Positions 1 to 64,000 of a stretch of 64,000 nucleotides of DNA are shown here, piece after piece. The position numbers and the translations under genes are program-made. The notes under the pieces were generated by a model. That model saw only the letters and a program-made list of their open reading frames with translations. It did no database searches and had not been told where the DNA came from. This DNA comes from Nitrososphaerota archaeon. GTDB taxonomy: Archaea > Thermoproteota > Nitrososphaeria > Nitrososphaerales > Gagatemarchaeaceae. Positions within the stretch are counted from its first letter, which is position 1. Every line of letters starts with the position of its first letter. The DNA is taken from assembly GCA_027887045.1 (NCBI GenBank), contig JAPCJH010000002.1, positions 1 to 64,000 on the forward strand, read 5' to 3'.

Positions 1-1
1 G

Positions 2-105
2 CGCCCTGGCCGGGATTATCGTCTTTCGATTTCGAACCCGGGTCACGAGAGTGACAGTCTCGCATACTAGACCGTGGTACGGTTGACCCTCTATACGACC
101 AGGGC
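2..105 (-). tRNA. tRNA-Asp (GTC) with two introns
   Basis: The acceptor stem GCCCTGG/CCAGGGC closes the gene, with G as discriminator (position 2). The anticodon arm GAGA-CTGTCAC-TCTC gives anticodon GTC, so Asp. The gene is 104 bases; a normal tRNA of 73 remains after removing about 16 bases from the D-loop (roughly 72-88) and 15 bases from the T-loop (roughly 17-31). The T-loop insert forms its own hairpin (ATCG-AAAGA-CGAT). Neither intron is at the canonical 37/38 site. Exact intron borders are ambiguous by one or two bases. Removal needs the archaeal splicing endonuclease with relaxed BHB specificity. Confidence 0.9.
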
Positions 106-127
106 GCGAGTGGCCTCTCGATACGTC

Positions 128-138
128 TGATTTTTAAC
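128..138 (-). promoter_or_regulatory. TATA box of tRNA-Asp
   Basis: On the minus strand the sequence GGTTAAAAATC lies about 25 bases upstream of the tRNA-Asp 5' end at 105, the spacing expected for an archaeal box A. Inferred from position and composition only. Confidence 0.6.
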
Positions 139-374
139 CTTAAGGAGATGTCATTGGTCAACAAGGAGGAGAAGAGGAGAAGCTGCGCCGGATACTCCAA
201 ATTCTTGTGAATCAGTCTCATACAATTGACGGGAAGTCCGGTGAGATGAGAGCCGGGGCGATCCTGGTCTATCTCACCGGGCATACTGGTATTTTTCCAA
301 CTTGTGACTTGAGGCCCTCCCTAGCGGAGTCTAGCCAAGGATTTCATCTTGGCACCTTGCTATGTCTAGATTTG

Positions 375-481
375 CGGGCCCGACGGGAATCGAACCCGTT
401 TGGGGGGAATCGCCTGACCCTCGGGTTAAAAGCCCGATGCTCTACCTGATTGCTCTCTTTTGGGAACTAAGCTACGGGCCC
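375..481 (-). tRNA. tRNA-Lys (TTT) with two introns
   Basis: Acceptor stem GGGCCCG/CGGGCCC, D-stem GCTT/GAGC and anticodon arm TCGGG-CTTTTAA-CCCGA are all visible; the anticodon is TTT. The gene is 107 bases. Subtracting about 17 bases inserted in the D-loop (about 449-466) and about 16 bases inserted between the variable loop and the T-stem (about 399-415) leaves 74 bases and restores a five-base variable loop and the T-stem ACGGG/CCCGT. Both introns are at non-canonical sites. Confidence 0.9.
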
Positions 482-505
482 GCGTCTGAGGGCGTTTCGT
501 TCGAA

Positions 506-515
506 CTATTTTACC
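506..515 (-). promoter_or_regulatory. TATA box of tRNA-Lys
   Basis: GGTAAAATAG on the minus strand is centred about 28 bases upstream of the tRNA-Lys 5' end at 481, consistent with an archaeal box A element. Confidence 0.5.
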
Positions 516-573
516 GCGCGCCCGAGGCCAAAATGGTGTCTTAACTAAGAGGACGAATGCGGGTAATCGTAGG

Positions 574-1425
574 TTATCCCACAAGTTTCAGTACGGTTTT
601 GAGCTCCTCCTTCTGCGAAATTTCCTCTCCGGGCGGCGTTTCGATAATCAACGGCACATTCCTAACGTAATCATTTTGCAGGAGAGCCTTGAACCCTGCT
701 TTCCCAATCCTACCCTTGCCGACATGCTCATGGCGATCCAGGGCGCTCCCGAGGGCCCCCTTCGAATCGTTGAAATGTATCACTTTCATTTCCTTCAAGC
801 CGACGAGTCTGTCGAACAGAGATAAAGTGTCTCGCACCGCCGCCTCGTTGGAAAGGTCGAAACCTGCGGCGAAAGCGTGACAGGTGTCGAAACAGACCCC
901 GACCCTGTCGCGATTCTTTGTCAGGTCCATTATCATCTTCAGCTCTTCGAACCGCGCCCCAACACAGTTTCTTTGGCCCGCCATATTCTCGAGGAGTATC
1001 ATGGTCTTCCCCTCGCTCGAGTCGAGCGCCTCGTCGCAGGCCGCGGCGACATTTCTGACCCCCGTCATGGTTCCCGCTCCGTGGTGGCTTCCAAGATGCG
1101 CGACCAGATAGTCGATTTCGAGCCGGCCGCACCGCTCTACCTCAGCCTTCAGTGATTCACGACTCTGTTTGATCGCCGTCTTGTCTGAGGACGCGAGGTT
1201 GGGAAGGTAAGGCATGTGCGCGGCTATGGCCTTGAAGATCGTCTCCCTCCTCTTCCTCTTGAAGCCCTCGATGTCCTCTTTCGCGAGCGGCTTGAACGCC
1301 CACCTAGAGGGGTTCCGAGTGAATATCTGAAACGTAGTGCAGCCGATCTCGTTCGCTCGGTCAAACGCAAGGAGAAGGGACTCAGCGATCGAAACGTGGA
1401 ATCCAATGAGGAGACTCTTGGTCAC
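574..1425 (-). CDS. nfo: Endonuclease IV (AP endonuclease)
   Basis: This 283-residue protein has the length and motif series of the Nfo TIM-barrel family, which cleaves DNA 5' of abasic sites using three metal ions. Visible are GFHVSIA at the N-terminus, the strand FQIFTRNPSRW, the metal-ligand regions LVAHLGSHHGAG, LLENMAG and GVCFDTCHAFAAG, the stretch HFNDSKGALGS followed by DRHEHVGKGRIG, and a terminal IIETP. The start is GTG at 1425, which lies about 25 bases downstream of the TATA-like CCAATAAACC on the minus strand, suggesting a leaderless message. It stands alone, divergent from nothing obvious, and acts in base excision repair. Confidence 0.93.
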   Translation of the reverse strand: MTKSLLIGFHVSIAESLLLAFDRANEIGCTTFQIFTRNPSRWAFKPLAKEDIEGFKRKRRETIFKAIAAHMPYLPNLASSDKTAIKQSRESLKAEVERCGRLEIDYLVAHLGSHHGAGTMTGVRNVAAACDEALDSSEGKTMILLENMAGQRNCVGARFEELKMIMDLTKNRDRVGVCFDTCHAFAAGFDLSNEAAVRDTLSLFDRLVGLKEMKVIHFNDSKGALGSALDRHEHVGKGRIGKAGFKALLQNDYVRNVPLIIETPPGEEISQKEELKTVLKLVG

Positions 1426-1473
1426 AGCAAAACAGTCGGGAGGTGGGTTTATTGGTTTTCCCAGTAACCCACG

Positions 1474-1902
1474 CTACTTCTCTTGTTTCTCTCTTAGCTT
1501 AGTTCTGTGCGTGGTCCGGGTGCCGCTTCTCGGGGTCGAAGTCCTTCTCCGATACGTTCTAGTCCGCGGTACCGTGGACCTGCCGAAGGTCACCACGGAC
1601 GTCGAAGGTGTCGCTGTTTCGGGTGATGTTGGTTCTGGCTGTGAGGTTTGGAACAGGGCGGGCGCTGGCGATGGGTCTGGCTCAATCTGCGCGGGAGACG
1701 GAGCCGACAATTCTGCAACGGTCTCGGTGAACGTCTGAGAAGGCGAGGCCTCCGGAGAGTGTGTCGAGAACGTAGTTAGACTTGTCGTGGTCGCCTTTTG
1801 GCGCGATCGACCTAGCCAACCTCTAGGCGCAGCGTAGAGAACTAGCGCGGCGGCGAAGCCGGCGCCAAGCAAGATGGTCGCAACTTCTAGGACCGATGGC
1901 AT
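1474..1902 (-). CDS. Membrane-anchored low-complexity protein, function unknown
   Basis: The 142-residue product begins with a hydrophobic segment (about residues 5-27, including ILLGAGFAAALVLYAAP) that looks like a single N-terminal membrane anchor. The remainder is rich in Ser, Thr and Pro with a basic, Arg-rich C-terminus, i.e. probably disordered and either extracellular or cytoplasmic. I do not recognise a family. It starts at an ATG at 1902 and is divergent from the next gene on the plus strand. Ser/Thr/Pro-rich composition resembles surface-exposed linkers, but there is no domain to anchor a function. Confidence 0.55.
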   Translation of the reverse strand: MPSVLEVATILLGAGFAAALVLYAAPRGWLGRSRQKATTTSLTTFSTHSPEASPSQTFTETVAELSAPSPAQIEPDPSPAPALFQTSQPEPTSPETATPSTSVVTFGRSTVPRTRTYRRRTSTPRSGTRTTHRTKLREKQEK

Positions 1903-2038
1903 ATTTCACTGACACGTTAGCGCTGGTGGAGACTCTTCTAATCATGGGTCAAACCTAATGCACAAAACTATCAAAACGGAACACCCCCGTCAAGTCTTTT
2001 ATAACACGGAATGCTGCATCGTAGTCCCGGTGGAAGGC

Positions 2039-2407
2039 GTGTTCGTGCAGTACGATAAGATCACAAACTCTATGTTCAAGTTCGACAGGCGAGTGAGATA
2101 CGCAGCGGTCCTGGACAGTACCGGGGCGCTCATCGCGGGCGGTATGAGAAGGGGCATCCCTTCCCTAGAACCCAATAGCGAAGACCTCCGCTTGATCGCG
2201 AACTTAACGATTCAGCTCAACACGGACAAGACTTGGGACCGGTATTTCGGGAAGACCCAGTTCACTTTCATAAAGCGCGAAAAGGTGAACATCATGACGT
2301 TCTATCTCGGAGACAAGCTGCTCTTTGTTTCCACGGAGCCCGATTTCACCCTGCAACAGGCCCAGGAGCTTAGGAACACTATCGTAACCACGTACTCCCA
2401 GACCTAG
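2039..2407 (+). CDS. Conserved archaeal protein resembling DUF6659
   Basis: The open frame runs from 1958, but a TATA-like TTTATAA sits at about 1998-2004 inside it, so I place the start at GTG 2039 (alternative GTG 2045), giving about 122 residues. The core MFKFDRRVRYAAVLDSTG followed by ALIAGGMRRG resembles small Nitrososphaeria proteins grouped as DUF6659, thought to be Roadblock/profilin-like sensor folds: a predicted strand, a glycine turn, then helices and strands. Function unknown. Family assignment is from memory of the motif and is moderate. Confidence 0.6.
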   Translation: MFVQYDKITNSMFKFDRRVRYAAVLDSTGALIAGGMRRGIPSLEPNSEDLRLIANLTIQLNTDKTWDRYFGKTQFTFIKREKVNIMTFYLGDKLLFVSTEPDFTLQQAQELRNTIVTTYSQT

Positions 2408-2437
2408 GCGTTCTGAAAAATAAAAGTAAGATCAGGT

Positions 2438-2617
2438 CTAAGTTGTGAGACCGAGGGCTGGAAACTTGGCCTGATCTAGGCCTAACTCCTTCTGCAGGGT
2501 CCTGATTCGCTCGGCGTACTTCATCATGTCTTCCTTATTGTCCTGCACCTTGGCAACCTTATAGCCTCGCCACGCCTTCTTCAGGGCGCCCCAGGTCTGT
2601 CCCTTGTTGTAGCTCAT
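2438..2617 (-). CDS. 59-residue conserved small protein, paralogue of 58695-58871
   Basis: A 60-codon frame begins at ATG 2617. Its product opens MSYNKGQTWGALKKAWRGYK and continues with VAKVQDNKEDMMKYAERIRT and LQKELGLDQAKFP. It is basic, predicted helical and lacks cysteines or membrane segments. A second copy lies at 58695-58871 with about half the residues identical, including KGQ-WGAL-KAW, AKVQ, RIRTLQ and LG-QA-FP. Conservation between two copies 56 kb apart is the main evidence it is a real gene. A TATA-like TTATAT at about 2640-2647 gives a nearly leaderless start. Function unknown. Confidence 0.8.
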   Translation of the reverse strand: MSYNKGQTWGALKKAWRGYKVAKVQDNKEDMMKYAERIRTLQKELGLDQAKFPALGLTT

Positions 2618-2705
2618 CGGTTACAACGTTTCAATCATGAGATATAAGCCTTAGCGTGCTCAAGTAGTGTATCTGTGTCTATATCGGGGTATATCGCGTT
2701 TCGTG

Positions 2706-3089
2706 TCACTTGACTTCCATGGGTATCTTTTCGCCCTTTGAATTGTATACGGCTATGAACCTGGAGTCGACGAAGGGATACCCCACGATGACCATGATTC
2801 GTCCGGAGATGTGGAGCAGGTCTTCCTGGGAGGGGTTTACGTTCCCCGAGGGATGGGAATGGGCCACACCAAGGAACGTAAGGTCAATCGGGAGCATCCA
2901 CCAACTGAAGGAGGACATCGATTCGCCGTGCACCGCGGCGGGAGGAATCACGACGCCAGAAACTTCAGCGATTCCCTTCTTGACCTTCCCGCGGAGAAGG
3001 AGAATCCCTTCCTTCGGATATGCCATCTGAGAGAAGCTTAGCAGGCTGTCCGCGACGCTCTTCGCGAATACGGCCCTTTCTATGGGCAA
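2706..3089 (-). CDS. JAMM/MPN-domain metallopeptidase-like protein
   Basis: The 127-residue protein is a single JAB/MPN domain. The JAMM zinc motif is complete: Glu27 in YPKEG, then His77 and His79 in GVAHSHPSGN, Ser87 and Asp90 in NPSQED, matching E...HxHx7SxxD. Family members are isopeptidases removing ubiquitin-like or SAMP-type modifiers or act in sulfur-carrier processing. The start is TTG 3089, six bases after the stop of the upstream glutamine amidotransferase gene, so the two are probably co-transcribed. The natural substrate cannot be told from sequence. Confidence 0.85.
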   Translation of the reverse strand: MPIERAVFAKSVADSLLSFSQMAYPKEGILLLRGKVKKGIAEVSGVVIPPAAVHGESMSSFSWWMLPIDLTFLGVAHSHPSGNVNPSQEDLLHISGRIMVIVGYPFVDSRFIAVYNSKGEKIPMEVK

Positions 3090-3095
3090 CCGCTT

Positions 3096-3701
3096 TCACC
3101 GAAGACCTGTTCTGACCGCTGAGACGAAGTTCCCGAGGAACCTGTCCCCGTCGGGATTCTCCCGACTGCTACGCTCTGGATGGAACTGGACTCCATAGAC
3201 CGGTTTCTTCGGGCTCCGCATCGCGCATATCTCGCTCCCCGAACTCGTCGCGAGCTGCTCGAAACCCAGCGGGACTGCGTCGACGACCTCGTGATGGGAT
3301 TCGTATATTGTGATCGAACCCCCAAGCCCCTTGAACAAGGGATCGGGCCTCAATATCTTCGCTTTGTAATGACCCAGAACAGGTTTAGGCGAGGGGACGA
3401 CCCTCGCACCGAACGCGATTGCGATCATCTGATGGCCGAAACACACTCCAAGCACAGGGGTGGTTGCTTCCCGAATGAGCTCGATCTCCTTACCATACTT
3501 GGTTTGCGTCGCTGACCTCGAGAGCATGTCGTAGGATCCACTTAGGACGATTCCGTCGAAATTCTTGAATCCCTCCGGTTTCACTTGAGCTGCGTCTGAG
3601 CTCTGAACGCCAACCCCGAGCCTGCGCATCGAACTCACGAGCCTCATGAATCTCTCACGCGCCGAGTTGTTGTAATTATTCACGAGTAGCAGCTTGGTCA
3701 A
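3096..3701 (-). CDS. Class I glutamine amidotransferase (GuaA N-domain-like)
   Basis: This 201-residue protein carries the class I GATase triad: nucleophile Cys87 in GVCFGHQ, and His174/Glu176 in GVQFHPE. Such domains release ammonia from glutamine for a partner synthetase; the sequence is closest in style to the GMP synthase glutaminase subunit that archaea encode separately. No synthetase partner is nearby, so the acceptor reaction is uncertain (GMP synthase small subunit or a general GATase1 protein). Start is TTG 3701. It precedes the JAMM gene in the same direction. Confidence 0.8.
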   Translation of the reverse strand: MTKLLLVNNYNNSARERFMRLVSSMRRLGVGVQSSDAAQVKPEGFKNFDGIVLSGSYDMLSRSATQTKYGKEIELIREATTPVLGVCFGHQMIAIAFGARVVPSPKPVLGHYKAKILRPDPLFKGLGGSITIYESHHEVVDAVPLGFEQLATSSGSEICAMRSPKKPVYGVQFHPERSSRENPDGDRFLGNFVSAVRTGLR

Positions 3702-3756
3702 ATCGTTTCACGAGAAGACGACCGATTCATTTGAACCTTTAGAGTACTCAAAGGAT

Positions 3757-4749
3757 TCAGGTTACTTCGACGGGAGGAGCGCCGAGGTGCTGAGCCAAAA
3801 ACGTCAGAGTCCTCTTTAGAGTATCTTCTTCGTCTTGTTTGCAGGTGTAGGAGGCCGCTGTCGCGTGCCCGCCCCCGTAGCCGCCGAGCTCCTCAGCTAC
3901 TTTCTCGGCGATCTGAGTCCCCAGGTGGAGGTGTGTCGCTTCGTAAAACCGGGAAGTCGACCTGAGACTCACCCTCGTCTCCCCCTCCGACTCTCCCCCC
4001 GCCACGCCGACATCGGCGCCCAGGGAAATCATCGCCCTAGCCACATGGGCCTGGTATGAGCCGATTCTAGTCGTGGAGATGACCCAACTGCCTACCCGGT
4101 AGATAGTAAGTCGCTGTGCCCCCTTCAATTTCGCCACCACCTCCCCATAGTCTGGAGTAGATCTGAGCGTTTTTCTTGCGGCTTCGAGGTTCGCTCCGTG
4201 CTTGATCAGGTCGACGCACGCTTCGAGCGTCTTACGGGTCGCGAGACCAAGATGTTGGGAATCGAACATTATCGCAAGGAGGAGGGCCTGGGGCGTCTTC
4301 CCTATGAGGGGGACTTTGAGTTGATTGAATATGCCGTAAACAACTTCCGCCGCGGAGGTCGCTTCGGGGTCAACGATTTTGTAATCGTAAAGGGATTCGG
4401 CCTGAACTGGGTGGTGATCAATCAAAATCTTGACACCCTGCGAACTTCGCATCTTGCCAAGCCACGTCTTCAGAAGTTCTGTGTGTCCGACGTCGACCGC
4501 GACGAATAGGTCGAATTCGTCCTCACTTTCTGTCAGAACCCGGTGTTCGAAATCGGTTTTCAGGCGCTCGGTGAGGGTGGTCATTGACTCTGGTGATACT
4601 ATCACCACCTCTGATTTGGGAGCGATATTGCGGAAGAGGTCCGAAAGCGCATACGCCGAGAGGTAGGCGTCAACATCTGCGTTTCTGTGGCATACGATCG
4701 CAATTCGCTTGAGTTTCTTTGTCGGGATGAATGGAAACTTTGACGTCAG
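3757..4749 (-). CDS. DHH-family phosphoesterase (start uncertain)
   Basis: The protein has a DHH phosphoesterase core: an N-terminal HRNADVDAYLSAYAL (about 4660-4705), DVGHTE, the DHH-type ILIDHHPV, and a C-terminal DHHA1-like GGYGGGHATAAS. These are RecJ-like nanoRNases/pAp phosphatases. No ATG, GTG or TTG precedes the essential HRNAD motif in frame; the frame is open only back to a stop near 4780. A near-cognate CTG at 4749 lies about 27 bases from a TATA-like TTAATAAC and is my choice. The first ATG (4608) would delete the catalytic N-terminus. It may follow pfdB in the same direction. Confidence 0.8.
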   Translation of the reverse strand: MTSKFPFIPTKKLKRIAIVCHRNADVDAYLSAYALSDLFRNIAPKSEVVIVSPESMTTLTERLKTDFEHRVLTESEDEFDLFVAVDVGHTELLKTWLGKMRSSQGVKILIDHHPVQAESLYDYKIVDPEATSAAEVVYGIFNQLKVPLIGKTPQALLLAIMFDSQHLGLATRKTLEACVDLIKHGANLEAARKTLRSTPDYGEVVAKLKGAQRLTIYRVGSWVISTTRIGSYQAHVARAMISLGADVGVAGGESEGETRVSLRSTSRFYEATHLHLGTQIAEKVAEELGGYGGGHATAASYTCKQDEEDTLKRTLTFLAQHLGAPPVEVT

Positions 4750-4808
4750 AGAGCTTTCAAAAGCGGCTCGGGGGTCGCGTTATTAAGTGAAAACGGAAAG
4801 TCGGGGCC

Positions 4809-5204
4809 CTACTCGGGGTTTGCCGCCGTTTTCTGTTTCATCGATTGGTCGATCTTCGTCTGGATGTCCTTCAAGCTCTCTCTGAACCGGGCCTCCTGCT
4901 TTTGCAGGACCAGCGTCCTGGTTGCCGCCAGCTCCTTCTTCTCGGTTAGATCCTTCAGCATCGCCTCCTTCGAGACTTTCACGAGCAGGTTCCCCGCGTA
5001 CTTGTAAATTTGCTCCGAATCCACAGCCTTTTTCAGCTCCTCGAGAGCCTTATCCGTCTCCGCCAGTTCCATGTCCACCTGCTGCTTCTGAATCATCACG
5101 GCCTGCAGGTTCTGCTGCATCTGCTCGTACCGAGCGAGCTGTTCCCTCAACCACGGGGGAAGTTCTTGTTCGCTCAACGTTTGACCGACGAGTCCCGTGC
5201 TCAC
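4809..5204 (-). CDS. pfdB: Prefoldin beta subunit
   Basis: The 131-residue product has the prefoldin beta layout: an N-terminal coiled coil (about residues 18-60), a short beta hairpin region around IYKYAGNLLVKVSKEAM, and a second coiled coil. Prefoldin is a hexameric (alpha2 beta4) chaperone that hands nascent or unfolded chains to the thermosome. The start is GTG 5204, overlapping the stop of the upstream Pcc1-like gene as GTGA. It closes the exosome superoperon, its usual place in archaea. Confidence 0.92.
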   Translation of the reverse strand: MSTGLVGQTLSEQELPPWLREQLARYEQMQQNLQAVMIQKQQVDMELAETDKALEELKKAVDSEQIYKYAGNLLVKVSKEAMLKDLTEKKELAATRTLVLQKQEARFRESLKDIQTKIDQSMKQKTAANPE

Positions 5205-5437
5205 TTTAAGTCTTTCGAGCGCTCGGTCGCCTTTTTGATCGACTCGACTGCCTCTTTTGCCTGAGAGATAACCGCCAAGGGATCTTCCTCGCGGATCATT
5301 CGTTCAATTTGCTTCCCTTTGAGAGTGAATTTATTGTCCAAATCGGCGACCATCCTCAAAGTATCCTGCTCGGCTGAAAGGGTGACACGCAGCACGATCT
5401 CTTTGATTGGCCTAGGTTCGCTTCGGTGGGGTGACAT
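5201..5437 (-). CDS. Small Pcc1-like/DUF3194-like protein between rpl37ae and pfdB
   Basis: The frame encodes 78 residues from ATG 5437 (an upstream ATG at 5455 lies deeper in rpl37ae). The pattern is strand-rich at first (IVLRVTLSAEQDTLRMVADL) followed by a helix-forming C-terminus (LAVISQAKEAVESIKKA). In many archaea this slot between rpl37ae and pfdB holds a Pcc1-like KEOPS protein or a DUF3194 protein, and length and layout fit. Sequence motifs alone do not distinguish these. It overlaps rpl37ae by 26 bases and pfdB by 4, indicating translational coupling. Confidence 0.6.
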   Translation of the reverse strand: MSPHRSEPRPIKEIVLRVTLSAEQDTLRMVADLDNKFTLKGKQIERMIREEDPLAVISQAKEAVESIKKATERSKDLK

Positions 5438-5639
5438 CAAAGGCACCGCCTGCAATAGTGTATCCGCATGAACCGCAGGTCCAGATTCCGGTCGCCGCCC
5501 TTCGCAGTTTCATACTGGAACAAGAAGGGCACTCTCGGTGAGCCTTGAGCATCTTGAAAACTCTGGAGTTTCGCTTCCGCAGGGTTCCCCCGTACTTTGC
5601 TCCCAAGCCGCGGATTGTTTCTTTCTTTTTCTTGCCCAT
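5412..5639 (-). CDS. rpl37ae: 50S ribosomal protein L37Ae
   Basis: The 75-residue basic protein contains a C4 zinc ribbon, Cys37-x2-Cys40 (ECPSC) and Cys55-x2-Cys58 (TCGSC), in the L37Ae spacing, with the typical lysine-rich N-terminus followed by GLGAKYGGTLRKR. It binds 23S rRNA in the large subunit. Its ATG overlaps the stop of rrp42 by one base (TAATG), so translation is coupled within the exosome operon. Confidence 0.95.
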   Translation of the reverse strand: MGKKKKETIRGLGAKYGGTLRKRNSRVFKMLKAHRECPSCSSMKLRRAATGIWTCGSCGYTIAGGAFDVTPPKRT

Positions 5640-6454
5640 TATTTCGCCGCCCCCACAATCTGTTTCCTGATCTCCTTTCCCTTTCTCGTCGATAACTCCG
5701 CAGCCGCCATTACCTGCGCGGGAGTAAAAGTGCTCGGGTTCCCCTTCTGTCCTGCGCAGATGTTCCCGTCGTCATCGGTAGTCAGGGTTATTCTCGCATC
5801 CATGACGGCCTCTTCTTCGATAGAGGGGTCAACGATGAGGACGTTGCCGATCCGAGCCATTGTAACGGAGACGGGGACCCTTTTCACGGGCACGGGGATT
5901 GTCTCGCCTGTCGCCTTTGCCTTGTCGCCGTCTGGTACGTATTTCGGCATCTTCGCCGTCTTCAGCGCCGAGACGACCGCGAAACTGGTGGCGTCAAAAA
6001 GATTGCCGTCCACGTTGAGGATGCTGACGTCGACGAAAATCGTTACGACCACTTTGCCAGCAACGATGCAGAGTTCGGTAAGGTCGACCATCTCTGATTC
6101 CCTGATCCCCCTATCTACCACTCTCGCCAGCTCGATGGCGTCCTCGTCGGGTGGGCCTGCTTCTGCGTAGGGGGAAGAAAGCGGGAGGACTTCGGCGGTC
6201 ACGATTAGTAGCCCCTTATCGGGTGTGTCGGGGAATGGCGTTCCCGTGGCAATTTTTACACCGGCGATCACCTGCGTATTCCCGAGAGTGACCCTCGCTG
6301 ACGCGTTCGCCTTTTCGATCAATTGCGTCTCGATCTTCAGTTCCCGGTACTGTTCGAGCGAACGGCCATCGAGCCGCTTTCCCTTTGCCAGGAGTTCGGA
6401 CAGCTGCGCCTTCCTTATCGTCTCTACTATGTAGTTCTTCTTCACGGCTGACAT
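5639..6454 (-). CDS. rrp42: Exosome complex subunit Rrp42
   Basis: This 271-residue RNase PH-fold protein is the non-catalytic partner of Rrp41 in the hexameric archaeal exosome ring that degrades and tails RNA 3' ends. Motifs include RLDGRSLEQYRELKIE, the strand GNTQVIAGVKIATG, the Rrp42-type PDKGLLIVTAEVLPLSSP and the GPPDEDAIELARVVDRGIRE helix. Length matches the family. Its ATG immediately follows the rrp41 stop (TAGATG). Confidence 0.96.
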   Translation of the reverse strand: MSAVKKNYIVETIRKAQLSELLAKGKRLDGRSLEQYRELKIETQLIEKANASARVTLGNTQVIAGVKIATGTPFPDTPDKGLLIVTAEVLPLSSPYAEAGPPDEDAIELARVVDRGIRESEMVDLTELCIVAGKVVVTIFVDVSILNVDGNLFDATSFAVVSALKTAKMPKYVPDGDKAKATGETIPVPVKRVPVSVTMARIGNVLIVDPSIEEEAVMDARITLTTDDDGNICAGQKGNPSTFTPAQVMAAAELSTRKGKEIRKQIVGAAK

Positions 6455-7204
6455 CTATTCTTGCTCCTCCGCGGTTGATTCTGCGGGGCTGGATCCGAAA
6501 TACTTCTGCAACAGCACTTGGCGCTGCATTTCATATATCCGCTTTCCTCCCTCAATCGCGAGCTCGAACGCCTTCTTGAAATGGTCCGGAGTGTAAATCC
6601 CGTCTATCTGGAGGAGCGTCACCAAGCCCAGGTTTGGCATTATTGCAACTGGCATGTCCCCCGAACCCTCCTTGTCCTCCGAATCGTTGAGGTCGAGGAC
6701 GACCTGGCCGTCGACGATGCCGGATGAGACACCGCACACAAGGTCTCTCATGTTAATCCCGGCGTCCGCTAGAGCCAGCGCCGCGGCCGTTATCCCCGCA
6801 ACTCGCGAACCTCCGTCAGATTGCAGCACCTCAACAAAAATCTCTATCGCGGTCCTGGGATAGTCCTCGACCACGAGGGCGGGCTCGAGCGCTTCCCTGA
6901 TGACCTTTGAAATCTCTATCTCCCTGCGGGAGGGGGCCGGATTCTTCCTTTCGTCGACCGAGAAGGGCGCCATGTGGTACCTGCACCTGACGACGGCCCT
7001 GTCGGGCATGACTTCGTGCTTCGGGTGTACCTCCTTCGGACCGTACACCGCGGCCATTATCTTGTTCTTTCCCCACTCAATGAAGGCGGAGCCGTCCGCG
7101 TTCTTCAGGACGCCGACCTCGATCTTCACGGGTCTCAGCTGATCCCAGGTGCGGCCGTCGAGCCTTTTGCCTTTGTCATCGATCAGCTTGCGTTTAGCTT
7201 CCAC
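6455..7204 (-). CDS. rrp41: Exosome complex exonuclease Rrp41
   Basis: The 249-residue protein is the catalytic RNase PH-type subunit. It shows [38 protein letters not shown], the phosphate/RNA-binding basic patch around [12 protein letters not shown] and [20 protein letters not shown], and the active-site segment [17 protein letters not shown]. It uses phosphate to degrade RNA or ADP to add tails. Start GTG 7204 overlaps the end of rrp4 by 11 bases. Confidence 0.96.
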
Positions 7205-7880
7205 TGACTGCTCCCTCTTTCAGGAACTCCTCGACCTTCTTCGCTAGGTCGGCGACGTGCGCCTCTTCTTCGATCATCTTGATCGCAGCTGCTGCTTTCA
7301 GGATCCCCTCTGGCGGGCCCGCGACGACAATGAGACCGTTCTGCCCTACGATCATCTCGGTGTTCGTCTGACCCGTCAACATCTGAATCATGTATCCCTT
7401 CCTCCCTATGAGGCGGGGCACCTTCGTGGGTGATATCTTAATGATTTCCCCCTTTGGAATCTTCCCTAGCCCCGGCCCGCGCACTGACATCTGAGGGTCC
7501 CTCGACCGGTCGAAAGCCTCGACCTTCGCGAGGAGTAGGTCTCCAATCTTGAAACGGCTGCTCAAATCATGAGTTCCTGGAGAGAATTCACGCCCGAAGA
7601 CGAAGGAGGCGGGAAGATATCCAAAAAAGCATGAGTTGATGTCGATTTCCCAGCCGAAGCCCGACATATCGATGACCTTCCCCACGACCTGGTCCTCGAC
7701 GTGGGGGATGTAGGGTCCAGAGAGCGGGATCAGCTTTACACCCTCCCCGCTGATTTCGGCCAGCCCCACTCTGAGGGCGATGAACTGGTCGTCTCTCTTC
7801 TCGATGAAGCTGCCGTACCTGAGGTCCCCCTTCGTTATTACGTCCCCTGGGATGACCTGCTTTCTCGTAATCATTGGCAA
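7194..7880 (-). CDS. rrp4: Exosome RNA-binding subunit Rrp4
   Basis: At 228 residues it has the Rrp4 order: an N-terminal domain ([17 protein letters not shown]), an S1 domain ([20 protein letters not shown] to [15 protein letters not shown]) and a C-terminal KH domain ([20 protein letters not shown], with GRKG as the nucleic-acid loop). It caps the exosome ring and guides RNA in. The start is TTG 7880 or ATG 7874, directly after the SBDS stop. Confidence 0.95.
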
Positions 7881-7881
7881 T

Positions 7882-8571
7882 TTATCTCACCACGGTAGCC
7901 TGAGCTGCGCCCTTAGTGCTCGAACCAAGTTTGTCTAGCAGGCCAGGCTGCGAACCAGCGGGTATTTCTACTATTGCTGAAAGAGTGCCATCTGCACCCC
8001 ACTCTTCCTTGAGAATCTCGCCGAAATTCTTGAGCACCCCGATGGTCTGGCCGGAATATTGGGGGGAGACCTTTACCAGTAGCCTGAGTCTCTCCGACTT
8101 CAGAGGGAGTATCGTGCGGAGTCTCTCGACGACCTCCTTGGTCTGCGCCGCCGCGTCTTTGAAGGGGTCTATCGAAATCCGTGCCTCCTGCATGGCCTGC
8201 TCGATTCTAAGTGGTGGATGGGGGAGCGAGGTCTTGGGGTCCACGAAGTTCTTCGAGATTATCGCGATTATGTTCCGTTTCTTGTCCTCGAGGAGCCTCT
8301 TCCTCTGCTCCTGAGTGAGCTGCAGCTCCCCGCGCTTGAGGACCTCAATTGCCGCCTCCGCCATATTGTCCGTTTTGAAATATTTCCTGAGCTTCTCCCC
8401 GTTCACTCGAAGGCCTTTGGAAGAATCTGAGTAGACCTCGTCCGCGGCGATTACCTGCGAGGGTTCGACCTGCTTTCCCTGCTTGAAATTCAGGGCCGCG
8501 TCGGGGCTAACCAGAATCTCGAAGTGTTCGCCTTCTATAACTAGACGAACGGTCGTGTATTTGCTGCTCAT
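7882..8571 (-). CDS. Ribosome maturation protein SBDS/Sdo1
   Basis: The 229-residue protein matches SBDS: an N-terminal FYSH domain (YTTVRLVIEGEHFEILVSPD, then QVIAADEVYSDSSKG), a helical linker (TQEQRKRLLEDKKRNIIAIISKNFVDPKTSLPHPP contains the signature, here split by my quotation) and a ferredoxin-like C-terminal domain. SBDS helps late 50S subunit maturation. It sits between psmA and rrp4, its typical archaeal position, and is probably co-transcribed with them. Confidence 0.95.
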   Translation of the reverse strand: MSSKYTTVRLVIEGEHFEILVSPDAALNFKQGKQVEPSQVIAADEVYSDSSKGLRVNGEKLRKYFKTDNMAEAAIEVLKRGELQLTQEQRKRLLEDKKRNIIAIISKNFVDPKTSLPHPPLRIEQAMQEARISIDPFKDAAAQTKEVVERLRTILPLKSERLRLLVKVSPQYSGQTIGVLKNFGEILKEEWGADGTLSAIVEIPAGSQPGLLDKLGSSTKGAAQATVVR

Positions 8572-8587
8572 ACATTAATTTCTGCTC

Positions 8588-9337
8588 TTACGCGCTCTTC
8601 GCTGGGGGTTTGTCGCTTCGGGTCTTCGCGTTCGCCGCGTTCTTCCCGATCTCCTGCTCCGTCAGCCTCCTCATCTTCTTTGTCTCGGCGTCGATTACCG
8701 AGGTCTTTATGTGCCCAGTGCCGTGCTTGTCCTCGCTCACCAGGTAGATCGATTCGATCGCCAGCGTCAGCGCTTGGTCTATCGTCACGTCTTTGCTGTA
8801 ATTCTTTTCCAGATATTCGTTCACCTGGTCGCTTCCTGCGCCTATCGCGATGGCATCGAAGCCAAGATACGCCCCCGTCGGGTCGGTCAAGTACACGACG
8901 GGACCGTTGTTCTCGTCGACCCCCGCGATTATCAGGGATACCCCGAACGGTCTTACCCCGGCGTACTGAGTGTACTGCTGGTTGAGGTCGGCAATCTTCT
9001 TTGCGATCGTCTCCACGTCGACCGGCTCGTCGTAAATCAATCTGTTACTCTGCGCCATCACCCGGGCCTGGTCCACCTGGATCCTCGCATCGGGGATGTA
9101 TCCGGCGCCCACCGCACCGACGTGGTCGTCGATCTGAAACATCTTGACGACTGAATCCCCGTTCTGTAATTTTCTGGCTCTCTCCTCGACCGCGAGGACG
9201 ACGCCCTTATCGGATCTTATCCCGACAGCCAGGCTCCCCCTCCTTACCGTCTCAAGCGCGTACTCAACCTGGTAGAGCCTCCCATCGGGGGAAAATATCG
9301 TGATTGCTCTGTCGTAGCCCGCCGAAGGCGCGAACAT
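8588..9337 (-). CDS. psmA: Proteasome alpha subunit
   Basis: The 249-residue protein starts with the alpha-subunit N-helix signature (GYDRAITIFSPDGRLYQVEY, followed by ALETVRRGS), which gates and docks the 20S core. It lacks the N-terminal Thr nucleophile of beta subunits, as expected. A ribosome-binding sequence (AAGGAG, 14-19 bases upstream region near 9350) and a TATA-like ACTTTAAAGC around 9380 precede it, so it is the likely first gene of the superoperon reading toward pfdB. Confidence 0.96.
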   Translation of the reverse strand: MFAPSAGYDRAITIFSPDGRLYQVEYALETVRRGSLAVGIRSDKGVVLAVEERARKLQNGDSVVKMFQIDDHVGAVGAGYIPDARIQVDQARVMAQSNRLIYDEPVDVETIAKKIADLNQQYTQYAGVRPFGVSLIIAGVDENNGPVVYLTDPTGAYLGFDAIAIGAGSDQVNEYLEKNYSKDVTIDQALTLAIESIYLVSEDKHGTGHIKTSVIDAETKKMRRLTEQEIGKNAANAKTRSDKPPAKSA

Positions 9338-9437
9338 TTCTAACTAAATACTCCTTGGATTGGTGACCTTTTTGGCTAGCTTTAAAGTATTTTGCCGCGC
9401 AAGGTCTCGGTCCTCGGATTGACAGTAGGCCGAGCAG

Positions 9438-9977
9438 TCAGCCCGTGTATTTGCGCGACGATCCGTTTTTCATGAAGCCATCAAACGCGAGTTTGAGCCA
9501 GGGAGTGTAGAGGTCCTCCCTCTCCCCCAGCTCCCTTGAGAGGGCTTTTATCCCCATATACTTGGTGGCCATGATCTCGTCAGGATTAGGTTTGAACCTG
9601 CCGTCAAAGTCCGCCACCAGGAGTTTGCAGAACTCGTTTTCAGAAAACCCCCCGAAACGAGCCCAATAAACGAATGAATAGAGATCCTCTAGCTTCCCGA
9701 ATTTAGCGTCGAGCTCCTGCTTTCCCTTCCTCTCGGCAGCGGCCTGGTAGGTTTCGCCAGGATAAACGTGACTTGTGAACGAGACGTCCCACGACCCGGG
9801 CCATAAGAGCTTCTTTTCGCTCCGCTGCTGAAGGAGAAGTCTTCCCTTGTTGAAGAGGAACACAACGTAGGCCCTGTGTCGGAGTCCCTTGCCAAGGTGG
9901 CATTTCTCTCTCGTCTCGGTTCCGAGCTCTCTGTCGCTGTCGTCGACCAGAACGAGTATCTCCTGCTTTTGAGCCAT
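9438..9977 (-). CDS. idi: Isopentenyl-diphosphate delta-isomerase, type I (Nudix)
   Basis: The 179-residue Nudix-fold protein has type I IPP isomerase features: a catalytic-type Cys region with metal-binding His (KCHLGKGLRHRAYVVFLFN), LLLQQRSEKKLLWPGSWDVS and a degenerate Nudix box (YPGETYQAAAERKGKQELD) followed by the ENEFCKLLVADF segment. It interconverts IPP and DMAPP for isoprenoid lipids. Many archaea use the unrelated type II enzyme; type I occurs in halophiles and Thaumarchaeota. An isomerase-like Nudix hydrolase is the alternative. Confidence 0.8.
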   Translation of the reverse strand: MAQKQEILVLVDDSDRELGTETREKCHLGKGLRHRAYVVFLFNKGRLLLQQRSEKKLLWPGSWDVSFTSHVYPGETYQAAAERKGKQELDAKFGKLEDLYSFVYWARFGGFSENEFCKLLVADFDGRFKPNPDEIMATKYMGIKALSRELGEREDLYTPWLKLAFDGFMKNGSSRKYTG

Positions 9978-10067
9978 CTCTAGACCTTCGCAGAGGGAAT
10001 TGTAGATAAGGTAATCGATGCTCTTTTCCCGCCATTCCTTTTATCCATACGAGAAAGCCCTCCTTCC

Positions 10068-10487
10068 GTGAACCAGGACCATTCCTTCCGGGGCAGAGTT
10101 TTCACCGGTGTGGGAAAGGGCGCATATTATGTTGGTAACCCCGGGTACAAGCAAAGCTTTCTCGAAAAGCTGGGCTACGTGCCCTTCCCGGGGACACTCA
10201 ACTTGAAACTGGAATCGAGCGAAGACATCGAGCGGCGGAAACAGCTAAGGCTCCGCCCCGGGATAAGAATCGGGGGATTCGAAGCGGGAGGGGAGACGTT
10301 CAGCGCTCTGAATTGCTTCAATGGAACGATGAAGGGGGTTCGGGTCACTCTTTTGATAATCGACATTACCCACTACGATGACACCGTCATGGAACTGATC
10401 TCGCCCGCGTACCTGAGAAGAGAGTTGTCCCTGAAGGACGGAGATGTCGTCGAAACTCGCATTGAAGAACAACCTCACCCAAAGTAG
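10068..10487 (+). CDS. ribK: CTP-dependent riboflavin kinase (stand-alone)
   Basis: The 139-residue protein has the archaeal CTP-dependent riboflavin kinase cradle-loop fold: FRGRVFTGVGKGAYYVGNPG (nucleotide loop), LGYVPFPGTLNLKLE (the PGTxNL metal/phosphate motif) and a C-terminal HYDDTVMELISP. It converts riboflavin to FMN using CTP. Start is GTG 10068 downstream of a TTTTATCC box. It converges with a second gene containing the same domain fused to a DNA-binding domain, overlapping it by 13 bases at the 3' ends. Confidence 0.93.
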   Translation: MNQDHSFRGRVFTGVGKGAYYVGNPGYKQSFLEKLGYVPFPGTLNLKLESSEDIERRKQLRLRPGIRIGGFEAGGETFSALNCFNGTMKGVRVTLLIIDITHYDDTVMELISPAYLRRELSLKDGDVVETRIEEQPHPK

Positions 10488-11146
10488 ACTCTTACCCCAA
10501 CCTTGCTGCCGTCTGAGGCATTGAGTTTCTCTCTCAGGTTATTAGGAGCAATCAGTTCCAATACGCTATCGTCGTGATGGGTCCGCTCTATCACCAATGC
10601 GGCTCCATCGAACTTCCCTGCAATCTTTGCCCGAAAGCAACTTGCCGGACCGTAACTTCGCTTCGCGTCCTCGAAACCCAGAATCGACAAGCCTTTTCTC
10701 AGCCTCAATTCACCTTTCTTGTCAACCTCCGATTGTGAGACGAGCTTGAGATTGAACGTTCCGGGGAACGGATCGAAACCGAGCAGTCGACGAAATTGTC
10801 GTCTATATCCCGGCAGCCCGATGTAAAATGCCCCCTCTTTCAGCCCGGTGAATAAGCGGCCCGAGAAGTCAATGTAGTCGCTGTCGTTCTCAAAACTGAA
10901 TTTGAGGCTGGAGTAGACCCTAACCACCTCCTCTGTTCCTTTCCGTGTCAGACGGGTCCCGACCTTCTTGCCGACCCGCCTGCGCTCGATCAGACCTTCA
11001 CGCTCAAGCGCCACAAGATGGTTCGATATCGCCTGCTGGGACAATCCCAGCTCTGCTCCAATATGGGCCGAAGATACTGTGGCAAACCTAGTCCTTGCAC
11101 CAAGCCTGTTAAGCTCCAAGAGTGTTGGTAGAAGAGCAGACCGCAA
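10475..11146 (-). CDS. rbkR: RbkR-type regulator: winged HTH fused to CTP-dependent riboflavin kinase
   Basis: N-terminal MarR/ArsR-like winged helix (LGLSQQAISNHLVALEREGL, then ERRRVGKKVGTRLT) is followed by a riboflavin kinase domain (LFTGLKEGAFYIGLPGYRRQ, PFPGTFNLKL, THHDDSVLELIAP). RbkR proteins control riboflavin genes and bind or phosphorylate riboflavin. The frame is open to an ATG at 11212, but the promoter and a palindromic operator lie inside that extension, so I choose TTG 11146 (about 223 residues). It is divergent from the ECF riboflavin transporter operon, its likely regulon. PGTFNL is intact, so kinase activity may be retained. Confidence 0.88.
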   Translation of the reverse strand: MRSALLPTLLELNRLGARTRFATVSSAHIGAELGLSQQAISNHLVALEREGLIERRRVGKKVGTRLTRKGTEEVVRVYSSLKFSFENDSDYIDFSGRLFTGLKEGAFYIGLPGYRRQFRRLLGFDPFPGTFNLKLVSQSEVDKKGELRLRKGLSILGFEDAKRSYGPASCFRAKIAGKFDGAALVIERTHHDDSVLELIAPNNLREKLNASDGSKVGVRVYFG

Positions 11147-11163
11147 ACGCTTTACCAGTTTTC

Positions 11164-11175
11164 TGGTAATTACCA
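11164..11175. promoter_or_regulatory. Candidate RbkR operator palindrome
   Basis: TGGTAATTACCA is a perfect 12-base palindrome located between rbkR and ribU. It sits just upstream of the TATA of ribU and just downstream of the same element read toward rbkR, so a dimeric repressor bound here could control both genes. The binding factor is inferred from gene context (RbkR). Confidence 0.55.
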
Positions 11176-11177
11176 AA

Positions 11178-11190
11178 GAATTATAAAGAT
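11178..11190. promoter_or_regulatory. Shared bidirectional TATA element for rbkR and ribU
   Basis: AATTATAAAG on the plus strand (CTTTATAATT on the minus strand) is centred 27 bases before the TTG of ribU at 11212 and about 39 before the TTG of rbkR at 11146. No other good TATA candidate is present for either gene, so a single element may serve both directions. Confidence 0.5.
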
Positions 11191-11211
11191 TGCATCTGGT
11201 CGGCGCCTGCA

Positions 11212-11865
11212 TTGCTCAGCAGGCCATATGTTGCGGGTACCGCAGTTTTCGGCGCCCTTTCGATCGTCCTCACGGTCGCGTCTCAGGGGCTTGGTCTGAA
11301 TTTCCCATTGATCCCATACTTGCAATTTGACCTTGGCGAAGTAGCCATCCTGCTCGCTCTGTTTATCTTCGGACCCACCTCGGCTCTAATCTCCTCCGTC
11401 ATTGAGTTTCTGACGCTCCTCTTCATCGGACAAAACGTGCCCGTGGGCCCTCTCCTCAAGCTGTTCGCAATCGTTTCTTCCTTGGCAGGTGTCTATGCCG
11501 GAGTCAGATTGGTTTCATATTCCAAGAATCCCGGGCTTGGCAAAGCGCTAGCGATGGGTACGGCGCTGGGCATAGTCGTTCGGGGATTAGTTATGACGGT
11601 TCCGAACTACTACTTGATTGTGTTTGTGTTCACGATAACGGGAATTACAGGATTCCTGGTAGGGTCATTCGCCCTTGTCGGCATCAACCTCAGTGAGGCA
11701 AACACCCTTTGGCTGGTGTTAGCGTTCACCGCGATTTTCAACGCTTTGCAATTGTTGGTCGTGTCTGTGGTTTCGTACGTTGTCGTACGGTCCCCCCAAG
11801 TCAGAAGCGCGAAGGCTCTGGGCCGCGCACCCTGGCTCTTTGAGATGCTCAATCGGACGCGCTGA
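11212..11865 (+). CDS. ECF transporter S component, probably riboflavin-specific (RibU-like)
   Basis: The 217-residue protein is almost entirely hydrophobic with about six membrane segments. The region YLQFDLGEVAILLALFIFGP resembles the RibU-type substrate-binding S component. It starts at a TTG exactly at the expected transcription start, so the mRNA is probably leaderless. Genes for both ECF ATPases and EcfT follow, making a dedicated transporter. Riboflavin as substrate is inferred from the divergent rbkR and the kinase next door. Confidence 0.8.
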   Translation: MLSRPYVAGTAVFGALSIVLTVASQGLGLNFPLIPYLQFDLGEVAILLALFIFGPTSALISSVIEFLTLLFIGQNVPVGPLLKLFAIVSSLAGVYAGVRLVSYSKNPGLGKALAMGTALGIVVRGLVMTVPNYYLIVFVFTITGITGFLVGSFALVGINLSEANTLWLVLAFTAIFNALQLLVVSVVSYVVVRSPQVRSAKALGRAPWLFEMLNRTR

Positions 11866-11989
11866 TACGGAGAGCGACTTTTTGTTCCAAGACAGAGGCA
11901 CGATAAGAGTTCGGAAACGGTTCGGGCTTGGGTTTTCCGCGGTCATTTCTTCTGAACCCACGCCGCAAGTCTTGCGAGGATAGCGGCCA

Positions 11990-12832
11990 ATGCCAGAACT
12001 CGTGGAAGTCAGTCAACTTTCTTTCCGTTATCAGGATTCGCGCAGATGGATTCTTAAAGACTTGAACCTCAATGTGAAATCCGAAGAAATTCTGTTACTC
12101 GCCGGGTCTAGTGGCTGCGGCAAGTCGACGCTCCTTAGGTCAATTAACGGCCTTATCCCTCACATGTATTCTGGAGAATACAAGGGGGCGGTGACCGTGG
12201 CAGGCTCCCTGGTCAAGGACACACAGATGAACGTACTTGCGCAGAAGGTGGGTTTGCTCTTCCAGAACCCCGAGAACCAGATCTTCATGTTTTCGGTCGA
12301 GAGGGACATCGCTTTCGGGCTCGAAAACCTGGGCGTTCCGGAGCCTGAAATCAGGAAGCGCGTCGACGACGCCATGATGCTCCTCGGGATCTCTCAACTC
12401 GCAAAAAGGGCTCCCCACGAATTGTCTGATGGGCAGAAGCAGAGAGTCGCGCTCGCCGGCGTGATCGCGATGCAACCAAAGCTGATAATACTCGACGAAC
12501 CGACCTCGCTACTAGACCCGAAGACCGCCTCGGAGCTAGTGGCCCTCGTGGACAGGCTCCGAAGAGAAACCGGCATTACCTTCGTTGTGGTCGAACACAG
12601 GCTCGACCTTCTCACGAAGATTGCGGACAGGATCGCGGTGATGAGCGAAGGGAGCATAGTCCTCGACGGCTCCCCGTCGGCCGTGCTCTCGGACGAGAGG
12701 GTCCAAGGGTACGGAATCAACGTCCCCGCGATCACAAAGCTACAACAATCCTTGAAAAGGGATGGGCTCCAGCTGAGCTCCCGAATCCTCTCGCCCAAAG
12801 AGCTCGCGGAGGAGTTGAATCTGAACGCTTGA
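11990..12832 (+). CDS. ecfA: ECF transporter ATPase EcfA1 (CbiO family)
   Basis: The 280-residue ABC ATPase has Walker A (LLAGSSGCGKSTLLR), the Q-loop FQNPENQIF typical of ECF ATPases, the signature HELSDGQKQRVALAG (SDGQ rather than the usual SGGQ), Walker B LIILDEPTSLLD and the H-loop VVEHR. It pairs with the next ATPase to power substrate uptake. ATG start; four-base overlap with ecfA2. Confidence 0.93.
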   Translation: MPELVEVSQLSFRYQDSRRWILKDLNLNVKSEEILLLAGSSGCGKSTLLRSINGLIPHMYSGEYKGAVTVAGSLVKDTQMNVLAQKVGLLFQNPENQIFMFSVERDIAFGLENLGVPEPEIRKRVDDAMMLLGISQLAKRAPHELSDGQKQRVALAGVIAMQPKLIILDEPTSLLDPKTASELVALVDRLRRETGITFVVVEHRLDLLTKIADRIAVMSEGSIVLDGSPSAVLSDERVQGYGINVPAITKLQQSLKRDGLQLSSRILSPKELAEELNLNA

Positions 12833-13641
12833 TTGAGTTCGACGATGTAACGTTCACGCACCAGGGCGGGTTTACGGCGCTGACGGGGGTGGACCTGAAG
12901 ATAGGCGGCGCGGAAACCGTTGCTATCGTGGGCGAAAATGGAGCGGGGAAGACAACCCTTGTTCGTCACGTTACTGGTCTGCTAAAGCCGACAAAGGGCT
13001 CGGTCAAGGTGGACGGGCTGGACACGAGGAAGCAGACGACCGCAGAGCTCTCCCGCAAAGTCGGTATTGCGTTCCAGAACCCTGACCATCAGCTCTTTTC
13101 AGAAAGTGTGGATGACGAGGTCTCCTTCGGCCTCAAGAATTTTGGGTTCCCTCCGCTGCTCGTGAAGCAGAGGGTCGACTGGGCTCTTGAGTTCTTTGGT
13201 CTCGGTGAATACAGGAAGTCCTCTCCCCTGACACTAAGCGGGGGCGAGAAGAAGAGGCTCACCCTCGCATGCATTCTAGCATGGGATCCTGAAGTCGTCA
13301 TCCTTGACGAGCCAACAGTGGGACAGGACGCCATCCAGAAGGAGAAGCTCGCGGAGATCACCCGGATGTTGCGAACGACGGGGAAAACAATCATCATTGT
13401 GTCACACGACATCGAATTCATCTGGCCTCTCCAGCCTCGCCTCGTAGTAATGTCGGGGGGGAGGATACTCGCAGACGCTCCGGCTTCCCGGGTGATGCTC
13501 GACGCTGAACTCCTGGAGCGGGCCCGCGTGTCACAGCCTCAGCTCGTGCAGTTGTACGCCAAGCTAATTGAAAAGCCAGAGCGCCCTTTCGCGGACGTCC
13601 TAGAGGCACGAAGGTGGCTGACCAAGAAGGCGAACCCCTGA
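12829..13641 (+). CDS. ecfA: ECF transporter ATPase EcfA2 (CbiO family)
   Basis: A 270-residue ABC ATPase with Walker A (IVGENGAGKTTLVRH), Q-loop FQNPDHQLF, signature LTLSGGEKKRLTLAC, Walker B VVILDEPTVGQD and H-loop IVSHD. It forms a heterodimer with EcfA1. The start is TTG 12829, overlapping the previous gene's TGA (TTGA), i.e. translationally coupled. Confidence 0.93.
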   Translation: MIEFDDVTFTHQGGFTALTGVDLKIGGAETVAIVGENGAGKTTLVRHVTGLLKPTKGSVKVDGLDTRKQTTAELSRKVGIAFQNPDHQLFSESVDDEVSFGLKNFGFPPLLVKQRVDWALEFFGLGEYRKSSPLTLSGGEKKRLTLACILAWDPEVVILDEPTVGQDAIQKEKLAEITRMLRTTGKTIIIVSHDIEFIWPLQPRLVVMSGGRILADAPASRVMLDAELLERARVSQPQLVQLYAKLIEKPERPFADVLEARRWLTKKANP

Positions 13642-14382
13642 GTGTTCTGGCTGGCGGGGGGTTTCATCTTCCGAAGGGTGGACTCTCCATTCCACAGGCT
13701 CGACCCCCGTATCAAGCTCCTGATCTCGTTGGAGCTATTCGCACTCGCCATCCTCTCCTTCTCCCTCGTGCAGCTTGGAACCGTGATCGGCGTCATGTTC
13801 GTCATAAGCTATGTAGCGAAGACCTTGAAGAGGATCAGCAGAACAATGATCTTCTCAGCGGGATTCACCGCGTTCATATTCATCGTTAACTTGATCTTCA
13901 CGCATTCACTCCGGTACTCTGCGATCTATTCGATAAGGTTCATCGCCATCATACTTTCGACGAGCCTCTTCTTCATCACGACGTCCCCTGACGAGCTTGA
14001 GCAGGTGATGAAATGGTTCAGATTCCCCAGGGACATCGTCTTTGCCTTCGTAACCGCGGTCCGTTTCGTCCCCGTCCTCATGCTCGACGCGCTCCAGATC
14101 ATGGACGCCCAGAAGTCCAGGGGGCTCGAGATGGACAAGGGGAACGTGATCAAGAGAGTGAAGAACATGGTCCCAGTGCTTGTTCCCCTTGTGGTGAATT
14201 CCGTCATCAGAAGCGGGGAACTCGCTGAAGCAATGGAATCGAGGGCTTACGGCGCCGTTCCGAAGCCGACCTCGCTCTACATTTACAGGTCGAACGCGAT
14301 CGACAGGGCGGTCGGGATCCTGAGCCTGTTCCTGTTCGTAATTGCACTGTATATTTACCTGAACTTCCCGGCACCGTTCTAA
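13642..14382 (+). CDS. ecfT: ECF transporter transmembrane component EcfT
   Basis: The 246-residue membrane protein has about five hydrophobic helices and the two cytoplasmic coupling motifs of EcfT: KSRGLEMDKG and ESRAYGAVPKP (Ala/Ser-Arg-Gly/Ala type) that dock on the ATPases. GTG start directly abuts the ecfA2 stop. It completes the S-A-A'-T set. Confidence 0.92.
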   Translation: MFWLAGGFIFRRVDSPFHRLDPRIKLLISLELFALAILSFSLVQLGTVIGVMFVISYVAKTLKRISRTMIFSAGFTAFIFIVNLIFTHSLRYSAIYSIRFIAIILSTSLFFITTSPDELEQVMKWFRFPRDIVFAFVTAVRFVPVLMLDALQIMDAQKSRGLEMDKGNVIKRVKNMVPVLVPLVVNSVIRSGELAEAMESRAYGAVPKPTSLYIYRSNAIDRAVGILSLFLFVIALYIYLNFPAPF

Positions 14383-15077
14383 TGATCCCGGTCAAAGTAA
14401 TCGTCGACGAACGCGAGAAGGCGAGCGGGGTCCCGGAGGAACTCTCGAAGCTCAATGTTCGGGTATACTTCAGCAGGCTGCCGGTCGCTGATTATGTGCT
14501 TAGCCCTGAAGTGGCGGTCGAAAGAAAGACCATTTCGGACCTCGTCGCTTCGATCTACGATTCCCGGATCTTCTACCAGGCCGCGCAGATTTCAAGCGCG
14601 TACGCAAAGCCCTTCCTTCTGGTCGAAGGAGACTCGAAGAAGGTCTCAGAGTTGACGGGGAACATGAAATCGTACTTCGGCGCGATCTCTTCGGTTTCTA
14701 TGGCCTACGGTTTACGCGTGATTTTCACCGCTAACAAGGCAGAAACAGCAATTGCCATTTCCGAGCTGCTCCGCAACATCCGTTCACGGCCGTCCCTCCA
14801 ACCACCTCGGCCGATACCCCCGAAGAGCAAAAGTCCAGCCCAGCAACAGATCTACCTTATCTCGTCGCTTCCGGGGGTCGGGGACAAGCTAGCGAAAAGG
14901 TTGCTTCTCCGTTACGGCACTCCGAGACGGGTTCTGAGTCTGACTGAAGGGGAACTGGCGATGGTGCATGGAATTGGGTGGAAAAGGGCGGCGAGAATTA
15001 AGCATATTCTGGACGAGAAACACGTCGGCTCGTCCTCCAAGGAATCCCAGTTGAAGCTTGGTGAGTCTCCTGCGTAG
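14382..15077 (+). CDS. xpf: XPF-type structure-specific endonuclease, short archaeal form
   Basis: The 231-residue protein has an ERCC4 nuclease domain with the signature VAVERKTISDLVASI (ERKxxxD) preceded by IVDEREKASG, then a proline-rich linker and tandem helix-hairpin-helix motifs (LISSLPGVGDKLAKRLL and LAMVHGIGWKRAARIKHI). There is no helicase domain, as in the short XPF of Crenarchaeota/TACK that works as a dimer with PCNA on 3' flaps and forks. Its ATG overlaps the ecfT stop by one base, so it is read in the transporter operon. Confidence 0.92.
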   Translation: MIPVKVIVDEREKASGVPEELSKLNVRVYFSRLPVADYVLSPEVAVERKTISDLVASIYDSRIFYQAAQISSAYAKPFLLVEGDSKKVSELTGNMKSYFGAISSVSMAYGLRVIFTANKAETAIAISELLRNIRSRPSLQPPRPIPPKSKSPAQQQIYLISSLPGVGDKLAKRLLLRYGTPRRVLSLTEGELAMVHGIGWKRAARIKHILDEKHVGSSSKESQLKLGESPA

Positions 15078-15708
15078 AATTGCGATACTCGGCGGAACGG
15101 GGGCGTTGGGGCGCGGACTAGCCACCCGTCTGTCAACCTCTCATGAAGTCCTCATCGGATCAAGGGATACATCGAAAGCCGAAGCGGCTGCGAAGGAAGT
15201 AGCGAGCAGGTCGGGAGGAAGAATCTCGGGCACGTCAAATATTGAGGCGGCGCACGACTGCGACATCGCCATCCTCGCAGTCCCCGATCTTCCTTCTGAC
15301 AGCTTTCTCCAAGAGTTTGGCACGACTCTTGACCACAAGCTCGTGATTTCGCCGGTGGTTCCCATGACAGTCAAGGAGGGCGTGTTCACCTACTCCCGCC
15401 CAAAGGGATCCGCAGCGGAGGAGATTGCGGCAGCGTTGAAGAATAGCCGGGTCGCAGCTGCGTTCCACACCATACCAGCTGGTAAACTCCTTGATCCTAC
15501 AATCAAGCTAGAATACGATGTCCTGGTGGCGACAGACATTCGGTTGACGTATTCTGAAATGGTCGACCTGATCTCCAGCGTCAATGGTCTCCGACCCATC
15601 TACGTTGGTCCCCTCTCCTTGGCACGATACATTGAATCGCTAACGCCCCTCCTCCTGAATATTTCCAAGCGCAATGGTCTGAAGGACCCGTCCTTTAGAC
15701 TCGTTTGA
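15058..15708 (+). CDS. F420H2:NADP oxidoreductase-like protein
   Basis: The 216-residue protein is a short NADP-binding oxidoreductase: Rossmann loop RIAILGGTGALGRGLATRL, then VLIGSRD (the Ser-Arg that recognises NADP phosphate) and a C-terminal helical half. Length and order match Fno, which transfers hydride between F420H2 and NADP. Start is GTG 15061 or TTG 15058, overlapping xpf by about 20 bases. The two downstream genes are also F420-type enzymes. Confidence 0.85.
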   Translation: MVSLLRRIAILGGTGALGRGLATRLSTSHEVLIGSRDTSKAEAAAKEVASRSGGRISGTSNIEAAHDCDIAILAVPDLPSDSFLQEFGTTLDHKLVISPVVPMTVKEGVFTYSRPKGSAAEEIAAALKNSRVAAAFHTIPAGKLLDPTIKLEYDVLVATDIRLTYSEMVDLISSVNGLRPIYVGPLSLARYIESLTPLLLNISKRNGLKDPSFRLV

Positions 15709-15753
15709 GAACCCTTCCAAAAGCAGATATCGGCGAGCAAGGGAAGGTCTCGC

Positions 15754-16632
15754 ATGAAATTCGGGCTTGTCCTCCCCAACTTCGGTGGGAGGGTCAAACC
15801 CACCGACCTCGTAGATTTCGCCCTCGCCGCCGAACAAGGGGGATTCGATTCGGTCTTCGTGACCGACCATATTATCTTGCCGAAAGACACAGAGACTCCC
15901 TACGGGGAGCTCTTCGAGCCTCTCGTAACCCTCGCCTTTCTCGCCGCCAAGACGACTAGCGTGAGACTGGGAACCTCGATCCTGGTACTCCCGCAGAGGA
16001 ACCCGTTCCTCGTTGCGAAACAGGTCGCTGCGCTGGACCAGTTTTCCAAAGGACGCACGATTCTGGGAGTGGGGGCAGGGTGGGAAGCCAGAGAGTTCCA
16101 GTACCTGAGCGCCGATTTCAAGATGAGGGGGAAAATCCTCGATGAGAGCATACAACTGATTCGGGCCCTTTGGACGAACGACGAGATTGACTTCTCTGGG
16201 AAGTTCTTTAATGCGAAGGACGCGGTTTTTCTCCCCAAACCGGTTCAGAAGCTCGTCCCGATATGGATAGGTGGAACTTCCGATGCTGCAGTCAACCGGG
16301 CCGCGAAGCTCGGCGACGGTTGGCACCCGAACGGGATTACTCCTTCGCAGCTCGCTTTCGGGATACACCGAATAAGAAAGTCGGGGCGGAAAGTGCTGAT
16401 AACAATGAGGATTACTACAGACCTAATGAGGAAGCGAGACGACGTCGTTTTGCCAAACGGCGAAAAGAGGAAGATTCTCTCCGGAACGAGGGGTGAAATC
16501 GTCGCCCAGTTAGACGAATACAAGATTGCCGGGCTTGAGTATTCGTGCGTCTATTTCTACCATGATGACACGAGTCAGATCATCACTGACGTGAAGAAGT
16601 TCGCCGCCGATATCGTAAGATCGTACAGTTGA
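15754..16632 (+). CDS. LLM-class F420-dependent oxidoreductase
   Basis: A 292-residue bacterial-luciferase-like TIM barrel. Motifs: MKFGLVLPNFGG, AAEQGGFDSVFVTDHI, RLGTSILVLPQRNPFLVAKQ, TILGVGAGW and the cofactor-phosphate region IWIGGTS. Such enzymes use F420 (or FMN) for hydride transfer to diverse substrates; the F420-type neighbours favour F420. The particular substrate is unknown. Confidence 0.88.
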   Translation: MKFGLVLPNFGGRVKPTDLVDFALAAEQGGFDSVFVTDHIILPKDTETPYGELFEPLVTLAFLAAKTTSVRLGTSILVLPQRNPFLVAKQVAALDQFSKGRTILGVGAGWEAREFQYLSADFKMRGKILDESIQLIRALWTNDEIDFSGKFFNAKDAVFLPKPVQKLVPIWIGGTSDAAVNRAAKLGDGWHPNGITPSQLAFGIHRIRKSGRKVLITMRITTDLMRKRDDVVLPNGEKRKILSGTRGEIVAQLDEYKIAGLEYSCVYFYHDDTSQIITDVKKFAADIVRSYS

Positions 16633-17039
16633 ACGCAATTGAGAGGTATCTGTCGGGCAAGGAACGCGGATACCTGGCTACGGTTGGGAAAGAGGGCAAG
16701 CCGACGGTCGTCCCCATCTGTTTCGTGATGACCAAGGGAAATATCTACACCTCCATAGACGACAAGCCGAAGAGCACGAAACGACTCGCGCGAATCAGGA
16801 ACATCAAAAGGAACCCGAACGTCGCGTTCCTCGTGGACAGCTACTCGGACGATTGGCGGCGGCTCTCATACGTCCTCGTCCACGCCAATGCTTCGATTAC
16901 GAAGTCCCACAAGGAACGCGCCATGGCAATCCAACTCCTTCTTGAAAAATACCCCCAGTATCGCTGGTTAGGCCTGCGCAATCCACTTGTCATTCGTCTA
17001 GAAATCAAGGTGTGGAAAATGTGGAAATTCCGTGGCTAA
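16629..17039 (+). CDS. PPOX-class F420-dependent oxidoreductase (split beta-barrel)
   Basis: The 136-residue protein has the split beta-barrel flavin/deazaflavin fold: RGYLATVGKEGKPTVVPICF, the phosphate-binding KSTKRLARIRNIKRNPNVAFL and a C-terminal VIRLEIKVWKMW. It belongs with FDOR-B type F420 enzymes (TIGR03668-like). TTG start overlaps the previous stop as TTGA, so the three F420 genes form one operon. Confidence 0.85.
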   Translation: MNAIERYLSGKERGYLATVGKEGKPTVVPICFVMTKGNIYTSIDDKPKSTKRLARIRNIKRNPNVAFLVDSYSDDWRRLSYVLVHANASITKSHKERAMAIQLLLEKYPQYRWLGLRNPLVIRLEIKVWKMWKFRG

Positions 17040-17117
17040 GCGAAGGTCTCCACGCCTCTGGGTTAACCCTCGTGGAGCATCGGCCGTGATGATCATTTTT
17101 AGGTCGGAGCGTGTCCT

Positions 17118-19330
17118 TTATTCTCTGTCAATGAATTCCTCAGGCTTTGGCGGCTCGGACGAGAGCCCCTTTCTCTTCCTAATCTCGAGGATCAAAGGAA
17201 GCAACATGTTCGTGGGGACCGCCTGCCAGAGCTTGAAGTGAGTGTTCCATACCGCCTTCCCCGCGGTGGCGCCGCGCATGACCTCGCTCAGGTCGAACGT
17301 CTCCGAGGCGGGTATCTCTCCTTCCACCACGGTCATGACCTCTCTCTGGTCGATGTTCACTAGCTTACCTCTCTTCCCGCTGATGACTCCTGTGATGGCT
17401 CCTATGAGGTCGGACGGCCCCTTCACTTCGATCCCCAGAATCGGTTCGAGCAGGGTCGGGTTGGCGCTCAGCATCGCGCCCAGTATCGCCCTTCTGGAGG
17501 CCGGCATCAACTGAGCATACGTCCTGTGCGCAGGATCCTCGTGCGGGACGTAGTGCGTCAGGGTTACCTTGACTCCTCTGGTGAACTCATACGCGAGCGG
17601 CCCGTTCTTCATGATATCGTCGAAGCCGGCCCTGATCGAATCCATCGACTCCTGAAGGAACTGGACACCCTTGGTCGTTTCAGTGAGCATGTTTCCCCTC
17701 TCGTCGATTCCAACGACGCTCCTGGCGTCGTCAGAGTCCCATCCGTGGTCCCTTAGCGTCTTCTGGATGGACTTCTTGTCGGTGTTCTCGTTCAGCGTCC
17801 CGTTTCGTATGAGCTCGATGATGTCGGGGGAAAGTGGCTCGACCTTGATGAAAATCTTGTTGTGCCTGTTCGGGGAACGAGACATGACTGGCCCGGCGGC
17901 AGTTCGCACCGTCTCCCTGTAATTGATAATCGGTTCGGACGTGACAATCTCAAGACCCTGTTGCTGAATCATCGTCGTGGCGATCTCCAAATGGAGGACG
18001 CCCATTCCCGCCATGAGAGTCTCGCCCGTCTCCTCGTTGATCGTGATGACCAAGTTGGGGTCCTCGATGTTCAACCTCCTCATTGATTCGACCAGCTTGG
18101 GGAGATCTCTCGGGTGCTTCGGCTCAATGGCAACGGTGACCACGGGCTCGCTGACGTAGTGGATACTCTCGAACGGGGCGACATCCTTGACGCTCGATAG
18201 AGTCTCCCCCGAGCGCGCATCGAGCCCCAGGATGGCGGGGATGTTACCTGGCGGTAGGGAGCCGATGATCTCCCTTTGTATCCCCATGAACATCTGTACG
18301 CTCTGGATTCTCCCCTGCCTTTTCGCGCCGATCAGATAGACCTCGTCCCCGTCGTGAATCGTCCCCGAGAAGAGTCGACCTGTAGCGACCAGCCCGGCGG
18401 CGGGATCAACGACCACAGCTGTGACCATCATGACGATGGGCCCGTCAGGGTCGCACGTCATGAGGGCCTTTCCCACGGGGCTTTCAAGGTCTCCGTGCCA
18501 TATCTTAGGAATCCTGTACACTTGTGCGACGTGCGGGGCCGGATGGTGCTTGATTACCATCCTTAGGAGAGCCTCGTGCAACACCAGCTTCTCCGTCAAC
18601 TTCTGCGGAGATTCGCTCATGTAGGCGTCATAGACGTCCTTGAAGCTCATGCCGGCCTCTTTTGCCGTCTCCACGTTAAACCCCCAGCGGTCCTTCGAGG
18701 ATCCGAACGCGACGGACATGTCCTGCACGCTCACCTTCCACTTTTGCTTGTACTCTGGCTCCGCGTAGGTTTCTACGAGGCGGTTGAAGTCGCTCACGAT
18801 GTTCGATATCCACTGGAGCATCTTCTCGGGCGTGAGCCTCAGTTCCTTGATGAGCCGGTCGATCTTGTTGAGGTAGAGCACCGGCCTGACCCTCTCTTCC
18901 AGCGCCTGACGGGTCACCGTCTCTGTCTGGGTCATCACGCCTTCAACGGCATCGACCACCACGACGACGCCGTCGACGGCTCTCAGCGACCTCGTGACCT
19001 TCCCCGTGAAGTCGATGTGCCCGGGAGTGTCTATCAGATTAATGACGTATGGCGTCCCCTGACTTTCATAATATAGCGTGACGTTGGCGGCCTTGATCGT
19101 CATTTGGCGCGTCTGTTCGAGCTCCATGTAGTCGAGAGCTAGCGCTTGACCAGCAACACTGGGACTGAGCATCCCGGTCGCGGCGAGAAGACTATCGGAC
19201 GTTGTTGTTCTCGGGGGAGGGTCTATTCTCCTTTCCCGTGGTCAACGTGCGCGATAATCCCAAGGTTGCGGATCTGGTCTCGCTTGGTTACTATTTTCAG
19301 AGCATCTGTAGTTGACTTAAACCTCGGCAT
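17118..19330 (-). CDS. fusA: Translation elongation factor EF-2, interrupted by a 23-base intron
   Basis: The coding sequence is complement(17118..19209 joined to 19233..19330), 729 residues. Exon 1 (from ATG 19330) encodes MPRFKSTTDALKIVTKRDQI then RNLGIIAHVDHGK; Lys33 of the G1 loop is split, two bases in exon 1 and one in exon 2, which continues with TTTSDSLLAATGMLSPSVAG. G2-G4 follow, including LIDTPGHIDFTGKV and LYLNKIDRL, and near the C-terminus DPAHRTYAQLMPASRRA holds the diphthamide histidine. EF-2 drives ribosomal translocation. Without splicing, TAG occurs two codons after the P-loop lysine. Length fits archaeal EF-2. Confidence 0.93.
19210..19232 (-). other. Bulge-helix-bulge pre-mRNA intron in EF-2
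   Basis: On the minus strand the intron is AGGAGAATAGACCCTCCCCC followed by GAG. It folds into a canonical archaeal BHB: central 4-bp helix CGGG/CCCG, three-base bulges AAA (5') and AGA (3'), and an inner 4-bp stem GGAG/CUCC with an eight-base loop. Cutting after the second base of each bulge (AA^A and AG^A) removes exactly 23 bases and restores GGG-AAA-ACA-ACA, i.e. Gly-Lys-Thr-Thr. Outside, ACGUUG/CAACGU in the exons can pair. Retention frameshifts and stops translation at TAG. Confidence 0.9.
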
Positions 19331-19436
19331 TTCGGCCTTTCGATGACTCCGCCGGCGGTGTAGTTATGAAGGTTTCCATATTTTCTTTGTTAAATCAGGG
19401 ACCGAAAGACCATGCAAGAATGGGCCCGCGATGTGA

Positions 19437-20282
19437 GTGTTTGTGGTAAACCTGCTGCCAGCCCTGGTCCCGGCAGTGATCTGGGCCCTCAGCGCGATCT
19501 ACTATAGGGTCTTCCAACGCAACGTCGATTTCCTCACCCTGAACTTTATGCGTGCCAGCCTCGCCTCCCTGACCCTTCTTCTTCCTGCCTTCTACTTTGG
19601 CTTAGGTCAGGGATTGGGTTTTGCTGTCGTCAGCGGCGTTATCACCCTCGCGGTAGGGGACAGTCTATTCTTTCTTGCGATAAGAGAGATAGGCGCCTCA
19701 ATCGCCGCCCCCGTAACGTACACGTACGTCCTTTTCGTACAATTTACTGCGTCCAGCGTGGGGGAATCGATCCCATTCGCAAATTTCGTGAGCGCCGGTT
19801 TGATTCTTGTCGGCGTTTTGATCCTTTCAAGGACGGGCGGAGGGACACCGAGGCTTCGGGGCATAGCTATCGCGCTTGGGGGCTCCGTGGCCTGGACCGT
19901 GGGCAACGAGCTGATCAAGGTCGCGGCGAACGCAGGGGGGAGCACTTTCGGAGTTGCATTCGTCCGGGATACGTCAGCCGCGCTTGCGCTCGCATCAGTC
20001 GTGCTGTTGCGCTCTGCCAGAGGAGGATGGCCGCGACCACACTTGAAACCTAGAGAAATTGTCGCGATAGCAATAGTTTCAATAGGAGATCTCGCCCTCG
20101 GCTCAACCCTCTACGTTTATTCTATCTCGACGGCCGGGATAGCCCTAACAGTCATTCTTACGAGCATCTCCCCTTTTTTGACTCAGGTCTTCGCTAAGCT
20201 CCTTGGGAAGGAGTCACCGACGAACAAGGACGTGTTTGGCGGGTTGCTTATCGTTGCGGCTCTGATAATTGCGGTGCTTTGA
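19437..20282 (+). CDS. EamA/DMT-family transporter
   Basis: The 281-residue membrane protein consists of two EamA repeats of about five helices each; the first begins VPAVIWALSAIYYRVFQRNV and the second around GIAIALGGSVAWTVGNELI. DMT exporters and importers carry amino acids, nucleotide sugars or other metabolites; the substrate is unknown. Start is GTG 19437 (GTG 19443 possible). It is divergent from EF-2. Confidence 0.85.
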   Translation: MFVVNLLPALVPAVIWALSAIYYRVFQRNVDFLTLNFMRASLASLTLLLPAFYFGLGQGLGFAVVSGVITLAVGDSLFFLAIREIGASIAAPVTYTYVLFVQFTASSVGESIPFANFVSAGLILVGVLILSRTGGGTPRLRGIAIALGGSVAWTVGNELIKVAANAGGSTFGVAFVRDTSAALALASVVLLRSARGGWPRPHLKPREIVAIAIVSIGDLALGSTLYVYSISTAGIALTVILTSISPFLTQVFAKLLGKESPTNKDVFGGLLIVAALIIAVL

Positions 20283-20370
20283 CATCTTGCGCGAAAGACT
20301 TCAACCCGAGCTCGCCTCCGCTCGTTTGGGGGTCGAGGAGTCACGACGATGGCTTTTGCGCGCAACCTAG

Positions 20371-22137
20371 TTAGCTCGCCGTCTTCAGGTATGAGGCTAT
20401 TCGGTCTTCGTTGTTCTCGGTCTTTACGAAGACGGGGACGTTTTTCTGCTTACTCGCCTTAAAGGACACAAAAATCCATTCCCCCGTCTCGAGCTGTGCT
20501 GACCGTTCGAGTATCTCGTATGGGAGAGCGAACGAATCGGCGACGACCATTCTGTCGTACATTCTCGGGAGTGTGCTCACGAAGTAGCTGTGGAGTTGTT
20601 GAAGCGCCGAGACGTTCAGGTGGGCCACCCGCTGGGTCGCGAGCCAACAATGGACCCTATATTTTCTCCCCTGGCGGAGGAGCTTCTCGACAGCGTTGTT
20701 GGAGGCTACCGTGAAGAGCCTGTCCGTCGGGTTGTCGGGTATGTATTCCTGTGCCTCGTCGAGTACTATAAGCAGCCTGTTCTTGCTTCCCATCTTCTTT
20801 CGGAGGTAGAGCAGCCTGTCGACGAGGCGCGCCGCTGCCATCCTTGCTACTGTCGGCTCGGGCAGATACATGATATTTAGCTTCCGCGAGCGACCCGAGG
20901 CCAGCTCGTAGGCCAGTTTCTCCGGCGTGAGCCGTCCTCTGTCTTCGCTGGCACCAGCCTGAAGCTGGTCAAGAATCTGTTCGACCTCTATGCGCAACCC
21001 CGACTTCTCGTGGACCTTCTCGTGGATCTCTCGGAGCAGCTTTGCCAACTCTTCCTTCGCCTGGCTGTCAAGGTCAGAGATTCGCGTCGCGGGCTGGAGA
21101 CCTCGCTCTTCGTAGAAGCTCTCGCTCAGCGTTTCGAGGGCGATCAGCGCTGTAGTGCCGCCGGCTCTTCCGTCCGCTACGGTCTTGTCGAGGAGTTGTT
21201 GAATCCAGGCAAGGTCGAGCCCTCCCGCCTCCCTCAGGGATAGCCTGCTGATCCTCCCCTGGTCGAATACAGCGCCTAATGCCTTTCGAAGCTTGGGTAA
21301 GCCGACCGCTTGTTCGAGGCTTTCGGGGACGGTCTGGGAGTTGTAGAACTGCTCGGAATCCTCTATGTTCTCGGCTGTGATCACCCTCCCGGAAGAGATC
21401 AGGAGATCAAGAAGGTTGATCGAATATTCTCCCGCCACATCAAAAATTACGACGGTAAGTTCGGGGTCCGAATTCACCGCGGTCCGGAGCAGCGAGCTTG
21501 TGAGATTTGATTTCCCGGTACCGGTAAACCCAAAAATTCCAGTATGATAGCGGATGAGGTTGTCCATGTCAACCGTCAGTTGGAGCCCGAACCCGATCAT
21601 CGTGCCGATGTTCTGGCCCCCATCGTAACACAGAAAGCGTTCGACGGCTTTCTTGGACAGTAGGAAGGCCCTTGCGCCCGTGAGGGGCAAGTATCGCGTG
21701 CGCTGGAAATCCAGTTCTAGCCCATCCGTTCCGGTGATGTACCATGTTGGGATCGCGTGGAGGTCTATCCACGTCTCCTGCGACTTCCCCCAGCTCTCGT
21801 TAATCGTGTCGAGATACTCCTTGCGAAGTAGGGTGGGCATCGAGACGTCCATCCCGAGCATCTGATAGTGCGTAGGGCTTATCGAGACCACCTCGAAGAC
21901 GACGTACGAGGTAGTCCCGTCCACGACTCGCTCAATCCCGATGAAGCTTGGGTAATTCAGCCTGTCTAGCGCCTTGTAACTGAACTTCGCCTCGACGATT
22001 GCGACGGTGTTGGACACGGTGATCTCCCTCCCTTCCCCTCGGGAGGTTCTCTCCGAAGTCATGACCCTGCGCAACCTGGCCTCAAAGACACCTTCCATGC
22101 TGTCGAAGACCCAGTCCGGGAGTTTCGACAAATTCAA
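20371..22137 (-). CDS. herA: HerA-family DNA translocase/helicase
   Basis: The 588-residue protein has a HerA/DUF87 ATPase: Walker A GIFGFTGTGKSNLTSSLL (about 201-217), a Walker B-like VVIFDVAGEY in the first part, a helical insertion (about 260-400), then Walker B LLIVLDEAQEYIP and the sensor/arginine region LLRQGRKYRVHCWLATQR. HerA forms a hexameric DNA pump that works with NurA in end resection. TTG start overlaps the nurA stop as TTGA. Mre11 and Rad50 are not in the neighbourhood, unlike the usual archaeal operon. Confidence 0.9.
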   Translation of the reverse strand: MNLSKLPDWVFDSMEGVFEARLRRVMTSERTSRGEGREITVSNTVAIVEAKFSYKALDRLNYPSFIGIERVVDGTTSYVVFEVVSISPTHYQMLGMDVSMPTLLRKEYLDTINESWGKSQETWIDLHAIPTWYITGTDGLELDFQRTRYLPLTGARAFLLSKKAVERFLCYDGGQNIGTMIGFGLQLTVDMDNLIRYHTGIFGFTGTGKSNLTSSLLRTAVNSDPELTVVIFDVAGEYSINLLDLLISSGRVITAENIEDSEQFYNSQTVPESLEQAVGLPKLRKALGAVFDQGRISRLSLREAGGLDLAWIQQLLDKTVADGRAGGTTALIALETLSESFYEERGLQPATRISDLDSQAKEELAKLLREIHEKVHEKSGLRIEVEQILDQLQAGASEDRGRLTPEKLAYELASGRSRKLNIMYLPEPTVARMAAARLVDRLLYLRKKMGSKNRLLIVLDEAQEYIPDNPTDRLFTVASNNAVEKLLRQGRKYRVHCWLATQRVAHLNVSALQQLHSYFVSTLPRMYDRMVVADSFALPYEILERSAQLETGEWIFVSFKASKQKNVPVFVKTENNEDRIASYLKTAS

Positions 22138-23906
22138 TCACCGTGCCTGGATACGGCTCTCGTCCTCGCCCCTTCTGCCTCCGCGCGCTGCTCCCTATAG
22201 CTCGTCATCAACCCGTAGATTCTCTTCCTTCTCGACATCCCGCCCACCCGAAGGTCGGCGACCGCTCGGAGGGAGCTCCTGGAAAGCCTCACCTCAGCCT
22301 TCACAGCCTTGTCGGCAAGGTAGAGCAGTTGGTTATGACCGTACGCTTCGAATACCTCTGGATTGTCGGTCTTCGACAGCACGTATAGAACAAGATTAGA
22401 CAACATGCTCTTCGTGTTCCCTTCGAAGTATGGTTCGACTTCGGTGATCCCCGACCTCTCGCGCACCTCTAGTCTCGCCAAGGCCCCTCTGTCATACTTG
22501 TCGTCGTAGACCCGGTCAAAGAGGAAAACGGGAGATCTTACGTGCGAATCCGACCTGAGTGTCCGGAGCTGGAAAAAGGATCGAACGAAGAGATCTTCTC
22601 GCGAAACCACTTTCCGCGCGCTGATAAATTCGGGGGTTTGACCCTCCAAGTGGATAATAGTCGAGAACGCGCCATCGTAGCCAGGAGTCCGCCACGGCGT
22701 CCTGATGTTGTCGTTCGTGGAGCTGAGTATTGTTAGAAAAGCTCGATCGTTTTTCAGACTCGGCGGACGCGTCTTCGTCTTCAGGTACCCGTTCTTTATC
22801 GAGAAGGGAAGCACAGAACGGGTGACATCCGTCGCTGTCGTGTCCTTCGCTATCCCTACCAGGAGTATCTTCTTCCGCTTGCAAATGTCCGCGACCCGCT
22901 GCAGGAGGATAAAAGAGAGGGCGTTCACGTCGATCACCGTCAGCCATTGCTCGTTGGGGAGCGCAAGCGGGTGATGCCCTAGCTCAAAGACGGACCTGCA
23001 GTACTCCTCTACGAAAGCAATGAGTCGCTCCCAATATCCACGAACCTCTGGTCGAAGCTTGACTGAGGAGTTCGAGGCGTCCTCGAGTAGCGAGCCCCCG
23101 AACCTCTCGTCGAGTTGCTTGAGCCTCTTGATGATCCTCTCCAGTTCGTGGGGTTCGACATCGAGCGCCGAGGCGACCTGCTGCGAACTCCTTTCCTCGT
23201 CCAAGAGTCCTTTCACGAACGCAGCAGCCAAGAACCGACGGCGCCTTGGAATCGCCATCCCCGGGGCACCAATCGTTAGACCAAGGTAAAGGTCGAGCAT
23301 CGATATCTGCTTGCTGCCCGCCTTGGTCAGGCTCGTTGCTCCCCTCCTGAAGATGTTTCTCACGTCTCGAGAAAGCGTCGAATAGGTCCCTGAAATCAAC
23401 CTGTCTAGAAAAATGATCCTTGACCTCTCGAGCGACCGGCTTGCAAGATACAATTCCCCGAGCGTCATGAACGCGTTTGGAATTCTTTCCATCGAATGCT
23501 CAAGCTCAATGTCGACCTCCGTCGCCTCGGGGAGGACGCTGGAAAAATCCTCGGCCCATAGGGGAATCGCGGCAGACGCCGACAGCTTTTCATTCCGCCT
23601 CGCAGAACCTAGGTCGAACGAAACGTCTCCAGTGACATTGAACGGGCACGAGAAGCCTGTCGCGTTCGAGTAGAAGAGCATCATCTGCAACCTCTCGTCG
23701 AAATCCATCGAGCCGTCGACTCCTGTGGCGACGAATTCTCCGCGGCCGAAGTATTCTGCCGCGAAGACCGCCGCTTGCACAGAGTCCAGCCCCAAGGTCA
23801 GGCCGATGAGATCATCCCGATTGCTGAACGTGTCGACGCGATTCTCGAACTTCGTCACGAGCTCCATCGTCTGTTTGGAGAGCTTCTCGGCGATTTCGCT
23901 CGACAC
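22134..23906 (-). CDS. nurA: NurA-like nuclease, enlarged
   Basis: This 590-residue protein is much longer than typical NurA (about 330-450). NurA-like catalytic segments are GVDGSMDFDERLQMMLFYSN (first acidic site), the middle FLDRLISGTYS, NEQWLTVIDVNALSF, and KILLVGIAKDTTATDV. An insertion around the middle (ALDVEPHELERIIKRLKQLD) looks like a helical, HTH-like subdomain. NurA is a 5'-3' exonuclease that docks on HerA, and the four-base overlap with herA supports this. GTG 23906 lies 25-30 bases after a TATA-like GGTTAAATCC. Confidence 0.8.
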   Translation of the reverse strand: MSSEIAEKLSKQTMELVTKFENRVDTFSNRDDLIGLTLGLDSVQAAVFAAEYFGRGEFVATGVDGSMDFDERLQMMLFYSNATGFSCPFNVTGDVSFDLGSARRNEKLSASAAIPLWAEDFSSVLPEATEVDIELEHSMERIPNAFMTLGELYLASRSLERSRIIFLDRLISGTYSTLSRDVRNIFRRGATSLTKAGSKQISMLDLYLGLTIGAPGMAIPRRRRFLAAAFVKGLLDEERSSQQVASALDVEPHELERIIKRLKQLDERFGGSLLEDASNSSVKLRPEVRGYWERLIAFVEEYCRSVFELGHHPLALPNEQWLTVIDVNALSFILLQRVADICKRKKILLVGIAKDTTATDVTRSVLPFSIKNGYLKTKTRPPSLKNDRAFLTILSSTNDNIRTPWRTPGYDGAFSTIIHLEGQTPEFISARKVVSREDLFVRSFFQLRTLRSDSHVRSPVFLFDRVYDDKYDRGALARLEVRERSGITEVEPYFEGNTKSMLSNLVLYVLSKTDNPEVFEAYGHNQLLYLADKAVKAEVRLSRSSLRAVADLRVGGMSRRKRIYGLMTSYREQRAEAEGARTRAVSRHGD

Positions 23907-24020
23907 TTCTTGGCTCCCAACCCCTCACTAGGATTTAACCAATAAGCGCCACAGTTGCCGGACGCTGCCTGGTCGTGGAACGACGGGATTACGTTAATAA
24001 GTGGAACCAGAGCTCAACCG

Positions 24021-24353
24021 GTGGGCTTGAAGATTCTAGTCCAGCACGACTTCCCCAGAAAGGTGAGGTACGCCAGGGTCTACTTTGAGCTTGGGACCGC
24101 CTCCATGTACCTGACGTTGGATGGATCCTCGGCGAGCTGGTACGGGAGCATCGGCGGGAAGAAGAAGCTAGCGTTCGTCTCAGACAAGGAATATTCGAGA
24201 TACAGAAATGAAAACCCGGCGACGGAAGTCATCGATTCCGACAGCAACAGGGTGATAGTGAAGAACTCGAGGGGATACGAGGAAGAATGGCTCGGCCCCC
24301 GCTGGGTTCTGGCTGGGATCAGAAAAACCAGGGAACGAAAGAGACTCGGATAG
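24021..24353 (+). CDS. Hypothetical protein, about 110 residues
   Basis: From GTG 24021 (or TTG 24027), about 25 bases after the TATA-like TTAATAAG, the frame encodes KILVQHDFPRKVRYARVYFE, LGTASMYLTLDG, and a basic C-terminus (RKTRERKRLG). It alternates strands and charged turns; no cysteine motif, membrane segment or known domain is apparent. Divergent from nurA and upstream of a nucleotidyltransferase-like gene. Function unknown. Confidence 0.6.
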   Translation: MGLKILVQHDFPRKVRYARVYFELGTASMYLTLDGSSASWYGSIGGKKKLAFVSDKEYSRYRNENPATEVIDSDSNRVIVKNSRGYEEEWLGPRWVLAGIRKTRERKRLG

Positions 24354-24455
24354 CCTCCGCGCACCGAGGAGGCACATGCACGGACGTGTTAATTTGCACC
24401 GTTATGCAAGCCTGCCTTAAATCTCAATCGCACACGAAACTCCATGAGATAAGAC

Positions 24456-25220
24456 ATGGCTACCGTAGGTGTCCTCTTGCCCGCGAATGGGTTAGAGGCT
24501 GCCACGGCGATCATTTTGGAAGGCGATCGCAGAGGGGTCCGCCTTCGGCTGTTCGGAGGAATAGCGTTCAAAGCAATCTGTGCCAGCGCGAACGACCCGT
24601 TGTTCGAGCGCTCGAACAAGGACATCGACATTTTTGGGAGGCGCGAGGATGCTAGGGAAATAATGCGCGTCATGGTGCAACTCGGGTACCGGCCGAGGGA
24701 GGTGTTCAATCGGTTGAGCATGGGGAAGAGGCTGATCTACTATGACGTGGAGAACCGGAGGAGGGTGGACATCTTCCTCGACGAGTTCGAAATGTGCCAC
24801 AAGTTCGACTTCAAATCAAGCCTCAGCTGCGACGGGCTGGCGCTCCCCATTACGGACTTGCTAATGACCAAGTTGCAGGTCGTCGAGATTACGGAGAAAG
24901 AGTTCAAGGACCTTCTGGCGGCCTTCGCAGACTTTGACGTGTCTGCGGACGAAGCCGGAATCAACGCGCGCAGATTGTCGGACCTTTGCTCGAAGGACTG
25001 GGGAGTCTATAAGACGTTCACTACCAACCTCCAACTACTTCGCGGAAGAGCGCTCCAGCTCGATCGGGAAATCTCAGCATTGATCACTTCGAGAATCGAC
25101 CGCCTGCTCGCATCGATCGATTCCCACAGCAAAACGCTCGCGTGGAGGATCAGGGCAAAGATCGGGGAGAAGGCCAGATGGTATCAGCTTCCGGATCAGG
25201 ACACAGACGTCATCACGTAA
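24456..25220 (+). CDS. Nucleotidyltransferase-fold protein
   Basis: The 254-residue protein shows the NTase signature: LFGGIAFKAIC (GG motif) followed about 20 residues later by SNKDIDIFG (DxD), and a third acidic strand RRVDIFLDEF. This resembles minimal or AbiEii-like nucleotidyltransferases with a helical C-terminal half. Possible roles include tRNA or protein nucleotidylylation or an antitoxin/toxin-like role; no antitoxin partner is visible. ATG start at 24456. Confidence 0.7.
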   Translation: MATVGVLLPANGLEAATAIILEGDRRGVRLRLFGGIAFKAICASANDPLFERSNKDIDIFGRREDAREIMRVMVQLGYRPREVFNRLSMGKRLIYYDVENRRRVDIFLDEFEMCHKFDFKSSLSCDGLALPITDLLMTKLQVVEITEKEFKDLLAAFADFDVSADEAGINARRLSDLCSKDWGVYKTFTTNLQLLRGRALQLDREISALITSRIDRLLASIDSHSKTLAWRIRAKIGEKARWYQLPDQDTDVIT

Positions 25221-25222
25221 AG

Positions 25223-25558
25223 TCAACCTTTTCTCAGACGGATTATTGCCCCTCCTTCGTGTCCAATGGCATAGTAGGTCTTCTCGTCTGAGATCTTCGG
25301 CCCTTTCCCTACACCCTTGACGATGCTCTCGGAGACCTGCATCTTGCCTTCCTCATCCAAAATGATCTTGACCTTGGACCCCGTCTTGACGTGCAGCCTC
25401 TTGGCCATCTCCCCAGAGAGCACCAGACCTGCATTCCGGTCGTCGAAGTCGATTTCTATCCCTTTCCCGCCGAAAGTCGTCGTCCCCCTGAAGCCCCTTT
25501 CCGTGAACGAAGTCACGTCTACCACGAGGACGACTTCCTGAGATTCGCTTTTTTCCAC
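25223..25558 (-). CDS. Conserved hypothetical protein, 111 residues
   Basis: Predicted to be mostly beta structure (VVLVVDVTSFTERGFRGTTT, KVKIILDEEGKMQVSES, AIGHEGGAIIRLR). No membrane segments or metal motifs. It ends three bases from the convergent NTase gene and lies downstream of another small gene in the same direction, with which it is probably co-transcribed. I do not recognise the family. Confidence 0.6.
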   Translation of the reverse strand: MEKSESQEVVLVVDVTSFTERGFRGTTTFGGKGIEIDFDDRNAGLVLSGEMAKRLHVKTGSKVKIILDEEGKMQVSESIVKGVGKGPKISDEKTYYAIGHEGGAIIRLRKG

Positions 25559-25587
25559 TCCGAATCACTTGCTCCCTGAGCGGGTGT

Positions 25588-25881
25588 TCACTCCTCCTCT
25601 TCTTCGTCGTCCTCCGGGATTTCAATCTGTATCTCTTCTTCGACGATCGGCTCCCCTCTTTCTCCTTTGAGGTCGTCAATTGGGTACCAATGTTTCTTCC
25701 CGTCTAGTGCGGGCATCTCCATCTCGCAATATCCCGCAAGCGTCACTCCCGTCAGCGTTCCAATCCTCGCCGCTCCGTCCTGGAGAGAGACCTTCCTCAC
25801 GTCAACGGACTCCTCGCCGAAGACAGCTTCCCTCGTCGCATTGACGACGACCTTCAACCCTTTTGCAGGCTTTAGTTCCAT
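25588..25881 (-). CDS. Hypothetical acidic-tailed protein, 97 residues
   Basis: I choose ATG 25881 (MELKPAKGLKVVVNATREAV) because a TATA-like CTTAAGTAT lies about 30 bases upstream and the longer frame from 25926 covers that promoter. The N-terminal half is predicted beta barrel-like (IGTLTGVTLAGYCEMEMP); the C-terminus is a run of acidic residues (EDDEEEEE). Function unknown; composition suggests a nucleic-acid or protein-binding accessory. Confidence 0.6.
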   Translation of the reverse strand: MELKPAKGLKVVVNATREAVFGEESVDVRKVSLQDGAARIGTLTGVTLAGYCEMEMPALDGKKHWYPIDDLKGERGEPIVEEEIQIEIPEDDEEEEE

Positions 25882-26011
25882 CCGGTTAGACCGCAAAGAG
25901 CTATCAATACTTAAGTGAACCGACAAAATTTACTGCTTCCGAGACTGCGTGTTGAAAGTGCTGACCCATTTCTCTTTTTATGCCCCGCAAATCGGCGACC
26001 TTCAGCCCCGA

Positions 26012-26377
26012 TCAGAGGTTGAGGGATTCCATGTCACGAAGAAGTTTGCGGGCTTCATGCACCACGTTCTTTACGCTCGCGGGATCTCGGTCCTTCGCGA
26101 CGTAAGCGGAAGCCAGCAGCGCTATCCCCGCTACGTCGGTGATCGGGTCGGGGGCGAGCAGCAGAGCAACGCCAGCTTTCTTCATCCCTCCCGCGAGCGA
26201 TCGTGGACGAACCAATTGCTCAAGGCTCGATTTGACGTCTTTCTGGGCCAACGTCGTGCCCACATGACCTCTGTCTTCAGCGACTCGGGAGATAGACCGG
26301 ACCATTGATTTCGCGACGTGAGTTCCTTTCTTGTCGATCAACCCACTCCGCTTCCAGGAAACGCTCGTTAATGCCAC
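26012..26377 (-). CDS. Hypothetical protein, 121 residues
   Basis: GTG 26377 lies about 26 bases downstream of a TATA-like ATTTTTAGT, consistent with a leaderless mRNA. The product has a basic N-terminus, a moderately hydrophobic central segment (KKAGVALLLAPDPITDVAGIALLASAYV) that could be a buried or membrane-associated helix pair, and a charged C-terminal helix. I do not recognise it. Confidence 0.6.
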   Translation of the reverse strand: MALTSVSWKRSGLIDKKGTHVAKSMVRSISRVAEDRGHVGTTLAQKDVKSSLEQLVRPRSLAGGMKKAGVALLLAPDPITDVAGIALLASAYVAKDRDPASVKNVVHEARKLLRDMESLNL

Positions 26378-26478
26378 TTGTCAAAAGACCTTGGGTCGTG
26401 ACTAAAAATCCGGGGAAACCCTATCGCACTTTGAAAATAGCACTCTACGTTAAATAATCCATCTCGAGGTTCCCCTCG

Positions 26479-26796
26479 ATGACAAAGCTCCTCACCCAAT
26501 CGGAAGTCCGGAGGCGCTTGAAAGGGATGGAGGGTTGGCAGCTACGAGGGAAATTCATCCGGAAAACGTTCGAATTCAAGACTTTCATGGCCGGGATAAG
26601 GTTCATCGGCGACATTGCGAAGATCGCCGAAGAGCAGGAACACCATCCGGACATCCACGTGCGGTACACCTCAATCACACTCCAGATCCAGACCCATAGC
26701 GAAGGAGGAGTGACCGAGTGGGACGTTGACCTTGCCCGGGCCATCGAGAAGTACCTGCACCAGGATCCCATGAAGATGCGTTCGCGCTCCCCTTGA
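26479..26796 (+). CDS. phhB: Pterin-4a-carbinolamine dehydratase family protein
   Basis: The 105-residue protein matches the PCD/DCoH family in length and motif: EEQEHHPDIHVRYTSITLQI (EHHPD at 54-58 carries the catalytic histidines) and a C-terminal TEWDVDLARAIEKY. The enzyme dehydrates 4a-hydroxytetrahydropterin; in archaea lacking phenylalanine hydroxylase it may act in molybdopterin- or pterin-related metabolism. Located just upstream of the thermosome gene. Confidence 0.9.
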   Translation: MTKLLTQSEVRRRLKGMEGWQLRGKFIRKTFEFKTFMAGIRFIGDIAKIAEEQEHHPDIHVRYTSITLQIQTHSEGGVTEWDVDLARAIEKYLHQDPMKMRSRSP

Positions 26797-26810
26797 ACCG
26801 GCAAGAAAAT

Positions 26811-26819
26811 CTTATATAC
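26811..26819 (+). promoter_or_regulatory. Thermosome promoter TATA box
   Basis: CTTATATAC is centred about 40 bases before the ATG at 26855. Between them ATACCTAA occurs twice (26833-26840 and 26847-26854), 14 bases apart, overlapping the expected transcription start and ATG; these could bind a heat-responsive regulator. Confidence 0.55.
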
Positions 26820-26854
26820 AAATCGAAGTTGTATACCTAACGGTGCATACCTAA

Positions 26855-28513
26855 ATGTCAACAACCGCTATACCAGCAATGACTTCCTCGGGACAGCCAA
26901 TTCTGATCCTGAAGGAAGGAAGTAATCAGACGAGGGGAAAGGAAGCCCAGAGGAACAATATCACGGCGGCGAAGCTCATCGCCGAAATCGTGAAGTCGTC
27001 CTTGGGACCGAGAGGCATGGACAAGATGCTCGTCGACTCGCTCGGCGACGTCACCATCACGAACGATGGGGCGACCATGCTAAAGGAAATCGACGTCCAG
27101 CATCCGGCCGCAAAGATGCTCGTCGAAGTTTCCAAGACCACTGACAACGAAGTCGGGGACGGAACAACGTCAGCCGTCATCCTGGCGGGAGCCCTCCTTG
27201 AGAGGGCCGAAGAGCTGCTCGACAAGGACGTGCATTCTACAGTAATCGTCGATGGATACATGAAGGCCTCGAGGAGGGCCGTCGAGGCTCTCAATAGCAT
27301 CGCAGAGAAGGTCGCCCCTGAAAACAGGGAGTGGCTGATCAAGGTCGCCCGCACGAGCATGCAGACCAAGCTAGTTTCGAAGGAAGCCGGGGAGCTCGCC
27401 GCGCTCGTAGTGGACGCGGTCCTCGCCGTCGCAGAGACGCAGGACGGCCAGCACAGGGTGGACATCGACAACGTCAAAGTAGAGAAGAAGCCGGGGGGAT
27501 CGCTCAAGGACACCAAACTCGTCCAGGGGATAGTCTTGGACAAGGAGGTCGTTCACTCGGGGATGCCCAAGCGCATCGAGAAGGCGAAGATCGCGCTGAT
27601 CAGCGCCCCATTCGAGATAGAAAAGACCGAGTTCGACGCGAAGCTCAACATCAACGACCCATCAATGATGAAGAAATTCCTGGACGAGGAGACAAAGATC
27701 CTCAAGGGGATGGTCGACAAGGTTTCGGCCGTGGGCGCTACCGTGGTCATCTGTCAGAAGGGGATAGACGACGTGGCGCAGCACTACCTGTCAAAGTCGG
27801 GAATCCTTGCGGTAAGACGCGCCAAGGAGAGCGACATGACCAAGCTGGCGAAGGCGACGGGAGCCAGAATCGTGAACAACTTCCAGGACTTGACGGCGAA
27901 GGATCTCGGGTACGCCGGGTTAGTCGAGGAAAGAAAGGTCGAAGAAGACAAGTGGGTCTTCGTCGAAGGGGCCAAGAACCCGAAGGCCGTCACCATACTC
28001 ATCAGGGGCGGCACTCAGAGAATCGTGGACGAAGCCGAGCGGGCGATTCATGACGCGCTCATGGTGACAAAGGACGTGGTGGAGAAGCCGGCCATAGTCG
28101 CCGGAGGAGGCGCAGCGGAGGCCGAGGCGGCGTACCAGGTTCTAAAGTGGGCCGAGAAGCTAACCGGAAGGGAACAGCTCGCGGCTCAGAAGTTCGCGGA
28201 GGCTCTCGAATCGATTCCCATAACGCTGGCGGAGAACGCAGGTTTCGACCCGATCGACGCCCAAGTGGAGTTCCGAGCGAAACACGCTGAAGGCGGCAAG
28301 TGGTACGGAATTGATGCGCGTGAAGGAAAGGTGAGGGACATGTACGCAAAGCAGGTCTTTGAGCCCCTCGCTGTCAAGGAGCAGGTCATAAAGTCCGCGA
28401 CCGAAGCAGCGAGCATGATTCTCCGCATCGACGACGTAATCGCCGCGGGGAAGATGAGGGACACGAAGCCGCCGAAGGGCGGCGATGACGGCGGATCCTC
28501 AGAGTTCGATTAG
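26855..28513 (+). CDS. thsA: Thermosome subunit (group II chaperonin)
   Basis: The 552-residue protein has all CCT/thermosome signatures: ITAAKLIAEIVKSSLGPRGM and DKMLVDSLGDVTITNDGATM at the N-terminal equatorial domain, the ATPase motif VGDGTTSAVILAGALL, the apical helical protrusion, KVSAVGATVVICQKGIDD, and a C-terminal GGGAAEAEAAYQV and IDDVIAAGKMRD. It forms a double-ring folding chamber closed by its own lids. ATG 26855 or 26879. Prefoldin beta, its usual substrate donor, is elsewhere in this window. Confidence 0.97.
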   Translation: MSTTAIPAMTSSGQPILILKEGSNQTRGKEAQRNNITAAKLIAEIVKSSLGPRGMDKMLVDSLGDVTITNDGATMLKEIDVQHPAAKMLVEVSKTTDNEVGDGTTSAVILAGALLERAEELLDKDVHSTVIVDGYMKASRRAVEALNSIAEKVAPENREWLIKVARTSMQTKLVSKEAGELAALVVDAVLAVAETQDGQHRVDIDNVKVEKKPGGSLKDTKLVQGIVLDKEVVHSGMPKRIEKAKIALISAPFEIEKTEFDAKLNINDPSMMKKFLDEETKILKGMVDKVSAVGATVVICQKGIDDVAQHYLSKSGILAVRRAKESDMTKLAKATGARIVNNFQDLTAKDLGYAGLVEERKVEEDKWVFVEGAKNPKAVTILIRGGTQRIVDEAERAIHDALMVTKDVVEKPAIVAGGGAAEAEAAYQVLKWAEKLTGREQLAAQKFAEALESIPITLAENAGFDPIDAQVEFRAKHAEGGKWYGIDAREGKVRDMYAKQVFEPLAVKEQVIKSATEAASMILRIDDVIAAGKMRDTKPPKGGDDGGSSEFD

Positions 28514-28564
28514 GGAAGACACCGAGTCCCGCGGGGCGCCGTGGGACTTAGACTGATTTCTTCG

Positions 28565-28990
28565 CTACAGATTTTCGTACACCTTTTCTGGCTTGATTTC
28601 AATAGTTACTCTCTTCTGCTCCGAGTAAATCTCCCTGAACTGTCTCTCCCCTTCCTCTCGCCCCCGGTAGCTGACGGCGAGGCTCCTGATGTCATCGTAG
28701 GGGTTCCTCGTCTTCGATATGGAAGCCTCCCCCCTGACCTGCACATAGCTGTAGCCGTCGTGAATCAGGAGTGCTACACGGGGGTCCCTTTTCACATTCC
28801 GGTACTTGACCCGGTCCGCGGCCGTGTTGATTATGAACTTCTCGTCGTCGTACGCGTACCACAAAGGAGTCACCTGGGGCGAACCGTCCTTCATCAAGGT
28901 CGCAAGAGCCGCGAAGTGCACCCCTCTGACGAATTCCTCAGCCTTCTTTGAGAGGACTCTGTGGGTTTTGTTGGCGGGCGCCTTTTCCAT
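28565..28990 (-). CDS. PPOX-class F420-dependent oxidoreductase
   Basis: A 141-residue split beta-barrel protein: VRGVHFAALATLMKDGSPQV, TPLWYAYDDEKFIINTAADR, VKYRNVKRDPRVALLIHDG and YVQVRGEASIS. These match small F420- or FMN-binding enzymes of the TIGR03618 type. It is the second such protein in the window (the other at 16629-17039) and converges on the thermosome gene. Substrate unknown. Confidence 0.88.
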   Translation of the reverse strand: MEKAPANKTHRVLSKKAEEFVRGVHFAALATLMKDGSPQVTPLWYAYDDEKFIINTAADRVKYRNVKRDPRVALLIHDGYSYVQVRGEASISKTRNPYDDIRSLAVSYRGREEGERQFREIYSEQKRVTIEIKPEKVYENL

Positions 28991-29019
28991 CTTCCTGGTT
29001 TCCTGTTGATGGATCCTGT

Positions 29020-30687
29020 TTACCTTTTCTCTTTACGAAGCTTCTTGGCGTAATCTTGGAGGAGGCGTCGGTATGCGCTCCTCGGTGGGTAGCCGATGCT
29101 GCAGAGGTAGGTGGAGAACTTCACCCGTTTCTTGTCGTCCCTGATCCCCTTCTCAATGGCCATGATCTCTTGTCCGACGACTGCATAGGCGGTGGCGTAC
29201 CCCGGGAAGATGCCTTCGTGGGCGGGGAACAGCTGGTAGTAGGCCGTGGCCCTTGCCACCCCCGTGTATTCGTGCGCCCAGTCTAAGAACTCGAGGAGTC
29301 CCTGCTTCCCCGTGTTTATCCTCACGTCCCCAACCACCCTCAGGAACCTGACCATCCTCCATCTCCTCGTCTGGAACTCCACTTCCAGGTTTGTCAGTTT
29401 CAATCCCCCGTACTTCCCCATCAATTCGACGTAGTCCTTCTCCGCCTTTGTCAGGCGTTTCTTCCTCTCCAGCGACTTCACAACGTCCATGAACTCCCGT
29501 TCCCGGTTGAAAGACAGGCCCTCGGTTATCGGGCCGCTGAGGAGCGTGGGGAGCAGTTGCACTGGGTTCACCCTGCCCATAAAACCAAGGGAGCTGTTCG
29601 AATGGTGGACGCAGTGCCCGTACTCTTCGTGCACGAGGAGGTCGAGCAGTGACGAGACCGACCTATCGGGGTCCCTCTTGGGGTCAGTCGTCTGGAAGTA
29701 GACCTGGAACGGCCTTCGAGTAAAAGTGTCGAAGAATTGAGCCGCCCCGGTCGGGATCGTCCCCGTAAGATAGCTCGGGGTCTCTATGACCCTCGTGTTG
29801 TACTTGGGGTTGATCCGGACCAGGTCCTCGTTAACCAGACGCCGGACGACCCGCCTGATGGTCTTCGTCACCTTGAGGAGTTCTCTCGTCTTGAACGGAA
29901 TTCTGGAATCGACCGCTTTCGTCACGGCTTCGACCGTCGGTTTACAGTTGTAGAACTTTGCAAGTTTCGCGATGATCGCCCTGAATTTCGACTGTTCCTC
30001 GTCAATCCAAGAGATCGCCTTCTTCTCCAGTTCCTCGGGCGTCTCGTGGTAGTCGAATCCACGCTTTAGGGCGTAGTCGTAGAACTTTTTCCTCCCCATG
30101 TCGAATCCGTATTTCTTGAATACCCTCTCCACTTCATCAAACCTCCCCTGCCCAAACCCATCGAGCTTGAACATCGTAACGAACTCTGCCGCCTTTTTCT
30201 TTAGGGCGTCGCACTCGGACTTCAGTTCTATCGTCTTCGCCTCCTTTTTCACGGCATCGAGGATGCTCACGATCCCGCCAAGCCTGTAGAGGGTCAGCGC
30301 CTTCACGCCGACGGGTATCTGCTTCTTTGAGAAACGCACCGCGGTCGCGTCGATGGCCTTTGATGAGTTTCGAAGCAGCGAAAGCACGTGCTTTTCGTGG
30401 ACACCCTCTTTTGCAAGATGAACAAATATCGTCCCCAGTATGTTGTCGAGGACTGGCTGCGGCTCCTCGAGTCTGAAATTCACTTCAATTGCGTCGAGGA
30501 CCTTCTTCTGCAGGTCTGTCTTCGCACCGCGTCTCAAGGCTTTGATTTTGCGCAATCCCGTCGAGAGGCTCTTCCTAGTAGGGATGAAGACCTTCCCGGC
30601 GTACTCGCGGAAGCCCATGAGGTACGCCTCGGAAGGGTACAGTTCTTTGTAGAGTCCTAGAATCTGCTCGTCGAGGGGGACGGCCAT
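29020..30687 (-). CDS. DUF885-like zinc metallopeptidase
   Basis: The roughly 555-residue, largely helical protein has the gluzincin motif LLVHEEYGHCVHHSNS (HExxH) about two-thirds along and a downstream GPITEGLSFNRERE with the expected third ligand Glu. Overall layout resembles DUF885/M3-like peptidases, with an internal N-terminal helical half. Start ATG 30687 (GTG 30693 possible) lies about 28 bases from a TATA-like AATAATATAAGG that overlaps the end of the preceding gene. No signal peptide, so probably a cytoplasmic carboxypeptidase or oligopeptidase. Confidence 0.78.
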   Translation of the reverse strand: MAVPLDEQILGLYKELYPSEAYLMGFREYAGKVFIPTRKSLSTGLRKIKALRRGAKTDLQKKVLDAIEVNFRLEEPQPVLDNILGTIFVHLAKEGVHEKHVLSLLRNSSKAIDATAVRFSKKQIPVGVKALTLYRLGGIVSILDAVKKEAKTIELKSECDALKKKAAEFVTMFKLDGFGQGRFDEVERVFKKYGFDMGRKKFYDYALKRGFDYHETPEELEKKAISWIDEEQSKFRAIIAKLAKFYNCKPTVEAVTKAVDSRIPFKTRELLKVTKTIRRVVRRLVNEDLVRINPKYNTRVIETPSYLTGTIPTGAAQFFDTFTRRPFQVYFQTTDPKRDPDRSVSSLLDLLVHEEYGHCVHHSNSSLGFMGRVNPVQLLPTLLSGPITEGLSFNREREFMDVVKSLERKKRLTKAEKDYVELMGKYGGLKLTNLEVEFQTRRWRMVRFLRVVGDVRINTGKQGLLEFLDWAHEYTGVARATAYYQLFPAHEGIFPGYATAYAVVGQEIMAIEKGIRDDKKRVKFSTYLCSIGYPPRSAYRRLLQDYAKKLRKEKR

Positions 30688-30717
30688 CCGCACCTCGTCG
30701 TCCCTGGGCTCCTTATA

Positions 30718-33366
30718 TTATTGAACCGCGCCAATCGGTTTGAACTTCTCGATAGTCTCGACGAGTTCGCGCTCCAGCTTCGTTTTCCACGAGCCGAAGC
30801 CGTCCGGGGATTCAGGATACGCGAGGTTGTGCTCGACAAGAGCCGCGCTCTTCTTCACGGTGTATCTCAGCCCACGCGCGAGCTCGAACTCGTTCAGGAT
30901 CCTGAACCACATTATGGGGTTGATGTACTGGACCTTGTTGAAATCCGGATGTTTCCTGTCGATGATGTTCGAGATGTCGTCCTCCGAGAGGAAATGCTTC
31001 ATGCCGTAGTTGAGCTGCTCGTTGGTGATCGTCTGGAGGTACCTCCGCAGCACCTCGAAGCTCGCCATGGGGTACCCGTGGGTCTGCATGTATTCCGTGT
31101 TGTATCTCCAGAGGAACCTCTCGCTGAAGTCGTCCGCCTCGAGCGCATCCGCGACCACCTTGCCCAGAATCGTGGCGCCGTATATCGAGGGGCTAATCCC
31201 CCCCGCGTCGATCGGACGGGGCATCCAAGCCGCGTCGCCCACTATGGCGAAGCCGTTCGCTACGAGGCAATCGTTGTGCCTTCTCACCGGGACCTGCCAG
31301 TTCCCCTTTGTGTTCCCGAGGTCGGCGTCCCCTGCGGGAGGACGGGGGTTCCTTATCGCCGGGTTCTCACGGACGTACTGGTCTATCAAGGTCTGGAGAT
31401 TGTCGTTCAGCTTGAACCGCCTGTTCCGCCTGTCGAGCCCCGATTTCGAGACGCCGAGCCCGATGTTTACCTTGTTCTCCCCCTTGGGAAATACCCAGCA
31501 GTTGTGCACATTGAACAAGGGAGTAAAGTCGCCTGCTGAGTTCAAATCGTAGACTGCACCGGAGTACCCCTTTCGGTGAATTTTCCGAATTCCGAGATAC
31601 ACTCTTTCGTCTCCAAGTACGAATCCTCCCTGCTGGTTCCGAGAAGCGATGGTCAAGTTCTCTCCTAGGAATCTGGCTTGATGCCCAAAAACTCCCATGC
31701 TCCAAGCATTCTTCTTCTTGTTTCGCTTGATGCCGCCCACTACTCCAATCCCCGCCAGAAGAATCCACATGTCCAAGAGGAGGGCCCGCGCGGTTGTCGT
31801 GAACGTGCGCGAGTCGGGGCGCCCCCTTGTCGACCGATCCATAGAACCGTCCCCAAGATAGAAACCCCTCAGAAAAGCGAGCTTGGAATCCCGCGAAATC
31901 TCATGAATCCATGATGGCAGTTTCTTTTTACGTGCGCCTCTTCCGAAGCAGGATTCCAGGAACCTTGCGAGTAGTGAGTTTGAGATTTCTACATTAATAG
32001 TTGGTTTCTCACGATCTTTTCTCTTGCTCACCGAGTCGAAGGAGTGGAAGCCCAGACGACTAATGAGACCATGGATCCTTTCTATTAAGAGGAGATTGGA
32101 GTTCGAGATAATCGCGTGATTCTTCTTCACGCAGCCTTCCGAAACGTACCAGCCGCATAGCTGCAGAAAATCCGGCGAGAGGGCCAGCCTTATTGGGAAT
32201 CGTGTTCTTTTCGGATGCTTGGCAAGAGTTACTTTTCTCTGGTGGGATCCATCAGGTGCCCGACCGTTAAAGAAGGATCTCTTAATCGTCACATAGACGT
32301 ACCCGTCCTCCTCTATCCCGCTTACATATTGTCGAGTATCAATTTCCTCCAATGGAGCGTTGTTCGCGGGCGGCAAAGGTACCACAAGATAGTCGCCCTT
32401 CCTGTGTGAACCCCGCGTGCTCCTTATTAGTTCATCTGCACGTTTCCAAGTCTCGCCTGTCTTCGGATTCCAGACTCTGACCTTGTGTTCGGGAGTGAGC
32501 CCAATCGACTGGTTAAGCATGAATGGTGTCAAGACCACTAAGTCGCCGTTGAAATTTCTCTCGCTGGTCCCAGACACCGGCATCCATCCGCTTGACGTGA
32601 GGACTTCATCTCCCAACTTGACCTCCTGCACCGTTTTCACGCTGTTCTTGCAGATAATGGGAGTGTCTGCGGCAACACAATACCCAGCAGGAGCCTTGTA
32701 CTGGTCCAGGTGGATAAGGCAATAGTCGGGCGTGAAGTAGGTCTCGTCCTCCACTCCCTGGTCAAATTCGTAGATGTACCTCCCCGTCGCCTCGACATCG
32801 TCCAAGTCTATCTCCTTCTCGATGTTCGACTTGATCGGCAGGAACTTCCGGAGGACCGACGAAGAGCCGCTCGCGTCGATGACGACCTTTGCCGTGACCT
32901 TGAAGGGCGTGCCGCCCCGCCGTCGTCCCTCCACACCGGTGACCCGGCCGTCATCCGAGAGGAGCCTCTCGGCTGTAGCACTGAACATGAATTCCACCCC
33001 GAACTTCTCCGCGTCTCTGACCTGCCTCTGGGGCGCCAGCCTCCTGTTGAAGAGGTACCCCTCCCCCTCGAAGAGGACCTTGGTCTTGTGGTCGGGAGAA
33101 TACACTAGGACGCCCTTGACCGGATGCTCGAGCTCTGGGGAACCGTATCGGATCCCGATGTGCTCTGCAAGAAAGTCGAGACTCCTCTTGCTCGTCGCGT
33201 CCCCGCAGGTCCATCCGTTCACCGTCTTCCTCCCTGCGTCTTCCCGGGAGTTTCTGTCGATGACGAGAACGCGCGCTTTCCCCTTCGTGTGATGTCCGAC
33301 CGACGCTGCCGTGATGAGGCCGGCCATTCCGCCCCCGGCGATCACTACGTCGTAATCACGCTTCAA
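30718..33366 (-). CDS. Geranylgeranyl reductase-family flavoprotein with intein
   Basis: The precursor is 882 residues; removing a 393-residue intein gives a 489-residue flavoenzyme. The extein has an FAD Rossmann loop (VVIAGGGMAGLITAAS), a second FAD motif GFAIVGDAAWMPRPIDAGGI, and after splicing the geranylgeranyl reductase signature YCWVFPKGENKVNIGLG, which fits YxWxFPx8GxG. These enzymes saturate the isoprenoid chains of archaeal membrane lipids. The start is TTG 33366. A second family member lies at 42571-43632. Confidence 0.9.
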   Translation of the reverse strand: MKRDYDVVIAGGGMAGLITAASVGHHTKGKARVLVIDRNSREDAGRKTVNGWTCGDATSKRSLDFLAEHIGIRYGSPELEHPVKGVLVYSPDHKTKVLFEGEGYLFNRRLAPQRQVRDAEKFGVEFMFSATAERLLSDDGRVTGVEGRRRGGTPFKVTAKVVIDASGSSSVLRKFLPIKSNIEKEIDLDDVEATGRYIYEFDQGVEDETYFTPDYCLIHLDQYKAPAGYCVAADTPIICKNSVKTVQEVKLGDEVLTSSGWMPVSGTSERNFNGDLVVLTPFMLNQSIGLTPEHKVRVWNPKTGETWKRADELIRSTRGSHRKGDYLVVPLPPANNAPLEEIDTRQYVSGIEEDGYVYVTIKRSFFNGRAPDGSHQRKVTLAKHPKRTRFPIRLALSPDFLQLCGWYVSEGCVKKNHAIISNSNLLLIERIHGLISRLGFHSFDSVSKRKDREKPTINVEISNSLLARFLESCFGRGARKKKLPSWIHEISRDSKLAFLRGFYLGDGSMDRSTRGRPDSRTFTTTARALLLDMWILLAGIGVVGGIKRNKKKNAWSMGVFGHQARFLGENLTIASRNQQGGFVLGDERVYLGIRKIHRKGYSGAVYDLNSAGDFTPLFNVHNCWVFPKGENKVNIGLGVSKSGLDRRNRRFKLNDNLQTLIDQYVRENPAIRNPRPPAGDADLGNTKGNWQVPVRRHNDCLVANGFAIVGDAAWMPRPIDAGGISPSIYGATILGKVVADALEADDFSERFLWRYNTEYMQTHGYPMASFEVLRRYLQTITNEQLNYGMKHFLSEDDISNIIDRKHPDFNKVQYINPIMWFRILNEFELARGLRYTVKKSAALVEHNLAYPESPDGFGSWKTKLERELVETIEKFKPIGAVQ
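31501..32679 (-). mobile_element. Intein with LAGLIDADG endonuclease in geranylgeranyl reductase
   Basis: A 393-residue insert begins with Cys (CVAADTPIICKNSVKTVQEV; block A), has a block B-like NQSIGLTPEHKVRV, a LAGLIDADG-type endonuclease (LCGWYVSEGCVKKN and LRGFYLGDGSMDRS), and ends YDLNSAGDFTPLFNVHN before a Cys+1, i.e. the C-terminal His-Asn splice motif. It therefore has all residues needed for class 1 splicing. The insertion point is between Tyr and Cys of the YxWxFP motif, so the enzyme is inactive until splicing. Confidence 0.93.
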
Positions 33367-33462
33367 ACGCTCGATCCCTGCCCCATAGCGCTCAGAGATT
33401 CGGAGCTCATCCGGGCGGCCAACACGAAGAGCTTAATTTTCAGACTATTTACCTTTGTGAGG

Positions 33463-34005
33463 ATGGCGCTCGGTCTCGAGCTGGGAGAGAAAGCCCCCGA
33501 CTTCAAGAACCTCCCCGCCGCCGACGGAAAGCGTTATTCTCTTTCCAGCTTCGCGTCGTCCCCCATTCTCTCGGTGATCTTTTCGTGCAACCACTGTCCC
33601 TACGTGAGGGCATACGAGGACAGGATTATCGCCATCCAGAGGGACTACGCGACTAAGGGGGTCCAGCTCGTCGCGATCAATTCGAACGACGAGATCGCCT
33701 ACCCCGACGACAGTTTCGAGGGGATGGTCATGAGGGCCAGGGAGAAGGGTTTCAACTTCCCGTACCTGAGGGACGAGGACCAGATAGTCGCCGACCTCTA
33801 CGGGCCCGTGTGCACCCCGCACGTCTTCGTCTTCGACTCCGAACGCCTCTTCCGCTACAGGGGGCGCATCGATGATTCCAAGGACCCTGCGAAGGTCACG
33901 AGCCACGACCTGAGGAACGCGCTCGACGACCTGCTGGCAAGCAAAGAGGTTCGGGTTCCCGACACGAAGCCCTTCGGGTGCAGCATAAAATGGTCGGTCG
34001 AGTAG
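33463..34005 (+). CDS. Thioredoxin-fold peroxiredoxin-like (AhpC/TSA) protein
   Basis: The 180-residue protein has LGLELGEKAPDFKNLPAADG, the redox-type site VIFSCNHCPYVRAYEDR (CxxC followed by Pro), VQLVAINSNDE and the cis-Pro region YGPVCTPHVFVFD. This pattern matches the thioredoxin-like family often annotated AhpC/TSA or ResA-like, with a Cys also at GCSIKW near the C-terminus. No signal peptide. The start is ATG 33463; a longer frame from 33124 overlaps the geranylgeranyl reductase gene and is ignored. Confidence 0.85.
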   Translation: MALGLELGEKAPDFKNLPAADGKRYSLSSFASSPILSVIFSCNHCPYVRAYEDRIIAIQRDYATKGVQLVAINSNDEIAYPDDSFEGMVMRAREKGFNFPYLRDEDQIVADLYGPVCTPHVFVFDSERLFRYRGRIDDSKDPAKVTSHDLRNALDDLLASKEVRVPDTKPFGCSIKWSVE

Positions 34006-34021
34006 GCCGGCCCGAGCCTTC

Positions 34022-34666
34022 CTACTCGCCTGTGGTGAATACGGACTCGCTAGAAGAAGCCGGGACGTCCGGGAAGGATTCGTTCATCCTCTTCTCGGCT
34101 ATCGCGGATGCTTCCGCCAGGATCTTCGTCGCGTCCTCGTTCGGCTCGCCCATGAAGAAGTTAGTCCCCGTGATCTGCCCGACGTCGGACATGATTGCGT
34201 TGAGCTGGGTGCCTATGTCGCCCAGCGCCTGCTGAGCGTCTGGGACCGCCTCTCCGAGAGTAGCGCGCACTGTCCGGATGACCCCGATCGCGGGGGAGAT
34301 CGTCGCCGCGAAGTCGCCGATGTCGGTGACCGTCTGCAGCCTCACGGTAATCTGCTCTAGCGCGATCTTAGACTGCGTCACTATCTTCTGCATCTTCTTT
34401 ACTTCAGCGAGCTCGTTAGAGTACGCCTTGCTGGATTCCTGGTCGTGAACCTGCACGGCGTGCACCGTCTTTTTGAAGATCGAGTTTTCGCGTTGCTTCA
34501 ACCTCGCGAGCGCGCCGTCCAGTCGGTTGATCTCAGACGTGAGCTGAGTCGCTGCCTTCTGGATCTGTGGCTTGATAGGTTGTGGACCCCGGATGGCTTC
34601 GCGAGTCCTCTTGCCGAAGCTGTCGTTGTTCTCTTGCGCCTTCCAGTTCTTTTCGAACTTGCTCAT
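34022..34666 (-). CDS. cdvB: ESCRT-III/Snf7-family protein (CdvB type)
   Basis: From ATG 34666 (MSKFEKNWKAQENNDSFGKR) the 214-residue product shows the basic first helix pair (KPQIQKAATQLTSEINRLDG, ALARLKQRENSIFKKTV) and acidic later helices of ESCRT-III, with a C-terminal acidic tail lacking an obvious winged helix. CdvB paralogues form membrane-remodelling filaments in TACK cell division. A longer frame to 34717 exists. CdvA and the Vps4-like CdvC are not nearby, suggesting this is a separately encoded paralogue. Confidence 0.85.
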   Translation of the reverse strand: MSKFEKNWKAQENNDSFGKRTREAIRGPQPIKPQIQKAATQLTSEINRLDGALARLKQRENSIFKKTVHAVQVHDQESSKAYSNELAEVKKMQKIVTQSKIALEQITVRLQTVTDIGDFAATISPAIGVIRTVRATLGEAVPDAQQALGDIGTQLNAIMSDVGQITGTNFFMGEPNEDATKILAEASAIAEKRMNESFPDVPASSSESVFTTGE

Positions 34667-34803
34667 TGGTATCCTGAGGCGATATTGTCCGTCGACGAAG
34701 ATACCCGACCCTGACAATAACGTTTGATGCGTATGTGAAACTTGCTTAACAAGTTCGTCTGCGGGTGGAGAAATCGAAGATCTATGTGGAGAGCTGCTCC
34801 CTC

Positions 34804-35175
34804 TTAGTCTAGCTTGTACCTCTTTCCGAGCTTCACGATGGCGAAGATGATCAGTACCACGATGAAAAAAGTGATCAGGGCCGTTGCAAAGTCGCCCACG
34901 TCGAATGGACCCACCTTGAAGGCGACGTTGTTCTGCCCTAGGGCTAACGCAACGATTGGTAGGATCAGATCTTTGACCATTGCTTGCACCAGGGCACCCA
35001 AGTATACGCCGAGTATGAACGCGACGGCGAGCCCAAGCACCTTGTACTCGGAGAAGAAGAGCTTGAATTCCTGCGATATCCCCTTCGGAGGAGGGCGCGC
35101 AGGTGGTGGTGGCGTAGGAGTCAGGAGCTCTCTGATCCTTCGCAGCTCAGCGAGGATTTCTTCGTCCTGGGACAC
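34804..35175 (-). CDS. mscL: Large-conductance mechanosensitive channel MscL-like
   Basis: The 123-residue protein has a Pro-rich cytoplasmic N-terminus then EFKLFFSEYKVLGLAVAFIL, the first membrane helix with GVYLGALVQAMVKDLILP, a short extracellular loop, and the second helix ALITFFIVVLIIFAIVKLGK. Layout, length and the helix-loop-helix order fit MscL, a pentameric emergency pressure valve. GTG 35175 lies about 25 bases from TTCTTATATTTCC. The Pro-rich N-terminal extension is unusual. Confidence 0.85.
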   Translation of the reverse strand: MSQDEEILAELRRIRELLTPTPPPPARPPPKGISQEFKLFFSEYKVLGLAVAFILGVYLGALVQAMVKDLILPIVALALGQNNVAFKVGPFDVGDFATALITFFIVVLIIFAIVKLGKRYKLD

Positions 35176-35289
35176 GCCGATAAGCTGATTTCAGGAAATA
35201 TAAGAATTGAGCCGAATCTGCTCCACGGATTAGGTTAGGGGCATCCATTCGAGGTCGGCGCTTAATAATGAAAAGCGCTTGAAGATTTG

Positions 35290-36535
35290 TTGTCTGAGCC
35301 AACAGCGAAGGAAATAATTTGGCCTCCCACGAAGGGAGACCTTGAAGAACTGTACGTCCGTCAACGCCTCTCGGCCGCAAAAATCGCAAAGGTGTACGGC
35401 TTGAATTACAAGAGCGAGAAGACCCCCGAATCGACCGTTCTTTTACCATCTTAAAATGAGTGGAATCAAGAGGCGAGACTCCGCTGAACACGTGCGAAAG
35501 GTGACCGAGGAGATGGTCGATGATTGGGTCAGGCGGTATCAAGCAGGAGAGTCTCTGAAGCAAATTGCGGGAACTGACGTTGACCACGTAACTGTCTTTC
35601 TGCACTTGAAGAAGCGCGGATTGAAACTTCGTGATAAGGTGGAGGCACAGATCAAAGCCGTGACAAAGTATGAGAAGACCCCCTTCGAAGGTGACGATGT
35701 CCATCGCGCTTACCTCGTAGGATTTGCAACTGGAGACCTTGACGTAGTGAAGCATGGAAGAGCCGTGCGAGTGAGGACTTCCACAACGCATCCTGCGATG
35801 GTGTCGTTGTTTGACTCTCTGTTCGCATCGAGTGGCAGGGTGAAGAGATACCCTAGAGAAGCGAAGTTGACCGGTTACGAGTGGGACTTGGAGGTTGACT
35901 TGGACGCAAGTTACGAGTTTATGTTCGACAAAAATATCGTCCGGCGAACTTACAATCGTACAATTTTCATGAGTTATCTCGCTGGGGTCTTCGACGCTGA
36001 AGGATCCATATATCTCCACAACAAGAACGCGTCAATCGCGCCGGAACTGTCGATTGGAAACACGAATCTTGAATTGCTGGAAACTCTGAGGGCGAATCTC
36101 TTTCAAAGCAGTATTTTTTCGTCGTTGACTTTTCAGGAAAAGAATGTTGGAAGCGTTGGAAGTATCCCGGGGCCTATCTGGAGGCTTAGAGTTTGGAGAT
36201 TTGGTGATGTGGTCAAGTTATTGACGACACTCCCCCTGCGACACCCAGAGAAAATTTCGAAGAAGGGGCTAGTCTTGAAAATGAAGCGGCCGCTAAGTAG
36301 CATGATTAATTTAGAAACCTGGAAAAACTGGGATGCTTTGCTGGATGGTATCGAACACGGACGACGAGCGTTCATAGATCAAGCAAAAACAGAGATTCTT
36401 GCGCACAGCAAACAGAGTCGGAATCAACCCATTCTTGAAAATCGATATATCGCAGTTGCCCACGGCTATCCGAAGAAGAATTTTATGTTTCGATGTCGAA
36501 AGTTGCATTATTTATCCGCGTGTACTGGCCAATAA
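35290..36535 (+). pseudogene. Free-standing LAGLIDADG homing endonuclease, frameshifted
   Basis: Two frames together make one protein of about 413 residues. The first (TTG 35290 to TAA 35452) encodes a helix-turn-helix (DLEELYVRQRLSAAKIAKVY, GLNYKSEKTPESTV); the second (from 35456) continues FYHLKMSGIKRRDSAEHVRK after a one-base shift inside the run TTTT near 35441-35444. The rest has a second HTH-like repeat and two LAGLIDADG-type helices (YLVGFATGDLDVV and YLAGVFDAEGSIY). A TATA-like GCTTAATAATG is 25 bases before TTG. It ends antisense within the 3' end of nuoD. One base loss or gain, or a sequencing error, explains the break. Confidence 0.8.
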
Positions 36536-37626
36536 TTCAATGACCAATAGACGGGCGGGACGTCAGCGATGTGCACACCCTTTAGCAAGTTCGGCAATAC
36601 GAGCATGTTCCTGAAGCTCCCCGTCTGGAGCCGAAGCCGGTACGGCCTGGGACTTCCGTCGCTGATCAAGTAATAGCTGTCCTCCCCGTGAGCCGTCTCG
36701 GCCCTCGTGTAGGTCTCGCCGGCTGGTACCCTCGGCTGCGGACCGAGCTTCAGCCTGACGGGCCCGGGGGGGATGTTTTTGAACGCCTGGCGGAGGATCC
36801 TGACCGACTGCCTCATCTCCTGCAGAGCGACGTAGGCCCTCGCCCAGCAGTCCCCCGTGTTCTCCGTCGGGACCTCGAAATCGAGGTCACTGTAGACGCT
36901 GTAGGGGTCGGCCTTCCTGATGTCGTGCTTCACTCCAGACGCGCGGAGGACCGTCCCCGTCGCGCCCAGCTGTATCGCCCTCTCCCTGCTGAGGACGCCG
37001 ACTCCCTCGGTCCTGCTGAGGAAGATCGGGTTCCTGATGAACATCTTCTCGTATTCCTCCATCCTCTTTTCGAACCAGGCGCACGTCTTGTACGCGCGTT
37101 CAGCGAGCCCTTCGGGCATGTCGTTCCTGACGCCGCCTGGGATCGTGTACGCGAACGTGACCCGAGCGCCCCCTATCCTCTCGGCGATGTCGATCCAAAA
37201 GTCCCTGTCTCCCATGGACCATTCGATCATCGTGGTGTGTCCGGTGAAGATCCCGTAGATTGCTAGGAAGTACATGTGCGAGATTATCCTGTTCAGCTCC
37301 GCCATTATGACACGGAGGTACTCTGCTCTCGGCGGGATCTTGTTGTTCATCAGCTCGTCGACGGCCATCGCATAGGGGAAGAGTATCCCGGAACTGTCGA
37401 GGATGACGGGCCTCTCTAGGTGCGGGACGTTCTGGATGTAGTTCCTGTACTCGGCCATCTTCTCCTCGCCCCTGTGGACGTAGCCGGGGTCGGGCTCGGC
37501 CCTGACGACGTAGTCCCCGTCGAGCCAGAGCTGGATCCTGAAGTGCCCGGCCCCGGGGTGCTGGGGCCCGAGCGCGACGCTCATTATTCTGTCAGAATCG
37601 GGGGAGTATTCGCTCTGGATCGTCAT
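36508..37626 (-). CDS. nuoD: Complex I 49-kDa-type subunit NuoD
   Basis: The 372-residue protein has the NuoD hallmarks ALGPQHPGAGHFRIQLWLDG, PDPGYVHRGEEKMAEYRNY, the quinone-site region and EMRQSVRILRQAFKNIPPGP, and the C-terminal WSLNYWPVHADK in place of the usual ...DPVFGEVDR type end. It forms part of the quinone chamber near cluster N2. It follows nuoC after three bases. The catalytic NADH module is absent from this window, so the complex may be an Fpo/11-subunit-type enzyme using another donor. Confidence 0.95.
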   Translation of the reverse strand: MTIQSEYSPDSDRIMSVALGPQHPGAGHFRIQLWLDGDYVVRAEPDPGYVHRGEEKMAEYRNYIQNVPHLERPVILDSSGILFPYAMAVDELMNNKIPPRAEYLRVIMAELNRIISHMYFLAIYGIFTGHTTMIEWSMGDRDFWIDIAERIGGARVTFAYTIPGGVRNDMPEGLAERAYKTCAWFEKRMEEYEKMFIRNPIFLSRTEGVGVLSRERAIQLGATGTVLRASGVKHDIRKADPYSVYSDLDFEVPTENTGDCWARAYVALQEMRQSVRILRQAFKNIPPGPVRLKLGPQPRVPAGETYTRAETAHGEDSYYLISDGSPRPYRLRLQTGSFRNMLVLPNLLKGVHIADVPPVYWSLNYWPVHADK

Positions 37627-37629
37627 GGC

Positions 37630-38127
37630 TCATCGACCTGGGGAGATGTAGTCCTTTCGCAGCGGCGGGATGTCGTTCCAGTCCTCGGGGAGGAGTAGGT
37701 TCTTCTGATTCGGGTGTCCCTGGAAATCCACCCCGAGCATCTCGTGGGTCTCCCTTTCTTCGTACTCGGCACCGGGCCAGACGTCGATCAGTGTGGGTAC
37801 CATCGGATTGTCCCGGTTAGGGCGCTCAGCGATGGCGAGGACGACGTCCGCGAAACCCGGCGTGGAGAGGTTGTCGACGAAGTAGATCACCTCGATCTCG
37901 TTCTTGGCAATCCAGTCGGTCCCCGAGACGCAGCTTATGTGATCGAAGCCTAGCTGGTCTCTCGAGAAGAGGGCGACCTCCTTGATCCTGTCGGGGGACG
38001 TCGTGAGCTTCAGCCGCTTCTGCCTGACATAATCTATCACAGTCCCAGAGAACTTTGCCGTGAATTTGTCGGCGAGAGCTTTCGTCTTCGTCGGTTCTGC
38101 GGGGGCGGCAGGTGCTTGCGCCTGCAT
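37630..38127 (-). CDS. nuoC: Complex I 30-kDa-type subunit NuoC
   Basis: The 165-residue protein has the NuoC core: GFDHISCVSGTDWIAKNEIE, VIYFVDNLSTPGFADVVLAI, the highly conserved ERETHEMLGVDFQGHPNQKN followed by LLLPEDWNDIPPLRKDY. It bridges NuoD and NuoB in the peripheral arm. It begins a few bases after the nuoB stop. Confidence 0.95.
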   Translation of the reverse strand: MQAQAPAAPAEPTKTKALADKFTAKFSGTVIDYVRQKRLKLTTSPDRIKEVALFSRDQLGFDHISCVSGTDWIAKNEIEVIYFVDNLSTPGFADVVLAIAERPNRDNPMVPTLIDVWPGAEYEERETHEMLGVDFQGHPNQKNLLLPEDWNDIPPLRKDYISPGR

Positions 38128-38133
38128 TGTGAT

Positions 38134-39882
38134 CTATGCTCCACTTAGGCTCGGTGAATGTCGGATCTTGTCCTGAAGGAGGACTATCCCCTGGAGGAGG
38201 GCTTCGGCTCTCGGGGGGCACCCGGGGACGTAGACGTCTACCGGGATGATGTCGTCTATCCCCCTGAGGACGTTGTATGAGTCAAAATAGAGCCCACCTG
38301 TGATCGCACAGTTGTGGACTAGCATCCCGTTGGCGAAGAAGTTGTGGTGTCCTTCTACCTCGATGTCGTAAACCGGCTCCCGCCCTGCAGGTGTGATCGA
38401 TGTCACCCTCTGCAAACCTATCCCCTTATGTTTCGTTTGCAAAAGGGACTTGCCGTCGAAGGAACGCAGTGGTCGCTTCACCCTTGTGATGTAGTCAGGT
38501 CTGTGCAGAGGCAGCTTGGCTACGACTGAGCTGGGGAAGGAAACGATATGTTCCGTGGACCTCAGAAGTCTGCCCTCGAGCACGTTTTCCTTTTCCTTCT
38601 CGAATACCCCGCCGACGTGTAGCCCGCGGTAGTGGCAGAGTTCGACAAGGTCTTCCATCATCTCCCTGTTTGCGGAGCTGACCGAGGCAAACCCTTCTTT
38701 CTGGACGTATCCATCAGACTCGATCATTCCAGTTATGAAGCTCAGCAAGCTCGGCATCGGAAGGGTGTAGACCCAGGGTGGGATTCTTTTTGTGTATACA
38801 TCGCCTCGAAGAAGAAGCGATTGCTTTAGCATCCCGGCGACTTCGATTGACCCGATTACGACTTGTCGTCCGGCTTTAGGCACAATACCGAAGAGCTCGT
38901 TCACGGTCTTGATCAGATGCGGGCGCGACTGATCGCCGAGCATAAGTGAAAATCCGACCCGATACTTATCACTCCATCCATCTCCCAAATAGACGCCGGC
39001 AAGCCAGGCCATCTTCTCGTCAACCTTGTCGGGCATTGTCGCCCTGTGGGGCAGATCGTGGGATTGAGGGAACCTTATTGCTCGCGCCGTCTCAGGGATT
39101 TTTTCGCCGAACGTGAACAACAAGTCACTTTCAGTAATTTCAGACAGCGGTTTCCAGACCACATCCATTCCGTATTGAGCCGGGGGATGCGCCTTCCAGT
39201 GAACAAGAGTCTTGGGCGAAACACCCGTAAGAGCTGATATTTCTCTCAGTGTGAATCCCTCGTCTCGCATCGCGAGGGCTGATTGATGGGCCACCCATTT
39301 TCTTGAAAGCGTTTGCGAATAGGCTGCGAAAGGGTGGTCGTCTGTTGCCACGAGTTCGTAGGAGCCGGCCCTGATTCTGAAGACCTCCCTGACCCCTTGT
39401 ACTTTTGTTTCGACCACTCGTGCGGTGACCGTCCTCCTTTCTTGTTCATCTAAGGCGTACACTGGATCGCCAGCGCGGACCTGATCAATTCGAACTAATC
39501 CCTCTGGCGTGTAGACCCTCGATTCACCCGAAATACATGCACCCATCGCAATAATATAGCGAGGTTCCGGCATCTGGTCGTAGATCAGCTTTAGCCTCGG
39601 AGCGAGCTTACGCGTGACGGTGCCCATCACGATGAGCAGATCGCACTGTCTGAGCGAGCCGAATGCCTCTAGCACGCCAAACCTCTCCATGTCGAACCTT
39701 GAACCCGCGGCGGCTCCGACCTCGACGCTGCAGCACGCCGTTTCGAGATGGACGGGCCAGAGCGAGTAGAGCCTTCCCCAGTTCGCGAGGTAGCGGATCG
39801 GGGCGCCTATGTTGTCCTGGATGATTTCGCTGAGCTTCCCTACGAGGGCGTTGAACGCGCCGTCCTTCTGGACCGCTACCAA
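38134..39882 (-). CDS. nuoB: Complex I subunit NuoB carrying an intein
   Basis: Starting at TTG 39882, which overlaps the nuoA stop region, the precursor is 582 residues; removal of a 409-residue intein gives a 173-residue NuoB. The extein contains [20 protein letters not shown] (two N2-cluster Cys), [20 protein letters not shown], and after splicing [16 protein letters not shown] (third Cys) and [16 protein letters not shown] (fourth). NuoB carries the terminal iron-sulfur cluster N2 that hands electrons to quinone. Confidence 0.95.
38311..39537 (-). mobile_element. Intein with LAGLIDADG endonuclease and internal HTH in NuoB
   Basis: The 409-residue insert starts [20 protein letters not shown] (block A), has block [20 protein letters not shown], two LAGLIDADG motifs ([15 protein letters not shown] and [13 protein letters not shown]) and ends [21 protein letters not shown] then Cys+1. 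Between block B and the endonuclease is a helix-turn-helix, [20 protein letters not shown] followed by PKTLVHWK, which is unusual. Insertion lies exactly before the N2-cluster cysteine of MGA^C, a highly conserved site, so unspliced NuoB lacks a cluster ligand context. Confidence 0.93.
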
Positions 39883-40247
39883 AGCTCGCGCCTCCCCGCG
39901 AGGTACATCGCGAGTCCGAGCGGAACGAAGAGCATCCCCATGAAGATCGTGAGGACCCAGCTTGAGGAGACCCCGAGGGCGAGCGGCTGATAGGCGGAGG
40001 CCCAGGCGTAGAGGAACATAGTCATCACGTCGAATACGATGAACATCAACAGGTAAGCGTAGTACTGCATCATGTAGTGCATCTTCCCCGCGCCCGTCGG
40101 GACCTGCCCCGTCTCGAAGGTCAGGTTCTTGATCGGGTTGGGCCTGTGGGGGGCGAGAATCTTCGGGATTATTATCACCGGAAGCGTGAACATGACCCCG
40201 ACTAGCCCCATCATGAAGACCGAACCTATGTCTCCGAAGAGTGCCAA
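39876..40247 (-). CDS. nuoA: Complex I subunit NuoA
   Basis: The 123-residue membrane protein has three helices: [36 protein letters not shown] (with the conserved FDV/E acidic region) and the C-terminal [20 protein letters not shown], and the loop motif [12 protein letters not shown], equivalent to YECG in other NuoA. It starts the nuoABCD run reading right to left and overlaps nuoB by seven bases. Confidence 0.93.
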
Positions 40248-40325
40248 GGCGAAATTCCTCGAACCGCTTTATTCTATTTAAGGGCTTGGTCGGGAAAGTT
40301 CGGTTCTGTCCCAATATCGGTTGTT

Positions 40326-40574
40326 CTATCTGGGTGTCCCACTTCGGTTGGGAAATGAGGCCAAGACTCCACCTAGTATTGCGATGGACGTGCCAAGAAG
40401 AACCAGCTCGTTACCCGCAATCAATGGTCGTGGAGAAGTCGCTCAGGGATAGGGGGCGGGAGCTATGGGGCATAAGCAGATTTGATTCTCGGTTCCTGCC
40501 TCAACAACGATGGCAAACGCCACAATGGCAGATCCAAGGAGGACAATAAGCAGACCAATGGGCCATATCTTCAT
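40326..40574 (-). pseudogene. Small two-helix membrane protein with an internal stop
   Basis: From ATG 40574, about 22-27 bases after a TATA-like GAGATATACC (40592-40601), the frame encodes MKIWPIGLLIVLLGSAIVAF plus AIVVEAG, i.e. one membrane helix, then TGA at 40443-40445. The same frame continues after the stop with [20 protein letters not shown], a second hydrophobic helix, to TAG at 40326. A coherent two-helix protein of about 82 residues broken by one nonsense change is the simplest reading. A functional 43-residue peptide is the alternative. Confidence 0.5.
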
Positions 40575-40618
40575 GGGATATTTTGCTGGTCGGTATATCT
40601 CAAGGCTTGATTGCCCTC

Positions 40619-40797
40619 TTAGTTGGTCTTGTCTGTTGTCCCGCCTCGGGAGACGGTGTCAAGCTTTTTCTTTATTTCTTCAAGAGTTCTTTCTATCCTT
40701 CTTAGATCGCTGAAAAACCAAATCACGATAATGAGATGTAAGAAACCAGATTCAGAAGAGTGTAGTAGTCAAGCCCAGTTTGGAGAACCGACCTCAA
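40619..40797 (-). pseudogene. Small membrane/coiled-coil protein, apparently frameshifted
   Basis: From TTG 40797, about 20 bases from TGATAAATTTG, one frame gives LRSVLQTGLDYYTLLNLVSY and another, without a start, gives LIIVIWFFSDLRRIERTLEE and IKKKLDTVSRGGTTDKTN. Joined, they would make one helix-containing membrane anchor followed by a short coiled coil; a one-base shift near 40710-40730 separates them. It lies upstream of the broken gene at 40326-40574. The 620-base region 40250-40870 holds nothing else I can support. Confidence 0.4.
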
Positions 40798-40871
40798 TCT
40801 TGTATCTTTCAAATTTATCAGGATGCCATGCTTAATAGTTCATCCACGGCAGATTCGAACAAATCAAACAA

Positions 40872-41297
40872 CTAGTCACCGCCGTGGACTTCCGTTTCTT
40901 CGTCTTTCCTGAAGCCCTCGAGGAGCTTGCTCTCGCGGAAGAAATCGCGAATAGAGAGGACTCCGTACAGGGAGCCGTCGCTGTTTTCGACGACTAGATG
41001 ACGGATGTTGTTCTCGAACATCAGATTTGCAGCCTTCGACAGGTTGTCGGTCCTGCCGACGCGAACGAGCTTCTTAGTGGACACGGAGTCGAGCGGGGCG
41101 TTCAGGGACGTCCCCACCGCGACCGCCCTGACGATGTCTCTCTCTGAGATGACGGCCTCGGCCTTCACGGGTGTCGCGGTTGAGGCAACGACCAAGAGCC
41201 CGATCTTCTCGCGCACGAAAACTTCAGCTGCCTGCTTGATTGTGGCGCTCGAGCTTATCGTCACAGGAGCGCGTCGGATGAGTGCCTCGACCCTCAT
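40872..41297 (-). CDS. CBS-domain pair protein
   Basis: The 141-residue product from ATG 41297 consists of two CBS motifs: VTISSSATIKQAAEVFVREK, with IGLLVVAS and VISERDIVRAVAVG, then LVRVGRTDNLSKAANLMFEN, with IRHLVVENSDGSLYGVLSIRDF. CBS pairs bind adenosyl ligands and regulate enzymes or channels. The ATG overlaps the citrate synthase stop (ATGA), so it may sense energy state for that enzyme; this is inference. A longer frame starting at 41420 is antisense-like extension into the upstream gene and is not used. Confidence 0.85.
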   Translation of the reverse strand: MRVEALIRRAPVTISSSATIKQAAEVFVREKIGLLVVASTATPVKAEAVISERDIVRAVAVGTSLNAPLDSVSTKKLVRVGRTDNLSKAANLMFENNIRHLVVENSDGSLYGVLSIRDFFRESKLLEGFRKDEETEVHGGD

Positions 41298-42511
41298 TTG
41301 GGAGTGGTCCCCATCCGATTTTCCATGGGCACGTAGGTGGCGCTCTGGGGGCCGGTGTACTCGGCTCGGGGTCGAATTATCCTGTTGTCCCTGTACTGTT
41401 CGAGGACGTGTGCGAGCCAACCGGGGGTCCTCCCAACAGCGAATACGGGAGTGAAAAGGTAAGTGGGGATCCCGATATGGTTGAGTGCGAGCCCTGAATA
41501 GAGGTCCACGTTTGGGTAGAGGTTCTTCTCCTTGAGCATGATCTGCTCCACCCGCTGGAGAATCTCGAAGTCCTCCATCTCTCTGTCGGTCTTCACGAAG
41601 GTCCTCGCGAGGTCTTTCAGTATCTTCGCTCTCGGGTCCATCGTCTTGTAGACCCGGTGCCCGAACCCCATAATCTTCTGTTTGTTCTCGAGCCTGTTCT
41701 TGACGTACCTCTCGACGTTTGACTTCGAGCCTATCTCCGAGGTCATCTCGACGACCTTCTCGTTCGCTCCACCGTGCAGGGGTCCCTTGAGTGCACCCAC
41801 CGCGCCAGTGATGGCTGAGTACATGTCTGAGAGGGTAGATGCGATCACCCTCGCCGTGAACGTCGAGGCGTTCAGCTCGTGGTCCGCGTGGAGGATGAAC
41901 AGGACATCCATCAGTTTCGTGTCGGCTTGGCTCGGTTCCTTCCCTGTGACCATGTAGAGAAAGTTGGATGCGTACCCGAGTTCGTCTCTAGGTGGGTTCG
42001 GATCCCAGTCGTGCTTGTGGCGGTGAATAGCAGCGACTATCGTCCCAATCTTCGCAGAGATGGAGAGGGCTTTTTCTTCCTGCGAGAACATCGGGTCGTC
42101 GAAGATCCCGAGCGCAGCGACGCAGACGCGCAGCGCGTCCATCGCGTCCGCGTTCTTCGGGAGCGTCCTGAGTATCGTGATGATGTCGGTGGGGACGACC
42201 CTCTTCGAATTCAGGCTCGCCGAGAAATCCCGCAGCTCGTGCTCGGTCGGCAGCCTCCCGTTCCAGAGGAGGAACGAGGTCTCCTCGTAGGTTGAGTGTC
42301 GCGTCAGATCGCTTATGTCGAATCCACGGTAGAGCAACCTGCCGTTTACGCCGTCGATGAACGTGATTGAACTAGTCCCCGCGACGACGTCCTCCAGTCC
42401 CTTTGCTTGTAACGTAAGGCGCTGAATTACTTGGTCGAGGGACTCACCCCATTTTGCCATCTTCGCAAGCTTGGCGTGGGTGTCCTCCGAGACCTTGATT
42501 ACCTTCGACAT
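41294..42511 (-). CDS. gltA: Citrate synthase
   Basis: The 405-residue enzyme has the citrate synthase order: KGLEDVVAGTSSITFIDGVN, GRLLYRGFDISDL, DHELNASTFTARVIASTLSD (active His and substrate site), GPLHGGANEKVVEM (second His), GFGHRVYKTMDPRAKILKDL (third His and Arg) and the aspartate region PNVDLYSGLALNHIGIP. It condenses oxaloacetate and acetyl-CoA. ATG start. Followed by the overlapping CBS gene. Confidence 0.96.
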   Translation of the reverse strand: MSKVIKVSEDTHAKLAKMAKWGESLDQVIQRLTLQAKGLEDVVAGTSSITFIDGVNGRLLYRGFDISDLTRHSTYEETSFLLWNGRLPTEHELRDFSASLNSKRVVPTDIITILRTLPKNADAMDALRVCVAALGIFDDPMFSQEEKALSISAKIGTIVAAIHRHKHDWDPNPPRDELGYASNFLYMVTGKEPSQADTKLMDVLFILHADHELNASTFTARVIASTLSDMYSAITGAVGALKGPLHGGANEKVVEMTSEIGSKSNVERYVKNRLENKQKIMGFGHRVYKTMDPRAKILKDLARTFVKTDREMEDFEILQRVEQIMLKEKNLYPNVDLYSGLALNHIGIPTYLFTPVFAVGRTPGWLAHVLEQYRDNRIIRPRAEYTGPQSATYVPMENRMGTTPK

Positions 42512-42570
42512 CAGAGTATACCTGGTATATTGGGTATTTCAGAATTTCCGCGAGCCCCTCTCAACGCACC

Positions 42571-43632
42571 GTGAACGAGGCGAAACCATTATCACTCGGG
42601 CGCGCAGCGCAACTGCGTCAGCTTTTGAAGATCGCGGTAGTGGGGGCAGGCGTCTCTGGCGCGTATCTCCTGAACCGGATCCCGGGGGAGCATCAGGTAG
42701 AATGTTTCGAAAGAAGGCCCGAAGACAAATGGTACACAGTGTGCGCGTGGGGTACCAGCGAGCCTTTCATCAAGGACATGTTCAAGTCGGCAGGATTCGA
42801 CTTCGAAAAGTACGTCCTCCACAGGGGGAAGAAGATGACGGTAGACCTTGGGACCGAACAGTTCGAAATTAAACTCAAGGGGCTGGTGACATACGACAAG
42901 CACGCGCTGACCCACGACATGATTGAGGGGCACAACATGCACTGGGGCAGCCACGTCACGGAGGTCGACGGAAACTTCAGCGACTTCGACATTGTGGTCG
43001 ACGCGACGGGGCTTCACAGGGCGCTTCTCCCAAAGATCGAGAACGACATTGTCATCCCGTCCCTCGAGTACCAAGTGAAGTCGAAGGAGCTGCCGTATGA
43101 CGATTTCTACATAAGACCCTACAGCGGACTTTCGGGCTACTACTGGTTCTTCCCGCTCGGGGAGGGGATGGGACACATAGGGGCGGGGGATTACTTCGGG
43201 AAATACAGGGGGGAACTGGACGACTTTGTCAAGAAGTATCATTGTGAAGTCATCCGGAAGATAGGGAGGCCAGTCAGGGTGTCTCCACCACTGTATTGCC
43301 AACCGTTTACTTCGGGGAAGGTCGTGGGTGTTGGAGAGTCGATCGGGACGGTCTACCCGATGCTTGGGGAGGGGATAATCCCGAGCATGCAGTGCGCAGA
43401 CATCTTCGTGGAGCACATGGATGACATGAAGGGATACAGTGAAGCGGTCCTGAAGAAGTTCGCCGTCTACGCGAAGGTGTTCAAGTTTATCAAAGCGAAG
43501 CTCGATGGGAACTTCAGTCTCGCGAGCTACTGGCCAACGCTCCTTTCCGTCTTCTTCTATATGAAGAGGAATGAGACCAGGTACGGCTTACAGACGAAGC
43601 TTATGGATCTATTCAGGGTACTGAACGCCTAG
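42571..43632 (+). CDS. Geranylgeranyl reductase-family FAD oxidoreductase, second paralogue
   Basis: Up to 353 residues from GTG 42571 (TTG 42625 would start at LKIAVVGAGVSGAYLL, the usual N-terminus). It has the FAD loop VVGAGVSGAYLLNRIPG, the signature YYWFFPLGEGMGHIGAG, matching YxWxFPx8GxG with GEGMGHI, and VVGVGESIGTVYPMLGEGI near the flavin. Unlike the paralogue at 30718-33366 it has no intein. A lipid-saturating or related reductase is likely; substrate could differ between the two. Divergent from citrate synthase. Confidence 0.85.
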   Translation: MNEAKPLSLGRAAQLRQLLKIAVVGAGVSGAYLLNRIPGEHQVECFERRPEDKWYTVCAWGTSEPFIKDMFKSAGFDFEKYVLHRGKKMTVDLGTEQFEIKLKGLVTYDKHALTHDMIEGHNMHWGSHVTEVDGNFSDFDIVVDATGLHRALLPKIENDIVIPSLEYQVKSKELPYDDFYIRPYSGLSGYYWFFPLGEGMGHIGAGDYFGKYRGELDDFVKKYHCEVIRKIGRPVRVSPPLYCQPFTSGKVVGVGESIGTVYPMLGEGIIPSMQCADIFVEHMDDMKGYSEAVLKKFAVYAKVFKFIKAKLDGNFSLASYWPTLLSVFFYMKRNETRYGLQTKLMDLFRVLNA

Positions 43633-43636
43633 TCAG

Positions 43637-44089
43637 TTGAGCACCGAAGTAAGAACACACACGGCGCTCCACGTGTTGAAGGGGGCGGTCCAGCGTGTCC
43701 TCGGGGCGAAATGGACTACGTCGACGTACGTCAAGGAAGACCATGGGAGGCTGGTCGTCAGGTACGAGAGAAAACCGACCCCGGAGGAACTTGCGAGGAT
43801 ATCGGAGGAGGCCAATAGAAAGATCACGGAGAACGCGGAGGTCGTTCAATTCGAGATGGAGAGGGGGGAAGCGATGCAGCACTTTGGAGACAGTATCTAC
43901 GATCTTTTCCCGGTCCCCGCTTCCGTAACAATACTGAAACTGGTCAATATCCCAGACTGGAACGTTAATTGTTGCGTCGCGAAGCACGTCGAGAGTACGT
44001 CGGATGTCGGAACGATCTCCGTGGACCGTGCGAGGTTTAGGAATTCGCGAAGGGAGGTCGAGATAGAATTCCACGTTGAGTCCGGCTGA
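43637..44089 (+). CDS. alaX: Alanyl-tRNA editing protein AlaX
   Basis: The 150-residue protein has the HxxxH zinc motif near the start (THTALHVLKGAVQRV) and the second CxxxH motif (NCCVAKHVESTSDVG) of the AlaRS-type trans-editing domain. AlaX hydrolyses mischarged Ser-tRNA(Ala). The start is TTG 43637, a few bases after the previous stop. Its short length matches the AlaX-S type. Confidence 0.88.
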   Translation: MSTEVRTHTALHVLKGAVQRVLGAKWTTSTYVKEDHGRLVVRYERKPTPEELARISEEANRKITENAEVVQFEMERGEAMQHFGDSIYDLFPVPASVTILKLVNIPDWNVNCCVAKHVESTSDVGTISVDRARFRNSRREVEIEFHVESG

Positions 44090-44137
44090 GTACTACAACA
44101 CATAAAATACGAGCCTTTCCCCGATTGGAGTCACATT

Positions 44138-44269
44138 GGGCCCGTGGCGCAGACCCGCCTGTTCGAGCGGGGCGAAGTATGGACAGCGCGGCAGCCTCCT
44201 ACCTCCGTGGGAGAAAGCTGTAGTGAGTCTATCTCGCAGAGGTCGTGAGTTCAAATCTCACCGGGCCCG
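44138..44269 (+). tRNA. tRNA-Arg (CCT) with three introns and encoded CCA
   Basis: Acceptor GGGCCCG/CGGGCCC, D-stem GCGC/GCGC, anticodon stem GCAGC/GCTGT, and T-arm GTGAG-TTCAAAT-CTCAC. Loop C-T-CCT-A gives anticodon CCT. Three inserts total about 57 bases: about 25 in the D-loop (inside 44153-44180, with its own hairpin CCCGC/GCGGG), 14 at the canonical 37/38 position (44202-44215), and 18 before the variable loop (about 44222-44239). Spliced length is about 75. Discriminator G is followed by CCA at 44270-44272. Confidence 0.9.
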
Positions 44270-44274
44270 CCAGT

Positions 44275-45324
44275 TCAAATTAAGTTATCAGTCCCACCCA
44301 ATTCTGAATTGACGATTCTCGTGCCTTGTGTCAAGGCTCTCAGCTTCCCGAAAGCGATGTCCCTTTCCACGTACTTCATACCACAGTCAGGGGCGAGCAT
44401 CAATCTCTCGGAGGGGACATATCTAAGGGCCCCGCGGATTCTCGCGGCCACCTCATCCGATGCCTCAACTCGACTCTCTCCGAGATCAATTACCCCTAGT
44501 ATGATTGTTTTCTCTGGGATGCTTTCCAACACGGCGAGGTCCAAGTTAGGCTGAGCGGCCTCAATCGACAGCTGCTGGGCTCGACATTCGTTCAATTCTG
44601 TAAGGAACGGATATCCGGTAGGTTTGTTTTTCACGATGTATGCATATCCAAAGCAACTGTGGACGGCCGTAGGGCCCTGCACTCCTTCAAGTGAGCGGTT
44701 GATTACCTCCACGGCGTACTCTTTGGCCTTCTCCGGTCGCGCCTGGAGATAGGGTTCGTCGATTTGAATTACGTCCACGCCAGTGGCCTTCAGAGCTTTC
44801 GCCTCCTCATTGACAGCGACAGCGATGTCCCTTGCTAAGCTCGCGTCATCTGAGTAGAAGTCGTTCTGTGCCTGCTGGGTGAGGGTGAACGGCCCCGGAA
44901 GCGTAATCTTTGTGCGCCTGTCCGTGTGTTCTCTAAGGAACTTCGCGTCGCGCACGAGGATGGGGCCGCGCCTGTGAACTGGACCGACAACGCGCGGGAC
45001 GGGGGTTGGACGACCTGTTCGGCCAATCGCGACCCCAGGGTTGTCCATGTCCATCCCGTCGAGAGCGGTGACAAAACGGTTGGAATAACTCTCGCGTCGG
45101 ATCTCGCCGTCTGTGATTATGTCGATTCCAGCTGATTCCATCTCTCTGATGGCGAGCAATGTCGCATCGTCCTGCGCCTGTTCAAGAAATCTTTCCTCAA
45201 CTCTCCAAATGTCTCGCGCTTTGACGCGTGGGGGTGCTCGCCCCTTCAGACTGTCACGATCGACCAACCAATCGGGTTGAGGATAGCTTCCCACCACGGT
45301 GGTTTGCAGAGGTTGCGGGTTCAT
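44275..45324 (-). CDS. MetE-like cobalamin-independent methyltransferase (C-terminal-type domain)
   Basis: The 349-residue protein is a single UROD/MetE-like TIM barrel: TTVVGSYPQPDWLVDR, TDGEIRRESYSNRF, VDVIQIDEPYLQ, and zinc ligands in AVHSCFGYAY and LAPDCGMKYVERDI. Such archaeal core MetE proteins move a methyl group from a donor to a thiol (homocysteine) or act in other methyl transfers. It is at the left edge of the presumed aromatic island, so demethylation of methoxy groups is a possible alternative role, but is only a guess. Confidence 0.85.
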   Translation of the reverse strand: MNPQPLQTTVVGSYPQPDWLVDRDSLKGRAPPRVKARDIWRVEERFLEQAQDDATLLAIREMESAGIDIITDGEIRRESYSNRFVTALDGMDMDNPGVAIGRTGRPTPVPRVVGPVHRRGPILVRDAKFLREHTDRRTKITLPGPFTLTQQAQNDFYSDDASLARDIAVAVNEEAKALKATGVDVIQIDEPYLQARPEKAKEYAVEVINRSLEGVQGPTAVHSCFGYAYIVKNKPTGYPFLTELNECRAQQLSIEAAQPNLDLAVLESIPEKTIILGVIDLGESRVEASDEVAARIRGALRYVPSERLMLAPDCGMKYVERDIAFGKLRALTQGTRIVNSELGGTDNLI

Positions 45325-45499
45325 GCCTCGATTTCCGATTCAACCGGACTTTCTCATGTTTTTATTGTTAACTTGGAGAGCAAAAGACTCTCCCAAGCCT
45401 TCAGCTCTTGTTGACGGTGATTTCGTGCTTGAAAAGCAAAAGGATTTACTGGCTTCGAATAAATGCAATAATATTGAGGCTGGTTGTTTGATCTCGGTC

Positions 45500-46240
45500 T
45501 TGCGGATAAGGTGGTGCGGTATGGACTTTGGTGAGACACTCATGAACCCGTTTACGCTTCACCAGAGCGCCATCATCACAGAAACCTACAAAGAGCTTGG
45601 GAGAGAGAGTGAAGCGGGAGAGAGGGTCAAGAAATGGTACGCTTTGAGAGACAGCTTCGGGTCCCATGAAGATCCGACGCATCAAAGAGTCAGACTCCTG
45701 AAGCAATATGCGAAAGAGAGGGTGTATTCGGAAGTCTTGGAGAACGACAGAAGAGCCATTCAACTGTTTGAGGAAAAGGAAAGAAACGGTTTCACTCCGA
45801 CCGAGGGTCTCGGCGAGCTTCTTACTAAGCTCCGGGATTCTGACGTTTCGGTGGCCGTTGTCAGCGAGTCCGCAAGCCTCCCGGCTGTGATGGTGATAGC
45901 TAGGTTCCTATCCCAGCATGACCTGGGGCGCTACTTTCGAGAATTGATAACGCCGGCGGGTCGATTTAGCGTCAGCGGAGTATTGCTTGACGAGCGGTTC
46001 GTGGGGAAGACAAAGAAGGACCAAACGATCTACGACACGTTGAGGGCCTACTTGGAAGAGCAGAATTTTCGAATTAGCGAATGTGCGATGGTAGGAGACG
46101 ACCCCGTGCTCGATGTGGAGTATGCCAAGCTCAGGGGCTTCGCGGCGATCCAATATACGGGCGTGATCGATCGTGGATATAGCACGATGGCCGATTACAT
46201 CGTCGATAATTGGAACGAGTTCCCGCAGGTAACTGGATGA
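45500..46240 (+). CDS. HAD-superfamily hydrolase, paralogue of 54407-55156
   Basis: From TTG 45500 (TATA-like CAATAATATTGAG about 28 bases upstream) the 246-residue protein has HAD motif I GMDFGETLMNP (nucleophile Asp; the second acid of DxD is replaced), motif II VVSESASLPAV, and motif IV AMVGDDPVLDVEYAK. The lost second Asp resembles haloacid dehalogenase-type or divergent phosphatases. It is about half identical to the HAD at 54407-55156, and the two bracket the cluster between. Divergent from the MetE-like gene. Confidence 0.82.
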   Translation: MRIRWCGMDFGETLMNPFTLHQSAIITETYKELGRESEAGERVKKWYALRDSFGSHEDPTHQRVRLLKQYAKERVYSEVLENDRRAIQLFEEKERNGFTPTEGLGELLTKLRDSDVSVAVVSESASLPAVMVIARFLSQHDLGRYFRELITPAGRFSVSGVLLDERFVGKTKKDQTIYDTLRAYLEEQNFRISECAMVGDDPVLDVEYAKLRGFAAIQYTGVIDRGYSTMADYIVDNWNEFPQVTG

Positions 46241-46243
46241 GCG

Positions 46244-47161
46244 TCATGTCGTTTTTGCCTGTCTGAACCTGATCCTGCTTCTCAGGATCCCCACGTTCTC
46301 CACTTCTGCCTCCACCAGGTCTCCGTCGTTCAGATACTTGCCTGTGTATAGGCCGACCCCTGAACAGGTTCCAGTGGCGATTATGTCACCTGGGAGCAAC
46401 GTGTTATCCTCCGATGCACCGGATATCAGGTCGGGAATCTTGAATATCATATCATTTGTCGTCCCGTCCTGCCTTGCCTCCCCATTGACCCTTAGCGCGA
46501 GCTTGAGTGGGTACGGATTGGGTATCTCATCCCGGGTAACAATGTAGGGCCCCAAGGGGAGTGACGTGTCCGCTACCTTTCCTCTGTATAGGTTCCGACC
46601 GAGTACGGTGCCCTCGACCCCCCTTTTCATGCCGTCTCTGAAGCTTATGTCGTTCAGCACCGTGTACCCGGCGACGTAACCGTATGCTTCAACTGGTTGG
46701 ATGTCTTTGCCCTCTTTGCCGATTATCAAAGCCAGCTCCACCTCGTGGTCAGCCTTCGCCGAGAATTTCGGAACAAACACTTCGTCTCCATCCCCGACGA
46801 TGCATCTCGAGTGTTTGAAGAAGAATACGGGTTCAGTAGGCGCTCCCCCTATCTCTTGCCCATGGGAATGATAATTTACGAAGACACAGAGAATCTTGCT
46901 TGGCGAAATGAGCGGAGGAAGGAACTTCGCACTTTGCACGTCGCTCAGGAAATTGCCGACATCAGGTCGACGAACCAGCTGTCCTACGAAGCGAGTCAAC
47001 CATTCGAGCGATTCGTTCCACTCACCAAGGGCTTCATCGATTGAACGAGGTGATTTGCCCTCGCCCAATGTCGAAGCCGCCTTTGTGAGATCGAGGACTC
47101 CACCCGAGGTGACCGAGCAGAGGTGAGACTTTCCGTCAACAAGAATGCTACCTAGTCTCAT
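46244..47161 (-). CDS. Fumarylacetoacetate hydrolase-family protein
   Basis: The 305-residue enzyme has the FAH core: ISPSKILCVFVNYHSHGQEI, PTEPVFFFKHSRCIVGDGDE, VPKFSAKADHEVELALIIG (metal ligands in DHEVELA) and ILRSRIRF near the end. FAH members split acylpyruvates such as fumarylpyruvate or hydrate/decarboxylate dienoates in aromatic catabolism. With a gentisate-type dioxygenase 7 kb away, hydrolysis of a ring-cleavage product is a fitting role. ATG 47161. Confidence 0.88.
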   Translation of the reverse strand: MRLGSILVDGKSHLCSVTSGGVLDLTKAASTLGEGKSPRSIDEALGEWNESLEWLTRFVGQLVRRPDVGNFLSDVQSAKFLPPLISPSKILCVFVNYHSHGQEIGGAPTEPVFFFKHSRCIVGDGDEVFVPKFSAKADHEVELALIIGKEGKDIQPVEAYGYVAGYTVLNDISFRDGMKRGVEGTVLGRNLYRGKVADTSLPLGPYIVTRDEIPNPYPLKLALRVNGEARQDGTTNDMIFKIPDLISGASEDNTLLPGDIIATGTCSGVGLYTGKYLNDGDLVEAEVENVGILRSRIRFRQAKTT

Positions 47162-47269
47162 CGGAATGAGATGTTGTTCTATGTCAGCGATATAAGGTGC
47201 ACCGGCCGGAAGAGCCTGGGTTACGACAAAAGAAGGGCGGAGGGGCCCCTAGGCCCACTCCGAGATTCA

Positions 47270-48079
47270 CTATTTCTTGCGCATCCCAGCAAAGCTGGGA
47301 CCTGTCGCGATTGCTAGACCGATTAGGCCGACAATGATGCCATAGGCGGCGTTTGCGCCTGGGACGTACGCGCCAGTTGAGGCGAACGAGCCGGACGAGC
47401 TTGAAATATACCCCCCGACGATCAAGATGATCCAGCCTAACACGACTTGACCCCAATGTGAGATAGATCCCCCGGAAGACACGGGTGTGGAAACAGTTGC
47501 GGCGGCGTCTGGTTTGGGAGCAGGGCTGAAGAACATGCCAAGCACGAACCCGTAGGTGGAATGCCACACGAAATTGTAGAATATCAGGTTAGTCACTCCC
47601 AGCCCGAAGGCCGTCCCCCAGTGCTGGAACCAGAACCCGGTGCCGTATAGGAGGGGCATCACGAAAGAGCTGCTTACGATCCAGAGCGTCCACCCCCAGA
47701 TTAGCCCTTTGACGAGGTTGTTCCCCACCTTCATGGGTCCTGGAAGATTCGGGTAGACCAGCATTGTGAAAATCAGCCCGAAGACAATCCCTTGGGAGTA
47801 GTGGGACCACATCCCAAGGAAGTAGGTGAAGTCTGGCGAAAGCAGTTGCCCCGTCGTGATTGGGAAAAAGCCGGATAGCGTCTTGAAGTTAGTAGCCCAC
47901 ACTTCCGCATTCAGGGTGTTGAAGGAAAACGGGATCCAACCAACAGCAAAGAACCACTCTCCGAACATTGTTGCTAGGAAAGTGGCTGCAACCGAGGCGA
48001 CTAGGCCTGCTTTCAGTTGATTGTCCGTGAATCCAAAATGCACGCGCCTTGCTATGAAATCATCAGAAATTTTCGCCAT
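47270..48079 (-). CDS. Multi-spanning membrane protein, unknown
   Basis: ATG 48079 lies about 28 bases from a palindromic TATA-like ACTTATAAGTC. The product (269 residues) has about six membrane segments (for example VASVAATFLATMFGEWFFAVG, GIVFGLIFTMLVYPNLP, LVKGLIWGWTLWIVSSSFVM, VVLGWIILIVGGYIS, AAYGIIVGLIGLAIATGPS) with a Pro/Ser-rich loop. No transporter family is recognised. Its place in the island suggests uptake or export of the substrate or another membrane task. Confidence 0.6.
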   Translation of the reverse strand: MAKISDDFIARRVHFGFTDNQLKAGLVASVAATFLATMFGEWFFAVGWIPFSFNTLNAEVWATNFKTLSGFFPITTGQLLSPDFTYFLGMWSHYSQGIVFGLIFTMLVYPNLPGPMKVGNNLVKGLIWGWTLWIVSSSFVMPLLYGTGFWFQHWGTAFGLGVTNLIFYNFVWHSTYGFVLGMFFSPAPKPDAAATVSTPVSSGGSISHWGQVVLGWIILIVGGYISSSSGSFASTGAYVPGANAAYGIIVGLIGLAIATGPSFAGMRKK

Positions 48080-48243
48080 CTGTGCCACAAGACTTGCATC
48101 TTTGACTTATAAGTCTAAGCGAGATGCCAAAAAATCGCGTTTTCCGAGCAATTTGGGAAAAAGGAGCCCGAATCCATACTCCCAAGCTCTGTTCGGCCTG
48201 CTAATTCGAGAATCCTTAAGAAAGGCATGAGTCGGAGGCCGAA

Positions 48244-49251
48244 ATGATGGAATTCGACAAGGGAATTGACATTCACACTCACGTCTACCCAAGTGAATAC
48301 CTGAAGTACCTCGAGCAGAGGACCGAGTATCCCAAGATAGTAAATGACCCGACAGAGGGGATGGTGATATGGGATAATGGAGTGCGCGCGGGGCACGTGG
48401 ACGCGAAGGGGCACGTGGACGTCGATTTCCGAGTCCCGTTCATGGAGAACGAATGTGGCATAGGTACTCAGGCCGTAAGCCTTACCGTCCCGGGAACGTA
48501 CACATTCGGGTCGGAGAGCGTCAAGTGGGCAAGATGGATCAATGACTATTACGCAAAGCTAGATGAGAAGTTCCCGGGGAAGTACGCGTGCTTCATGACG
48601 CTTCCTTTGAACGACGTTGGCGCTTCTCTCGACGAAATGGAAAGAGCCCACAAAGACCTTGGCCTTAGAGGGGTGGGGCTGTTCACAAACGTATTTGGAA
48701 AATATCTGGACGACCCGGAGTTTCACCCCATATTCGAAAAAGTTAGCAAGCTCGGGCTCCCAGCCTTCGTGCACCCAGCTACGCCGGTTGTCGCAGAGTT
48801 CCTCGGGAAATACAAGATACCGGTTCCTCTTTGGGGATATACCTACGAAACAACGATATTCTTCACAAGGCTGGTGTGGAATGGCGTTCTGGACAAGTTC
48901 CCGAACCTGAACTTCATCGCAACCCATCTCGGCGGCTTCATTCCTTACCAGTTCGAAAGAATAGACTATGCCTTCAGGGGGTACAGCAGGGAGTTTGGAT
49001 ACAAGCTTTCGAACCCTCCGAGCTACTACTTCAAACGAATGTACTATGACGCAGTAAACTTCCACAAGCCATCTGTGATGGAGGGCATAATGACCTTCGG
49101 CGCGGATAGGATTCTACTCGGCACCGACTACGCCCACAGAGTGGGAGATCCGAAGCGGGCGGTTCCCAACATTAAGGAGCTTCCGATATCGGACAACGAC
49201 AAGGAGAAAATTCTCTACGGCACCGCGCGGAAGCTGTTGGGGATTTCGTAG
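48244..49251 (+). CDS. Amidohydrolase-2 family enzyme (decarboxylase/hydratase type)
   Basis: The 335-residue protein has the ACMSD/amidohydrolase-2 layout: metal motif GIDIHTHVYPSEYLK (HxH), the central HPATPVVAEFLG and ATHLGGFIPYQFERID, and the final LLGTDYAH (catalytic Asp). Family members decarboxylate hydroxybenzoates (gamma-resorcylate or 5-carboxyvanillate), ACMS or act as hydratases. In this context a (hydroxy)aromatic acid substrate is likely. Start ATG 48244 or 48247. Confidence 0.85.
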   Translation: MMEFDKGIDIHTHVYPSEYLKYLEQRTEYPKIVNDPTEGMVIWDNGVRAGHVDAKGHVDVDFRVPFMENECGIGTQAVSLTVPGTYTFGSESVKWARWINDYYAKLDEKFPGKYACFMTLPLNDVGASLDEMERAHKDLGLRGVGLFTNVFGKYLDDPEFHPIFEKVSKLGLPAFVHPATPVVAEFLGKYKIPVPLWGYTYETTIFFTRLVWNGVLDKFPNLNFIATHLGGFIPYQFERIDYAFRGYSREFGYKLSNPPSYYFKRMYYDAVNFHKPSVMEGIMTFGADRILLGTDYAHRVGDPKRAVPNIKELPISDNDKEKILYGTARKLLGIS

Positions 49252-49324
49252 GAACCAGTAAGGGTCTCGACATCCGACACTGGCAAAAACTAATAACGCC
49301 CGAACGTACGGTGGGGCGAACGGT

Positions 49325-50239
49325 TTGCCCGAATGGTTTGAGACAGCAGATTGGTTCCCATCCAAGTGGGGCTCCAATGACGAGCTCGGCACGCTGAATG
49401 CCCTTTCGAGCCAAAAGACACTGTCTGCCCTGGAACTCGTAAAGAAGGGGAGGATCTACAACCTCGCCCACCTCATCCACAACGAGATGCCAGTGAGATC
49501 GGCGCTACATGGTCCATTTTCCCTTTTCACGCTGCAACGAGTGTACGACCATCGGCCTCCCCTAAGGGAAGAGACGAGGAATAAGTTCGGCGCAGGGTTG
49601 TGCCGGCTCGAAATGTCGGACCACTTGGGAACCCATCTCGATTCATTGAACCATGTCTCCGTCGACAACAAGTTCTACAACGGCGTCGACGCATTTCGGG
49701 TCACTACCCCCCGAGGCACCTCACGGTATGGGATCGAGTCCGTACCCCCCATCGTCACTCGAGGAATCATGGTGGACGCGGCCTTTCATGGCGGGAAGGA
49801 GATACTTGAGAAAGGTTATTCCGTCACACCTGAGAGCGTCGAAGAATTTCTAAAGCAGAATGACCTGGCCGTAGAGAAAGGCGACGCTGTCTTCATCCAC
49901 ACCGGGGTCTCAAAGTTGTGGACGAATCCTTCCGAATACGCCACCTACTTCGAGGCGTCCCCAGGCATAGGCTTCGAGCTTGCAAAATGGCTTGCGAAGA
50001 GAGATGTCTCGGTCGCGGGGTCTGACACCCCCAGTAGCGAAGTTGCACCAGCAGAGCTGAAAGGAACTAGGCTACCAGTTCACCAATACCTGATTGCGAA
50101 GTGCGGAATTCGTCTCATCGACAACATCAAGTTGGACGAGCTGGCCCGGGACAAGGTGTACGAGTTTCTCTTCATGTGTTCTCCGTTGCCAATCAAAGGG
50201 GCAACCGCGTCTCCCGTGGCGCCTCTCGCAATAGCCTGA
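49325..50239 (+). CDS. Cyclase family hydrolase (kynurenine formamidase-like)
   Basis: The 304-residue protein has the cyclase motif LEMSDHLGTHLDSLNHVS (HxGTHxD), a further AVEKGDAVFIHTGVSKLW, and SDTPSSEVAP. Members are metal-dependent hydrolases such as kynurenine formamidase or isatin hydrolase that open small cyclic amides/lactones. It is placed between the amidohydrolase and the PEP-synthase-like genes. TTG 49325 start. Confidence 0.82.
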   Translation: MPEWFETADWFPSKWGSNDELGTLNALSSQKTLSALELVKKGRIYNLAHLIHNEMPVRSALHGPFSLFTLQRVYDHRPPLREETRNKFGAGLCRLEMSDHLGTHLDSLNHVSVDNKFYNGVDAFRVTTPRGTSRYGIESVPPIVTRGIMVDAAFHGGKEILEKGYSVTPESVEEFLKQNDLAVEKGDAVFIHTGVSKLWTNPSEYATYFEASPGIGFELAKWLAKRDVSVAGSDTPSSEVAPAELKGTRLPVHQYLIAKCGIRLIDNIKLDELARDKVYEFLFMCSPLPIKGATASPVAPLAIA

Positions 50240-50311
50240 CGAGCCCCTCATCAGCTCTACCGAGAGCCCAGCCAACGCATATATGGTGACGCAGCTTCGA
50301 GACGACGTTCC

Positions 50312-52150
50312 TTGCATAGAGAGAGGTTCCCGCTTCCCGAGGAAGTCGAAGTGCCAAAAGGGGCTGAGAAATGGAAGGACCTGTACCCGTACCTCGGTGT
50401 TTTCAGCAGGCAGAAAGGGGATTACGGGAGGTTCTGGTTCCAAGACAATCTGCACTTCCCCCTCCCTCTGACGCCTTTCGAAGCAGACATCCTGACGAGA
50501 TATCACCCAGCAGCGATAGGGTCCTACAATTCGAGAGTCTGGCCCATCCCAGCAGCGCTGGGTCCCTTTTATCGTGTCTTCGCGGGGTTCATCTACATTT
50601 CATCGGAGAACATCACGGACGAAGCCGAAGTCAAGAGGAGAGCGGAGATGTTCAAAAAGAGGGCGGGTTTTTATTTTGAAAACTGGGAGGAGCTTCTCGA
50701 GAAATGGCGAAAGAAGACACGGGATATGATCGAGGAATTCAGGAGGATAGAATTCAAAACGCTCCCCGAGTTTGAGCCTGAAGAGAGCGTGTTTCAGGCG
50801 CGCGGGCTGACAGCCGGCTATGACCTGGTCGCCGAATACGACAAACTCATGCTCCTGTGGGAGAAGTCCTGGTACTACCACTTCGAGATGTTTATCGCGT
50901 ACGGCTCCGCTCTGGCCTTCGCCGACGTGGCACAATCGCTCTTCCCTGGCATAAGCAGCAAGACGGTTTTCGCTATGATTTCCGGCATCAAATCCCCGCT
51001 TTGGGCTCCCGACGAGAGGCTCAAGGAACTAGCCAGGTCAGCGATAAAACACGGAGTCGGCGACCTGATAGTTCGTAGGGGAAAGCCAGAGGACCTCTTC
51101 TCGGAGCTCGGGCGGACAGCGGAGGGGAAAGCCTGGCTTGAGGAATTCGAGAGCAGCAAGTACCCATACTTCTACGCTGGAACTGCTCAGCAGCCGGGAT
51201 TTTACAACCCGACCAGGACACCATCGTGGATTCACGATCTATCCATTCCGCTGACTTTCATCGCCGGCTACGTTGAGAGGGCCAGCAAAGGGGAGAGCAT
51301 TGAGAGACCCCTTGAGAAGATTGCCAAAGAGAGAGATAGGATTACCAGTGAATATCTGGAGCTTCTCAAGAACGAGCGGAACAGGGTGACGTTCCAAGAG
51401 GCGCTGAATTTGGCGAGAAAGGCCTGGCCCTACACGGAGGAGCATAATTGGTGGTATGACAATCTGATGTGGACGATAGCGTGGACCAAGGTGCTTGAAC
51501 TTGGCAAGATTCTCGTTCGTCAAAGAGTTGTTGCAGACGAGTCCGACATCTATTACCTCAAGGTCGACGAAGTCAGAATGGCGCTCCATGATATAGTGTT
51601 AGCCTGGTCAGAAGACAAGAATCCCGCAGGGCTCGAATACTGGCCAGAAATAATCAGAGAGAGAAGGGAAATGATACGGGCTCTGGAGAAATGGAGGCCC
51701 CCGAAGGCCCTCGGAGAACCCCCGAAAATCGTGACCGAACCTCTTTCGATTCTGCTCTGGGGGATTACCACCGAGAGGGTGACAGAGTGGCTAAGGGTAA
51801 TCGTCGGGCCAGAGAAACTCGAGGTTGTGCGAGGGTTGCCAGGGTCGCCAGGCGTGGCCGAAGGAAAAGCACGAATCATTCGCAAGGTCGGGGAACTCAG
51901 CCAATTGAAGGAGGGAGAGATAATCGTCTCACCGGTCACTTCACCAATGTGGTCTCCGGCGTTCGGGGTGGCAAAGGGCGTCATAACGGATATTGGGGGT
52001 CTGATGTCGCACACAGCCATCGTATGCAGGGAGTACGGTATCCCAGCCGTCATAGGAACCGGGGTAGCGACGGACGCCATCAAGACAGGTGATCTTGTCA
52101 GGGTGGACGGGAACGAAGGGGTCGTTAGCATCCTGAAGCGAAACGGATAA
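50312..52150 (+). CDS. PEP-synthase-like subunit with phosphohistidine domain (PpsA-like)
   Basis: The 612-residue protein contains a large N-terminal helical part (about 1-500, including YWPEIIRERREMI) and a C-terminal PEP-mobilising domain with GVITDIGGLMSHTAIVCREY, the central catalytic His as in PEP synthase and pyruvate phosphate dikinase. It lacks the PEP/pyruvate-binding barrel. Size and domain content match PpsA (about 70 kDa) of Thauera phenylphosphate synthase. The next gene supplies the ATP-grasp half. TTG 50312 lies about 26 bases after GCATATATGG. Confidence 0.82.
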   Translation: MHRERFPLPEEVEVPKGAEKWKDLYPYLGVFSRQKGDYGRFWFQDNLHFPLPLTPFEADILTRYHPAAIGSYNSRVWPIPAALGPFYRVFAGFIYISSENITDEAEVKRRAEMFKKRAGFYFENWEELLEKWRKKTRDMIEEFRRIEFKTLPEFEPEESVFQARGLTAGYDLVAEYDKLMLLWEKSWYYHFEMFIAYGSALAFADVAQSLFPGISSKTVFAMISGIKSPLWAPDERLKELARSAIKHGVGDLIVRRGKPEDLFSELGRTAEGKAWLEEFESSKYPYFYAGTAQQPGFYNPTRTPSWIHDLSIPLTFIAGYVERASKGESIERPLEKIAKERDRITSEYLELLKNERNRVTFQEALNLARKAWPYTEEHNWWYDNLMWTIAWTKVLELGKILVRQRVVADESDIYYLKVDEVRMALHDIVLAWSEDKNPAGLEYWPEIIRERREMIRALEKWRPPKALGEPPKIVTEPLSILLWGITTERVTEWLRVIVGPEKLEVVRGLPGSPGVAEGKARIIRKVGELSQLKEGEIIVSPVTSPMWSPAFGVAKGVITDIGGLMSHTAIVCREYGIPAVIGTGVATDAIKTGDLVRVDGNEGVVSILKRNG

Positions 52151-52152
52151 CT

Positions 52153-53223
52153 TTGCCAAGAAAAGACATAATCTGGATCGAGGACCGCGATGCCCAAGAG
52201 CAGGATTTGGTGGGCGGCAAGTACGCAAGTCTTGCCTCCCTCCGAAATACTGGCGTAAATGTTCCGTTGGCCTTTTGCGTCTCCGCGACGGCATACAGAG
52301 ACTTTGTCGAACGGTTCGGCCACAAGCTCGAGAACGAGATATCTGCCGTAGATTTCACCAGCATCGCGTCCGTTGAAAGGGCGGCCGATGCGATTCGGGG
52401 AATGATCACGAGTGCTAACATTCGAGAGGACCTGCGTGAAGAAGTTACAGAAGCATACCGTGGCCTCGGCCCAAGATTGGGTTTGGAGGAAAAAGGCCTT
52501 CCAGTCGCAGTCAGAAGCAGCGCGACCGCAGAAGACTCACCAGACGCGAGCCTTGCTGGATTGCACGAGACGTATCTTTGGATCATGGGAGAGGACAAGG
52601 TGATTCAGCGTATGGTTGACTGTTGGGCAAGTGTGTTCACGGCAAGGTCCCTGACATACAGAAACTCAAAGGGCGTGGATCAGTTTGGAGAGGACATGGC
52701 CGTCGCGGTCCAAACGATGGTTCGTTCCACGACGTCGGGCGTGATGTTTACTCTCAATCCGACAAATGGCGACCCGTCGAAGATTTCAATCGAGTCGAGC
52801 TGGGGACTTGGCGAGGCGATAGTGGGAGGGCTTGTCAGTCCCGATCTATTCGTAGTGGACAAAGTCACGTTTGAGATTCTCGAGAGGCGACTCAGCAGGA
52901 AGCTCAGGCAGTTTAGGGTCTCGGACAACGAGGTCGTCGAGGCCGCGGTCGAGGCGGACAAGCAGGGAATCGCTTCTATCTCTGACGAGCATCTCCTTCA
53001 TCTCGCAAAGCTCGGAAAGGCAATCGAAAAGGAGTATGGCTATTCGCTTGACATCGAATGGGCGATAGACGCTTCACTCAAGTTCCCAGAGGACACCTTC
53101 GTCCTCCAAGCCAGGCCCGAGACCGTCTGGAGTCGCAAGAAAAGAGAGGCGGTTCGAGCGTATGGTGGGGCAGTGGATTTTGTCGTCGACAAACTGATCA
53201 AGGGGGAAAGGATGAGCGATTAA
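52153..53223 (+). CDS. PEP-synthase-like ATP-binding subunit (PpsB-like)
   Basis: The 356-residue protein is the PPDK/PEP-synthase N-terminal ATP-grasp half: WIEDRDAQEQDLVGGKYASL, LPVAVRSSATAEDSPDASLA, AVQTMVRSTTSGVMFTLNPT, SSWGLGEAIVGGLVSPD and IEWAID...FVLQARPETVW. It has no phosphohistidine domain, which sits in the gene before it, two bases away. Splitting into 70- and 40-kDa subunits reproduces PpsA/PpsB of phenylphosphate synthase, which phosphorylates phenol with ATP. TTG 52153 start. Confidence 0.85.
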   Translation: MPRKDIIWIEDRDAQEQDLVGGKYASLASLRNTGVNVPLAFCVSATAYRDFVERFGHKLENEISAVDFTSIASVERAADAIRGMITSANIREDLREEVTEAYRGLGPRLGLEEKGLPVAVRSSATAEDSPDASLAGLHETYLWIMGEDKVIQRMVDCWASVFTARSLTYRNSKGVDQFGEDMAVAVQTMVRSTTSGVMFTLNPTNGDPSKISIESSWGLGEAIVGGLVSPDLFVVDKVTFEILERRLSRKLRQFRVSDNEVVEAAVEADKQGIASISDEHLLHLAKLGKAIEKEYGYSLDIEWAIDASLKFPEDTFVLQARPETVWSRKKREAVRAYGGAVDFVVDKLIKGERMSD

Positions 53224-53314
53224 TGAAGTCAGAAGCTGCTTCGCGCTGGATTGGCAACCGTGACCCGATGCTTCCCGGGAAGCTTTATAGGCCGTGGGCG
53301 ACCCAATTTTACAG

Positions 53315-54343
53315 ATGACCCTCCAGGTCAAGGAAGTCAAAGAGTATCTCCCGCATGTTGTGGCGCTGTGGGATGTCTTCGACACACTGATCCCCCCGAA
53401 TCCGGGGAGACTGGTGGAAACTCATGTGTGGAACGGAAAGGAGATTCTCGAGAAGCTCCACAAAATCGCCTATGAGGTCCAACTCGGTGAGGGAGTAGAA
53501 AGAAAGGTGCTGGTCCCCGTGAACCCGGGGTTGCAAAAATTGGGACTATACACGGCAACTCATACTATCTATGTCGGATTCCAAATTGTCTTGCCAGGGG
53601 AGGTCGCCGGTGCCCATAGACATACACCCTTCGCGTCACGATTCATGATCAGAGGCAAAGCCTCGACGACCGTTGACGGGGTCGGTGTAGAGTTCGAGGA
53701 CGGTGATTTCATAACCACTCCGAGATGGTCTTGGCACGACCACACGAACAATTCGAATGAGCCGGTCGTGTGGCTCGACGCTCTCGACATTCCCGTTCCG
53801 AAGATGCTTCTGTCATCCTTCTTCGAAGACTACGAAGGCGAGACCCAGCCCGTGACGGGTGATCTGAGGGCACGATCCGCTTCGACGGGTCTAACATCAT
53901 CCCTCGATTTGAGCTGGGTTAGAGGGCAGAGCTCCCCGCTAGTCTTCAAGTGGAAAGATACGCATGCGATGCTGAAAGACTTGGGAAGCTTCTCAGACGG
54001 CAGCCCCTTCGATGCGATTACCCTTACCTACCGCGACCCGAGGACGGGCAAGGAAGTATCTGACACACTGGGCGCCGATATCACTCTCTTGAAGAGCGGC
54101 TTGAGAACTAAACCGCACAGGCACACAACGAGTGTAGTATACTACGTCGTAAAGGGGAAGGGGGCTATCGTTGTCGACGGGAAGGAGATGTCGTGGGAGG
54201 AGAACGATGTGGTGTCTCTCACGCCCTGGTTGAGCCACGAGCTCGTCAACGATGGGTCTGGGGACGCCATTCTCTTCTCTCTGAACGATCGGCCTCTCCT
54301 AAAGAACACGGGGCTTTACAGAGTAGAGCCGGCACCAACCTGA
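53315..54343 (+). CDS. Bicupin ring-cleavage dioxygenase (gentisate dioxygenase-like)
   Basis: ATG 53315 lies 26 bases after CTTTATAGG, so I prefer it to the upstream GTG. The 342-residue product has two cupin domains. Domain 1: AGAHRHTPFASRFMIRGKAS (HxH) and TPRWSWHDHTN; domain 2: KPHRHTTSVVYYVVKGKGAI and LTPWLSHEL. This pattern matches gentisate 1,2-dioxygenase/1-hydroxy-2-naphthoate dioxygenase, which use Fe(II) to open an aromatic ring. Confidence 0.83.
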   Translation: MTLQVKEVKEYLPHVVALWDVFDTLIPPNPGRLVETHVWNGKEILEKLHKIAYEVQLGEGVERKVLVPVNPGLQKLGLYTATHTIYVGFQIVLPGEVAGAHRHTPFASRFMIRGKASTTVDGVGVEFEDGDFITTPRWSWHDHTNNSNEPVVWLDALDIPVPKMLLSSFFEDYEGETQPVTGDLRARSASTGLTSSLDLSWVRGQSSPLVFKWKDTHAMLKDLGSFSDGSPFDAITLTYRDPRTGKEVSDTLGADITLLKSGLRTKPHRHTTSVVYYVVKGKGAIVVDGKEMSWEENDVVSLTPWLSHELVNDGSGDAILFSLNDRPLLKNTGLYRVEPAPT

Positions 54344-54406
54344 GCCTAAGGGAAGTTACGCACCCGTCGCAAACTTATTACGGCTAACCCCGTGATGTGA
54401 CTTAGC

Positions 54407-55156
54407 GTGCCGCTTTCTGATGTAAGATGGTTCGGGATCGACTTCGCCTTCACTCTGATGAATCCTCTGACCATGCACCACAGCACTGTCCTGCCCGAGA
54501 TGTACAAGCGGCTCGGGCGAGGGGAAGAAGGGAAGGAGCGGCTCGAGCGATGGTACAAGCTGAGAGAAGCAATGGGTTCTCCTGGCGATGCGCCCCACCA
54601 GAAGGTGAGACTCATGAAGGAGTACAACAGACGGAGGTTGCACGCAGAAGTCTTCGACAATGATCCTGCTGCAATAAAGATGTACGCCGAGATGGAAGCG
54701 ATCGAACGCAGACCACCTGAAGGCACGAAGGAGGCGCTCGAGTACTTGCGAGGAAAAGGGAAGGGGCTCTCCGTGGTCAGCGAAGTTTCTGGCGTGGAGG
54801 GTACACTTTCAATTTCTGAATCGTTGCGAGCGAACAAACTGCTCGGACTCTTCGACGAATTGATCACACCCGCAGGAAGGTTCACGACGACGGGTGCACT
54901 TATTGACGGAGTCACCTTCAAAGGAACGAGCAAGAAGGATGGAACCATCTATGAGCGGCTTGCAAATTACCTCGATTCGAAGGAGGTCGGCACGGGCGCC
55001 AGAGCCATGGTCGGGGACGACCCGAAGTCAGATATCGAATCAGCAAAAGAGCGCGGGTTTGTGACAATACAGTATTCAGGGGTGATCAATCGCGGGAGGA
55101 GCGAGAAGGCAGACTACTTCCTCTCCAATTGGTCAGAGCTTCGCTTGTTGCTATAG
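54407..55156 (+). CDS. HAD-superfamily hydrolase, paralogue of 45500-46240
   Basis: The 249-residue protein has the divergent HAD motif I GIDFAFTLMNP (first Asp kept, second absent), motif II VVSEVSGVEG, and motif IV AMVGDDPKSDIESAK, with LKxPAGRF-like cap LITPAGRFTTTG shared with its paralogue. GTG start. In phenylphosphate carboxylase systems a HAD-type subunit (delta) is used, so a phosphatase-like step on a phosphorylated phenolic is one possibility for the pair. Confidence 0.8.
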   Translation: MPLSDVRWFGIDFAFTLMNPLTMHHSTVLPEMYKRLGRGEEGKERLERWYKLREAMGSPGDAPHQKVRLMKEYNRRRLHAEVFDNDPAAIKMYAEMEAIERRPPEGTKEALEYLRGKGKGLSVVSEVSGVEGTLSISESLRANKLLGLFDELITPAGRFTTTGALIDGVTFKGTSKKDGTIYERLANYLDSKEVGTGARAMVGDDPKSDIESAKERGFVTIQYSGVINRGRSEKADYFLSNWSELRLLL

Positions 55157-55410
55157 CCCGAGTTGACCGCCGACCTAGCACCGCCGTGGGCCTTAACTGA
55201 GGCTTAAAACCAAGGTTGACCGCTCGAACATAAGGCAATCGCTTTCCAGATCTTCGCCTAGGTAAAGAAGGACAGCAGAATCCACCCGTAAAACGTCGAA
55301 GGAGGTGAATATCAACTAAGCCGCAATTCGGGGCCACCAAGAAAGGAGATTGGATCAAAGGGGGGCTCGAGGAAACACGTATACCTCAGATTTTCACCGA
55401 ACTTTCGCGG

Positions 55411-55683
55411 ATGCCCAACTGTCCAAAGTGCGGCCGGTTGATCTCGAATAAGAAGTACGAGCGTCATTTGAGGAGGTGTGGCACCACACACAAGCACGAG
55501 CCGGCGGAATTGTACGTCCCGTCCGCCACGCCTCCTTGGGAAGGAACGAAACGGGGCATCCTGGTGGGTCCACATTCGAAGCGGTCAAGACGCAAACGCC
55601 TGTCCTTTTACGCGGTTCTCCTAGTGGCCCTAGTGTCGGCAGGAGGAATCTTTTTGATCTTTCTTCTGCTTGCGCTTCTCTAG
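55411..55683 (+). CDS. Zinc-ribbon membrane-anchored small protein
   Basis: The 90-residue protein begins MPNCPKCGRLISNKKYERHL, an N-terminal CxxC-H-C type zinc finger (CPKC ... H ... C), then a Pro-rich linker, a basic stretch RSRRKRLS and a C-terminal membrane helix FYAVLLVALVSAGGIFLIFL. A tail-anchored protein with a cytoplasmic metal-binding domain is likely. Function unknown. The 254 bases before it (55157-55410) hold nothing I can support. Confidence 0.65.
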   Translation: MPNCPKCGRLISNKKYERHLRRCGTTHKHEPAELYVPSATPPWEGTKRGILVGPHSKRSRRKRLSFYAVLLVALVSAGGIFLIFLLLALL

Positions 55684-55747
55684 TCAAACGAGGCATACGT
55701 TTCATCATCTCTGTGCCCAAAGATTGCCCGAACGGAATCTGGTTCCC

Positions 55748-56347
55748 TCAGCGAAAGTTCAGTCGATAGACGGCCGAGGCTTGTCCAAGAGGGCCGACCT
55801 TGGTGAAACCAGCCTCTTCGAAGAGCCCGGAAGTCCCGCTCCACAGAAACGACGAAGAGGTCTTCTTCCCCCTTCCGGTAATAACGGGATAAGCCTCGAG
55901 ACCGTCGCCCCCGGCCTTTCTGGCTGATTCTATGGCCCCGAGAAGCGCGCGGCGTGCGACTCCAAGACTTCGGTGGCGCCTGTCGACGAAGAAGCAGGTA
56001 ATCCTCCAGAAGTTCCCTTTGGGGGCGGCGTATCCCTTCTTCTTGTCGATCCTTGGGAGTTCCTCTTTCGGACCGAACTGACACCAGCCGACTGGGTCAT
56101 CTCCGCAGTAAACTAGGACCCCGTGCGACTTTCCGACCCTCACAAGTTGCTTCTTGTCAGACTTGTTTTGGAGCGCCGTTCTCTTGCTCCACCCTTCAGT
56201 CAAATGGTAGAACATGCACCAGCAACCGCCCCAAACGCCGCGGTTCTCTTCGAAGAGCTTCTCGAAATCCAACCAGGTTCTTGAGGAGAGCTCTCTTGAG
56301 GTGAGGGCCACATCTCGGGAGGTTTCGTGATGGTGATCGTCGGACAA
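55748..56347 (-). CDS. GNAT-family N-acetyltransferase
   Basis: The 199-residue protein has a GNAT core: GDDPVGWCQFGPKEELPRID, ITCFFVDRRHRSLGVARRAL (acetyl-CoA pyrophosphate loop, RHRSLGVA) and a C-terminal FEEAGFTKVG. A Cys-rich GGCWCMFYHL near the N-terminus is unusual. Acetyl acceptor unknown. TTG 56347 is six bases after the upstream gene's stop, so they form an operon. Confidence 0.85.
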   Translation of the reverse strand: MSDDHHHETSRDVALTSRELSSRTWLDFEKLFEENRGVWGGCWCMFYHLTEGWSKRTALQNKSDKKQLVRVGKSHGVLVYCGDDPVGWCQFGPKEELPRIDKKKGYAAPKGNFWRITCFFVDRRHRSLGVARRALLGAIESARKAGGDGLEAYPVITGRGKKTSSSFLWSGTSGLFEEAGFTKVGPLGQASAVYRLNFR

Positions 56348-56353
56348 CTGAAT

Positions 56354-57871
56354 TCAGATCCCGGCGGGTTCCCCGTCCCCCCTCACGTCGCACACCCCTT
56401 TCCTCACGTTCCCGGCCACCTCGACGCCCTGAGCCACGCCCGTCTTGCCGGGGTGCGCAACCTCCTCCGGCTGGAAGGAGATACCTCTCAACCCTCTGTA
56501 CCCTTGCTCAATGAGTAGCGATTTCCCGCCTCGCCATAGGAATCGGGGGAAATCTATTGTCTCCTCCAGAGACATCGAATAGTCCAGGAGGTTCGTCAGG
56601 AATAGGGCGTGCTGCTGCGGTCTGAGGTCGCCACCGCTGCTCCCCAATCCTATGACCGAACTCTCACGCTCGACGAGAAGCGCGGAGAGAGTGTGTAATG
56701 GTCTCTTTCGAGGCTCCAATTTGTTCGGCCCCTGCATTGCGAAGGCAGCTCCCCGATTGTTCAGGAAGAGGCCGCAAGGTTCCACGAAGACTCTTGATCC
56801 AAAGTGATGGAAGAGGCTCTGGATTGCAGAGACGACGTTCCCTTCCTGGTCGGCAACGGCGAAGAAGGTCGTGTCGGCCCGATCAAGGGTGAACTGGACC
56901 GGGGCGCCTGGAATGTTTTCCCCCACGGCTGGTGCGAGGAATCTATCGAGGTCAATTTTCAAGAACCTCGGATCGCCGAGCATTCGGTCCCGCTTCTGGT
57001 ATGAAGGGATCACCGCCCTCAGCGTCAACTCGACACGTTCGGCTGAATCGGGTTCGGGTCTTCCACCGTCAAAGCTCTGGAGATACTTCAGGATCAGAAG
57101 GGTCGTTGCGCCCATGCTGTTCGGGGGGATTTCGTAGACGCTTGCACCTCGGTACTCCATCCTGAGAGGCTCGACCCATTCGGGTCGGAAATCGGACAGG
57201 TCGCTCGGGTCGGTGGGCACACCCAACTTTGATAATTCGGAACAGATGCTGTCGGCTATCCAGCCCTCATAGAACGCGTCGGGACCTCTTTCTCTGATCT
57301 CATTCAGAACTTTGCCAAGGTTCGGCTGTTTGAGCACGTCTCCTTCTTTGAGTGGAGCGCGGTTCCGCGCAAAAATCGAGTGCGAAGCGGCCGGGAGGTC
57401 GAGGAAGGTTGCCCTTAACGATCGGGCAAAGCCGGCAGAAATCGGAAAACCGTGCTCTGCGCAATCAAGAGCTGGAGAGAGGAGGTCCGCAAATTCAAGG
57501 TTTCCAAACCTTTTGTGGAGAACGGAAACACCCTTGACGATTCCCGGGACCACGACGGAAGTCGCGCCGAAGAGCGGAACCCTGTTCTCCCCGCGATTCT
57601 TCAGAAAGTCGATCGAGAGTGACTTCGGAGCCCATCCGCTCGAGTTCAGGCAGTGGACCTTCCCCGTCTTGGCTTCGTGAAAGAGGACGAAGCAGTCCCC
57701 GCCCAAACCCCCCAGTTGATGCTGGACGACCCCAATAGTGAAGCTTACGGCGGCCGCGGCGTCGGCGGCGTTCCCTCCCTTCCGCAAGACATCGCAACCG
57801 GCGTTGGAAGCGAGGATGTGTTCGCTAGCGACTGCGCCATGGCTCGTGATTGAGACCCTGCTCAGGACCAC
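56354..57871 (-). CDS. Gamma-glutamyltransferase family protein
   Basis: The 505-residue product has the GGT fold: ISTHGAVASEH-like start SITSHGAVASEHILAS, GGNAADAAAAVSFTIGVVQ, nucleophile Thr within DTTFFAVADQEGNVVSAIQ, and the oxyanion motif LGSSGGDLRPQQ. Such proteins self-cleave at the Thr and transfer or hydrolyse gamma-glutamyl or cephalosporin-like amides. There is no signal peptide, so it is cytoplasmic. Archaeal substrates are uncertain. GTG start 57871; divergent from a DNA-binding protein. Confidence 0.85.
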   Translation of the reverse strand: MVLSRVSITSHGAVASEHILASNAGCDVLRKGGNAADAAAAVSFTIGVVQHQLGGLGGDCFVLFHEAKTGKVHCLNSSGWAPKSLSIDFLKNRGENRVPLFGATSVVVPGIVKGVSVLHKRFGNLEFADLLSPALDCAEHGFPISAGFARSLRATFLDLPAASHSIFARNRAPLKEGDVLKQPNLGKVLNEIRERGPDAFYEGWIADSICSELSKLGVPTDPSDLSDFRPEWVEPLRMEYRGASVYEIPPNSMGATTLLILKYLQSFDGGRPEPDSAERVELTLRAVIPSYQKRDRMLGDPRFLKIDLDRFLAPAVGENIPGAPVQFTLDRADTTFFAVADQEGNVVSAIQSLFHHFGSRVFVEPCGLFLNNRGAAFAMQGPNKLEPRKRPLHTLSALLVERESSVIGLGSSGGDLRPQQHALFLTNLLDYSMSLEETIDFPRFLWRGGKSLLIEQGYRGLRGISFQPEEVAHPGKTGVAQGVEVAGNVRKGVCDVRGDGEPAGI

Positions 57872-57926
57872 TTGCGCATGAACGGGCTAGACCGCTAATA
57901 AGAATGCCCGAGATCGAAGTGGCGTA

Positions 57927-57935
57927 TTTATATAG
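57927..57935 (+). promoter_or_regulatory. TATA box of the ArsR-like regulator gene
   Basis: TTTATATAG centred 30 bases before the ATG at 57961; implies a leaderless or nearly leaderless message and rules out the longer open frame starting at 57850, which would span the promoter. Confidence 0.65.
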
Positions 57936-57960
57936 AAATGCGGCACTATACAACTTCACA

Positions 57961-58641
57961 ATGGGTACCGGCGGTTCGAGCGCAGAGCTGGATTCTATAC
58001 TTGTTACTGTAGAGAATCCCATCCGGCGCAGGATTTTGAGGAGACTAAGCGAGGAGCCCGGCTATCAGTTGCAGCTCTCGAGGGAACTCGGCTTGAGCCA
58101 ACAACTTGTAGCGAAGCATCTCGACAGCATGGAAGACGTGGGTCTTGTAACTTCAATGCTTGAAGCGAGTCCTCGGGGTCCTAAGAGGAAGGAGTATCTA
58201 CTCCAGAAGAGCGTTTCGATCACTATCGATTTCGCCCCGAATCTTTTCAGGGCGAAGGTGTTCTCGTTCGGCGGGGCGGCGGACAAGGAGGAAGGGTCGG
58301 ACAGCGCATCCCTCGCGGCGAAGTTGAGCGACGTCATCCGGAGCCCTGACGAGGCGTCGAAGATTGGGCCGCTCGCGCAGGTCATGGCCGAAGTCGACCG
58401 CAAGCTCACCAAGATCGAAGACGAGCGCGCCGTGCTACTTTACCTGAGGAGTCTCGCGTTCAAAGAGGCCGCAAAGGCCAGCGGCGCCCTCAGACGCGGG
58501 GATAGAAAGAAGATGCTGCAATACCTTCTCCGAGAACAGAGTGAAGGTGTCGACACAATGTCGGAGTCCTTAGGTCTCCAGGCTCAGATTGTGGGGGATA
58601 TCCTCTCCGAGATCGAGAGGGATTTCTCGTTTCGCGAGTAG
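57961..58641 (+). CDS. ArsR-like winged-helix transcription regulator
   Basis: The 226-residue protein has an N-terminal HTH: LDSILVTVENPIRRRILRRL, then YQLQLSRELGLSQQLVAKHL and DSMEDVGLV, as in ArsR/SmtB-like regulators. The remainder is a helical C-terminal domain with low-complexity charged regions. No metal-binding ArsR motif (CVC) is visible, so the effector is unknown. ATG chosen by promoter spacing. Divergent from the gamma-glutamyltransferase gene, which it may regulate. Confidence 0.82.
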   Translation: MGTGGSSAELDSILVTVENPIRRRILRRLSEEPGYQLQLSRELGLSQQLVAKHLDSMEDVGLVTSMLEASPRGPKRKEYLLQKSVSITIDFAPNLFRAKVFSFGGAADKEEGSDSASLAAKLSDVIRSPDEASKIGPLAQVMAEVDRKLTKIEDERAVLLYLRSLAFKEAAKASGALRRGDRKKMLQYLLREQSEGVDTMSESLGLQAQIVGDILSEIERDFSFRE

Positions 58642-58694
58642 TCTAGCCTCTGGGCTCGGATGTCAAAAAATAGAAGGAGGAGAGCGTGTCTCCT

Positions 58695-58871
58695 CTAAAT
58701 TCCTAGATTTGGGAAATTCGCCTGAGGGACGCCTAGTTGCGTCTGCAGAGTCCTGATTCGGGTGGCATACTCTTTCATGCGGCTGGTGTCGTTCTGGACT
58801 TTTGCGATTTTGTATGCCTTCCATGCCTTCCTTAGTGCTCCCCAAATCTGACCTTTGCTGTAAACGGTCAT
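58695..58871 (-). CDS. 58-residue conserved small protein, paralogue of 2438-2617
   Basis: The frame from ATG 58871 encodes MTVYSKGQIWGALRKAWKAY, then KIAKVQNDTSRMKEYATRIR and TLQTQLGVPQANFPNLGI. It is strongly similar to the 59-residue protein at 2438-2617 in length and throughout (for example KGQ-WGAL-KAW-Y and RIRTLQ). Basic, helical, soluble. It lies between a regulator gene and proline dehydrogenase and reads in the same direction as the latter. Function unknown. Confidence 0.8.
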   Translation of the reverse strand: MTVYSKGQIWGALRKAWKAYKIAKVQNDTSRMKEYATRIRTLQTQLGVPQANFPNLGI

Positions 58872-58985
58872 TTTTGAATGCCTCCAGTAGACGTAAAGAT
58901 GATTCAGGCTATTTTGGGCGCGAAGTCTAGAGAACTTGAGCCAGTAATCAAACTCTTGTATCGTGCCGTAGAGAACCGAGAGGGG

Positions 58986-59831
58986 CTAGAAAAGAGAACG
59001 GAGCAAGAGAAGGATGTTGCTCGGATGCTCGCTGATACGACGTTTGGAATAGGCGTACCACTGCGACCCGTACGGGAGATACTCCCCCACCTTGTATCCT
59101 GCTTGGACGAGCTTATCCTTGAGTCCATCTTGGATTCCCTTCAACATCTGAAACTCAAAGCGGGCCTTGCCGGAGTTGGCGAGCTCCTTTGCTTGATCGA
59201 TGAGCTTCGGGTCGTGAGTCGCGATCACAAAGTCGTCCCCCTTTTTGAAGAGGGTTTCCATCAGCTTGGAGTAGTTTTCGGTCGCTTCTGCCCGATTGTT
59301 GAAAACGAGGTCGGGCGGCTCCTTGTACGCGCCCTTTACCAACCGAATCTTAGCCCCCTTGCCCAAAATCGTCTCGAGGTCCTTGGCGCTCCTCCGCATG
59401 TAGGACTGGAGGGCCAAGCCAACCATCGGATGCGATGGAAGGACATCCAAATAGATCTGCAGCGTCTTCTCTAGAACTCGCGAACTCTCCATGTCTATCC
59501 AGAGCATCTGGCCCAGGGCTTCTGAGCGACCAATCACCTCCGCAAGTCTCTTTATGGCTCCTGTCTCGTCTGTCAAAAGTCCGAACTGTGTCAGCTTCAC
59601 CGAGACGCACCCTTTTATTCCCGAATCTGAAATTGCCTTCTGCACCGAGAGGTATTCCCGCATATGCGCGTCGGCAATCGAGGGGTCGGAGATTTCCTCC
59701 CCGAGATAGTTGAGGACGACGCTCATCCTCCGCTGGTTCGCCTTCAGAGCCTCCTTAATCGCGGAAGCCGAGTCGGTTCCCGCAATCCATCTCTTTGCGA
59801 CTCTGAGAAGAAGGCCTTGTCCGAGACCCAA
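58986..59831 (-). CDS. putA: Proline dehydrogenase
   Basis: The 281-residue (from TTG 59831) TIM-barrel flavoenzyme has PRODH motifs: GCVSVKLTQFGLL, WIDMESSRVLEKTLQIYLD, IRLVKGAYKEPPDLVF (strand with the Lys/Arg FAD region), ATHDPKLIDQA, FEFQMLKGIQDGL and the C-terminal GSQWYAYSKRRISEHPSN. It oxidises proline to pyrroline-5-carboxylate. A frame extends to ATG 59858, but the shared promoter sits there. It is divergent from the prolidase gene, forming a proline salvage pair. Confidence 0.92.
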   Translation of the reverse strand: MGLGQGLLLRVAKRWIAGTDSASAIKEALKANQRRMSVVLNYLGEEISDPSIADAHMREYLSVQKAISDSGIKGCVSVKLTQFGLLTDETGAIKRLAEVIGRSEALGQMLWIDMESSRVLEKTLQIYLDVLPSHPMVGLALQSYMRRSAKDLETILGKGAKIRLVKGAYKEPPDLVFNNRAEATENYSKLMETLFKKGDDFVIATHDPKLIDQAKELANSGKARFEFQMLKGIQDGLKDKLVQAGYKVGEYLPYGSQWYAYSKRRISEHPSNILLLLRSLF

Positions 59832-59854
59832 TTTGGAGCGACGGGAGCGTGAGG

Positions 59855-59866
59855 ACATATTAAGAG
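59855..59866. promoter_or_regulatory. Shared bidirectional TATA for proline dehydrogenase and prolidase
   Basis: CATATTAAG on the plus strand (CTTAATATG on the minus) lies 24-28 bases from ATG 59888 of the prolidase and from TTG 59831 of proline dehydrogenase. One element could therefore set two leaderless transcripts in opposite directions. Confidence 0.5.
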
Positions 59867-59887
59867 TCGTTCGCTCACACGCGGGCG

Positions 59888-60985
59888 ATGCAAGCGGCAG
59901 GTTACAGGTTCAGAGTTCAGAAGTTGAAGAAACGGCTCGGGGAGGAAGGTCTGCAAGGTGCGGTGATGGTTCCCGGGCCAAACCTGAGATACTATACGGG
60001 GGGAAATTCCATTTTACTCGAGCGACCATTCCTTCTGTTCGTTTCGAAAGAGGGAGAGGCTCACATGGTTGCGCCGGAGCTTGAAGCTGGCCCGTATCGA
60101 CATTCCCCCATCCCGATTCGCATCCATCCTTGGACTGACAACGAGGGTCCGGGCAAGGCGTTCAAGGAATTGACATCGACGTTGGAGCTCGGAGGCATGT
60201 GGGGGGTAGAAGGGCGGGCGCCGTATCTTTTCGTCTACCATCTTCAGAAACACGCTCGGGTGAAGCTAGCGAACGGTGAGCCGGTGCTCCAAGGAGTCAG
60301 GGAAACGAAGGACGAGGAGGAAATCCGCTTGATGAGGAGGTCGGGGGAAATCCTAAGCAGGGTGTTCAAGAAGATCCCGTCGCTACTGAAGGTGGGGATG
60401 TCAGAACTCGAACTCGCGAGGAGACTCGGAGACGAAACGCTCGCGCAGGGCGCTGAGGCGGTGTCCGACTTGCTTGTCCAGTCCGGGGAGAGAGGGGCAG
60501 ATCCGCATTCGTTGCCTTCTCGGAGGAAGCTGAAGAAAGGCGAAAGCGTCGTAGTTGACATCTCCACTTCATTTTCGGGATACGTGGCGGACATCACGAG
60601 GACTTTCGTCCTCGGCGCGAGCCAGGAGCTGGAGAACACTTACGCGAAGGTCTTGGAAGCAGAGGAACGCGCGATAAAACAGGCGAGGACGGGGGTAACC
60701 GTCGGTTCCGTCGACGCGGCGGCCCGAGGTTTCCTGAAGAGATATGGGCTTGACAGGTACTTTATCCATAGAACGGGGCACGGCCTCGGGCTCGAGGTAC
60801 ACGAAGCACCGTACATTGTGTCCGGGGGGAGAGAAGTGCTCCGGGAAGACATGTTCTTCACGATAGAACCCGGCGTCTATGTGCCGGGAAAGAGCGGTGT
60901 AAGGATTGAAGACGACGTGATGTCGACGAAGGGTGGGAGAGACGTGATAACGAACCCGCCGAAGGAATACGGCTGGTGGAATTAG
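59888..60985 (+). CDS. pepQ: Xaa-Pro dipeptidase/aminopeptidase (M24B)
   Basis: The 365-residue protein has an N-terminal creatinase-like domain and a C-terminal pita-bread peptidase with all metal ligands: VVDISTSFSGYVADITRTF (two Asp), FIHRTGHGLGLEVHE (His), FFTIEPGVYVPG (Glu) and VRIEDDV (Glu). It cleaves X-Pro bonds and would release proline for the divergently encoded proline dehydrogenase. ATG 59888. Confidence 0.93.
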   Translation: MQAAGYRFRVQKLKKRLGEEGLQGAVMVPGPNLRYYTGGNSILLERPFLLFVSKEGEAHMVAPELEAGPYRHSPIPIRIHPWTDNEGPGKAFKELTSTLELGGMWGVEGRAPYLFVYHLQKHARVKLANGEPVLQGVRETKDEEEIRLMRRSGEILSRVFKKIPSLLKVGMSELELARRLGDETLAQGAEAVSDLLVQSGERGADPHSLPSRRKLKKGESVVVDISTSFSGYVADITRTFVLGASQELENTYAKVLEAEERAIKQARTGVTVGSVDAAARGFLKRYGLDRYFIHRTGHGLGLEVHEAPYIVSGGREVLREDMFFTIEPGVYVPGKSGVRIEDDVMSTKGGRDVITNPPKEYGWWN

Positions 60986-60991
60986 AGGTGC

Positions 60992-61273
60992 CTACGCCTT
61001 GGTCTTGCCGAAATGTGAGACCATCGTGTTCGTGTCCCGAATGTGTCTGACTTTATGGATTTTGTCGATGACAACGTCGTAGACGCGTTCGTCGCTTCCC
61101 ACGACGATACCCTTCTCAGTCTGAACGACCGCGAGCAGGTCCCAGTCTCCGGGGACAATGTGGACCTCTCTCACCTCGTCGATCTTTAAGAGGTCATTCA
61201 TCACCTTCCGTTCGAATCCTGGTTCAACGTCGAGTAGGACGAAGGCTTTCTGTTTCCTTTGAGAAGAGGGCAT
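60992..61273 (-). CDS. Stand-alone Lrp/AsnC ligand-binding (RAM) domain protein
   Basis: From ATG 61273 (about 28 bases after a TATA-like GAATTTAAATGC) the 93-residue product has the RAM alpha-beta fold: AFVLLDVEPGFERKVMNDLL, DEVREVHIVPGDWDLLAVVQ and HIRDTNTMVSHFGKT. It lacks the DNA-binding HTH. Such proteins bind amino acids and may modulate full-length Lrp regulators; the nearby proline genes give a plausible but untested link. Confidence 0.8.
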   Translation of the reverse strand: MPSSQRKQKAFVLLDVEPGFERKVMNDLLKIDEVREVHIVPGDWDLLAVVQTEKGIVVGSDERVYDVVIDKIHKVRHIRDTNTMVSHFGKTKA

Positions 61274-61330
61274 CTTGAATATGTGCCAGACCGACTGCAT
61301 TTAAATTCTCGCCGGAGGTTCTGTTCTCAT

Positions 61331-63022
61331 ATGAAAAATCTTGAGGTCGCCGACCTGCTCGACAAGCTCGGAGACCTCGTCGAGGCCAACGGCGAAGACA
61401 GGTTCAAGGTCATCGCGTACCATCGCGCGGCCACGAGCATCAGGAACATGGAAAAGGACATCGAGGAGTATTGGAGGGAAGGGAGGCTGGACGAAATCCA
61501 ATATGTGGGCGAAGGCATTGCGAAGAAGATCGATGAATATCTCAGGACGGGGAAACTCCGGGTTCTGAGCGAGCTCGAGGCTAAGGTTCCCGCGGGCGTC
61601 CCGGGGCTCATGAAGGTTCAGGGGATAGGGCCACGGACCGCATACAAGCTTTCGCACGACTTCGGGATCGCAAGCGTCGAAGAACTCAAGGCGGCATTGG
61701 AATCGGGGAAGCTTTCCGAGGAGTTCGGACCCACTGTGACGACATCCGTCCTAGAGGGAATCAGAAAACTCCAAGCTTACTCGAGGAGGATGCTCCTTCC
61801 GGATGCTGAGGGACTCCATGAAAGGCTGTCCTCGTTTTTTGAGGCAAACGGAATTCGAATCGCGATGGCGGGGAGCCTCAGGCGGGGGAAGAGCACAGTC
61901 GGCGATCTCGATCTACTCTCTTTGGATAAGCGGGCCGGTGAGCTCTTCAGAGATTATCCTGAGGTCGATCGAGTCCTGGAGAGCGGGACCAAGCGAGCGA
62001 GGGTGGTCCTGAAGCGGGGGGTCCAAGTCGACCTGAGGGTCTTTGAGAAAGCGGAATACGGAGCGGCCATGCTGTACTTTACCGGGTCGAAGGATCACAA
62101 CGTGGCCCTGAGGAATCTGGCGATAGACAGAGGATGGAAGCTGAACGAATACGGGTTGTTCGAGGTGAAGACGGGGGCGAGACTCGCGGGTGGGTCGGAG
62201 AAAGAGGTATACAAGAAGTTAGGCCTGACCTACATACCACCCGAACTTCGGGAGGACAGGGGGGAAATAGAAGCGGCGGCGAAGGACGCGCTCCCAAACC
62301 TCGTTAAGCTAGACGACTTGAAGGGCGACCTTCAGATGCACAGCACTTGGAGTGACGGGAGAGAGGAGCTCTCGGGGATGGCGAAGGCGGCGAAGGAGAG
62401 GGGATATGAGTATATGGCGATAACAGATCATTCGGTCTCCGTGAGGGTCGCCAACGGACTCAGCGAGGAGAGGTTTCTAAGGCAGTGGAAAGATATCGAC
62501 AAGCTCAACGACAAGCTCGCGCCGTTTCGCATCCTGAAGGGGGTCGAAGTTGAAATCAAGTCGGATGGTACCCCAGATTTTGACAAGGAGTTTCTCGATG
62601 AATTCGATGTCGTTGGAGCTTCCCTGCACCAGAGCTTCAATCAGAGCCCGGAGAAGCTTACCGAGAGGGTTGTCAGGGCGCTTTCGCAACCATCGATCGA
62701 CTTTCTTTGCCATCCGACCAACAGACTTCTGGGAAGGAGAGAGGGGAACCGGCTCGACCTGCTCAAGGTTATCAGGACGGCGAAGGAGAACGGAAAGATG
62801 CTGGAGATTGACGGGGAACCTCAGAGGCTCGACCTGGACGACGTGTGGGCGAAGAGGGCGATGGAGGAGGGAGTCACTCTGGTCATCGATTCGGACGCGC
62901 ACTCGACGGGTCAGCTTGACAACTTGGCTTACGGTGTTTTGGATGGGAGGCGGAGCTGGTTGGAAGCGAAGAACGTGGCCAACACAAGAAGTTTGAAGCA
63001 GTTCCTAAGATTCGTTTCGTGA
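61331..63022 (+). CDS. polX: Family X DNA polymerase with PHP domain (PolX)
   Basis: The 563-residue protein has an N-terminal 8-kDa-like/HhH region (GEDRFKVIAYHRAATSIRNM; GLMKVQGIGPRTAYKL), a nucleotidyltransferase with GSLRRGKSTVGDLDLLSLD (GSxRRxK...DxD) and a third Asp in RGVQVDLRVFE, then a C-terminal PHP domain: DLQMHSTWSDGREEL, AITDHS, CHPTNRLLGRR and VIDSDAHSTGQLDN. Such enzymes gap-fill in repair; the PHP domain adds 3'-5' exonuclease/phosphoesterase activity. Confidence 0.94.
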   Translation: MKNLEVADLLDKLGDLVEANGEDRFKVIAYHRAATSIRNMEKDIEEYWREGRLDEIQYVGEGIAKKIDEYLRTGKLRVLSELEAKVPAGVPGLMKVQGIGPRTAYKLSHDFGIASVEELKAALESGKLSEEFGPTVTTSVLEGIRKLQAYSRRMLLPDAEGLHERLSSFFEANGIRIAMAGSLRRGKSTVGDLDLLSLDKRAGELFRDYPEVDRVLESGTKRARVVLKRGVQVDLRVFEKAEYGAAMLYFTGSKDHNVALRNLAIDRGWKLNEYGLFEVKTGARLAGGSEKEVYKKLGLTYIPPELREDRGEIEAAAKDALPNLVKLDDLKGDLQMHSTWSDGREELSGMAKAAKERGYEYMAITDHSVSVRVANGLSEERFLRQWKDIDKLNDKLAPFRILKGVEVEIKSDGTPDFDKEFLDEFDVVGASLHQSFNQSPEKLTERVVRALSQPSIDFLCHPTNRLLGRREGNRLDLLKVIRTAKENGKMLEIDGEPQRLDLDDVWAKRAMEEGVTLVIDSDAHSTGQLDNLAYGVLDGRRSWLEAKNVANTRSLKQFLRFVS

Positions 63023-63144
63023 AGTCGCCTCGAACTTAAAGACCTCAGAAGGTGGAGGAATCGTTGCGGGGGTTGCTGGGGCTAATTGTTCCCAGGTAAC
63101 TCTAAACCAGTGGCGGTTAGTAGCTTGCTGCGTCCTTATCTTCG

Positions 63145-63997
63145 GTGTCCGATTACAAAAGTCATTCAAAGAGGCGCAAATATGTTAGTCCACGAACTCA
63201 CAAAGAAGCCATTCGTCTCTATCAGTCTGGTCTCAGTGTGGGAAAAATCAGTAAGAAATTGGGCCTCTCGCGCGAAGGGTTGCGATTGTACCTTCACCAA
63301 TCAGGCGTGAAGTTTCGTCATCAAGTCATCACATATCATCTTCCGGTGGAGAAATTGAATTGTGACGTGGCTCTACAGATCGGACTTCACGCGGGGGAGG
63401 GCTGGATTTCCGATCAATGGGATTGTCCCTCACGACATGGAATCGAGATATGATCAAACTTTGTACTTCGCTCGTCCGTCGCATTCTTGGGGTCGAGCCA
63501 TGCGTAACTGAGAATCCAGATAATACGACCACAATTCGATCCGGCCAGAAGCCTGTGAAAGATTTCTTCCTGAATATGGGTTTCCCTCGAGGGAGAAAGG
63601 CCGGTATTGTGAGACTACCGAGTCTAATCATGAATTCGGAGAATAGAGAGATTGTCAAAGCGACCTTAAGGGGCTTGTTCAGTTCGGATGGATGTTTCCA
63701 TCATGACGGAAATTCAGGAGAGTGCAGGTTCGAGGTGTCAAGTAAGTTTCTTCGTGACGATTTTGTACATCCTAGCAAGCGATTGGGGTACGACTTCAGG
63801 AGCTACACCTACATGCATCACAACGGCATAACAAGTTACCCTCACACACAGCGTACCTGGGAACGAGACTGAATGTGAAGAAGTGGATGGATGATGTAGG
63901 TTCGATGGCTGATTTGCACGTTCTGAGGTATGAGAAGTGGAAGCGACGGGTTTTCCCCGATGAAACGACTAATGAATCAGCGAGCAACACTTTTTGA
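63145..63997 (+). pseudogene. Decayed LAGLIDADG homing endonuclease
   Basis: Three frames together resemble one endonuclease. Frame 1 (GTG 63145): VSDYKSHSKRRKYVSPRTHK, an HTH LSVGKISKKLGLSREGLRLY, and the first LAGLIDADG helix ALQIGLHAGEGWISDQ. After a shift near 63412, frame 2 continues GLSLTTWNRDMIKLC and the second motif TLRGLFSSDGCFHHD. After another near 63830, frame 3 gives AYLGTRLNVKKWMDDVGSMA and ends RVFPDETTNESASNTF at TGA 63997. At least two frameshifts, so the gene is likely dead. It sits directly downstream of PolX; its host element would lie past the window edge. Confidence 0.7.
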
Positions 63998-64000
63998 CGG

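Follow-up and report, generated by a model that had tools for sequence, protein, structure and literature searches.

Inteins that combine a Hint splicing domain with a two-motif LAGLIDADG endonuclease and that are inserted in an active-site motif are represented by the archaeal and yeast VMA inteins (TliVMA, PDB 7qsu; PhoVMA, 7qst; PI-SceI), and the element described here is alike in these respects. In the case of the haloarchaeal MCM-d intein, most empty sites carry Pro at position +1, a residue unsuited to splicing, whereas occupied sites carry Ser, and invasion by this intein requires co-conversion of the +1 codon (PMC10643990). In a published survey of 18 thaumarchaeal genomes, a single intein was counted (PMC10643990). 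We have analyzed an intein in a geranylgeranyl reductase (GGR) gene of a soil-type thaumarchaeon, located in a window of 64,000 nucleotides, the term referring to the whole stretch of DNA studied. Our preferred reading, held with a probability of about 0.92, is that this insert of a thaumarchaeal GGR belongs to the class-1 inteins, carries a homing endonuclease with two LAGLIDADG motifs, and behaves as a homing selfish element.

The interrupted gene and the anatomy of the intein

The initial annotation had placed an intein at positions 31501 to 32679, directly after the Tyr of the YxWxFPx8GxG signature. The exact coordinates were borne out, and the 393-residue insert shares one open frame with the GGR gene (Table 1). 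The site was confirmed by alignment with the S. acidocaldarius GGR (SaGGR) structures 3atq and 4opd, which match the full length of the extein with E values of about 1e-57 and place the insertion between the Tyr and the Trp of GYWWYFPKG (SaGGR Y215/W216). In silico removal of the intein, precursor residues 230 to 622, resulted in a joined protein of 489 residues, the length that had been expected for the spliced product. The junctions read PAGY/CVAADTPI...LFNVHN/CWVFPKGENKVNIGLG, and the motif, once joined, is YCWVFP-x8-GLG. The YXWXFP segment corresponds to SaGGR residues 215 to 220, to which substrate interactions have been ascribed, and YxWxFPx7-8GxG has been given as the definition of the GGR motif (PMC6309074); the extein carries this motif. 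The best NCBIfam model for the joined extein protein was NF041080 (E = 1.4e-86), with a score of 291 bits that did not reach the equivalog cut-off of 580 bits. The joined protein is a GGR of the thaumarchaeal, digeranylgeranylglycerophospholipid type and belongs to the superfamily of this best model, but its exact substrate is not certain.

Table 1. Features of the GGR precursor gene and its intein (positions in the window)
Feature	Positions	Strand	Remarks
GGR precursor gene, TTG start	30718..33366	-	882 codons, uninterrupted; comprises N-extein, intein, and C-extein
N-extein, 229 aa, FAD-binding part, ending ...HLDQYKAPAGY	32680..33366	-	
Intein, 393 aa, Cys1 to Asn393	31501..32679	-	AlphaFold pLDDT 83.9; PDB fold match to TliVMA intein, E = 7e-16
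Block A, C1-VAADTPI; Cys1 codon at 32677-32679	32656..32679	-	
Block B, TPEHKVRV (T62, H65)	32473..32496	-	T62 and H65 near invariant in 14 inteins
LAGLIDADG helix 1, LCGWYVSEGC (E181)	32131..32160	-	Invariant in four intact copies; E to N in G063
LAGLIDADG helix 2, LRGFYLGDGS (D277)	31843..31872	-	Invariant in four intact copies; broken in G063
Blocks F and G, AVYDLNSAGDFTPLFNVHN; penultimate His, terminal Asn; block F atypical, shortened	31501..31557	-	Blocks F/G kept in all five copies; outside Pfam model coverage
+1 extein residue Cys (TGC), predicted splicing nucleophile	31498..31500	-	Most empty relatives have Ala
C-extein, CWVFPKGENKVNIGLG..., catalytic and C-terminal domains	30718..31500	-	Pfam GGR_cat

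The window intein has Cys1, the block B residues T62PEH65, the penultimate H392, N393, and the +1 Cys all in place. Cys1 was found in every intein copy with a visible start, and all five copies contain VHN/C. Acidic residues are present in both LAGLIDADG helices, namely, E181 in GWYVSEG and D277 in FYLGDGS, and their invariance in the four intact copies agrees with the proposal that both helices are intact. The splice-junction motifs had likewise been described as intact. All catalytic junction residues are indeed present, but the description does not extend to block F, which is atypical, and the score obtained with the Pfam model Intein_splicing (PF14890) was 18.2 bits, compared with a cut-off of 35.8 bits; the TIGR splicing models likewise failed. 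Block F of inteins usually contains an Asp followed by an HN-type motif. In the C-terminal splicing block of the window intein, VYDLNSAGDFTPLFNVHN, the YD is retained, GD stands in place of the HN of block F, and the block is shorter than usual. The GC3 value of the intein was 0.585, compared with about 0.81 for the exteins.

An AlphaFold model of the window intein derived from a 14-row intein alignment reached a pLDDT of 83.9, as compared to only 44 for a 4-sequence alignment. The model predicts a Hint fold, with the C-terminal 8 residues (386 to 393) being unsure due to low confidence. Chance is excluded as the source of the intein call by (i) the presence of the intein at the same codon in five genomes, (ii) the match of the window intein to the Pfam family LAGLIDADG_3 (PF14528; E = 5.7e-17), and (iii) a Foldseek search against the PDB, in which the model matched complete intein-endonucleases, the best being the TliVMA intein (7qsu; E = 7e-16). 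The splicing pathway that we infer would consist of an N-S acyl shift at Cys1, transfer to Cys+1, cyclization of Asn393 aided by His392, and a final S-N shift that leaves YCWVFP. With its YxWxFP active-site motif interrupted by the insert, the unspliced precursor would be expected to lack activity.

Distribution, the +1 residue, and divergence between sister genes

The initial annotation had proposed a survey of the insertion site in other archaeal reductases. Among 61 relatives and 400 genomes of the class, the same codon was found to be occupied in five genomes, namely, that of the window (G000) and four others (G002, G009, G001, and G063). The G063 copy belongs to another order of the class, and the G001 copy is cut by the contig end. 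The GGR protein of G009 is also present in the MAGs YP3.bin16 and WH2.bin77, and that of G001 in Thaumarchaeota archaeon TA_8. Most relatives, including many close ones, are empty, and 26 empty GGR genes align gap-free across the insertion site. On the extein tree, a quick reconstruction with SH-aLRT support only that left 13 of 43 inner branches without resolution, the five scattered intein occurrences require five changes. Intein and extein identities were discordant, with values of 62.5% and 82.5%, respectively, for G002/G009 and of 66.2% and 70.8% for G002/G001. When 398 genomes sampled from the phylum were scanned, the only GGR intein recovered was the window's own; the weak hits inspected from this sample lie in other hosts, which, judged by sequence, seem to be an ABCE1-like ATPase and a radical SAM enzyme resembling Tes. 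No relative of the GGR intein was found in the viral contigs scanned. A scan of genome contigs with narrow peptide patterns returned three loci and missed the G063 copy, so that it sets no bound on the distribution. The genome of the window is a draft, 55.6% complete.

The endonuclease of G063 (L046/L070) is ruined, with the Glu of helix 1 replaced by Asn and the motif of helix 2 broken. Compared to the other copies, this endonuclease is 28 to 35% identical, whereas the Hint halves are 60 to 78% and the extein is about 62 to 65% identical; for entire inteins, identities between the orders are 38 to 47%, against 62 to 65% for the exteins. G063 combines a dead endonuclease with well-kept Hint halves, the latter conserved to about the same degree as the extein, and splicing therefore appears to have been kept by selection; such a pattern would be expected if splicing is needed by the host.

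The +1 residue occupies the variable x of YxWxFP and is Trp in SaGGR. The Cys at this position had been considered native to the reductase, a view that is contradicted by the empty sites of the host family, which, as retrieved by pattern (n = 31), contain Ala in 28 cases and Cys, Gly, and Ser in one case each, as well as by the G009/G012 comparison below. All five occupied GGR genes carry Cys. In the class beyond the host family, empty genes have mostly Gly or Ala at +1 and in a few cases Cys (G044, G060, G372, G084, and G087). Judging from these residues, Cys at +1 is a requirement of the intein and not the usual residue of GGR in the host family. The rare Cys-bearing empty genes of other families suggest that some insertion sites may already have had Cys prior to invasion.

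The sister genes of G009, which has the intein, and G012, which lacks it, have exteins that are 96% identical. The best tract of elevated divergence spans positions -79 to +1, where 27 of 81 nucleotides differ, compared with 5.8% outside, and none of 2,000 permutations was as strong. This tract ends at the +1 codon, which is GCC (Ala) in G012 and TGC (Cys) in G009. For the region from -90 to +2, 27 of 93 nucleotides differ, against 75 of 1,380 elsewhere (Fisher P = 9e-12), and excess divergence beside the site was not found over the same region in eight intein-free pairs. The G009 tract is nearest to G031 (15 differences in 84 positions; 22 for the next-nearest), whereas the remainder of the G009 gene is nearest to G012. 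G031 has an empty site with Cys at +1 (L015), and its flank, similar to the G009 tract, makes it a candidate for intein loss or for a donor-like empty allele. In a further pair, G001 (with intein) and G010 (without), for which the comparison covers the visible C side because G001 lies at a contig end, 32 of 186 nucleotides differ between 0 and +185, against 30 of 594 (P = 1e-6), and the divergence is patchier. We read the G009/G012 tract as a co-conversion footprint of homing, and the Cys codon appears to have arrived together with the intein in at least one case, that of the G009 versus the G012 lineage. The footprint is read in pairs of relatives; the window copy is without a close empty sister.

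Homing element, molecular switch, or relic

The initial annotation had suggested that lipid saturation might be split between the splicing-dependent GGR and an always-active paralogue encoded at positions 42571 to 43632. We rejected this protein as a GGR paralogue acting as backup. It is a distant flavoprotein (no significant BLASTP similarity to GGR, E = 0.11; 46.6 bits compared with the GGR-superfamily cut-off of 158.8 bits of TIGR02032) that occurs in 43 of 46 genomes, hence in nearly every relative, irrespective of the GGR intein. A stronger member of the superfamily is present elsewhere in the same genome (G000:C1:134133; about 159 bits on TIGR02032). The comparisons of distribution and similarity provided no supporting evidence for an intein-dependent division of labor among these two proteins and GGR.

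A conditional splicing switch would make GGR activity, and so the saturation of membrane lipids, dependent on a cue, for example redox state or temperature, in the lineages that keep the intein, with a second reductase as an always-on backup. In favor of such a device are an insertion that blocks the active-site motif and a dependence of splicing on Cys1 and Cys+1, which could in principle sense the redox state, but the closest relatives, with exteins 96% identical, do without the intein, the supposed backup is present with or without it and is merely a distant relative, and the conversion tract and the decay of the endonuclease suit a selfish element. Nothing points to regulation by splicing, and we consider such a switch very unlikely. 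An even lower probability is given to strictly vertical inheritance, according to which the intein was present in the class ancestor and was lost many times without recent homing. The foreign-like tract of G009/G012 that stops at the +1 codon argues against this scenario, as do, within the host family, the intein identities of G002/G009 and G002/G001 that diverge from the extein pattern; the use of the same codon across two orders, the lower identity of inteins than of exteins between these orders, and the Cys retained by some empty genes are compatible with it, and occasional intein losses are likely. That the insert is a splicing-dead relic or an assembly artefact and that GGR is not made is, in our estimate, extremely unlikely: the atypical blocks F/G, the failure of the splicing models from both Pfam and TIGR, and the draft state of the genome (55.6% complete) are outweighed by open frames in five independent genomes, the retention of every catalytic splice residue, and the pairing of a dead endonuclease with well-kept splicing halves in G063.

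According to the homing reading that we prefer, the endonuclease would cut intein-free GGR alleles, and repair would copy the intein along with flanking DNA. As suggested by the one well-readable lineage pair, the copied flank would have held the Cys codon that splicing requires and that is absent from most empty alleles. The intact copies, the G063 copy with its dead endonuclease, and the empty sites would then represent stages of a homing cycle, and we infer the histories of single empty sites in this sense. In the G009/G012 pair, homing has left a natural record that can be read, and the element appears there to have brought its own splicing nucleophile; a co-converted Cys would account for the entry of the intein into a gene whose empty allele has no Cys, Ser, or Thr at +1.

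Neighboring inteins and relation to known systems

The genome of the window contains about 12 inteins, even though it is 56% complete. Those outside the window (L090, L091, L092, L093, and L094) are located in topoisomerase VI A (2), a radical SAM protein, MCM (2), a Hel308-like helicase (2), SufB, and a NuoI-like protein (2), to which NuoB and GGR are added. The host family is intein-rich, in contrast to the single intein of the survey mentioned above. Within the window, a NuoB-like gene (38134 to 40314, minus strand) contains another intein (MGA/C...) directly ahead of one Cys of the iron-sulfur motif, and the NuoB intein site of relatives (LETAC/C) is empty in this gene. The interval separating the GGR gene from the Nuo genes encodes a free-standing LAGLIDADG protein of 359 aa (35456 to 36535, plus strand), whose gene is convergent with nuoD and overlaps it slightly. 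In other members of the phylum, an intein (VVHN/CVKKCPF; L107 and L110) is located at an iron-sulfur Cys motif of a protein that by its sequence is apparently an ABCE1/RLI-type ATPase.

In searchable open-access full text, GGR is apparently unreported as an intein host, and this membrane-lipid enzyme is added to the list of such hosts. The intein itself is a homing intein of the ordinary type, with unusually clear evidence of natural homing. The nearest other inteins found were the NuoB inteins of the host archaeal family (site LETAC/C), with 29 to 31% full-length identity; they differ in their host, complex I subunit B, in a longer C-terminal block ending in AVVHN, and in their target. The VMA inteins share about 14% identity with the GGR intein and have another host protein and target, and the short block F of the GGR intein is atypical in comparison. 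The intein of the tetraether lipid synthase Tes (NCBIfam NF045703) also resides in an archaeal membrane-lipid enzyme and matches weakly in its endonuclease part, but its host is a radical SAM protein and its site is different. With respect to the haloarchaeal MCM-d intein, the change at +1 is from Ala to Cys in the present case, the host is a lipid enzyme, that of MCM-d being a helicase, and the lineage is that of the Thaumarchaeota.
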